Below, in pieces: positions 1 through 36,712 of a DNA stretch of 36,712 nt. The translations under genes were made by a program, and so were the position numbers. The stretch's first letter is position 1. Every line of letters starts with the position of its first letter. This DNA is from Hyphomicrobiales bacterium. Lineage in GTDB: Bacteria; Pseudomonadota; Alphaproteobacteria; Rhizobiales; Rhodomicrobiaceae. Below the pieces are notes generated by a model. The model was not told the DNA's origin and made no database searches. It worked only from the letters and a program-made list of their open reading frames with translations. Location: assembly GCA_019634405.1 (NCBI GenBank), contig JAHQVI010000213.1:1-36712 (forward strand). Reading direction: 5' to 3'.

Positions 1-315
1 CCCGGTATTACCAAATCCATGCTGGTTTCACTTGGCGAGAGCGATGTTCGCAAGGTTGAGGATTTTGCCGATTGCGCGACAGATGATCTGCTGGGCTGGA
101 CAGAGAAAAAGAATGGCGAAGTCACGCGCCATTCAGGCTATCTCACCAGTTTTGACCTGACGCGCGAAGATGCCGAGCAGATGATTCTTAACGCCCGAAT
201 CCATGCCGGATGGATCGAGGCTGCGCCCGAACCCGAAGAAGAATCGGGTGAAACCGCCGAAATTGATGAGGCTGAGCCCCGCACAGAGGTTGAAGAAGAG
301 GCCAGCAAGAGCTAA
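1..315 (+). CDS. nusA: Transcription termination/antitermination protein NusA, C-terminal part (5' end outside window)
   Basis: The open frame enters at base 1 and ends with TAA at 313-315, giving the last 104 residues. The stretch carrying DVRKVEDFADCATDDLLGW, followed by LTREDAEQMILNARIHAGWI, is the C-terminal helix-hairpin-helix/acidic-repeat type region of alphaproteobacterial NusA, and it is followed by a Glu-rich acidic tail. NusA binds RNA polymerase and nascent RNA and modulates pausing, termination and antitermination. The downstream neighbours (ylxR, infB, rbfA, truB) are its classical operon partners, which supports the call. An ATG at 19 is internal and is not a gene start. Confidence 0.93.
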   Translation, partial: PGITKSMLVSLGESDVRKVEDFADCATDDLLGWTEKKNGEVTRHSGYLTSFDLTREDAEQMILNARIHAGWIEAAPEPEEESGETAEIDEAEPRTEVEEEASKS

Positions 316-379
316 GGCTTAAGGGTAGCCGGGTTGAGGTGGCGTATTAGCCGCTTTCCCGGCGCGAGTTTCAAAGGCA

Positions 380-1045
380 GTGACGAGTAAAATAAAGGGT
401 AAGGGAATCGATAAACCAGTCCGGCAATGCGTATTGCATCGTACATCGTTCCGGGAGAGCGAGCTGTTGCGTTTCGTCCTCGATCCATCGGGAGGGGTTG
501 TGCCTGACATCAGGCGGAAGCTCCCGGGACGAGGCGTATGGATCAGCGCCAGTTACGACGATGTCGCAGCAGCGATAAGCCGGAAGGTGTTTTCAAGAGG
601 TTTCAGAACACACGCATACGCCGATGCTGATCTGGCGAATCTGACGGGCAATCTCCTGAAACAGGCCGCCCTGCAGAATCTTTCGATGGCAAATAAAGCC
701 GGTCTGATCATATCGGGATTTGCGAAATCTGAAATTGCGATTAAATCTAGGAATATTCTTAACCTTATCCATGCCATAGATGCAGCACGCGACGGAACGG
801 AAAAACTTGACCGTCTGGCGCGAGCGGTGTTGGGGCCGCATGAGAGCGCAATGCGTTCCATTAACGGTTTTACATCCACTGATTTAAGCGCTGCCTTGGG
901 TAAAGTGAATGTCAACCATGCCGCGATAGCGGATGGTCCAGCGGGACGGTCATTTATCCGTTCCGCCGAGAGATATATAGGCTATATGGGAACGCATCTG
1001 ACGGCGCGCTCAATGGCTAGCACGCCGGAACAGGAAAAAGCATGA
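380..1045 (+). CDS. ylxR: YlxR-family (DUF448) RNA-binding protein with C-terminal L7Ae-like domain
   Basis: This 221-residue protein starts at GTG 380, preceded by AAAGG. Residues about 12-60 carry the YlxR pattern: RQCVLHR, then [15 protein letters not shown], then [10 protein letters not shown]. Residues about 95-185 ([19 protein letters not shown] and onward) look like the L7Ae/L30e-type RNA-binding fold that is fused to YlxR in many alphaproteobacteria. The gene lies between nusA and infB and its TGA overlaps the infB ATG (ATGA, 1042-1045), so translational coupling is expected. The family binds RNA and is thought to act in RNA processing or translation; the precise role in this lineage is unknown to me. 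The second Cys of the usual CVxxR/C pattern is not present. Confidence 0.9.
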
Positions 1046-3741
1046 CTGAAACGAAAGACCCTGAAGAAAACGCAACCAAGTCTGGACGCAAGACCATGTC
1101 GTTAAAGCGCACGGTCGAATCCGGCATGGTGCGTCAGAATTTCAGTCATGGCCGATCGAAATCGGTGGTGGTTGAAAAAAAACGCAGCAAGCGCAACGTA
1201 AATGTGCAGGAACCAACGACTGCGGCGGCGGTTACTCAGGAACGCAAGGCGCCCCCAGAGCGCCCCCAGGCAAAGCCGCCACGCCCGCAGCAGACGCGTG
1301 GACGCAGAAACGAGGCGCAGCAATCCGGCGGCGATCGTCAGCGTAACGTGCTTCGTCAGCTTTCCTCGAACGAGGTTGACGCCCGCGCCCGCGCGCTTGC
1401 GGAGGCGCGCAAACGCGAAGAAGCCGAACGCAAGGAGCGGGTGCGTCTCGAAAAGCTGCGCGCTGAGGAAGAGGCAAAACGCGCCGAGGAAGACGCAAAG
1501 CGCAAAATCGAGGAAGCAAGACTTGCGGCCGAAAATACGGCTTCAGCTCCTCCCGTAGAAGCAAAAGCGAAAGAGCTAGAAGAAAAACCCGCCGAAGCCA
1601 AGAAAGCGGAACCGGTTGCCAAACAGCCAGGCAAGCGTGGCCCGGCTCAAGGAAAAACCAGCACCGACCCCGCATCGGAAAAAACATCCCCGCAACGTCG
1701 CACCACAGCGGACCGCAAGCCCGCCGGGACAAGCGAAAATGTTTCGGATGACAGCGAAAAGCGTTCAAAGAGCCGCCCAAGCGCGACGCCAAGCAAGAAA
1801 GCAAAAGTCGAGCGCCCTGCCCCGCCCAAACGCACCGAAGCGGATCGTCGCGGTCGCCAGAGGCTGACGATTTCCAATGCGTTCGATGACAATCAGCGCG
1901 AACGTTCGCTCGCTTCGCTGCGCCGTCAGCGCGAGCGGTTGAAGAAACAGGCCGGCAACGCGCTGGAGCCACGCAAGAAGATCGTCCGCGAAGTGCAGAT
2001 CCCGGAAGCCATTACGATCCAGGAACTCGCCAACCGCATGGCTGAACGGTCCGTCGACATCATTAAATATCTGATGAAAGAAGGCCAGATGCACAAGATC
2101 AATGATGTGATCGAAGCAGATATGGCCGAGCTGATCGCGACCGAATTTGGGCATACGCCAAAACGGGTCTCGGAGGCCGATGTCGAGGAAGGCTTTATCG
2201 GAAACGACGATAATGACACCGATCTGGAGCCACGAGCGCCGATCGTGACCATTATGGGTCATGTCGACCACGGCAAGACCTCGCTTTTGGACGCCATCCG
2301 TCAGACCAGTGTCGTTTCAGGAGAAGCCGGCGGAATTACACAGCATATCGGCGCCTATCAGGTTCGCACGGAAGAAGGAAATCCCATATCCTTCATAGAT
2401 ACCCCGGGCCATGAGGCATTCACCGCAATGCGTTCGCGCGGAGCCAAGGTGACCGATATCGTCATCCTCGTTGTTGCGGCCGATGACGGCGTCATGCCTC
2501 AAACCATCGAAGCCATCAACCATGCCCGCGCCGCTCAGGTCCCGATCATTGTTGCGATCAACAAGATCGACAAGCAGGGCGTCGACCCGCAAAAGGTCCG
2601 CACGGAACTGTTGCAGCATGAAATCGTTGTCGAAAGCATGAGCGGGGACACCCTTGAAGTCGAGGTTTCGGCACTCAAGAGGCTTGGTCTGGACAAGCTG
2701 CTCGAAGCTATTCATCTGCAATCGGAAATTCTGGAGCTCAAGGCCAATCCGAACCGTGCGGCCGAGGGCGTCGTTATCGAGGCCAAGCTCGAACGCGGCC
2801 GTGGCCCTGTCGGCACGATCCTGGTGCAACGCGGGACGCTGAAGGTTGGCCAGATCATCGTAGCGGGCCGCGCCTGGGGACGTGTCCGCGCCCTTATCGA
2901 TGATCATGGTGAGCATGTCGTGGAGGCAGGCCCGTCGGTGCCTGTCGAAGTGCTCGGTTTCAATAGCGCGCCGGAAGCGGGCGATCAGCTCGCCGTTGTG
3001 GAGAACGAGGCGCGGGCTCGCGAATTGACCGAATATCGCCAGCGCAAGCTGCGCGACCTCAAATCGGTGGGCGCGGGAACGCGCAGCTCGCTCGAACAGA
3101 TGATGAGCCAGCTTGCCGAAAGCGGGCTGAAGGAATTTCCACTCGTCATCAAGAGCGATGTGCAGGGTTCCGTCGAGGCGATCGACGCCGCGCTGGCAAA
3201 GATCAGCACCGACGAGGTCGTTGCACGGATCATTCATTCCGGCGTCGGCGGCATTACCGAATCCGATATTTCGCTGGCAGCCGCGTCCAAGGCCGCCGTC
3301 ATCGGCTTCAACGTCCGTGCCGGCGCACAGGCAAAGGACGCCGCCGACAAGGCCAATGTGGAAATCCGCTATTACAATATCATCTACAATCTGCTTGATG
3401 ATGTGAAAGCGGCCATGTCCGGCCTGCTCGATCCGACGCTGCACGAAACCTTCCTTGGCAACGCCGAAATCCTGGAAGTGTTCAATATCTCCAAGGTTGG
3501 CAATATTGCCGGTTGCCGGGTTACGGAAGGCCGCGTCGAACGCGGCGCGAATGTCCGCCTTATCCGCGACAATGTCGTGATCCACGAAGGCAAACTTTCC
3601 ACGCTGAAGCGCTTCAAGGACGAGGTGAAGGACGTTCAGGCCGGTCAGGAGTGCGGTATGGGCTTCGAGAACTATCACGACCTGAAACAGGGCGATGTCA
3701 TTGAGTGCTTCCGCGTCGAGAAGATTGCGCGCTCTCTATAA
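1042..3741 (+). CDS. infB: Translation initiation factor IF-2
   Basis: This 899-residue GTPase delivers fMet-tRNA to the 30S subunit. Residues 1-310 are a long, charged, low-complexity region rich in Lys, Glu, Ala and Arg with a predicted coiled-coil (about 110-170), typical of alphaproteobacterial IF-2. The IF2_N domain follows at about 320-375 ([21 protein letters not shown]). The G domain has G1 GHVDHGKT at 406-413, G3 DTPGH at 453-457 and G4 NKID at 507-510. Domains 2-4 run to a normal C terminus. The start overlaps the ylxR stop by 4 bp. Length and motifs are normal for the family. Confidence 0.98.
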
Positions 3742-3879
3742 GACGAGCGCCGCTCCTGCGGATCTCACGCCGGTGCAGCTATACACCTGCTGTGACGAAC
3801 AGAAACGCCCTCTTCCAAATGCGGGAGGGGGCGGTTTGCAAATATTGAAAAAATATAGAGTGCCGATAGAGGCCGTCCC

Positions 3880-4266
3880 ATGTCGAAACACAGTGAATTA
3901 AAGGGCCCCACACAGCGCCAGCTCCGCGTCGGCGAAATGATCCGCCACGCCTTTACCGATATCCTCATGAGGCTGGAGTTCATGGAGGACGGTCTCGACA
4001 GCCACAGCGTGACCATCACCGAGGTCCGCGTCAGCCCCGATTTGCGCAACGCCACGATCTACACCCTGCCCTTCGGGGCGGCCGATGCGGGCAAGCTTCG
4101 CGAAGCCCTGTCGCGCCATCAGAAATATTTTCGCGGCGAACTTGCCAAGCGGGTCAATCTGAAATACATGCCCAACCTGTCATTTCAGATTGACGACAGT
4201 TTCGACAAAGCCAAGCGTATCGACGAACTTCTCCAGTCACCCGCGGTCAAGCGCGATATTGGCTGA
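3880..4266 (+). CDS. rbfA: 30S ribosome-binding factor A (RbfA)
   Basis: This 128-residue protein has the RbfA KH-like fold signature. It begins with QRQLRVGEMIRHAFTDIL, continues with VTITEVRVSPDLRNATIY, and ends with LKYMPNLSFQIDDSFDKA. RbfA binds the 30S subunit near helix 1 of 16S rRNA and is needed for late maturation and cold adaptation. It lies 138 bp after infB. That gap has a GC-rich imperfect hairpin near 3806-3836 but no T-run, so read-through from infB is likely. Confidence 0.97.
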   Translation: MSKHSELKGPTQRQLRVGEMIRHAFTDILMRLEFMEDGLDSHSVTITEVRVSPDLRNATIYTLPFGAADAGKLREALSRHQKYFRGELAKRVNLKYMPNLSFQIDDSFDKAKRIDELLQSPAVKRDIG

Positions 4267-4351
4267 TCCGATCATCAATATGTTGTTGAGTGACGCTAGG
4301 ATAGGCGTCGATTGAACTGCCTGCCATAGAAGCAAATGCCGGAGACGACCA

Positions 4352-5278
4352 ATGGGCCGACGTAAAGGCTTACCAATTCATGGATGGCTCATTCTCGACA
4401 AGCCGCAATTCATGACCTCAACCCATGTGCTGAACAAGGTGAAACGTATCTTCAACGCCGCCAAGGCCGGACATGCGGGCACGCTCGATCCGCTGGCGAC
4501 GGGCGTGCTGCCCATTGCATTTGGCGAGGCAACCAAAACCATTCCGCACGCGGTGGATGGCGCCAAGCACTATCGCTTCAAGGTACAGTGGGGCGTTGAA
4601 ACGGATACCGACGATTCCGAAGGCAAGCCGGTTCATTCGAGCGATGCGCGTCCCGAACGCACCGCCATAGAGGCCGCTCTGGAAGCGTTCCGCGGTGAAA
4701 TCATGCAGACGCCACCGCGCTATTCCGCCATCAAGATCGAGGGCGAACGCGCTTATGATCTGGCCCGCGAAGGCGAAGACTTTGAAATCGCCGCCCGTCC
4801 CGTGACTGTCAAACGGCTGGAAATCGTTGAATGCAACGCAAAGGATGAATGCGTTTTCGAGGCGGAGTGCGGCAAGGGCACTTATGTCCGCGCGCTCGCC
4901 CGCGACCTTGGCCGGGTGCTGGGCTGTCATGGTCACGTCACTGAGCTTCGCCGCACCGGTGTCGGGTCGTTTCTTGAAAGCAGCGCTGTGACGCTTGATA
5001 CGCTCGAAGCCGCCAGCGCAAAAGAAGAAAACAGCCGCGAGGCGCTCATGGCTCACGTGATGCCGGTTCAGTCCGCGCTGGACGGCATTCCCGCTCTGGC
5101 CATCGACACATCCGACGCCTCAATGCTCAGGCGCGGAAAATCCATCATCCTGCGCGGCCGGGACGCCCCCATTCACAGCGGCATGATCTACGCGACAACA
5201 CGCGGCAAGCTGGTCGCACTCGGCGAAGTCTCGAAAGGCGAATTGCGACCCTCGCGGGTGTTCAACATCCCGCTTTGA
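4352..5278 (+). CDS. truB: tRNA pseudouridine(55) synthase TruB
   Basis: This 308-residue protein converts U55 of the tRNA T-loop to pseudouridine. The catalytic motif is GHAGTLDPLATGVLPI with the nucleophilic Asp at residue 46. The N-terminal GWLILDKP (11-18) and a later GTYVRALARDLG stretch are also family-typical. The ATG at 4352 is preceded by GGAGA at 4341-4345. The gene follows rbfA by 85 bp in the usual order. The next gene is not rpsO, as it would be in the conserved arrangement, but a metallophosphoesterase 114 bp downstream. Confidence 0.97.
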   Translation: MGRRKGLPIHGWLILDKPQFMTSTHVLNKVKRIFNAAKAGHAGTLDPLATGVLPIAFGEATKTIPHAVDGAKHYRFKVQWGVETDTDDSEGKPVHSSDARPERTAIEAALEAFRGEIMQTPPRYSAIKIEGERAYDLAREGEDFEIAARPVTVKRLEIVECNAKDECVFEAECGKGTYVRALARDLGRVLGCHGHVTELRRTGVGSFLESSAVTLDTLEAASAKEENSREALMAHVMPVQSALDGIPALAIDTSDASMLRRGKSIILRGRDAPIHSGMIYATTRGKLVALGEVSKGELRPSRVFNIPL

Positions 5279-5392
5279 CGGATGGCCGCACGGCGGAAGG
5301 GCGCATTGTCCGTCTTTGCCCCGATGCGATCACCGGCGCTTGCTGGTGTGGTTCCAATAATGTCTCGGGGATGAGCAGGAGCCGGAAAACAA

Positions 5393-6004
5393 ATGACGAA
5401 AATTCTGGCTTTTAGCGATATTCATTGCGATCTGAAGGTTTGCCGGGCGCTCGTTGAGCCATCAAATAAGGTGGACTTGGTCATTGGAGCGGGCGACTTT
5501 GCCACAGCACGGCGAGGCCTGAGAGAAACAATTCAAAGCTTGTCTGAGATACGCAAGCCATTTGTTCTTGTGCCCGGCAACAGTGAAAGCTTTGAAGAGC
5601 TGAAAGACGAATGTGCGAATTTTCCGAACATGCATCCATTGCATGGCTCGTCAATCTCGATCGATCGGATCTCGATTTTCGGCATTGGCGGCGGAATACC
5701 AGTAACCCCTTTCGGTTCATGGAGTTTCGACTTTTCGGAAGAAGAAGCCGAAGGTCTGTTGAGCGCATGTCAAAAGGGCGGGATTCTCGTCTCTCATTCG
5801 CCGCCAAGAGGAGCGGTGGATGTTACAAGCTCAGGCAAGAGCATTGGCAGTACGGCAATTCTTCGCGCGATCACAGAAAAACGACCTCGTTTATGCATTT
5901 GCGGACACGTCCACTCGTCGGCTGGACTTAAGGCTTTTGTCGGTGAAACGCTCGTCGTCAATGTTGGGCCAACTGGTATCATTCTGGATTATCCATACAT
6001 TTGA
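5393..6004 (+). CDS. Calcineurin-like metallophosphoesterase (YfcE/MJ0936-like small type)
   Basis: This 203-residue protein has the full dimetal phosphoesterase motif set: DIH at residues 9-11, GAGD ending at Asp35, GNSE at 62-65 (the usual His of GNHE/D is Ser here), a SHSPP His motif, and a C-terminal GHVH. The compact size and lack of a signal peptide suggest a cytoplasmic phosphodiesterase or phosphatase. The physiological substrate cannot be read from sequence. A GGAG-containing stretch lies upstream of the ATG. It is co-directional with truB and sits at the left edge of the insertion separating truB from rpsO. The Ser for His change in the GN(H) motif is found in some small-family members, so activity is likely but unproven. 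Confidence 0.85.
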   Translation: MTKILAFSDIHCDLKVCRALVEPSNKVDLVIGAGDFATARRGLRETIQSLSEIRKPFVLVPGNSESFEELKDECANFPNMHPLHGSSISIDRISIFGIGGGIPVTPFGSWSFDFSEEEAEGLLSACQKGGILVSHSPPRGAVDVTSSGKSIGSTAILRAITEKRPRLCICGHVHSSAGLKAFVGETLVVNVGPTGIILDYPYI

Positions 6005-6135
6005 TGGCGTATCGCCGGTGCGGCTGTGCGCCGGAACGGCTATTGCTTTCGAAAGACGTCCTCATGTCGCAAATGGCTGAAAACACCGCAGTCCAGTTGT
6101 GCTGATAGCTGAGATGTGACGGTCAGAATGGGCTT

Positions 6136-6227
6136 AGAGCGCTGAACTGTGAATCGAACTCAGCAGCAGCGCTCTGTCTCTTCGTTCACCCATCGAATTT
6201 GCCTGAAAACCGGCGTCCAGCCTTGCG
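6136..6227. repeat. Palindromic intergenic repeat, degenerate copy, with adjacent hairpin
   Basis: The 247-bp gap between the convergent metallophosphoesterase and esterase genes holds a perfect 9-bp inverted repeat (AGAGCGCTG at 6136-6144 with CAGCGCTCT at 6167-6175). It is followed at 6191-6227 by a block matching the left half of the repeat seen at 17973: ATCGAATTTGCC, then TGAAAACCGGC, then GTCC. The match also extends into the preceding CTGTCTCTT. The right arm is degraded. The arrangement resembles the short mosaic repeats of Rhizobiales. The gap contains nothing that looks coding. Confidence 0.55.
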
Positions 6228-6251
6228 TCTCCAGCGTCAGGCCGGGGCATG

Positions 6252-7184
6252 TCAAAGACGCTGCGCCTGGAAGAATTTCCAAAGCTCCTCGGCAGTCTCG
6301 ATCGTCTGACTATGATTACCGCCATGCGGGCCTCCTCTGTTCCCGGATACCGGCTCCAGGGAGGGAAGCGAATGTCCGCCGCCTTCAATCCGGTAGAAGC
6401 GCTGGGGCGATGGACTGTCGCACGCCGTCCAGTCCATAACCACGGCTTGCGTCTGGTCGGACGGATCGCGCGAAGCGATCATGTCCAGATTAAAGCTCGT
6501 ACAGCCTCGCTGGCGTCGCCAGAACTCCAGCGTCTCGGGGATGGAGAGGAGGCGGAAGTACTCCGTGATCAACCCGTCATAAGGCTGCATCCAGTCCTCT
6601 GTGCCCGCGATCACGACCAGTGGCACGAGCCGTTTCGGGCTGCAACGCTCCACCTGATGATCGACCATGCCGCTGATCAGCGGCGCAACCCCGGCAAGCC
6701 GTTCGGACATTTGGCACGCCAGGGTCCAGGCCATCAGCCCGCCATTGGAGAGACCGGTTGCATAGACGCGCGACGCATCGACGCTTTCCTCGGAGACGAG
6801 CTTGTCGACGATAGCATTGATGAAACCGACATCGTCAATCCGCTCGTCCTTTCGCGGCAACCTAACCGCCAGGCTCTCATCGAAGGACCAGTTGCCCTTG
6901 AGCGCCATCGGATAGAGAACCGCGAAATTTTCCCGGTCGGCCAACGGCTCCATCGCGAGGGACCGCCGGACGCCTTCAACGGCCTGATTGAGACCGTGCA
7001 ACGCGATGACCAGCGGAACGGGGCCTTTTTGCGAAGGCGGCATATGTAGCAGGTATTTCCGCTCGACACCTTGAAAGGATATGGTCGAAAGCTCGGCTGG
7101 GGACGGTGTAACATCCTGCGCCATGGCCGCAACCGGACTGGCGAGAAGCGATGCCAGCAGAACCCAAAGTCTTATCCCAGTCAC
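6252..7184 (-). CDS. Secreted polyhydroxybutyrate depolymerase-like esterase (LpqC family)
   Basis: I take the start at GTG 7184 (310 residues), because a strong GGAAGGAAGG ribosome site lies just before it; an upstream in-frame ATG at 7241 would spoil the signal peptide. The N terminus is basic/hydrophobic and ends in VAAMAQD, a typical signal peptidase I site. The alpha/beta-hydrolase triad is visible: nucleophile Ser146 in GLSNGG, Asp197 in GTEDWMQP, and His271 in GGGHSLP. The oxyanion-loop motif IALHGLNQ precedes them. Such enzymes hydrolyse esters (poly-3-hydroxybutyrate-like or feruloyl-type) outside the cytoplasm; the actual substrate is not determinable here. It faces the metallophosphoesterase tail to tail. 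Confidence 0.88.
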   Translation of the reverse strand: MTGIRLWVLLASLLASPVAAMAQDVTPSPAELSTISFQGVERKYLLHMPPSQKGPVPLVIALHGLNQAVEGVRRSLAMEPLADRENFAVLYPMALKGNWSFDESLAVRLPRKDERIDDVGFINAIVDKLVSEESVDASRVYATGLSNGGLMAWTLACQMSERLAGVAPLISGMVDHQVERCSPKRLVPLVVIAGTEDWMQPYDGLITEYFRLLSIPETLEFWRRQRGCTSFNLDMIASRDPSDQTQAVVMDWTACDSPSPQRFYRIEGGGHSLPSLEPVSGNRGGPHGGNHSQTIETAEELWKFFQAQRL

Positions 7185-7524
7185 AGAGCCTTCCTTCCAT
7201 TGCTTATTGCCCGCAAAAGGGGGCGGGTGATGCGAGACCATGCCCGCGACGAGAGGATGCGCGCCCCGGCCCGCCGCGGTCCTTTTTATTCGCGCCGGTC
7301 AATTCTATGTGACATTCGCGGCGTCCCGGTGACGATGCTGCGGTGATCCGGTGGCGATACAGCCTCGCCCCTGACATTCCGGCCTCTGACAACCGTGGCC
7401 TGTTTGAGCCGAATAGACCGAATTGAGGCTTCGCCGCGAATGTCGTTTTGCAATGAGGCGCAACGGCTGCCGCCGTCGCTCTTTGCACTGTCGCGAGCCG
7501 GCCGGCGTCCTCATAGGCCGCTCG
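7185..7524. other. Non-coding 340-bp stretch, possibly a dispersed intergenic repeat
   Basis: No open frame here looks like a protein on either strand. Short frames have Arg/Pro/Ser-rich compositions without family motifs. The minus-strand text between about 7300 and 7524 resembles the alphaproteobacterial intergenic repeat class that gene finders often mistranslate, but this is from memory of its style and is not a confirmed match. It abuts the end of the hydrolase relic at 7525. Confidence 0.3.
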
Positions 7525-7743
7525 CTACCATTCGGGTCCATTTACAGTAATAAAGGGATTAACATCGCTGTCGCCGGCCACAGCGAGAGCCGGGGGCGAT
7601 AGGTGAGAATAATCGAGGTTCAGTTCGGAAAAATTTTCCCCTGCGAAATCGCTCAGAATCTTGCCGCCGCGGCCCGGCGCAGCGAGCAGAACGCCGGTCT
7701 TTATCCTTGGTTCGATGACATTCACGTCTGCGTCGTCCGGCCG
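7525..7743 (-). pseudogene. Relic of an alpha/beta-hydrolase (dienelactone hydrolase/chlorophyllase-like), internal fragment only
   Basis: Reading minus from about 7743 to the TAG at 7525-7527 gives about 72 residues with clear family character: EPRIKTGVLLAAPG, then FSELNLDYSHLSPPALAVAGDSD, then NGPEW. This is the region around the catalytic Asp (the PALxVAGDxD motif) of a subgroup of alpha/beta hydrolases. There is no start codon, no nucleophile motif and no catalytic His segment. The fragment stops abruptly at both ends. Its left edge on this strand overlaps the last about 20 bp of the VOC gene in another frame, so the VOC stop codon may have been supplied by the fused relic. Confidence 0.7.
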
Positions 7744-8135
7744 TTTAGGAGTTGCAGCAAGTCCCAGAGGTTTCCATATAGATCCCGAAACACGGCGACC
7801 GTCCCATATGGTTCCTGCTTTGGCTCCCGCACAAACGTAACCCCGCAAGCTGTGTATCGCTGATAGTCTCTCCAGAAATCGTCGGTATAGAGAAACAGGA
7901 AAACGCGGCCGCCGGTTTGCGCGCCCACGCGCGACAATTGCGCATCCGTCGTCGCCTTTGCGAGCAATAATCGCGATTCCCTGGCCCCCGGAGGCGCAAC
8001 GACAACCCAACGCTTCGCTTGATCGGGAACCGGGAAATCCTGAATCAGCTCAAAGCCAAGCTTGCCGACATAGAAATCGAGCGCTTCATCATAGTCGCCT
8101 ACGACCAGCGAAACGAGACCAAGAGATTGCTTCAT
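7722..8135 (-). CDS. VOC (glyoxalase/bleomycin-resistance) superfamily protein
   Basis: This 137-residue protein starts at ATG 8135 with GAGG upstream; the longer frame to 8210 has no family signal. It has the paired beta-alpha-beta-beta-beta layout of the VOC fold. Residues 1-30 are MKQSLGLVSLVVGDYDEALD then FYVGKLGFEL, and the C-terminal half ends in VFRDLYGNLWDLLQ. Members are small metal-dependent lyases, dioxygenases or drug-binding proteins; this subgroup has no function I can assign. The last residues (NGRTTQT) look non-native, because the family normally ends just after GNLWDL; the DNA there reads as a hydrolase fragment in the other frame. Confidence 0.82.
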   Translation of the reverse strand: MKQSLGLVSLVVGDYDEALDFYVGKLGFELIQDFPVPDQAKRWVVVAPPGARESRLLLAKATTDAQLSRVGAQTGGRVFLFLYTDDFWRDYQRYTACGVTFVREPKQEPYGTVAVFRDLYGNLWDLLQLLNGRTTQT

Positions 8136-8351
8136 GCGGCACCTCACGATCAGAAGCAAGGAGGGGTGCGGCAAGTCCGGCCCAGATGAACTGCGATGAC
8201 TGCCGCACACTTATTACTCCTCTTCACCCGCCAGGCCAAATGACGGCGAACAGCCCCTCATTTCCGAGGGGGCCGGTACAAAGTCACAGCGCTCTTTCGC
8301 ATTGTGCGCTGTCATGGCGCTGTGACCTGTATTCCACCGCTTCAGGCCGTT

Positions 8352-9158
8352 TCAGCGCGCAGCTGCCTGGCGGTCGGACGCCACTATGGCCAGAATTTTT
8401 TCGAGCCGCGACACCACATCGGGTGTTTCCAAGAGCTCTTGCCTCTGGCCGATTCCGATTGGCAGAAGTGGTGCTACGGCATCGGCAAAGGTTCTCGGCA
8501 GATGCGTGATCCGCGGCAAGCGGGCGTATGGCGCCTGGCCTACGGAGAAGTCGATATTGAGAAATGTCTCCAACCTGTCCAGCACTGTGCGCGCCAGTTT
8601 GAACGCTTCGGAGTCATTTTCGCGTGTCTCTTCAATTCCATCAATTTCGGCCAACAGAAATTCCGATACGGAAAAATGCGTGATGGCCGCACGCTTAAGG
8701 CACCGAATGATACCCCGCATCGAGCCGTCTCCCAAAGGCGCAAGATCGAGAACCTTTGCGGTAACACCGACAGCATAAAGGGCATCGGCGGTGAGCGTCT
8801 CCTCGGTCGCACGACGCTGTGTCACCGCCAAAATGCACGCGTCGTTGGCTATGGCCTCTTCAACGGCGCGCTTGGTTGTTTCCCGGCCAATGAAGATCGG
8901 CGAAACCGCGTCCGGAAACAGCACGATATCCCTGAGCGGCACGATGGGAAGGCTCAGACGCGCCGGTGTAGACATTACAGGAGCGGCAGCTGGCGCCGAC
9001 TGGGACTGAATTCGCGCGCTCAGCGTGTTCCAGTCGCGAAACCCCAGAATTTTGGCGACAAGCTCCAGGCTCTCGCCGTGAGTAAGGGAAACAGATCTGG
9101 CCGCCAACGCCTCCCGCAGCGTTTGCGCCATAACCTTTGCATCGCGAAAATCGCGCAT
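8352..9158 (-). CDS. Lon N-terminal (LAN) domain protein with N-terminal glyoxalase-related helical domain
   Basis: This 268-residue protein has two parts. Residues 1-50 (RDFRDAKVMAQTLREALAA, ending in LGFRDWNTLSARI) match the small helical domain called glyoxalase-related (Glyoxalase_8-type) that often sits alone or in front of other domains in alphaproteobacteria. Residues about 68-250 start with LPIVPLRDIVLFPDAVSPIF, the hallmark of the substrate-binding N domain of Lon protease. There is no AAA+ module (no Walker A) and no Ser-Lys protease domain, so it is not a Lon protease. A role in protein quality control or as an adaptor is possible but not shown. The gene is upstream of and co-directional with the VOC gene. 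Confidence 0.8.
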   Translation of the reverse strand: MRDFRDAKVMAQTLREALAARSVSLTHGESLELVAKILGFRDWNTLSARIQSQSAPAAAPVMSTPARLSLPIVPLRDIVLFPDAVSPIFIGRETTKRAVEEAIANDACILAVTQRRATEETLTADALYAVGVTAKVLDLAPLGDGSMRGIIRCLKRAAITHFSVSEFLLAEIDGIEETRENDSEAFKLARTVLDRLETFLNIDFSVGQAPYARLPRITHLPRTFADAVAPLLPIGIGQRQELLETPDVVSRLEKILAIVASDRQAAAR

Positions 9159-9580
9159 CTTTCAAGTGCCTCTGCAAAGCGAAAGAGAAATTTCAGGGCT
9201 TGCATTGCTGAATTCGTTCGCCAGGGCAAAGGAAAGCCATAAGCGGCTCGATACATTTACCGTACTCCGATTGGAGCGCAAGCAGCGGGTCGTATCCACC
9301 TCGTACAATTAGGGCGGCGGTGAACGCGGCTGTCAACCCTCGATCAGCTTGGCCAACTGGCTGAGCCGGGCTCTCGTCCCGGCGGCGGCCAGCGCCGCAT
9401 GGCCGACATACAAGCGTCACAGGGCTTATCCGTCCAGCAGACCGCGGCCGTCTTCTCAGCCGCGTCTTATGTAAAGATGTATTGCTCTGCCGCCAGCACT
9501 CCGTTATGTAAGGGGTTTGTGGCTCTGCTGGACGACATCCCGGCCCAGCCGTATCCATCCCAGACATTAAGGAGTGACCG
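9159..9580. other. Intergenic region upstream of rpsO (422 bp)
   Basis: The stretch separates the minus-strand LAN-domain gene from rpsO and must carry the rpsO promoter and leader. I see an AAGGAG ribosome site at 9570-9575 directly before the rpsO ATG. There is a GC-rich block around 9363-9400 (GAGCCGGGCTC palindrome). I see no convincing -35/-10 pair and no gene. Confidence 0.5.
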
Positions 9581-9850
9581 ATGTCGATTACTGCTGAGCG
9601 CAAGCACGCGCTCATTACCGAATATGCCACGAAAGAAGGCGATACGGGCTCACCCGACGTACAGATCGCCATTTTAACCGAGCGGATCACCAATCTGACC
9701 GAGCATTTCAAGGGCCACAAGAAGGACAACCACTCCCGCCGTGGCCTTTTGAAAATGGTCAGCCTGCGCCGCAGCCTTCTCGATTATGTCAAGTCAAAGG
9801 ACGAGGCGCGTTATCGTAACCTGATCGGCCGTCTCGGCATCCGCCGTTAG
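9581..9850 (+). CDS. rpsO: 30S ribosomal protein S15
   Basis: This 89-residue protein is a full-length S15: [17 protein letters not shown] near residues 21-37, then [19 protein letters not shown], ending in [10 protein letters not shown]15 binds the central domain of 16S rRNA early in 30S assembly. An AAGGAG ribosome site lies 5 nt before the ATG. pnp follows after 305 bp, the conserved rpsO-pnp pair. Confidence 0.99.
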
Positions 9851-9866
9851 GCGTCTATCGACCCAG

Positions 9867-9894
9867 CGCGGGCATGCAAATATTGCTGCCCGCG
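9867..9894 (+). promoter_or_regulatory. Hairpin in the rpsO-pnp intergenic region
   Basis: CGCGGGCA at 9867-9874 pairs perfectly with TGCCCGCG at 9887-9894. The loop itself can close further (GCAA with TTGC around ATA). It lies 16 nt after the rpsO stop and lacks a T-run, so it is more likely a processing, stabilising or leaky terminator hairpin than an intrinsic terminator. In other bacteria the rpsO-pnp spacer carries RNase III sites through which PNPase autoregulates, and this hairpin is a candidate equivalent. The rest of the 305-bp spacer is AT-rich around 9920-9955 and holds no gene. Confidence 0.6.
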
Positions 9895-10155
9895 ATTGTT
9901 CGGACCAATGCTCTCCAAGACGTTATTTTAACTATATTGATATAAAAGTTTAATATCTCCAGCGGCAAACTCCATGCTGACAGTCTGCCGCCAAGCGTCA
10001 GCCTGAGTATATGCACTGCAAATATTCACGATTCGCCGATTTCGCGGAGACAACGCTGTTCTCATGGCGATTTTTCGGCTAAGGCTGATCTCTCATAAAC
10101 AAGTGAATGTAAGAGACTGGCGCAATCCTGCGTCGGTATAACCGGAAATATAAGA

Positions 10156-12291
10156 ATGTTCGAAATCCATCGTGAAGAAATCGACTGGGGTGGCCGTAAG
10201 CTGAGTCTTGAAACCGGCCGCATCGCCCGCCAGGCAACCGGCGCTGTGTTGGCGCAATATGGCGACACATCCGTACTAGCGACCGTCGTTGCTGCGAAAA
10301 GCGCAAAACCCGGACAGGATTTCTTTCCACTCACCGTTAACTATCAAGAAAGAACATATGCCGCCGGCAAGATTCCCGGTGGCTTTTTCAAGCGCGAAGG
10401 TCGGCCCAGCGAAAAAGAAACGCTTGTCTGCCGCCTGATCGACCGTCCGATCCGCCCGCTTTTCGCCGATGGCTTCAAGAACGAAGTCCAGGTTATCATC
10501 ACCGTTCTCTCCCACGACATGGAGAACGATCCCGACATTCTCGCGCTGATCGCAACATCAGCGGCTCTCACGATCTCGGGCGTCCCCTTCATGGGTCCGA
10601 TCGGCGCCGCCAAGGTCGGTTTTATCAATGGAGAGTATGTCCTGAACCCGACGCTCGATCAGATCAAGGACACTACGCTGGAGCTGGTGGTCGCGGGGAC
10701 GGCGGATGCGGTTCTTATGGTCGAGTCCGAAGCGCAGGAGCTTTCGGAAGAAATCATGCTCGGTTCAGTGACCTTCGGTCATGATGCGTTCCAGCCGGTC
10801 ATTGACGGGATTATCCGTCTGGCCGAACACGCCGCTAAAGAACCTTGGGACATCGAAGAGGCCGACACTTCGGAGCTGGAAAACAAGGTCGCCAGCATCG
10901 CGGCTGAGGATCTCAAAAGAGCTTACCAGATCGCCGCAAAGACCGAACGTCAGGCCACAGTGGCCGAAGCCAAGGCAAAAGTCGTTGCCGAGCTTGTCCC
11001 TGAGGATGCGGATCTCTCACATGTCACCGCTGTCGCCGACGCGTTCAAAACCGTGGAAAAATCCATCGTGCGCGGCAACATCCTCAAGACCAGCAAGCGC
11101 ATTGACGGACGCGATCTCTCAACCGTCCGGCAAATCAAATGCGAGGTCGGGGTGCTGCCCCGTACACATGGCTCCGCCCTGTTCACGCGCGGCGAAACGC
11201 AAGCACTGTGCGTCGCAACGCTTGGCACCGGCGAGGACGAGCAGTGGATCGACGCGCTGGAAGGCACCTATAAGGAAAACTTCCTGCTGCATTACAATTT
11301 CCCGCCCTACTCGGTGGGCGAGACCGGCCGGACCGGCTCTCCCGGACGCCGCGAGATCGGCCACGGCAAGCTGGCATGGCGCGCCGTTCATCCAATTCTT
11401 CCGACGACGGACGAGGTCCCTTACACGCTTCGCGTCGTATCGGAAATAACCGAGTCCAACGGCTCCTCGTCAATGGCGACGGTTTGCGGTTCCTCGCTGG
11501 CGCTGATGGATGCAGGCGTACCACTGAAACGTCCGGTTGCCGGCATCGCCATGGGCCTCATCAAGGAAAACGACGATTTTGCCGTACTCTCCGACATTCT
11601 TGGCGATGAAGACCATCTCGGCGACATGGACTTCAAGGTCGCCGGAACGTCGGAAGGCGTAACCTCGCTTCAGATGGACATCAAGATTACCGGTATTACG
11701 CCGGAGATCATGAAGATCGCTCTGGATCAGGCGCGCGGCGGTCGCATGCACATTCTCGGCGAAATGGCGGCGGCGCTCGGCGTTGCGCGCTCTGAAGTGG
11801 GCGAACATGCCCCGCGCATTGAGACAATCCACATACCGACCGACAAGATTCGCGAAGTCATTGGCAGCGGGGGCTCCGTGATCCGCAGCATCGTCGAGGA
11901 AACCGGCGCAAAGATCGACATTAGCGACGATGGCACGGTGAAGGTTGCCGCGACAAACGCCAATTCCATCGAAGCAGCCCTTACCAAGATCAAATCCATC
12001 GCGATGGACCCGGAAGTGGGTCAGATCTACAAGGGCAAGATCGTAAAAATTGTCGATTTTGGAGCCTTCGTGAACTTCTATGGCGCGCGCGACGGCCTCG
12101 TCCATGTCTCCCAACTGGCGCAGGAGCGCGTCAAGACCGTCAAGGACGTGGTCAAGGAAGGCCAGGAAGTCTATGTGAAGCTTCTTGGCTTCGACGATCG
12201 AGGCAAGGTTCGCCTTTCGATGAAGATCGTCGATCAGGAAACCGGCGACGAAATCAAGCAGGAAGACGCGCCGGAAACGGCCGTGGAATAA
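10156..12291 (+). CDS. pnp: Polyribonucleotide nucleotidyltransferase (PNPase)
   Basis: This 711-residue phosphorolytic 3'-5' exoribonuclease has two RNase PH domains (about 1-225 and 310-545), with the motif [17 protein letters not shown] in the second. A KH domain lies at about 553-612 with the GxxG loop in [15 protein letters not shown], and an S1 domain at about 620-690 ([15 protein letters not shown]). PNPase degrades mRNA and is a degradosome component in many bacteria. Length and domain order are normal. A strong terminator follows within 25 bp of the stop, closing the translation block. Confidence 0.98.
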
Positions 12292-12315
12292 CCGCAATCC
12301 GCGGTTTGAACGAAC

Positions 12316-12349
12316 AAAACCCTCCCGTTTCGACGGGGGGGTTTTTTTT
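12316..12349 (+). terminator. Intrinsic terminator after pnp
   Basis: A 13-bp stem (AAAACCCTCCCGT at 12316-12328 with ACGGGGGGGTTTT at 12333-12345, one G-T wobble) closes on a TTCG tetraloop and runs into eight T residues at 12342-12349. It is placed 25 bp after the pnp stop. Confidence 0.92.
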
Positions 12350-12476
12350 CAATAGCTGCGCCGCGCTTGTCTACAATTAAAAGAAAGCTGTAGATAGCGC
12401 TGTGCGATGCGTGGTCCCGGCTTGCGCTTGCACGCGAACATTTCGATGGTGCCCCATGCAAGTTAGGGAGTAGCCG

Positions 12477-12917
12477 ATGATTACATGGCTCATGGGGGCT
12501 TGGTTCGTCTATCACATCATCGCAGCGCTGCACTTCTACGGAAGCGATGCTGCGACGCCAGCGAGTTTCGAGATGGCGCTTCATCAGGAACTGGTGGTTC
12601 TTGATATCGGCGGATTGCTGGGAACGGGTGGACCGACCTTTATTCTGAACTATGGCGTGATCATTACCTTCGCTATCCTTATCGCGCTTTACGCCGAAAT
12701 GGCCCGAATTGTGCGCTACGGCCTCGACCGCAATTTCAGCAAGAGCCAATTCGATCTTTACGGCTCGATCCTGCTCCTGGTCGTAACAAGCGTTGAGATG
12801 TTTTTCGCGCCCTTGGCATGGACATCGGTGTTCATTATTTTGTTCTTTGCGAGCATTATGGACGTATTGATTCATGTCCGCTATTTGCATTACTTCGTGA
12901 GACCGGGGCGCGCATAA
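12477..12917 (+). CDS. Small integral membrane protein of unknown function
   Basis: This 146-residue protein has GGGAG 7 nt before the ATG. Hydrophobicity suggests about four membrane segments: residues 3-21, 57-77, 94-112 and 115-134. The 22-55 stretch and the positively charged YGLDRNFSKSQ loop (about 81-91) would be outside the bilayer. I recognise no family motif. It stands alone between the pnp terminator and the repeat-rich region before the polyphosphate kinase gene. Confidence 0.7.
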   Translation: MITWLMGAWFVYHIIAALHFYGSDAATPASFEMALHQELVVLDIGGLLGTGGPTFILNYGVIITFAILIALYAEMARIVRYGLDRNFSKSQFDLYGSILLLVVTSVEMFFAPLAWTSVFIILFFASIMDVLIHVRYLHYFVRPGRA

Positions 12918-12972
12918 GGTATTTGGAGCGCGAGACTTTTAATCGGTCACGGCTGCTGCGCTCTATTTCCAA

Positions 12973-13079
12973 GCGTCGGAATTTGCCCGAAAACCGGTGC
13001 CCACTTTTCGGTCCGATGCGCTTTTGCTGAAGCATCGGATTTGTCCGAGAACCGGTGCCCACTTTTCGGTCCGATGCTC
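12973..13079. repeat. Tandem pair of palindromic intergenic repeats (RIME-like)
   Basis: Two 48-bp units lie at 12973-13020 and 13032-13079. They share the core CCGGTGCCCACTTTTCGGTC, and each unit folds as a hairpin: outer arm GCATCGGA with TCCGATGC and inner arm CCGAAAA with TTTTCGG. The rest of the 473-bp gap to the polyphosphate kinase gene shows no gene. Similar palindromic mosaics are well known between genes of Rhizobiales; the family name is by resemblance only. Confidence 0.8.
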
Positions 13080-13390
13080 TGGCCCTGATCCTGCGGGGCG
13101 CGCAGCAGCAAATCATGGCTGTGCGCCTTGGCTCGAAGGCAGGCGCTGAACGGCCGCGGGCCGCATGGCGGGCCTCGCAAAACATCCTATAGGATCATTT
13201 TCAGCCGTTCCGGCCCGATGGCTATACTTGCCGCACAATAGCTGGAGATCGCCCCAAACTTCCGGCCCCGCGATGCGGTTGTGGCTCGCGGCCGGCACCT
13301 TAACCGACTTCAGCAAAATAGCGATAAAGCATTGATGATATTGATCTATGATCGCATCACATCATAATATCACGTCGGGAGGCCAACCTC

Positions 13391-14296
13391 ATGCTTGAAA
13401 AGACGATCGCCCGCACCATCCTTGCGCCCACAGATGGCAGCTTCAGACTTGTCAACCACGATCCGTCATGGGAAGGCACCAAGGAGCTGCGCTTTCTGAC
13501 CGGGCAAAAGCTCAAGAAGCGCGCCAAAGCCTATCTCAAGGAACGGCGCGCCGACCTGATCGACGCCCAGGAAAAGCTGTATGCGGATAATCGCTTCTCG
13601 CTGCTCGTCGTCTTTCAGGCGATGGACGCCGCAGGCAAGGACGGAACAATCAAACACGTCATGTCCGGCGTCAATCCGCAAGGTTGTCAGGTCTTCAGCT
13701 TCAAGACGCCGTCCGAGCGCGAGATCGACCACAATTTTCTCTGGCGTCATTGGCTTGCTATGCCTGAACGCGGCCGGATCGGGATCTTCAACCGGTCCTA
13801 TTACGAGGACGTTCTAGTGGTGCAGGTCCACCCCGAATTGATCAAGCGCGTCAGTGTACCGGACGGCGATGGTGCAGATCAATTTTGGACCGAGCGATAT
13901 GAGGACATCAACGCGTTCGAGCGCCACATGACGCGTAACGGCACAAAGGTCGTGAAATTCTTCCTGAACGTTTCAAAAGAGGAGCAGCGCCAGCGCTTTA
14001 TCGATCGGCTGACCGAACCGGACAAGCTCTGGAAATTCTCGGCCAACGATCTGTATGCGCGTGAACATTGGGATGAATATCAGCGCATTTATGATGAGAC
14101 CATCACCTGCACCAGCACCCCATGGGCACCCTGGTATATCATTCCGGCGGACAATAAATGGTTGATGCGCGCACTGGTCATGACCGTGCTCGTGGAGACG
14201 CTGACAGCCTTGGATCTGCAGTTTCCGGACGTTTCCGCTGCCGATAAGAAGCGGTTTCGTGCAGCGCTCAAGACGTTACAAGCCGAGGCCGGCTAG
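13391..14296 (+). CDS. PPK2-family polyphosphate:nucleotide phosphotransferase
   Basis: This 301-residue protein transfers phosphate between polyphosphate and nucleotides. The Walker A-like motif AMDAAGKDGT is at 77-86, followed by the lid-region FKTPSEREIDHNFLWRHW. The Walker B-like block is FNRSYYEDVLVVQVHPE (about 133-149). The C-terminal DNKWLMRALVMTVLVETL is also typical. The FNRSYYEDVL form, rather than FDRSWYNRA, places it with the PPK2-related, AMP/ADP-phosphorylating type (class III-like) and not with the classical GTP-forming class; this subclass call is an inference. GGGAGG lies 9 nt before the ATG. It is probably monocistronic. Confidence 0.88.
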   Translation: MLEKTIARTILAPTDGSFRLVNHDPSWEGTKELRFLTGQKLKKRAKAYLKERRADLIDAQEKLYADNRFSLLVVFQAMDAAGKDGTIKHVMSGVNPQGCQVFSFKTPSEREIDHNFLWRHWLAMPERGRIGIFNRSYYEDVLVVQVHPELIKRVSVPDGDGADQFWTERYEDINAFERHMTRNGTKVVKFFLNVSKEEQRQRFIDRLTEPDKLWKFSANDLYAREHWDEYQRIYDETITCTSTPWAPWYIIPADNKWLMRALVMTVLVETLTALDLQFPDVSAADKKRFRAALKTLQAEAG

Positions 14297-14312
14297 CCTC
14301 TCGACGTTTTTT
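14285..14312 (+). terminator. Weak candidate terminator at the end of the PPK2 gene
   Basis: GAGGC at 14285-14289 pairs with GCCTC at 14296-14300, overlapping the stop codon, and a run of six T follows at 14307-14312. The stem is short and separated from the T-run by 6 nt, so efficiency would be modest. Confidence 0.4.
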
Positions 14313-14660
14313 GGTTATGACGTACTCAGACAATGCCTTCATCCCCTTGAATATCAACTACAATTCTCAGTTGACCAAGCCGTGTTCGCACAATTGGGCC
14401 GAAGAATTCCGTCGCACAAGTTACGGATCTGACACACCGCCATTCCACCTAAGGGTTGCCCACCAGCTCGACGCTAATGCGTTGTAATTTATTATTATTT
14501 CTCAAGAGTGCAATACGCCTCTACCGGCAAAATACGCCAATAACCCTCCTTCGCGTGCAGCTAGAACAAAATCGCATATCCTGTAAACTTTGATATAAAT
14601 TGTCTTCGTTAATCGAGTGCACCCGCTGGGCTGCGGGTATGGGCATATTGGGGAAATGTA
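14297..14660. other. Intergenic region upstream of the outer-membrane protein gene (364 bp)
   Basis: No gene is apparent. The AT-rich block at 14480-14510 and the TATAAA at about 14594 could belong to the promoter of the outer-membrane protein gene, but I cannot assign a -35/-10 pair with confidence. GGGGA at 14650-14654 is the ribosome site for the ATG at 14661. Confidence 0.4.
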
Positions 14661-16463
14661 ATGCTGAGTTGTCTGCGGCTATTGCCGCGCCCCGTGATCT
14701 TTGCGGGTACCGTTTCCATGACGATCTTACCTGCAAACGCAACCGATCTTTATACGCCAGCTGCGAGTTCGACCTACAGAGACGCACCGGCGGTGGTTTC
14801 CCATCCCAATTGGGCTGGCTTTTATGCGGGTGGCCATGTTGGCGGCGGTTGGAACAATGGCTACGGCCGGGACTTTGTTGTTGAAGGCGGAACCGGCGGC
14901 GGCGGCGGCGGCGGCGGCGGCGACAATCGTTACGGCGGAGATCAGGGAACGATTGACGGCAAGAACGGCCAGGACGGCAATTTTGGTGGAGCCGGTGGAG
15001 CCGGTGGCAATTCCGGCGATAGCAATAGCAGACGCATCGGTGGCACAGGAGGTAACGGTGGTGCGGGCGGTCTCGTCAATGGGACCTCGGACGACAACAC
15101 GGCGCTGATGGGCGGTATCCATCTCGGCTATAACTGGCAGTATGGCAAGCTCGTCTTCGGCTTCGAAGGCGACGTGTCCTTAAACGATAGCGCGGACGAT
15201 TATCTGGCGAGCATTCGCGCTCGTATCGGCATTACGCCGCGCCCGGACTTACTGACCTATGTGACCGCGGGTCTTGCATACCGCGAGGGCGGTGGCGCTG
15301 GCGCGATCGGTCTTGGAAGCTCAGGCGGCTTTGGCGGCGCTGGCGGACAGAATGACGATGGCCAGGATGATATTGGCGAAGACGGCGATGCTGACCGGTT
15401 AGGGGGTGTCGGAGGCGCTGGCGGCGCTGGCGGTGATGGGTCGTTTGCAGGGTTCGAGGATGAAAGTTCTAGCGACGCAGGCTTCGTTCTGGGCGCTGGC
15501 GTGGAATATATGCTGACCGGTAATGTCAGCTTTGGTGTCGAGGGCCTCTACTACACCTTCAAAGACGATCAAGACGTGACCGCCATACGCGGACGTTTGA
15601 CGCTTCACCTTGATCGTAGCCCACATGACAGCTTCAAGGACAGCATCCTGTCCGGGACGGTTGCGAACTGGTCAGGCTTCTATGCTGGCGGCAGCATTGG
15701 CGCGGGCTTTGGTTCAGGCGAACGTGCGGCATCAGTCAAGACCGATAATGGTCAAGATGGTCAGGACGGCGAGCGTGGCGCTGAAGGCAGTGTGAATTCA
15801 AATGGCGAACTCCCGAATGGGGATGGCATCGACGATCCAGGCGGAGCTGGCGGCGGTGGCGGCGGCGGCGCAGCAGCGCTCGTTACGCTCGAAAACGACT
15901 CCGGATTTCTCGGCGGCGTGCATGTCGGCTACAACTGGCAGGATGAATCGCTGGTATACGGTCTTGAGGGCGACGCCAGTTGGGGTGACAGAAGTTTCCG
16001 CGACTATCTGGCTTCAGTCCGCGTTCGTGTCGGTCATTCGTTTGATCAGGTCCTCCTTTACGGAACGGCTGGCGTTGCATTTGGCGGCCGCTCAGGTGCT
16101 CTCCAGTCTGTATCCCTGAGCAGCGGCGGCAACGGAGGCGACGGGAATAACGGCTCTTTCGAGAATGACCCTGCATTTGATAACGGAGTTGGCGGCGCTG
16201 GCGGCGCCGGTGGTCAAGGAGGCACGGCAACAGTCACTTATGACGATGGTGACGATCAAGTCGGCTTCGTCGTCGGTGGCGGTGTCGAAGTGAAGCTGTG
16301 GGACAATACCAGTTTCGGTCTGGAAGGTCTGTATTACGGCTTTGATGGTGAGGACGCCACTTCGAGCACGACCTCTTACGGCGCTGGCGACGATCTTTCC
16401 TCGACGGTCGTTCGTGGACGAATGACAATCCACCTTCAGGATGAACCAAATCCGCTGAAGTAG
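14661..16463 (+). CDS. Outer-membrane protein with two tandem beta-barrel domains and glycine-rich loops
   Basis: This 600-residue protein has a signal peptide ending near ILPANA (about residue 28). Two homologous units follow. Unit 1 begins at NWAGFYAGGHVGGGW (about 50) and ends at RGRLTLHL (about 318). Unit 2 begins at NWSGFYAGGSIGAGF (about 336) and ends at RGRMTIHL (about 593). Both contain GGIHLGYNWQ or GGVHVGYNWQ, FEGD/LEGD, DYLASIRARIG or DYLASVRVRVG, and FGVEGLYYTF or FGLEGLYYGF. This is the Omp25/Omp31-like 8-strand barrel pattern of Rhizobiales, usually present once. Each unit has two Gly/Asp-rich insertions at equivalent places (about 76-140 and 210-260; 355-405 and 485-520), presumably surface loops. 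A terminator follows. Function is unknown. Confidence 0.82.
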   Translation: MLSCLRLLPRPVIFAGTVSMTILPANATDLYTPAASSTYRDAPAVVSHPNWAGFYAGGHVGGGWNNGYGRDFVVEGGTGGGGGGGGGDNRYGGDQGTIDGKNGQDGNFGGAGGAGGNSGDSNSRRIGGTGGNGGAGGLVNGTSDDNTALMGGIHLGYNWQYGKLVFGFEGDVSLNDSADDYLASIRARIGITPRPDLLTYVTAGLAYREGGGAGAIGLGSSGGFGGAGGQNDDGQDDIGEDGDADRLGGVGGAGGAGGDGSFAGFEDESSSDAGFVLGAGVEYMLTGNVSFGVEGLYYTFKDDQDVTAIRGRLTLHLDRSPHDSFKDSILSGTVANWSGFYAGGSIGAGFGSGERAASVKTDNGQDGQDGERGAEGSVNSNGELPNGDGIDDPGGAGGGGGGGAAALVTLENDSGFLGGVHVGYNWQDESLVYGLEGDASWGDRSFRDYLASVRVRVGHSFDQVLLYGTAGVAFGGRSGALQSVSLSSGGNGGDGNNGSFENDPAFDNGVGGAGGAGGQGGTATVTYDDGDDQVGFVVGGGVEVKLWDNTSFGLEGLYYGFDGEDATSSTTSYGAGDDLSSTVVRGRMTIHLQDEPNPLK

Positions 16464-16486
16464 TTTTCAAAAAATGCGAATGAAAG

Positions 16487-16524
16487 AAGCCCGGAACGGA
16501 AACGCTCCGGGCTTTGCTCTTTTT
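16487..16524 (+). terminator. Intrinsic terminator after the double-barrel outer-membrane protein gene
   Basis: AAGCCCGGA at 16487-16495 pairs perfectly with TCCGGGCTT at 16506-16514 across a 10-nt loop, followed by a T-rich tract ending in TTTTT at 16520-16524. It starts 23 bp after the stop codon. Confidence 0.88.
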
Positions 16525-16549
16525 CCCCCAGCCATGTCAATCCCCTACA

Positions 16550-16565
16550 GCATCGGACCGAAAAG
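16550..16565. repeat. Half copy of the palindromic intergenic repeat
   Basis: GCATCGGACCGAAAAG is the exact reverse complement of the right arm of the repeat units at 12973-13079, after which the match is lost. The 326-bp gap from 16464 to 16789 holds this fragment and the terminator, and nothing else that I can identify. Confidence 0.55.
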
Positions 16566-16789
16566 GAGAAAGGAGTGGACCCGCGATTGGCCGAACCATC
16601 CCCTATACAGCGAATTAAAGCGCATGACCGGCGCGATCAGGGCGGGAATGCCCACCTTGCGCCCCATTCCCGGCAGAAATACCCGCCATGATCTTGAAGG
16701 ACGCCGCCGCGCGTTACATCTCAAGCATGATTGTAAATGTTTAAGGCGGATAAGCCCGTTTACTTTCAGACAAGCGAGCAAGCACATAA

Positions 16790-17284
16790 ATGCAGCACAG
16801 GCGTTTAAAATTAGTACATATGGATGAAGACAAAGTCTTACCTTTTACCGCGAAAATTTTGCCGGAAACATCGCGCGTCAGAGGTAATGTTGTTAGCGAC
16901 AGGGATCTTGAGCGCATTCGGCAACTGCGCCGGATCGCGCAAAAAAGCATGCTGCATTCGCGGGCGGAACTTGATCAGGCGTGTCTCGTTATTGCTGGTA
17001 GCCGAAAGGAATCAATCGAGTCAATCGGGCTGGCCCTATTCGGCGCACTTGGGCGGTATGCTTCACAAAGATTGATCATGCACAATCAATTTGCCAGTTC
17101 GGTCAGCGAATCGGAAATTTGGTTGTCTCGCATGATTTCATCCTTCGAAACGGCCGACACCGCAGAAGGGCGCGCATTGGTCACCTGGCGTATTCGTCCT
17201 GCAGGACATCGCCGCGTCCGTTTCCTGGCCGGATTGCTAGCGGATGAATTCCAGCAAGCAGAAAAAAAATCGCCCGGGCAGTGA
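16790..17284 (+). CDS. Hypothetical protein, unrecognised
   Basis: The frame encodes up to 164 residues. An in-frame ATG at 16820 (MDEDKVLPF) is an equally plausible start, since neither has a good ribosome site. The protein is soluble in composition and mostly helical in appearance, with a basic segment DLERIRQLRRIAQKS near residues 39-53 and a charged C terminus. I see no signal peptide, membrane segment or known motif. Codon use looks like its neighbours, and the 495-bp open frame supports a real gene, but no function can be given. dps follows 81 bp later on the same strand. Confidence 0.5.
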   Translation: MQHRRLKLVHMDEDKVLPFTAKILPETSRVRGNVVSDRDLERIRQLRRIAQKSMLHSRAELDQACLVIAGSRKESIESIGLALFGALGRYASQRLIMHNQFASSVSESEIWLSRMISSFETADTAEGRALVTWRIRPAGHRRVRFLAGLLADEFQQAEKKSPGQ

Positions 17285-17365
17285 ATATCAAGTCCCTCTG
17301 ACAGACCGCTTTTCGCCTGAAGAACGAGTGAGTTAGAATCAACAATTCAAAAAAGGAGAAACCCA

Positions 17366-17836
17366 ATGGCAGACGTTGCTGTAAAACTTTCTGAAGATGC
17401 CAAAACGGCAATCGTGAACGGTTTGACACAATCTATTGCCGAAACCTCCATTGAAACAATGAAAGCCCAGAACTATCACTGGAACGTCAAGGGCATGGCT
17501 TTCGGTCCGCTGCATGCCTTGTTTCAGACGATCTACGAAGATCACTTCACTGCGCAGGACGATCTTGCGGAACGGGTCAGGGCGCTTGGCGCACATGTCG
17601 AGGGACGGCTCTCCACATTTCTGAAACGCAGCCGTATCGAGGAATGCGAAGGCAAGATCTCCGACAAGGAAATGGTGAAGAAGCTTGCCGATGATCAGGA
17701 ACTGCTATCGTCCACGCTGATATCGCTGGCGGTACTGGCCGATCAACATGGCGATCTCGTCACGAATGACATGGCGATTGAACGGTCGCAAGTACACGAC
17801 AAGTTCGCCTGGATACTGCGCTCGCATCTTGAATAG
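17366..17836 (+). CDS. dps: Dps-family DNA-protection/ferritin-like protein
   Basis: This 156-residue protein belongs to the Dps mini-ferritins, which form a 12-mer, oxidise Fe2+ with H2O2 and protect DNA in starvation or oxidative stress. The inter-subunit ferroxidase ligands fit exactly: His38 (in NYHWNVKG), His50, Asp65 and Glu69, with the family spacing of 12, 15 and 4. An AAGGAG site lies 8 nt before the ATG. The N-terminal tail is short with few Lys, so DNA binding through a basic tail is not evident. The gene is followed by a palindromic repeat and a convergent DUF1289 gene. Confidence 0.93.
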   Translation: MADVAVKLSEDAKTAIVNGLTQSIAETSIETMKAQNYHWNVKGMAFGPLHALFQTIYEDHFTAQDDLAERVRALGAHVEGRLSTFLKRSRIEECEGKISDKEMVKKLADDQELLSSTLISLAVLADQHGDLVTNDMAIERSQVHDKFAWILRSHLE

Positions 17837-17972
17837 TCGAACATCATCGATCTCTGGATCAAGTCGTCAGGCCATCGCCTTCTAAGACCGTGCGTTAGTG
17901 GTGACAGCCTGACGGCAAGGGGCATCAGGTCGTTAACCGGCCATGGCTGAGGCGCACTGTCTCTTTGCTTAC

Positions 17973-18019
17973 GCATCGGATTTGCCCGAAAACCGGCATC
18001 CGCTTTTCGGGCCGACGTC
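17973..18019. repeat. Palindromic intergenic repeat, full copy
   Basis: The unit GCATCGGATTTGCCCGAAAA, then CCGGCATCCGC, then TTTTCGGGCCGACGTC is a variant of the 12973 repeats. It folds as a hairpin through CCCGAAAA with TTTTCGGG. It ends on the base before the DUF1289 stop codon, between convergent dps and DUF1289 genes, so it may act as a two-way transcript end. The preceding CTGTCTCTT is shared with the 6191 copy. Confidence 0.75.
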
Positions 18020-18277
18020 CTAGATCACATCATCCTTGAACGGCCAGATACGGCCCTTCTTCTCATAGCGCCGCCGATAGAGCTTGATCCATTTGGGCCG
18101 GCCGCCCCTCTCATCCTGCTGCTCGATGAGTTCGCGCAGAAATTTCAGTTTCTTCTTCCGGCCTTCCAGGCGCTTGAACTTTCTTTTCTGTTTCTTGGTT
18201 TGCCCGCAGCCGATGCAATAGCCATCATCTCGAAACTTGCAGATGTCGACACAGGGCGACAAGATTTTTTCTGCCAT
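18020..18277 (-). CDS. DUF1289 family protein (Cys-rich, probable metal-binding)
   Basis: This 85-residue protein has the DUF1289 hallmark SPCVDICKF then YCIGCGQT, with Cys9, Cys13, Cys21 and Cys24 (C-x3-C-x7-C-x2-C), consistent with a zinc or iron-sulfur site. The rest is very basic (KKQKRKFKRLEGRKKKLKF). I choose ATG 18277 because GAAGAG lies 5 nt upstream; a GTG at 18283 would overlap that site. The C-terminal part is longer than in the shortest family members. Function is unknown. Confidence 0.83.
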   Translation of the reverse strand: MAEKILSPCVDICKFRDDGYCIGCGQTKKQKRKFKRLEGRKKKLKFLRELIEQQDERGGRPKWIKLYRRRYEKKGRIWPFKDDVI

Positions 18278-18402
18278 ATTCACTCTTCAACTATCAAGGG
18301 GAGACCGTCTCACCGCTCAGGACCAAACAGGGGCATGGAACACTTATGTTGGGTCACAGATTTTCAGAACAAACCCATGCCGAAATTGCAGGCCATAAGT
18401 CC

Positions 18403-18903
18403 TTACGCTGAGAGCGGCAGGTACATGTAGAGCGTGTCAAAGGAAACCGTCCGGTTGTACACCGAGGTACTAAAAACCTTCCGCTTTTGCGGTTGAAAGC
18501 CGAGGGATTTGTAAAGATTAATCGCGGCTTTCTGCGTTGCCGTGACATGCAGGACGACTTGCGAAAAACCTTTGTGCCGCGCAACCGATATCATGTGCTC
18601 TGTGAGCATCCGCCCGATACCGCGGCCCTGATAGCTGGGATCGACATGAAGCTTGCACAGCTCGACATGCGTATCGCTTTCCGGTGCCAGTCCGCCAATT
18701 GCGATAACCTCTTGACCTGCATAACCGACAAACATATCCCCGCCCAGGTCGCGCCACTGACCTGTTTTCGCTCTTAGGCAACCATGAAAATCCAGGTCCT
18801 GGATAAAACCTTCAGGATTGCATCGAACCGACCTGCAGTAGAGCTCGCAAAGCCCTGCAAAGTCGCCTTCGCTAACGCCGCGGATAGTAATGTCGCCGTT
18901 CAT
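18403..18903 (-). CDS. GNAT-family N-acetyltransferase
   Basis: This 166-residue protein has the GNAT fold. Strand beta4 with VELCKLHVDPSYQGRGIGRM supplies the acetyl-CoA pyrophosphate loop (QGRGIG), followed by the helix LTEHMISVARHKGF and the C-terminal motif AAINLYKSLGFQPQ. The acceptor cannot be told from sequence. Its ATG overlaps the TGA of the upstream DapE-like gene (ATGA at 18903-18900 on the minus strand), so the two are translationally coupled and may act on related amino-acid or peptide substrates. Confidence 0.87.
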   Translation of the reverse strand: MNGDITIRGVSEGDFAGLCELYCRSVRCNPEGFIQDLDFHGCLRAKTGQWRDLGGDMFVGYAGQEVIAIGGLAPESDTHVELCKLHVDPSYQGRGIGRMLTEHMISVARHKGFSQVVLHVTATQKAAINLYKSLGFQPQKRKVFSTSVYNRTVSFDTLYMYLPLSA

Positions 18904-20216
18904 TCAACTTGCCCCAGATAAGCCAATAGGAGATCCCTATAACACAATGTAAGCGCTTGCAAATCTGGAATTGCACAACTTTCGTCAACCTGATGCATGC
19001 CGCCTCTGCGACCAAATGCTTCCGGATGAGTTGATAACGTCAAACCGCCATTTTCTGGAAGGCCAAGTTCGATAATCTCCGCCTCGGGGAAATAGTCATG
19101 GACGAAGCGTCCATCCGTGGTTCCGCCCCTGGCGTCAAGTTCCGGTTCCCTTTTGCAATGCGTAACCAAAACCGACTTTGCCAGTCGAGAAAGGCGATTT
19201 GGGGGCGAATAATATGGCAGGGACGCCGTATCGATATTTGCGGTTAATTCCAGCCTTTTCAATAGACTAATATCCGGATGCCGACGCGCCCAGTCCGGCG
19301 GAGCGTCAAGAAGCCGCTGCAGCATAGCCGCCAGTCCATCCGGCGTCTGATGATGGGTGAAACGGATATTCCACAGCGCAGACGCTTCGCCCGGCACGAT
19401 AGCCGTCGCGCCAAAGTCACCGCTCTGCGTGGCGATCGTTTCGAAATTGGTCGCCGGCATTCCCGGTTCGGCGTCGGTCCAGGCATGGGCGTTCAGGATC
19501 GCAAGGCCGAGCGAAAGCGCGCGATTGGGATTTTCAAACAACGCCTGATAGGCCGCGTGTCCCTGCACGCCTTGCGCGTTCAGCGTCCCGCACAGGCTGC
19601 CGCGCCTGCCGATCTTGATCGCTGAGCCAAAAATCTCCTGCGAACTCGGCTCGCCAACGACAAAGGCGGATGGCGATTTTCCATTGTCCCGCATCCATTC
19701 CAGAACGCGCCGCGTTCCATTGACGGCGGCCCATTCCTCATCGGTCGTAATGATCATGCTGACATGGCAGGGGGCGCCGCGCGCCCGGCAGCGTTCGGCA
19801 TAGCTTCCCGCGGCAACCGCAAAAGCCGCCACCGCACCCTTCATATCGGTTGCGCCGCGGCCAAGGATGAACCCGTTCCTGACGCTTCCGCCGAACGGAT
19901 CCGCCGTCCAGGTCTTGCTATCGCCGGGCGAGACGACATCGGTATGGCCCATGAAACACAGATGTTGAGAGCCCGGCGTCGCCGCGTCCCATTCGACATA
20001 CAGATTGTCGACCGGATAGTTCCAGCGGGCGTGGCCGCCTTCGAAAGTCAACCGGGTGCTTCGCGCGCCATCGGCGACCATAAAGCGCTCCAAGCAATCG
20101 AGGCTCTCTGCTGCGGCTGGCTGAAGCTCGGTATGAATTGGCGTGAGACTCGGGATGCGGATCAATGATGCTGCAAGCTCCAACACAAGCTTGCCATTGT
20201 TGCGTTGCGACGGCAT
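18900..20216 (-). CDS. M20-family metallohydrolase, DapE-like (succinyl-diaminopimelate desuccinylase type)
   Basis: The chosen ATG at 20216 gives 438 residues; an in-frame TTG at 20264 would add 16 residues without a better ribosome site. The dizinc motifs are present: FMGHTDVVSPGD (His91), GRGATDMKG (Asp124), TTDEEW (catalytic Glu160/Glu161), VVGEPSS, KIGRRGSLCGTL and GGTTDGRF. These match DapE more closely than ArgE or peptidase T. It is about 50 residues longer than typical DapE and is paired with an acetyltransferase gene rather than lysine-pathway genes. It may therefore be a paralogue that deacylates another N-acyl amino acid. The true lysine-biosynthetic DapE may lie elsewhere. Confidence 0.85.
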   Translation of the reverse strand: MPSQRNNGKLVLELAASLIRIPSLTPIHTELQPAAAESLDCLERFMVADGARSTRLTFEGGHARWNYPVDNLYVEWDAATPGSQHLCFMGHTDVVSPGDSKTWTADPFGGSVRNGFILGRGATDMKGAVAAFAVAAGSYAERCRARGAPCHVSMIITTDEEWAAVNGTRRVLEWMRDNGKSPSAFVVGEPSSQEIFGSAIKIGRRGSLCGTLNAQGVQGHAAYQALFENPNRALSLGLAILNAHAWTDAEPGMPATNFETIATQSGDFGATAIVPGEASALWNIRFTHHQTPDGLAAMLQRLLDAPPDWARRHPDISLLKRLELTANIDTASLPYYSPPNRLSRLAKSVLVTHCKREPELDARGGTTDGRFVHDYFPEAEIIELGLPENGGLTLSTHPEAFGRRGGMHQVDESCAIPDLQALTLCYRDLLLAYLGQVE

Positions 20217-20479
20217 GAATATCCGACCAATCGGTTCGAGTGCGCGCAGGCTGTTCACCTGCAAATACTATAATGACTGAATTTTTCCGGATCACAAAAT
20301 TTAGCCATCGCCACCGTCCCGACCGGCTGACTCCTAAGGATCACTTATGGAAGATCAGATTTTGCGTACAATGTGCTGTAAAAGATATATTAAAGTAATA
20401 TCCGCGCAATGAAGGCTGTGGTGGCGCCGGCCTATGATAGCGCCATGATCATTTACCGCTTATTTTGAGACCAACTGCC

Positions 20480-21439
20480 TTGAACACACGAAAACAAATT
20501 GATGATGCACGCCTGGATGACGCAGCGCGGGCAGGCTGGCTCTATTACATAGCCGGCAACACCCAGGATGAAATCGCCGCCAAGCTCGGCATTTCCCGTC
20601 AGGCTGCCCAGCGGCTGGTCTCGCTCGCTGTTGCCGAGGGGCTGATCAAGGTCCGTCTTGATCATCCGATCGCGCGATGTCTCGACCTTGCTTCGCAACT
20701 GAAGGACCGCTTCAGACTGAGCCATGCCGAAATCGTACCGGCCGATCCCGGTTCCACATCGACCATTACCGGCGTGGCCAATGCAACCGCATCCGAGATC
20801 GAACGCCAGCTGCGCTCCAACGACAAGAAGATCATAGCCATCGGAACAGGACGCACACTGAAGGCCGCAATCGAGCTGCTTCCCCCGATCGATGTTCCGG
20901 ACAAAAAGATTGTCTCCCTGACAGGCAATATCGCCCCGGATGGCTCGGCCGCTTTCTATAGTGTGATTTTCACCATGGCCGACATCGTCAAGGCGCGTCA
21001 TTATCCCTTGTCGCTTCCCGTTATCGCGTCCTCGGCTGACGAACGCAACCTGCTGCATCGCCAACAGATCATCCACGCCACGCTCAGACTGGCGGCCAGG
21101 GCGGACATCGCTTTTGTCGGGGTTGGCGATCTGGGGCCCAACGCACCGCTCTACGAAGACGGCTTCGTCACGCGCAGCGAGTTGAAAGCTCTGCAGAACG
21201 CGGGCGGCATCGGCGAAATAATCGGCTGGATTTTCGACAGCGACGGCAAGCTGATCGAAGGCGTCACCAATGAGCGGGTGGCCAGCGCGCCGATCCCTTC
21301 GACCAGTAAATGCCTTGTCATTGCGATTGCAAAGGGTCCGGTAAAACTGCCCGCGATCCGGGCAGCGTTAACAGGTCATATCGTCAACGGACTAATAAGT
21401 GACGAATGGACGGCCGAACAACTGCTTTCCTTAACCTAA
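20480..21439 (+). CDS. SorC/DeoR-type sugar-binding transcriptional regulator
   Basis: I take TTG 20480 as the start (319 residues, MNTRKQIDD); a TTG at 20465 is also in frame. The N-terminal helix-turn-helix is NTQDEIAAKLGISRQAAQRL (about 27-46), the SorC-type arrangement in which the DNA-binding domain precedes a large sugar-phosphate-binding domain. Motifs in the latter are IAIGTGRTLKAAIELLP and FVGVGDLGPNAPLYEDGF. Such regulators respond to a phosphorylated sugar. It stands 155 bp upstream of smoE on the same strand and diverges from the DapE-like gene, so it probably controls the polyol operon. Confidence 0.88.
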   Translation: MNTRKQIDDARLDDAARAGWLYYIAGNTQDEIAAKLGISRQAAQRLVSLAVAEGLIKVRLDHPIARCLDLASQLKDRFRLSHAEIVPADPGSTSTITGVANATASEIERQLRSNDKKIIAIGTGRTLKAAIELLPPIDVPDKKIVSLTGNIAPDGSAAFYSVIFTMADIVKARHYPLSLPVIASSADERNLLHRQQIIHATLRLAARADIAFVGVGDLGPNAPLYEDGFVTRSELKALQNAGGIGEIIGWIFDSDGKLIEGVTNERVASAPIPSTSKCLVIAIAKGPVKLPAIRAALTGHIVNGLISDEWTAEQLLSLT

Positions 21440-21540
21440 CAATTCATTTCTATACCCGCATACACAATCTCTTCTTCTGATCCTGTTAGTTATGCTGTGC
21501 ACCGCAACATCGAAACAGGGTTGACGTCCCGTCAGATTTG

Positions 21541-21554
21541 TGAGCACTTGCTCA
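21541..21554 (+). promoter_or_regulatory. Candidate SorC-regulator operator upstream of smoE
   Basis: TGAGCA-CT-TGCTCA is a perfect 6-2-6 palindrome, 41 bp before the smoE start. A plausible promoter surrounds it: TTGTGA at 21538-21543 and AATAAT at 21562-21567 with an 18-bp spacer, so the palindrome would overlap the -35 box and the spacer. The smoE ribosome site AAGGAGG (21581-21587) follows. Binding by the neighbouring SorC-family protein is an inference from position and symmetry. Confidence 0.55.
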
Positions 21555-21594
21555 TTAAAAGAATAATTGCCCGTTTTTGTAAGGAGGAAAGCAG

Positions 21595-22908
21595 ATGACA
21601 TTGCGACCTGTACTCCTGGGCGTCTGTACGGCCCTGCTCCTTGGCAGCAGCGCCTATGCCCAGACCAAGCTGACCATTGCGACCGTCAATAATGGCGATA
21701 TGATCCGTATGCAGAAGCTTACGGATGATTTCACATCGAAAAATCCGGGCGTCACGCTTGACTGGGTTACGATGGAGGAAAACGTTCTGCGTCAGAAAGT
21801 GACGACGGACATTGCAACCAAAGGCGGGCAGTACGACATCATGACGATTGGTACTTACGAAGTACCGATCTGGGCGAAGCAGGACTGGCTTGTTCCACTG
21901 GACAATCTTGGCGACAATTACGACGTGGACGATCTGTTGCCTGCGATCCGCGGCGGCCTGTCCCTTGATGGCAAGCTCTATGCCGCGCCGTTCTATGGCG
22001 AAAGCTCGATGGTCATGTATCGCAAGGACCTGTTCGAGAAAGCCGGTCTTGAAATGCCGGATGCCCCGACATGGGACTTCATTGGCGAAGCAGCCCGCAA
22101 GATCACCGACAAGGATAACGAAGTCTACGGAGTCTGCCTGCGTGGCAAGGCTGGCTGGGGCGAAAATATGGCGTTCCTGACCGCCATGTCAAACTCCTTT
22201 GGCGCACGCTGGTTCGATGACAAATGGCAACCGCAATTCAACTCGGATGAGTGGAAGGCAACACTGACGACCTACATCGATCTGATGAACGATGCAGGCC
22301 CTCCTGGCGCTTCATCCAACGGCTTCAATGAAAACCTGGCTCTGTTCCAGTCCGGCAAATGCGGCATGTGGATCGACGCCACCGTTGCAGCCTCCTTCGT
22401 GACCAACCCGAAAGACTCCACCGTCGCCGATCAGGTTGGCTTTGCGCTCGCGCCTGACAATGGCCTTGGCAAGCGCGGCAACTGGCTCTGGGCATGGTCG
22501 CTGGCGATTCCGGCAGGCTCGCAGAAGCAGGAAGCGGCTGAGAAATTCATCGCCTGGGCGACCAGCAAAACGTATGCAGAACTGGTGGCATCGAAAGAAG
22601 GCTGGGCCAACGTTCCTCCCGGCACGCGCAAGTCGCTCTATGACAATCCGAAATATCAGGAAGCGGCGTCCTTCGCCAAAATGACGCTGGAATCCATCAA
22701 TGCGGCCGACCCGAACAATCCCACGGTCGATCCGGTTCCTTATGTCGGCGTTCAGTTCGTCGCCATTCCTGAGTTCCAGGGCATCGGCACAGCTGTCGGC
22801 CAGCAATTCTCCGCAGCGCTCGCCGGAAATGTGACACCGGAACAGGCTTTGCAGAACGCTCAGCAGCTTACGGAACGTGAGATGACCAAGGGCGGCTACA
22901 TCAAATAG
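21595..22908 (+). CDS. smoE: Polyol ABC transporter substrate-binding protein (SmoE-like)
   Basis: This 437-residue periplasmic binding protein has a signal peptide ending at GSSAYAQ (about residue 22). The mature start KLTIATVNNGDMIRMQKLT is the sorbitol/mannitol SmoE pattern. VLRQKVTTDIATKGGQYDIM and TIGTYEVPIWAKQDWLVPLD are also characteristic of this polyol branch of the CUT1 family. The protein captures a polyol for SmoFG. The ribosome site AAGGAGG is optimal. The gene is first in the operon and is followed by a terminator-like hairpin. The exact ligand (sorbitol, mannitol, galactitol or a pentitol) cannot be read from sequence. Confidence 0.85.
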   Translation: MTLRPVLLGVCTALLLGSSAYAQTKLTIATVNNGDMIRMQKLTDDFTSKNPGVTLDWVTMEENVLRQKVTTDIATKGGQYDIMTIGTYEVPIWAKQDWLVPLDNLGDNYDVDDLLPAIRGGLSLDGKLYAAPFYGESSMVMYRKDLFEKAGLEMPDAPTWDFIGEAARKITDKDNEVYGVCLRGKAGWGENMAFLTAMSNSFGARWFDDKWQPQFNSDEWKATLTTYIDLMNDAGPPGASSNGFNENLALFQSGKCGMWIDATVAASFVTNPKDSTVADQVGFALAPDNGLGKRGNWLWAWSLAIPAGSQKQEAAEKFIAWATSKTYAELVASKEGWANVPPGTRKSLYDNPKYQEAASFAKMTLESINAADPNNPTVDPVPYVGVQFVAIPEFQGIGTAVGQQFSAALAGNVTPEQALQNAQQLTEREMTKGGYIK

Positions 22909-22920
22909 TCTCCTCCCCAT

Positions 22921-22959
22921 GGGCCGCTGCGACGACGATACTCGCGGCGGCCCGTTTTT
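22921..22959 (+). terminator. Attenuating intrinsic terminator after smoE
   Basis: GGGCCGCTGCG at 22921-22931 pairs with CGCGGCGGCCC at 22943-22953 (11 bp, one G-T wobble), followed by G and five T at 22955-22959. It is 12 bp after the smoE stop and upstream of the permease genes. Partial termination would give more binding protein than permease, as in many ABC operons. Confidence 0.82.
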
Positions 22960-22990
22960 GATCTACGGTAACTTCACAATTTACCGGACC

Positions 22991-23010
22991 ATGCTGCCCT
23001 GAGGCGGCAT
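22991..23010 (+). promoter_or_regulatory. Second intercistronic hairpin between smoE and smoF
   Basis: ATGCTGCC at 22991-22998 pairs with GGCGGCAT at 23003-23010 (8 bp, one wobble) over a CTGA loop, with no T-run. It may stabilise the upstream mRNA end or act with the terminator at 22921. Confidence 0.5.
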
Positions 23011-23076
23011 TCAGCTTACTCAGGTGCAATTGCGGCATAATCCGTAACCCTTCCTTCTAAGCTGCGAGAGCCAACA

Positions 23077-23949
23077 ATGGCGACTTTGCATAGCCAATCA
23101 ACCGCAAGAGTCATGATGTCGCCAGCCGTCATCCTGCTTCTGGTCTGGATGCTGGTGCCGCTGGGAATGACGCTCTATTTCTCCTTTCTGCGCTACAATC
23201 TCCTGATGCCCGGCATGGAGGAGTGGACCGGCTTTTTCAATTATCGCTACTTCCTGACCGACCCGGCTTTCGGGGAAGCGTTGACGAACACATTGCTACT
23301 GGTTGGCGGCGTGCTGCTTATCTCCGTGGGCGGAGGGCTTTTTCTTGCCCTGTTGCTCGACCAGCCATTCTTCGGCCAGAGCATCGTCCGGCTGCTGGTG
23401 GTGGCGCCATTCTTCGTAATGCCGACCGTGTCCGCACTGGTCTGGAAGAACATGCTCATGCACCCGGTCAACGGGCTGTTTGCGTGGATCGCGCGCACTT
23501 TTGGATTGCAGCCCATAGACTGGCTTGCCTCGGCGCCGCTGCTCTCGATCATCTTCATCGTCGCCTGGGGATGGCTGCCCTTTGCAACGCTCATTCTGCT
23601 GACGGCCCTGCAATCGCTCGATGAGGAACAGCGCGAGGCGGCGGAAATGGACGGGGCGGGCGTATTTTCGCGGCTGATCTACATTGTCATCCCGCATCTG
23701 GCCCGCGCAATCACGGTCGTCATCCTGATCGAAACCATCTTTCTCCTGAGCGTTTTCGCCGAAATTCTCGTAACGACATCCGGAGGGCCGGGAAACGCCA
23801 GCACCAACATCACCTATCTGATCTATACACAGGCGCTCCTGCAATTCGACGTAGGCGGAGCATCGGCGGGCGGCATTATCGCTGTGATCCTCGCTAACAT
23901 CGTTGCGATCTTCCTGATCAGGATGATCGGCAAGAATCTGGAGGCTTAG
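23077..23949 (+). CDS. smoF: Polyol ABC transporter permease (SmoF-like)
   Basis: This 290-residue inner-membrane protein has about six membrane segments, the first at about 15-37. The ABC permease EAA loop is EEQREAAEMDGAGVFSRLIY (about 187-206), the site that contacts the ATPase. The short N terminus without a large periplasmic domain fits the CUT1 MalF/UgpA-like branch as found in SmoF. It follows smoE after 168 bp and precedes the second permease by 3 bp. Confidence 0.86.
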   Translation: MATLHSQSTARVMMSPAVILLLVWMLVPLGMTLYFSFLRYNLLMPGMEEWTGFFNYRYFLTDPAFGEALTNTLLLVGGVLLISVGGGLFLALLLDQPFFGQSIVRLLVVAPFFVMPTVSALVWKNMLMHPVNGLFAWIARTFGLQPIDWLASAPLLSIIFIVAWGWLPFATLILLTALQSLDEEQREAAEMDGAGVFSRLIYIVIPHLARAITVVILIETIFLLSVFAEILVTTSGGPGNASTNITYLIYTQALLQFDVGGASAGGIIAVILANIVAIFLIRMIGKNLEA

Positions 23950-23952
23950 CTC

Positions 23953-24783
23953 ATGGCGCGCGCGGTCTCAACGAAACAAAAACTGGTCTACACGGTGATC
24001 GGCTGGACAGTGGGCCTGTTGATCTTCTTCCCGATCCTGTGGACGATCCTGACCAGCTTCAAGACCGAAGGCGAGGCGATCGCGTCTCCGCCGTCCTTCG
24101 TCTTGTTCGACTGGACGCTGGAAAATTACGCCGAAGTGCAGGTCCGGTCGGACTATTTCAAGCATGTCATGAATTCGATCATCATTTCCTTCGGATCGAC
24201 CTTCATCGGCCTGCTGATCGCCATTCCCGCCGCCTGGGCCATGGCTTTCTCGCCGACAAAGCGAACCAAGGACATCCTGATGTGGATGCTCTCCACCAAA
24301 ATGCTGCCGCCGGTCGGTGTGCTGGTGCCGATCTATCTGATCTATCGCGATGGTGGCCTGCTCGATACGCAGATCGGCCTGATCATCGTCCTGACCATGA
24401 TCAACCTGCCGATCATCGTCTGGATGTTGTTCACCTATTTCAAGGATATCCCGTCGGACATTCTTGAGGCGGCGCGTATGGACGGGGCGTCGCTTCGCAA
24501 GGAAATCATCCATGTGCTGATCCCGATGGCGATCCCCGGCATTGCCTCCACGCTCCTGCTCAATGTGATCCTGGCATGGAACGAGGCGTTCTGGACGTTG
24601 AATCTGACGGCCGCCGACGCCGCGCCGCTGACAGCATTCATCGCATCATATTCCAGCCCTGAAGGTTTGTTCTGGGCCAAGCTATCCGCAGCATCGACAC
24701 TTGCCATCGCCCCAATCCTGGTCCTCGGCTGGTTCTCGCAGAAGCAGCTCGTACGTGGACTGACATTCGGCGCGGTCAAGTAA
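23953..24783 (+). CDS. smoG: Polyol ABC transporter permease (SmoG-like)
   Basis: This 276-residue MalG-type permease has an N-terminal membrane segment at about 10-32 and a central run of hydrophobic helices. Its EAA loop is [20 protein letters not shown] (about 169-188). The phrase [20 protein letters not shown] is typical of the polyol SmoG branch. It starts 3 bp after the smoF stop and ends 23 bp before smoK, so the genes are co-transcribed. Together with SmoF it forms the transmembrane channel. Confidence 0.87.
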
Positions 24784-24806
24784 ACCAGTGTGTGGGAGAA
24801 CGCATA

Positions 24807-25801
<995 letters not shown>

Positions 25802-25805
<4 letters not shown>

Positions 25806-26578
25806 GCGGGCGGCTCGAAGGCAAATCCGCCATGATTACCGGCGCAGCCCGCGGTATCGGTGCAGCTTTCGCCCAGGCCTATGCCGCGGAGGGAGCGACC
25901 GTCGCCATCGCCGATATCGACTTTCCCGGCGCCAGCGAAACGGCGGCGCGCATTGGTGGCGACAGCTACGCCATCCATCTCGATGTGACGGATCAAAGCT
26001 CGATCGACGCAGCGACCGCCGCAGTGGAGGCGCGGGCCGGGGGCATCGACATTCTTGTCAACAACGCCGCGCTTTTCGACCTTGCGCCCATCACGCAGAT
26101 CACGCGCGAGAGCTATGACCGGCTTTTCTCGATCAATGTCGCTGGCACACTATTCTGCCTCCAGGCTGCGGCGCGATCCATGATCGCCCGCGGCAGTGCC
26201 GGCAAGATTATCAACATGGCCAGTCAGGCCGGACGGCGCGGCGAACCCCTGGTTGGCGTCTATTGCGCGACCAAGGCGGCAATCATCAGTCTTACGCAAT
26301 CCGCCGGGCTCAACCTGATCAAGCACGGCATAAACGTCAACGCCATTGCGCCGGGCGTTGTCGATGGCGCACATTGGGACGGCGTAGACGCCCTTTTCGC
26401 CAAATATGAAAATCGTCCCGTAGGCGAGAAAAAACGGCTCGTGGGCAATGCCGTCCCCTATGGGCGCATGGGCCGTCCTGAAGACCTCACGGGCATGGCG
26501 ATCTTCCTGGCGAGCCGGGAGAGCGATTACGTCGTTGCCCAGACCTACAATGTCGATGGCGGAAATTGGATGAGTTGA
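25802..26578 (+). CDS. smoS: Sorbitol (L-iditol/galactitol) dehydrogenase, SDR family (SmoS-like)
   Basis: The correct start is ATG 25802, giving 258 residues; the longer open frame upstream lies inside smoK. Motifs are the NAD-binding TGAARGIG (13-20), VNNAA, and the catalytic Ser141, Tyr154 and Lys158 (VYCATKAA). The whole sequence, including [18 protein letters not shown] and the end [11 protein letters not shown], closely follows Rhodobacter/Sinorhizobium SmoS. That enzyme oxidises D-sorbitol to fructose and also galactitol to tagatose or L-iditol to sorbose. The 4-bp overlap with smoK suggests coupled translation. Confidence 0.88.
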
Positions 26579-26592
26579 AAGGCGCAAGAACA

Positions 26593-27369
26593 ATGTATCT
26601 GGAAAAGCTCAAACTCGATGGACGCGTTGCAGTTGTGACCGGAGGCGGTCAGGGTATCGGAGCGGCGAGTGCACAGGCACTTGGCGAGGCCGGCGCAAAA
26701 GTCGTCATCGCGGAACTGCAAGCGGATCGTGTGGAAAACAGCGTCGAGGATTTGCGCAAGCTCGGCATCGACGCATATGGCGTCAAGCTGGATGTCACGA
26801 AATCGGCCGATGTCGACAGCACGGAGCGCGCCGTCATCCGCGATCATGGCCGGGTCGACATTCTGGTCAACAATGCAGGCGTTGCGGTCAGCGACGTCCC
26901 CGCCGAAGAGACGACCGATGATCACTGGCGCTTTCACATGGACGTCAATGTCGACGGGCTGTTCTGGTGTTGCCGGGCTTTCGGGCGGCAGATGCTGAAA
27001 CAGGGCGGTGGCTCGATCATCAATGTCGGCTCGATGTCGGGCTTCATTGTGAACAAGCCGCAGCCGCAAAGTTTCTACAACGCCTCGAAAGCTGCGGTGC
27101 ATCAACTGACGCGTTCGCTTGCGGCCGAATGGGGCGGGCGCGGCGTCCGCGTCAACGCCGTTGCCCCCACCTATATCGAAACGCCGCTGACGTCTTTTGG
27201 CATCAAGGAAAGCCCGGAAATGTACAAGACCTGGCTGGAGATGACCCCGATGGGCCGCGTCGGTCAGCCGGATGAAATCGCATCCGTGGTGCATTTCCTC
27301 GCCTCCGACGCGTCAAGCCTGATGACCGGCTCCATCGTACTTGCCGATGGCGGTTACTGTTGCTGGTAA
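26593..27369 (+). CDS. SDR oxidoreductase resembling galactitol 2-dehydrogenase
   Basis: This 258-residue protein starts at ATG 26593, after AAAGGCG; the longer frame from 26566 starts inside smoS. Motifs are VVTGGGQGIG, LVNNAGVA, INVGSMSG and the catalytic SFYNASKAAVHQLTRSLAAE. The closing ADGGYCCW, with a C-terminal Trp, and FWCCRAFGRQM recall Rhodobacter galactitol dehydrogenase, in which the C-terminal residue helps bind Mg2+. Two different polyol dehydrogenases in one operon imply either several substrates or successive steps. It could equally act on a pentitol or another secondary alcohol. Confidence 0.8.
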   Translation: MYLEKLKLDGRVAVVTGGGQGIGAASAQALGEAGAKVVIAELQADRVENSVEDLRKLGIDAYGVKLDVTKSADVDSTERAVIRDHGRVDILVNNAGVAVSDVPAEETTDDHWRFHMDVNVDGLFWCCRAFGRQMLKQGGGSIINVGSMSGFIVNKPQPQSFYNASKAAVHQLTRSLAAEWGGRGVRVNAVAPTYIETPLTSFGIKESPEMYKTWLEMTPMGRVGQPDEIASVVHFLASDASSLMTGSIVLADGGYCCW

Positions 27370-27388
27370 TAGCCCGAGAGCGGTTCAG

Positions 27389-28078
27389 ATGGGCACATCC
27401 GTCGCAATGCAAACCATGGAGCTTATCATCTTTGATTGCGATGGCGTGCTTGTAGACAGCGAGCCGCTATCGATGCAGGTGCTGCTTGAGACGATCGCTG
27501 ACGCCGGAACCATCATCGATCCGGCGCAAGGATATGAGCGTTTTCTTGGCAAGAGTCTTGCCAGCGTCACCGAAACCCTTCGGCGTGAATATCGTATCGA
27601 CGTCACCGACGATGCGCTGGAGACGATGCGAAAGCGGCTCTACGCTCTGTTCGAGGAAGAGTTACAGCCCATTCCAGGCATCGCCAACGCGCTGGACAAC
27701 ATTGAACTGCAGTGCTGCGTCGCCTCATCCAGCCAGCCGGAACGTATCGAACTATCCCTGTCCCTAACCGGCCTCCTACCCTTTTTCGACAACCGCATTT
27801 TCAGCGCCTCGATGGTCAAAAATGGAAAACCTGCGCCGGATCTCTTCCTTCTTGCCGCACAACAGATGCAAGTCGATCCCGGCCGGTGTATTGTTATCGA
27901 AGACAGCCCGGCGGGCGTCGAAGCGGCAATGCGCGCCGGGATGCGGGTCTTTGGTTTTCTGGGAGGAAGTCACGCGCAATCGGCGGAGCATCGTCAAACG
28001 CTCGAAGATCTGAAGCCATCACTGACGTTTGACGATATGGCGGCGCTACCGGGCCTGATTGCACGTGTCGGTCAGTAA
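27389..28078 (+). CDS. HAD-superfamily hydrolase (beta-phosphoglucomutase-like phosphatase)
   Basis: Using ATG 27389 it has 229 residues; ATGs at 27407 and 27416 are alternatives and closer to the domain start. HAD motif I is FDCDGVLVDSEP, motif II is VASSSQPER, the Lys motif III is KNGKPAPDLF, and motif IV is IEDSPAGVEAAMRAGM. A helical cap sits between motifs I and II. Such proteins dephosphorylate sugar phosphates or isomerise them. Placed between the dehydrogenases and the kinase, it may recycle a mis-phosphorylated sugar or remove an inhibitory sugar phosphate. HAD genes are common in smo/mtl-type operons. Confidence 0.82.
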   Translation: MGTSVAMQTMELIIFDCDGVLVDSEPLSMQVLLETIADAGTIIDPAQGYERFLGKSLASVTETLRREYRIDVTDDALETMRKRLYALFEEELQPIPGIANALDNIELQCCVASSSQPERIELSLSLTGLLPFFDNRIFSASMVKNGKPAPDLFLLAAQQMQVDPGRCIVIEDSPAGVEAAMRAGMRVFGFLGGSHAQSAEHRQTLEDLKPSLTFDDMAALPGLIARVGQ

Positions 28079-28089
28079 TATGGTGCTGC

Positions 28090-29700
28090 ATGGGTGACCT
28101 CGTTATTGGTGTCGATGTGGGCACGACAAGCGCGCGCGCAGGCGTGCTTGATCGGCAGGGGAAACTTTTGGGCCGGGCTGAACATCCGATCACGATGAAC
28201 CAGCCGGCAGCCAATCACGCTGAATACAATTCCGAGCAGATCTGGGACGCCGTTTGCGCCTCGGTCCGCGATGCGGTTGGGGCGTCGGGCGCGAGCGGCG
28301 GCTGCGTCGCGGGGATCAGTTTCGACGCGACCTGCTCGCTCGTCCTCCGCGACCGCAAAGGATTGCCGCTAAGCGTCTCGCTCTCAGGCGAGAACCGCTG
28401 GGACACTATTGTCTGGCTCGATCACCGCGCGCTTGCCGAAGCCGAAGAATGCACCGCGACCGGCCATCGCGTGCTTGATTTCATTGGCGGCGTTATGTCT
28501 CCGGAAATGGAAACGCCCAAGCTGATGTGGTTGTGCCGGAACCTGCCGGAAAGTTGGGAAAACGCCGGATATTTCTTCGATCTTGCAGATTTCCTGACCT
28601 GGAAAGCGTCCGGCTCGACGGCGCGCTCGCAATGCACGTTGACAAGCAAATGGACCTATCTCGGACATGAGGGACACGCCTGGCAGCATGATTTCTTCGG
28701 CCGGATCGGCATACCGGACATGGTCGAGCGCGGCGGGCTGCCCGAGCGCGCAAGCCCTATCGGGGAGAATCTGGGGCTGCTGACGCCGGACGCCGCTGAG
28801 CAACTGGGCCTGTCGGCGAACTGCCATGTCGGCGCCGGTCTGATCGACGGCCATGCGGGCGCACTTGGCGTGCTGGGAGCATTTGCGGGTAATCCACAAG
28901 ATTTAAACCGGCATCTGGCCCTGATTGCGGGCACATCAAGCTGCATCATGGCGCTCTCCGCCGAAGCACACCCCACGCCCGGCGTCTGGGGCCCCCATTA
29001 CGGCGTGGTTTTGCCCGGTTGCTGGCTGAATGAGGGCGGTCAGTCCGCCACGGGCGCCTTGCTGGATCATATTATTCGCTGGCATGGCGCCGGAGGCAAG
29101 CCCAATGCCCCCATGCATGCGAAAATCGCAAAACGGGTTATGGAACTGCGTGAAGCTGAAGGGCTGAATCTTGCACGGCGGCTCCATGTCCTGCCTGACT
29201 TTCACGGCAACCGCTCCCCGCTCGCCGACCCTAACGCCATCGGTGTCATCAGTGGGCTGACGTTAGATGCGTCCTTCGACAGCCTGTGCCGTCTCTATTG
29301 GCGCACTGCTGTCAGTATCGCGCTGGGCGTCCGGCACATACTTCAAACGCTCAATGCGCAGGGCTATGGCATCGACACATTGCATGTGACCGGCGGCCAT
29401 GTGAAGAACCCGCTCTTGATGGAGCTTTATGCGGACGCCGCCGGCTGCACGGTTATCGAGCCCGCTGCGAAAGACGCCGTGCTGCTAGGCACCGGGATGG
29501 TCGCCGCGACTGCGGCTGGCTTCTATTCGAGCCTGACCGACGCCGCAATGGCGATGGAGCAAGGGGGGCGAAAGCGCGAATGCAACCGGCGGGCGAAAAC
29601 GCGCTTCGATATCGATTACCGCGTCTTTCTGGAGATGCACGAACAGCGGCGAAGGCTGGACGCACTCGGGGCCAAAGCCTCGGTTTGCAGATCATTATAG
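28090..29700 (+). CDS. FGGY-family carbohydrate kinase, D-ribulokinase-like
   Basis: This 536-residue protein has the FGGY N-terminal phosphate-binding motif DVGTTSARAGV (9-19), ISFDATCSLV, WLDHRA, GGVMSPEMETPKLMWL, and catalytic Asp253 in GLIDGHAGALG. The C-terminal ATP-binding half includes AGTSSC, LNEGGQSATG, DFHGNRSPLAD and TGGHVKNPL. The run of matches, especially GGVMSPEMETPK and FHGNRSPLADP, is that of the eukaryotic/bacterial FGGY (YDR109C-type) D-ribulokinase branch rather than glycerol or xylulose kinases. With the dehydrogenases upstream, a likely step is phosphorylation of a ketose (D-ribulose or a related one) derived from a polyol. It is last in the operon. Confidence 0.85.
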   Translation: MGDLVIGVDVGTTSARAGVLDRQGKLLGRAEHPITMNQPAANHAEYNSEQIWDAVCASVRDAVGASGASGGCVAGISFDATCSLVLRDRKGLPLSVSLSGENRWDTIVWLDHRALAEAEECTATGHRVLDFIGGVMSPEMETPKLMWLCRNLPESWENAGYFFDLADFLTWKASGSTARSQCTLTSKWTYLGHEGHAWQHDFFGRIGIPDMVERGGLPERASPIGENLGLLTPDAAEQLGLSANCHVGAGLIDGHAGALGVLGAFAGNPQDLNRHLALIAGTSSCIMALSAEAHPTPGVWGPHYGVVLPGCWLNEGGQSATGALLDHIIRWHGAGGKPNAPMHAKIAKRVMELREAEGLNLARRLHVLPDFHGNRSPLADPNAIGVISGLTLDASFDSLCRLYWRTAVSIALGVRHILQTLNAQGYGIDTLHVTGGHVKNPLLMELYADAAGCTVIEPAAKDAVLLGTGMVAATAAGFYSSLTDAAMAMEQGGRKRECNRRAKTRFDIDYRVFLEMHEQRRRLDALGAKASVCRSL

Positions 29701-29703
29701 TAT

Positions 29704-30528
29704 CTACACGGATGTTATCATCCGCTCAAGCACTGTCTGCATGACCTCATCAGGATCGCGCTGCCACCAATTTTGCGCAGAGAAGATTTCAACCTCGTAC
29801 AGACCGTCGAACCCCTCCGCTTCGACGGCCGCCCGGATTGCGGGAATGTCAACAACGCCATCGCCCATCATCCCGCGATCAAGCAGCAGATCGCGAGTCG
29901 GAACCAGCCAGTCGCAAACATGAAAAGCCAATATGCGTTTTTTTCCGGCCCGCCTGATCTGTGCGAAAAGCTCCGGGTCCCACCAGACATGATAGACGTC
30001 GATCGCGATGCCGACGCCTTCACCCAGCCGGTCGCACAGATCGTTCGCATGCCGCATTGTATTGACGCAGGCGCGATCGGCGGCATACATCGGATGCAGC
30101 GGCTCGATCGCGAGGGGCATTCCAACCTGTCTCGAATATTCGAGCATGGCGGCAATCCCGTTCTCGACCTGGGTCCAACCTGCAGCAATATCTCTTGAAC
30201 CGCCTGGCACGCCGCCAACGACCAGAACAAGGCAATCCGCGCCGATCGCGAGGGCTTCGTCTATCGCCCGGCGATTGTCGTCCCGCGCTTTCCTGAGACC
30301 GGCCGCGTCGCTCGCCGTGAACATGCCGCCACGGCATAATCCGGAGACAGATAATCCGGCGTCACGGATATGTCTGGCGGCGCGTTCAACGCCCATCTCC
30401 GCCAACATGTCTCGCCACGGCGCAATAGCTGCAAAGCTGTGCCGCGCACAGCCCTCGATGCATTGTTCCAGACTCCATTGCTGTCGGACCGTTGCAGTAT
30501 TCAGCGATGTTTTGCGAGGATCGGCCAT
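29704..30528 (-). CDS. Sugar phosphate isomerase/epimerase (xylose isomerase-like TIM barrel)
   Basis: This 274-residue protein is of the AP-endonuclease-2/xylose-isomerase-like fold. Metal-ligand segments are visible: LAIEPLHPMY (Glu), VGIAIDVYHVWWDP (Asp and His), ILAFHVCDW (His) and YEVEIFSA (Glu), as in IolE, IolI or 3-keto-sugar processing isomerases. It lies 3 bp downstream of the DUF993 gene and is the last gene of the minus-strand catabolic cluster. The reaction (epimerisation, isomerisation or dehydration) cannot be told apart from sequence. Its stop is 3 bp from the FGGY kinase stop on the other strand. Confidence 0.83.
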   Translation of the reverse strand: MADPRKTSLNTATVRQQWSLEQCIEGCARHSFAAIAPWRDMLAEMGVERAARHIRDAGLSVSGLCRGGMFTASDAAGLRKARDDNRRAIDEALAIGADCLVLVVGGVPGGSRDIAAGWTQVENGIAAMLEYSRQVGMPLAIEPLHPMYAADRACVNTMRHANDLCDRLGEGVGIAIDVYHVWWDPELFAQIRRAGKKRILAFHVCDWLVPTRDLLLDRGMMGDGVVDIPAIRAAVEAEGFDGLYEVEIFSAQNWWQRDPDEVMQTVLERMITSV

Positions 30529-30531
30529 GCG

Positions 30532-31704
30532 TTAGCCTTCTACGCCACAAGTCGCCAACACGGCTGCTGCGCGTTTCGCCGCCCGCTCCGGATTGTTGAG
30601 CAATCCCGCCTTGTCCGCCAGGCGTACAAGTTCGCCCAGATGCAAAGCCGAGCGCGCGCCTTGCTGCCCGCCGACCATCGTGAAGTGCGCCTGATGCCCG
30701 TTGAGATAGGCCATGAAGACAATGCCGGTCTTGTAGAAGCGCGTGGGTGCCTTGAAGATATGACGCGAAAGCGGCACGGTCGGCGCAAGAAGTTCTGAAT
30801 ACGCCTCCATGTCGTTACCGGCAAACGCCTTAAGCGCAGCGCTGGCCGCCGGCGCAACCGCATCAAATATGCCCAGCAGCGCGTGGGAATAACCTCGCGC
30901 GTCGCCCGCAATCAGATCGGGATAGTTGAAATCGTCGCCCGTATACATCAGCACGCCGCCGGGAAGGCGGCGGCGCATGACGATCTCTTTTTTATCGTCG
31001 AGCAGCGAGACCTTGATGCCGTCGATTTTTGCGGCGTTCTCTCTCAGCATTTCGAGGCAGACATCCATCGCCCTAAAATGATCCGTATACCCCCAATAAT
31101 TGCCAAGCGCGGGATCGAACATCCCGCCAAGCCAGTGGATGATAACCGGCTCCCGCGTCTGGCTGACGACGCGGTTATACACCTGCAAATAATCCTCCGG
31201 CCCTTTCGCGCAGGCCGCCAATGCGCGGCTCGCCATCAGGATGATGCGTCCCCCGGCGGCTTCAACGGCGGAGCACTGCTCCTCATAGGCGGCAATTACA
31301 TCGTCAATGGTGAGATCCGGCCGGGGTTGCAGATGATCCGTGCCCGCGCCCGAAGCGATCAGCGCCTTGCCGCTGAAACCGGAGGCGGCGGCGACGGAGC
31401 GGCCGATCAGCTCCAGCGAAGTTGGCCAGTCCAGCCCCATGCCGCGCTGCGCCGTGTCCATCGCCTCAGCTACCCCGAAGCCCAGCCCCCAAAGATGATG
31501 GCGATAGGCGAGCGTGGCGTCCCAATCGATCGCACAATCGATCCAGGGATCATTGTCAGCCAGCGGATCCGCAACCACATGCGCGGCGGCATAGGCGATG
31601 CGGGGCAAATCGCTTAACGCATCCCCGGTATCGAAATGTTTCGGCGCACCAAGCCTATAACGCTCCAGACCGCCGTCAGCTTTGGGAAGCGTAATCTGCG
31701 TCAT
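30532..31704 (-). CDS. DUF993 family protein (dihydrodipicolinate synthase-like TIM barrel)
   Basis: This 390-residue protein matches the DUF993 pattern: DWDATLAYRHHLWGLGFGVAEA, GMGLDWPTSLELI, VIIHWLGGMFDPALGNYWGY, and KIDGIKVSLLDDKKEI, where the Lys in GIKVSLLD is the probable Schiff-base residue by analogy with DHDPS/NAL aldolases. The family is annotated as class I aldolase-like but, to my knowledge, is not characterised. GAGG precedes the ATG. It sits between the Gfo/Idh/MocA and TIM-barrel epimerase genes with 3-bp gaps on both sides, which implies a common pathway, perhaps cleavage of a keto-sugar. Confidence 0.83.
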   Translation of the reverse strand: MTQITLPKADGGLERYRLGAPKHFDTGDALSDLPRIAYAAAHVVADPLADNDPWIDCAIDWDATLAYRHHLWGLGFGVAEAMDTAQRGMGLDWPTSLELIGRSVAAASGFSGKALIASGAGTDHLQPRPDLTIDDVIAAYEEQCSAVEAAGGRIILMASRALAACAKGPEDYLQVYNRVVSQTREPVIIHWLGGMFDPALGNYWGYTDHFRAMDVCLEMLRENAAKIDGIKVSLLDDKKEIVMRRRLPGGVLMYTGDDFNYPDLIAGDARGYSHALLGIFDAVAPAASAALKAFAGNDMEAYSELLAPTVPLSRHIFKAPTRFYKTGIVFMAYLNGHQAHFTMVGGQQGARSALHLGELVRLADKAGLLNNPERAAKRAAAVLATCGVEG

Positions 31705-31707
31705 CTC

Positions 31708-32859
31708 TCAAACCTCCAGCGCCGGAACATCGAGCCAGCGCCGCTCGGCCCAGCTTTTCAGACCAAGTTCGGCGAGCTGCACGCCTTTCGCACCTTCAAA
31801 CAGCGTATATTTGAAGGGAGCGCCTTCGACGACATGACGAATAAAGTCCTCCCACTGAATTTTGAAGCCATTTTCATAGGTACGATTATTCGGAACCTCT
31901 TCCCAATCATCAAAGAAGTTCATCCTTTGCGGCTCGTCGGGATTCCAGACAGGTTTCGGCGTATTGACGCGATGCTGTGTGTAGCAGCGATGCAGTCCGG
32001 CAACCGCTGAACCATGCGAGCCATCGATCTGGAAAGTCACGAGATCGTCGCGGCGCACACGCGTGCACCATGAACTGTTCATCTGCGCAATGACACCACC
32101 TTCCAGCTCGAATGTCGCATAGGCCGCATCATCCGCGTCCGCCGCATAGGGCTGCCCTTTTTCATCAAAACGCTCCGGTATATGCACCGCGCCCATACAA
32201 CTCACCGCCTTGACCGGCGCGACCACATTGTCCAGCACGTAACGCCAGTGACAGAGCATGTCGATGATGATGCCGCCGCCATCGGCCTTGCGGTAGTTCC
32301 AGCTCGGACGCTGCGCTGATTGCCAGCCCCCTTCAAAGACCCAATAGCCGAAATCTCCCTTCACGGACAGAATGCGCCCGAAATAGCCGGAATCGCGCAG
32401 CATCTTCAGTTTCATTAGTCCGGGGAGAGACAGCTTGTCATGCACGATGCCGTTCGCAAGCCCGGACGCTTTTGCCAGACGGACAACCTCCATCGCTTCA
32501 TCCAGCGACTCCGCAACCGGTTTTTCGCAATAGACCGCCTTACCGGCAGCGATCGCTTTCTTCACAAGGCTCGGACGCAACTGGGTTGAAGCGGCGTCAA
32601 AGAAAATCGTGTCTTCAGAATTGGTCAGCGCCTCATCAAGATCGACAGTCCACCGCTCGACGCCAAGCGCCTTGGCCAAGCGCGCGATCCTGTCCGCATC
32701 GCGGCCGACAAGGATCGGGTCGGGAATGACGCGGTCGCCATTCGACAAGGTGACGCCGCCCTGCGCACGGATAGCCAGGATTGACCGGATCAGGTGCTGG
32801 TTCATGCCCATGCGTCCAGTCACGCCATGCATGATGACGCCGATACGTTGATCTGCCAT
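31708..32859 (-). CDS. Gfo/Idh/MocA-family oxidoreductase
   Basis: This 383-residue protein has an N-terminal Rossmann region (IGVIMHGVTGRMG, residues 6-18; a somewhat unusual glycine pattern). It also has the family motif AVYCEKPVAESLDEAMEVVR, whose Lys-Pro is part of the active site. The C-terminal alpha/beta substrate domain includes SWNYRKADGGGIIIDMLCHW (a catalytic His near the end). Such enzymes oxidise sugars or inositols with NAD(P), often at C3 to give 3-keto sugars. The gene precedes DUF993 by 3 bp. The AAAGGA site upstream is good. The substrate is unknown. Confidence 0.87.
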   Translation of the reverse strand: MADQRIGVIMHGVTGRMGMNQHLIRSILAIRAQGGVTLSNGDRVIPDPILVGRDADRIARLAKALGVERWTVDLDEALTNSEDTIFFDAASTQLRPSLVKKAIAAGKAVYCEKPVAESLDEAMEVVRLAKASGLANGIVHDKLSLPGLMKLKMLRDSGYFGRILSVKGDFGYWVFEGGWQSAQRPSWNYRKADGGGIIIDMLCHWRYVLDNVVAPVKAVSCMGAVHIPERFDEKGQPYAADADDAAYATFELEGGVIAQMNSSWCTRVRRDDLVTFQIDGSHGSAVAGLHRCYTQHRVNTPKPVWNPDEPQRMNFFDDWEEVPNNRTYENGFKIQWEDFIRHVVEGAPFKYTLFEGAKGVQLAELGLKSWAERRWLDVPALEV

Positions 32860-32909
32860 TCCTATCGTCCTTTCGTCCGGTCTTGCGGGTTATACCCGTT
32901 TTCATCTGT

Positions 32910-33929
32910 TTACTGATTGCTTGTCTGGCCCTGATCCGTTTCCCACATGGCGCTCCAGCCGGGTTCAGCGGCCGCGGCGAAGCAGGCGCAGCCCAAAGAA
33001 CCAATTTCTATGGAGCCATCCTTGACCGCGAGTGATACGCGCCCGTTCCGCACGCCATAAAGATCGGAATGCATATGAAAAAATTCCGCCCGTTCATCCG
33101 ATGAAGCGCCCGCCATGCCATTGACGTAATGGTGGCCATTGCGTTCGACATGGCTAGTCCCGAGGGAAGACACGAGCGCCGGATCCTGCTGAACCCCGAG
33201 CCAGGCCTGGCAGGTGAGATCTTCCGCCGGTATGAAATATCGCTGGCGGGTTTCATCCTCGTTCCACGCCTTACGGCAGGCCGCATTCAGGAGTGTTTTA
33301 TAGACCCCTTTGCAGACCTTGGTGGAAACGCCGTCATAGCCCGTATTGCGCGCTTGCAGGAAACCGCTGAGCTCGGCGTCGGACTCGTCGATAATCACGG
33401 GAAGACGCGACGAAATTTCGGCAACATCATGCGTGAGCGCCGAAGTGCGATGAACCGGCTGTTCGATGACAAGTGTTGAAGCGCGCAAACGCGCAAGCGC
33501 GGGATATATTTCGATCGCGTCCGGCAGAAGAAGGACGGCGGCAACATCGGTATACTGTTCATTGCCATCCAATGTGATTTGGTCATCGCCAATGCATCTG
33601 TCGAGAACCGCCGCAATAGCCCTCAGCCTCTTGATGTCGGCCGCAAGGCCGCCGCGCAGCTTCAGCCTGAAATAGCGTAGGCCAAAATCGCCAATGGCCT
33701 CTTCCAGCGTTTCCGGCAGACCATCGCCAACGCGCTCCGTCTGAGTGGTCGTTCCGGCCGCTTCGGTTCCATCATCCAGCCTGATCCGAACACGGACAAA
33801 CGCTTGAGGCGCTTCTGTCAGCGTTATGACGCCAAAACGAAATGGCAGGCGCAACGCCACATCGCGGTTGAAGAGTTCAACGCTGGTGACCTTAAGTCCG
33901 GCTGCCTGTGCTGTGCCATGTGCTTGCAT
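32910..33929 (-). CDS. Enolase-superfamily (mandelate racemase-like) protein with apparent internal deletion
   Basis: This 339-residue protein starts with the capping-domain strands (TSVELFNRDVALRLPFRFGV, then FVRVRIRLDDGTEAAGTT, to about residue 61). It then jumps straight to a barrel segment, DGLPETLEEAIGDFGLRYFR. Related intact proteins, as I remember them, have about 100 more residues between these points, including the capping-domain helices and first barrel strand. The metal-ligand positions remain: Asp in LDGNEQY, Glu in VIEQPVH, and IIDESDAE. A Lys-containing STKVCKG follows. The reading frame is intact, so it is either a recently deleted, probably inactive gene or a genuinely minimal variant. 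It precedes the Gfo/Idh/MocA gene by 50 bp. Confidence 0.7.
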   Translation of the reverse strand: MQAHGTAQAAGLKVTSVELFNRDVALRLPFRFGVITLTEAPQAFVRVRIRLDDGTEAAGTTTQTERVGDGLPETLEEAIGDFGLRYFRLKLRGGLAADIKRLRAIAAVLDRCIGDDQITLDGNEQYTDVAAVLLLPDAIEIYPALARLRASTLVIEQPVHRTSALTHDVAEISSRLPVIIDESDAELSGFLQARNTGYDGVSTKVCKGVYKTLLNAACRKAWNEDETRQRYFIPAEDLTCQAWLGVQQDPALVSSLGTSHVERNGHHYVNGMAGASSDERAEFFHMHSDLYGVRNGRVSLAVKDGSIEIGSLGCACFAAAAEPGWSAMWETDQGQTSNQ

Positions 33930-34009
33930 GAGGGGCTCGATCTAAACTTCCCTTTAGGTATTTAACCAGTTAGTTATTATTCAATCCCTCTTTCAACTCG
34001 CCAGTCCTG

Positions 34010-34096
34010 TCAGCCCCGGGCAGCGCATGCAGGATCATCAGCGTCTTGCCCCGCCGCCTTGCGGTTGGCGTCATTGCCGAGCGACAGCTTGATCAT
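34010..34096 (-). CDS. Short remnant ORF behind a strong ribosome site, downstream of tctA
   Basis: An ATG at 34096 follows GGTGGAGGG by a normal spacing. It opens a 28-residue frame, MIKLSLGNDANRKAAGQDAD and so on to a TGA at 34010. In the frame shifted by one base, the same DNA reads GKTLMILHALP and continues to LNNN and a stop near 33980, also protein-like. This suggests the beginning and end of a former gene that lost its middle and its frame. No family is recognised. It lies 18 bp after the tctA stop, in a 185-bp gap. Confidence 0.35.
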   Translation of the reverse strand: MIKLSLGNDANRKAAGQDADDPACAARG

Positions 34097-34114
34097 ATGC
34101 ACCCTCCACCAGGA

Positions 34115-35632
34115 CTAACTGTTGCGCATGCCGACGCTGGCGACAGCCCGGCGCACCGGCGCGACGCCTGCGAGAATTGTAACAAGGATGATCAGGACGA
34201 ACGCCGCCGAGATCGGCCGGGTGAAGAACGGCGAGAGATCGCCGTCGCTCAGCGTCAGACCGCGGCGCAGGCTCTTGTCGAGCAGATCACCCAGAATAAT
34301 TCCGAGCACCAGCGGGGCCATGGGAAAATTCATCTGCCGGAGGACAAAACCGACAACGCCGAAGAACGCCATAACCCAGACATCGAACAGGCGTTGCGTC
34401 AGGGCGTAGGGACCGATGACGCAAAGCACAAACACCACCGGCATCAGCAATTCGCGCGGTATGCGGAGCACCTGAATGAACAGCCGGGTGAGCGACAGGC
34501 CGTATATGGCGATCATGATCGTTGCAAGCAGCAGCATGGCCGCGATGGAATAGATGAAATCGGGCTGCTCGATCATGATCATGGGACCGGGGCGTATGCC
34601 GTGAATGAACAGCGCGGCAATCAGCACGGCGGCCGGAGCCGACCCGGGCACGGCCAGCGTCAGCGCGGGGATCAAAGCGCCCGGAACAACGGCGCTGTTC
34701 CCCGTCTCGGCGGCGGTCAGCCCTTCCTTCGATCCTTTCCCGAACTGGTGACGCTCCGGGCTGATTCGCTTCGCGGCGGCATAAGAGGCCCATGCGCCGA
34801 TATCCTCACCGACCCCGGGAATGATCCCGACAAATGTTCCGATCACACCGGACCGCCCGATGGTAAACTTGTAGCGCCACAGGTCGGCAAAGCGCGGTAA
34901 TGTGCGATTATGCGCCGCTTTCGGTGTTTCGCCGTCAACCATGACGGCCCGGCGCCGCCACATTACGGTGAGCACCTCGGCAAATCCGAATGCGCCGACC
35001 ATCGCGGGAATCAACCCAATGCCGCCATTCAGATCGGACCAGCCCAGATTGAAGCGCACATGGGCATGGATGCCGTCGGAACCGATCATAGCGACCATAA
35101 GCCCAAGAATCCCTGCAATATAGCCACGCAGAGGACTGACGCCGCCAGTGAGCTGACCCGAAATCACAATACCGAACACCGCCAGCCAGAAAAATTCGAA
35201 CGAACCGAACTCAAGCGCGATATCGGCGAGCGGCGGCGCGAGCATGACAAGCAGAAGGATGCCGACCACCGTGCCGAGCGCGGAACCAGCCGTGGCAAGC
35301 GCCATCGCATAGCCGGCCTCGCCGCGCTGCGCCAGCGGAAAGCCGTCGAGCGAAGTCGCAGCGCTGGCCGGCGTGCCCGGAATGTTCAGAAGGATCGCGC
35401 TGCGCGAGCCGCCATAGATAGCGCCAACATACATGCAGATCAGCACGAGGATCGCAAAATCCCGCTCAAGCGTGTAGGTGAGAGTCGTCAGCAGCGCAAC
35501 GCCCATCGTCGCCGTGAGGCCGGGCAGACTTCCGACAAAAATGCCGAGCAAGGTCGACCACATGACATGGAAGATGGCCATCGGCGTCAGAAGCGCTGCG
35601 AGCGCGATAGCGAAAGACTGCAATCCCTCCAT
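34115..35632 (-). CDS. tctA: Tripartite tricarboxylate transporter permease, large subunit TctA
   Basis: This 505-residue, highly hydrophobic protein (about 11-12 membrane segments) starts at ATG 35632, overlapping the tctB stop by one base (TAATG). Family motifs are SRSAILLNIPGTPASAATSL, DGFPLAQRGEA, GLIPAMVGAFGFAEVL, GIIPGVGEDIGAWASYA, and ETGNSAVVPGALIPALTLAV. TctA is the ion-coupled channel subunit that imports the ligand delivered by TctC. The longer open frame upstream of 35632 lies within tctB and is not used. Confidence 0.92.
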   Translation of the reverse strand: MEGLQSFAIALAALLTPMAIFHVMWSTLLGIFVGSLPGLTATMGVALLTTLTYTLERDFAILVLICMYVGAIYGGSRSAILLNIPGTPASAATSLDGFPLAQRGEAGYAMALATAGSALGTVVGILLLVMLAPPLADIALEFGSFEFFWLAVFGIVISGQLTGGVSPLRGYIAGILGLMVAMIGSDGIHAHVRFNLGWSDLNGGIGLIPAMVGAFGFAEVLTVMWRRRAVMVDGETPKAAHNRTLPRFADLWRYKFTIGRSGVIGTFVGIIPGVGEDIGAWASYAAAKRISPERHQFGKGSKEGLTAAETGNSAVVPGALIPALTLAVPGSAPAAVLIAALFIHGIRPGPMIMIEQPDFIYSIAAMLLLATIMIAIYGLSLTRLFIQVLRIPRELLMPVVFVLCVIGPYALTQRLFDVWVMAFFGVVGFVLRQMNFPMAPLVLGIILGDLLDKSLRRGLTLSDGDLSPFFTRPISAAFVLIILVTILAGVAPVRRAVASVGMRNS

Positions 35633-36120
35633 TATGGCAGCCTCACCAGAAACGCGTAGCGAAACAGCACAGATATTGCAGCCGATACGGCAATGCCGAA
35701 CAGGATCACGCCAACCGCAACGCGAATGCGAACGGACGCGCTCGCGCCTGCCTCGGGCCACAGGAACCAGCCGGAAAAGGCTGTCACGAACAGAGCGGTT
35801 GCAACGCCAAACGGCATTTGTCCGACCATAGCCGCCGCATAGACGCAGCAAAATGCCAGAGCGCAGAACAGATCCGTCCACGAAACATCCGGCGGGCCGT
35901 CCGTCTGCTCGGCGTCATTGCCAGCCTGCAGCGCCAAAAGCACGGCGCATACCATCAGCGCAACACCGAGGATGATCGGCACGAGGCCTGGAATGCTGGC
36001 GGGATGGATCTGCCGGATTTCGAGGCGGTCCATTGCATAGCCGCCATAGGTCATCGCGGCGCCGAGCGCAAAAAAGACAAGCGAGGCGATACGGTCGGCT
36101 CCGGGGGACTCAAATCGCAT
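35632..36120 (-). CDS. tctB: Tripartite tricarboxylate transporter small membrane subunit TctB
   Basis: This 162-residue protein with four membrane segments (about 12-32, 47-67, 83-104 and 127-150) is typical of TctB. ATG 36120 is preferred because AGGGAA lies 5 nt upstream; a further in-frame ATG at 36153 exists. PASIPGLVPIILGVALMV and QMPFGVATALFVTAFSG are family-like segments. It is the small partner of TctA and overlaps it by one base. Confidence 0.87.
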   Translation of the reverse strand: MRFESPGADRIASLVFFALGAAMTYGGYAMDRLEIRQIHPASIPGLVPIILGVALMVCAVLLALQAGNDAEQTDGPPDVSWTDLFCALAFCCVYAAAMVGQMPFGVATALFVTAFSGWFLWPEAGASASVRIRVAVGVILFGIAVSAAISVLFRYAFLVRLP

Positions 36121-36225
36121 GGTTTTCCCTGCAAGTTCGGCGCAAACGCCCATCCGGAGGACGCTCGCCCCGGACTGCGCGCCATGCGCGATATTGCCCG
36201 CACATGGCGCGTGGCCGAAAGACAG

Positions 36226-36712
36226 CTATTCTTTCGGGCAGTCGATCCCGATCTTTGACGGATCCAGCACAGCTTCACCGCGGGTGACGCGGGCGCATGC
36301 TTCCGCAATCACGACCGGCATGGCCTTCTCGCGGGCTTCCTTGCCGTAGGATGGAGCGAAGACCGCGCCGCGCTCGGTGGCGTAACTCTTGAGCGAATCC
36401 GCGGTCATCACTTTGTCCTGCCAGACCTTGTCAACCGTGTCGTAAACCTCCTGCGGCGCACCGGCCGGTATGAACACGCCAAAATAGTCGGGCACGATCG
36501 GCATGTCCGGCAGCCAATTGGTAATCGGCGGAATATCGTCGATGCCTGCAACCACAAGAGGCTGGTCAGAGAGCACGGCCAGTGCGCGCAGCTTGCCCGC
36601 CTTGATCATTTCCGTCTGCTCGACCGCAAGCTGGGTCGTTGCAGCCACCTCGCCGCTGGCAGCGGCAAGAACGGCCGGATTACCGCCGTCGTAGGTCACC
36701 ATCCGCGCGCCG
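36226..36712 (-). CDS. tctC: Tripartite tricarboxylate transporter substrate-binding protein TctC (Bug family), C-terminal part; 5' end outside window
   Basis: The open frame runs past the right edge. The visible 162 residues include GGNPAVLAAASGEVAATTQL and IKAGKLRALAVLSDQPL. The closing stretch YFGVFIPAGAPQEVYDTVDK, then PVVIAEACARVTRG, is the C-terminal lobe of Bug/TctC periplasmic receptors. The protein binds a carboxylate or related ligand in the periplasm for TctAB. The stop at 36226 is 105 bp before the tctB start. The signal peptide and the ligand-binding N lobe are not in view, so the ligand class is not known. Confidence 0.9.
   Translation of the reverse strand, partial: GARMVTYDGGNPAVLAAASGEVAATTQLAVEQTEMIKAGKLRALAVLSDQPLVVAGIDDIPPITNWLPDMPIVPDYFGVFIPAGAPQEVYDTVDKVWQDKVMTADSLKSYATERGAVFAPSYGKEAREKAMPVVIAEACARVTRGEAVLDPSKIGIDCPKE

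Follow-up and report, generated by a model that had tools for sequence, protein, structure and literature searches.

A two-barrel outer-membrane protein with glycine-triplet loops in the Rhodomicrobiaceae, probably formed by fusion of tandem Omp25/Omp31-like genes

The DNA analyzed here, referred to as the window, is a stretch of 36,712 nucleotides (contig C206) from a 2.8-Mb genome that is 82% complete. On the plus strand, an open reading frame, exact at 14661-16463 and starting at ATG, encodes a protein of 600 residues and is a free-standing gene. Its upstream neighbor is a PPK2 gene; downstream lie an open reading frame of 164 residues without a Pfam match and then a Dps/ferritin-like gene. 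The ortholog of the protein (L009), found in Rhodomicrobium sp. R_RK_3 (G001) of the same family, is flanked by genes for LysE and an FAD monooxygenase. Operon partners were considered and rejected, as the neighbors are unrelated and differ between the two genomes, and for the same reason the genomic context gives no clue to function. The features of the gene are listed below.

14661..14741, plus strand: putative signal peptide, residues 1-27; a hydrophobic stretch, then ANA/TD (cleavage ...PANA/TD)
14742..14816, plus strand: mature N-terminal segment before barrel 1, with the motif STYRDAP, equivalent to S[YF]KDxP of single-unit paralogues
14817..15608, plus strand: barrel 1, eight strands, residues 53-316 (AlphaFold2 strands, Foldseek, profile 82.5 bits)
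14856..15098, plus strand: barrel 1 L1, Gly-rich insert of 81 residues with about three GXX tracts (pLDDT < 50)
15291..15467, plus strand: barrel 1 L3, 59 residues; GXX tract, acidic NDDGQDDIGEDGDAD turn, GXX tract; net charge -11; conserved in the ortholog
15609..15674, plus strand: inter-barrel linker of 22 residues, LDRSPHDSFKDSILSGTVANWS; short predicted helix, resembling a mature N-terminus
15675..16433, plus strand: barrel 2, eight strands, residues 339-591 (AlphaFold2 strands, profile 132.2 bits)
15732..15884, plus strand: barrel 2 L1, 51 residues; collagen-like GQDGQDGERGAEGS tract, turn, GGAGGGGGGG
16119..16253, plus strand: barrel 2 L3, 45 residues; GGNGGDGNNG, ENDPAFDN turn, GGAGGAGGQGG
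16344..16394, plus strand: barrel 2 L4, acidic, not Gly-rich
16434..16460, plus strand: C-terminal tail ...QDEPNPLK after the last strand, a lineage-specific -LK tail
16487..16514, no strand assigned: 12-bp G+C-rich hairpin just past the stop, with a T-rich plus-strand stretch (TTTGCTCTTTTT)

The start of the protein looks right for a signal peptide, with an equivalent cleavage site, A(A)/ADL, at the same place in the single-unit paralogues, and the protein is probably secreted and of the outer-membrane type. The hairpin past the stop was scored by the tool on the minus strand; together with the T-rich stretch we infer it to be, likely, the plus-strand terminator of the gene, which would then probably be monocistronic.

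The sequence-only reading of the window had proposed two full Omp25/Omp31-like copies in one polypeptide, and this is borne out. Aligned with BLOSUM62, residues ~49-318 and ~333-600 score 456, against 101 ± 13 (maximum 144) in 300 shuffles, and the two units are 45% identical. A profile built from 26 relatives, with the protein and its ortholog left out, matches unit 1 at 82.5 bits (residues 50-309) and unit 2 at 132.2 bits (336-600), and the best of 200 shuffled controls reaches 3.5 bits. The paired motifs named in the earlier reading are all present and in the order it gave. The conserved blocks are WxGFYAGG in strand β1, GGxHxGYNWQ in β2, xxGxEGD in β3, DYLASxRxRxG in β4, LxYxTAGxA in β5, GFVxGxGVE in β6, SFGxEGLYY in β7, and RGRxTxHL in β8. 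The signature WxGFYxG...GYNWQ...YLASxRxRxG...GLYY...RxRLTxH and the eight strands are shared with the single-barrel Omp25/Omp31-like OMP_b-brl proteins (PF13505) of the Hyphomicrobiales, which differ in having one unit and no Gly-triplet inserts: their densest stretch of 40 residues has a median of 10 Gly, versus 22 and 17 for the two units of the window protein. Pfam PF13505 scores 20.2 on the 600-residue protein (E=0.0007), under its gathering cut-off of 28.7, which we attribute to the Gly-rich insertions. An eight-strand barrel and a match to the relatives-only profile together place the units in this family.

AlphaFold2 was run on the full-length mature protein with 27 alignment rows, only 5 of which cover barrel 1. 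In mature numbering, the model contains eight strands (26-38 to 278-289), a short helix, and eight main strands (312-330 to 552-564), with a pLDDT of 80-96 for most barrel strand blocks and ~40 in the Gly-rich inserts. Unit 1 modeled alone (30 rows) also has eight strands, and Foldseek relates this model to OmpX, Ail, the OmpA transmembrane barrel, NspA, and OprF with target-normalised TM values of 0.53-0.64; the whole protein had no match among PDB sequences. The strand count and the Foldseek matches suggest that the barrels are closed. We consider it very likely that the chain carries two separate eight-strand barrels with Gly-triplet inserts in their loops. The sixteen strands in total, and some Foldseek rows to large porins that cover both units, could also be read as one large 16-strand pore formed by the units together, but these rows have an rmsd of ~20 Å and query-normalised TM values of 0.12-0.16, unit 1 folds as eight strands by itself, and homologues are normally single-unit, so that such a pore is highly improbable. 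A single 16-strand barrel was rejected on the AlphaFold2 models and the poor rows to large porins; two eight-strand barrels with low-confidence (disordered or unresolved) loops agree with the structural outcome that the earlier reading had named as support for its claim.

In each unit, the Gly-rich inserts are placed between β1 and β2 (L1) and between β5 and β6 (L3), which upholds the earlier claim of long Gly/Asp-rich insertions at equivalent positions. In the OmpA-type topology, L1 and L3 are extracellular. By analogy with this topology, the two barrels would lie next to each other in the outer membrane, and all four inserts would face the exterior of the cell.

The ortholog is 61% identical to the window protein and shares its two-unit layout and its loops. 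Its unit 1-linker-unit 2 junction is also the same, which rules out that the two-unit open reading frame is an artefact of joining or assembly, as the ortholog belongs to another genus. In the unit tree, unit 1 pairs with ortholog unit 1 and unit 2 with ortholog unit 2 (100/98 each), and the fusion therefore predates the split of the two genera; this age and the 45% identity between the units agree with the duplication having been called old. Both unit pairs form one clade, with support of 94/80 in one tree and 95 in another. Without a signal peptide, the linker (...HDSFKDSILSGTVANWSGFY) resembles the start of the mature single-unit paralogues (SYKD...WxGFY), and because of this resemblance the fusion of adjacent tandem genes is the simplest reading and the likely origin of the two-unit protein. 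All in all, the gene product is probably a two-barrel outer-membrane protein that arose when two tandem Omp25/Omp31-like genes fused. Four single-unit Omp25/31-like genes, whose products have very Asp-rich loops, also lie one after another on the same strand in Rhodomicrobium sp. R_RK_3 (L029, G001:C22:38500-44000), and tandem genes of this kind are a likely source pool for fusions.

The ortholog's open reading frame is split in the public genome. In its first Gly tract (L009:1480-1506), a copy of unit-2 sequence is followed by a single N, which is a repeat-induced assembly chimera or gap that splits the frame. Frameshift or phase variation was considered and rejected, since the split coincides with the single N and the chimeric unit-2 copy, i.e., with an assembly gap.

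The view that two copies are exceptional in the family did not hold. In a census of 397 genomes of the order, using a two-unit profile followed by a domain count, proteins with two or three units were found in at least 16 genomes among the top matches. Most of these proteins fall in separate clades of the unit tree, which suggests about ten independent fusion events in the order. A second, independent two-unit barrel protein lies in a genome of the same family (L036:861-2393, G007); its units are more alike mutually, and it has no Gly loops. Three-unit tandem barrel proteins with open frames of 720-903 residues were found in several families (L052, L055, L056, and L058, from G386, G216, G101, and G032, and also L007 and L008), and they seem to go back to two or more separate triplications in the order. 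The two- and three-unit relatives (L036, the Bradyrhizobium protein L008, those of G216, G101, and G032, and others) resemble the window protein in that what is left of a mature N-terminus links their units, and they, including L036 and the Bradyrhizobium three-unit proteins, differ from it in being independent fusions without Gly-rich loops. Plasmid-borne relatives gave only weak single-unit matches.

Multi-barrel outer-membrane proteins, which share with the window protein more than one β-barrel domain per chain, are a published though little-studied class according to PMC11494523, PMC9603273, and PMC8592465, citing Solan et al. 2021 PNAS (doi 10.1073/pnas.2104059118). In the best-studied members, GfcD and YjbH, the barrels have 12 and 13 strands and a periplasmic domain is present, unlike the two eight-strand OmpA-type barrels, short linker, and Gly-triplet loops described here. 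The window protein belongs to this class, with two complete barrel domains on one chain and an architecture kept in the ortholog. Tandem barrels by themselves are an already-known class and are not rare.

A short -LK or -LR tail after the last strand replaces the usual terminal aromatic residue in Omp25/31-like proteins of the family. It was found in 23 of 28 such proteins of the family and in 1 of 49 outside it (Fisher p ~9e-14, only indicative as the sequences are related). Besides the window (16434-16460), the tail occurs at L006, L012, L014, L016, L017, L025, L029, L031, L032, L033, L035, L036, L044, and L047, and it may serve lineage-specific sorting to the outer membrane.

The unusual part of the protein is its loops. 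The inserts at residues 66-146, 211-269, 358-408, and 487-531 contain 43, 41, 33, and 36% Gly and have net charges of -4, -11, -7, and -7, within a mature protein of net charge -47. About nine GXX tracts of four to six triplets run across the loops, with acidic non-Gly turns between them. Local Gly density was compared across 104 units (median 10 per 40 residues), and the four top values, 22, 17, 17, and 16, belong to the units of the window protein and its ortholog. No further members with Gly loops were found in 397 genomes of the order or 385 genomes of the class (overlapping subsamples), and the Gly-triplet loops are so far restricted to the window genome and Rhodomicrobium sp. R_RK_3. Within the loops, Gly recurs at lag 3 in 59 cases against 33.7 expected (z 7.1), with a harmonic at lag 6 (z 3.5) and no excess at lags 1, 2, 4, and 5. 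The lag-3 value was reached in none of 1000 doublet-preserving shuffles, whether the poly-Gly runs were kept or left out, and at lag 3 the loops of the ortholog behave in the same way (z 4.6). The likeness to PGRS sequence noted earlier stands in composition, and the GXX periodicity makes a PGRS-like polyglycine-II (PGII) fold testable, but the inserts are not simply PGRS-like runs, as the significant pattern is Gly at every third position.

Such a pattern might be a by-product of the DNA, with the loops being low-complexity disordered filler that grew by replication slippage at GGC repeats and is tolerated outside the cell. A (CGG)9.7 microsatellite does lie within barrel 1 L1 (14894-14922) and several 9-bp repeats are present, GGX tracts can arise by expansion of 9-bp repeats, slippage at GGC repeats could produce a triplet pattern, AlphaFold2 shows disorder in the loops, and the equivalent tract broke the ortholog assembly. 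Conservation speaks against this origin as a full account. Loop identity to the ortholog is 53-66% versus 67% in the strands, where barrel 1 L1 is compared only from its middle onward because the assembly gap has removed part of the first Gly tract of the ortholog. Gly is conserved at 72 of 84 aligned loop positions (86%, versus 65% in shuffled and 69% in triplet-shuffled controls), as compared with 56 of 129 other loop residues, and yet the codons are identical for only 35 of these 72 glycines. Conservation despite codon turnover argues that the loop glycines are now under selection, and we regard mere filler as unlikely. The loop pattern is genuine and conserved, unlike the tandem barrels an uncommon property.

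The acidic loops, with three partial matches to GGxGxD, also raise the reading of a calcium-binding surface domain of RTX or EF-hand-like type; the sequence-only reading had suggested that the Asp/Gly composition might bind Ca2+. There is no complete RTX nonapeptide (GGxGxDxUx), no DxDxDG motif, and no Pfam match to a calcium-binding domain, and this reading is very unlikely despite the strong acidity of the loops. RTX, EF-hand, and collagen domains were all rejected for the 600-residue protein on the lack of a complete motif or Pfam match.

As a different possibility, all four loops jointly, or pairs of them, may fold into an extracellular PGII bundle or sandwich, a rigid platform with acidic turns as a recognition surface, by analogy with phage gp38 adhesins and modeled PGRS domains. 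Small PGII sandwiches have five to six antiparallel helices of three to four triplets each (PMC9436101), which is near the size of the GXX tracts here, and their period-3 Gly is matched in both the window protein and the ortholog. The layout of tracts and turns corresponds to gp38, a PGII sandwich from which variable recognition loops protrude (PMC12892980), and the retention of glycines through codon turnover also fits. The PGRS domains of PE_PGRS proteins and gp38 of phages S16 and PP01 share the GXX/GGX tracts and period-3 Gly with the window protein, but they are not homologous to it and are anchored differently, and the PGII fold is here a hypothesis. Period-3 Gly tracts of at least three triplets with intervening turns are present; as to packed helices, loop pLDDT is ~40, whereas PGRS sandwiches are reportedly predicted by AlphaFold (PMC9436101). 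One loop, used in a short search of PDB sequences, gave no match, and an alignment of two homologues is too shallow to decide. On this balance, a PGII bundle is possible but doubtful, and slightly more doubtful is the fuller proposal that the loops of the two tandem barrels jointly build a surface display platform with the acidic turns as its tips. We know of no described PGII display platform built from barrel loops in outer-membrane proteins.

In the reading that we tentatively prefer, while giving it less than even confidence, the two eight-strand barrels would serve as membrane anchors rather than pores, and the inserts would form acidic, hydrophobic-poor Gly-triplet arms, either extended polyglycine-II-like hairpins or dynamic brushes. 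With two barrels on one chain holding four arms side by side, the arms could make up a layer that is hydrated and carries negative charge. Such a layer would either shield the cell surface or use cations to bridge weak contacts to surfaces, polysaccharide, or neighboring cells.

The protein offers a clean example of the origin of a multi-barrel outer-membrane protein, in which tandem single-barrel genes have probably fused, the mature N-terminus of the second copy being retained as a linker and its signal peptide dropped. About ten such events in one order suggest that multi-barrel proteins are more numerous in the outer membrane than annotation records. Should the Gly-triplet loops adopt the PGII fold, a barrel would be able to bear a surface structure, rigid and tolerant of sequence change, that annotation misses as 'low complexity'.
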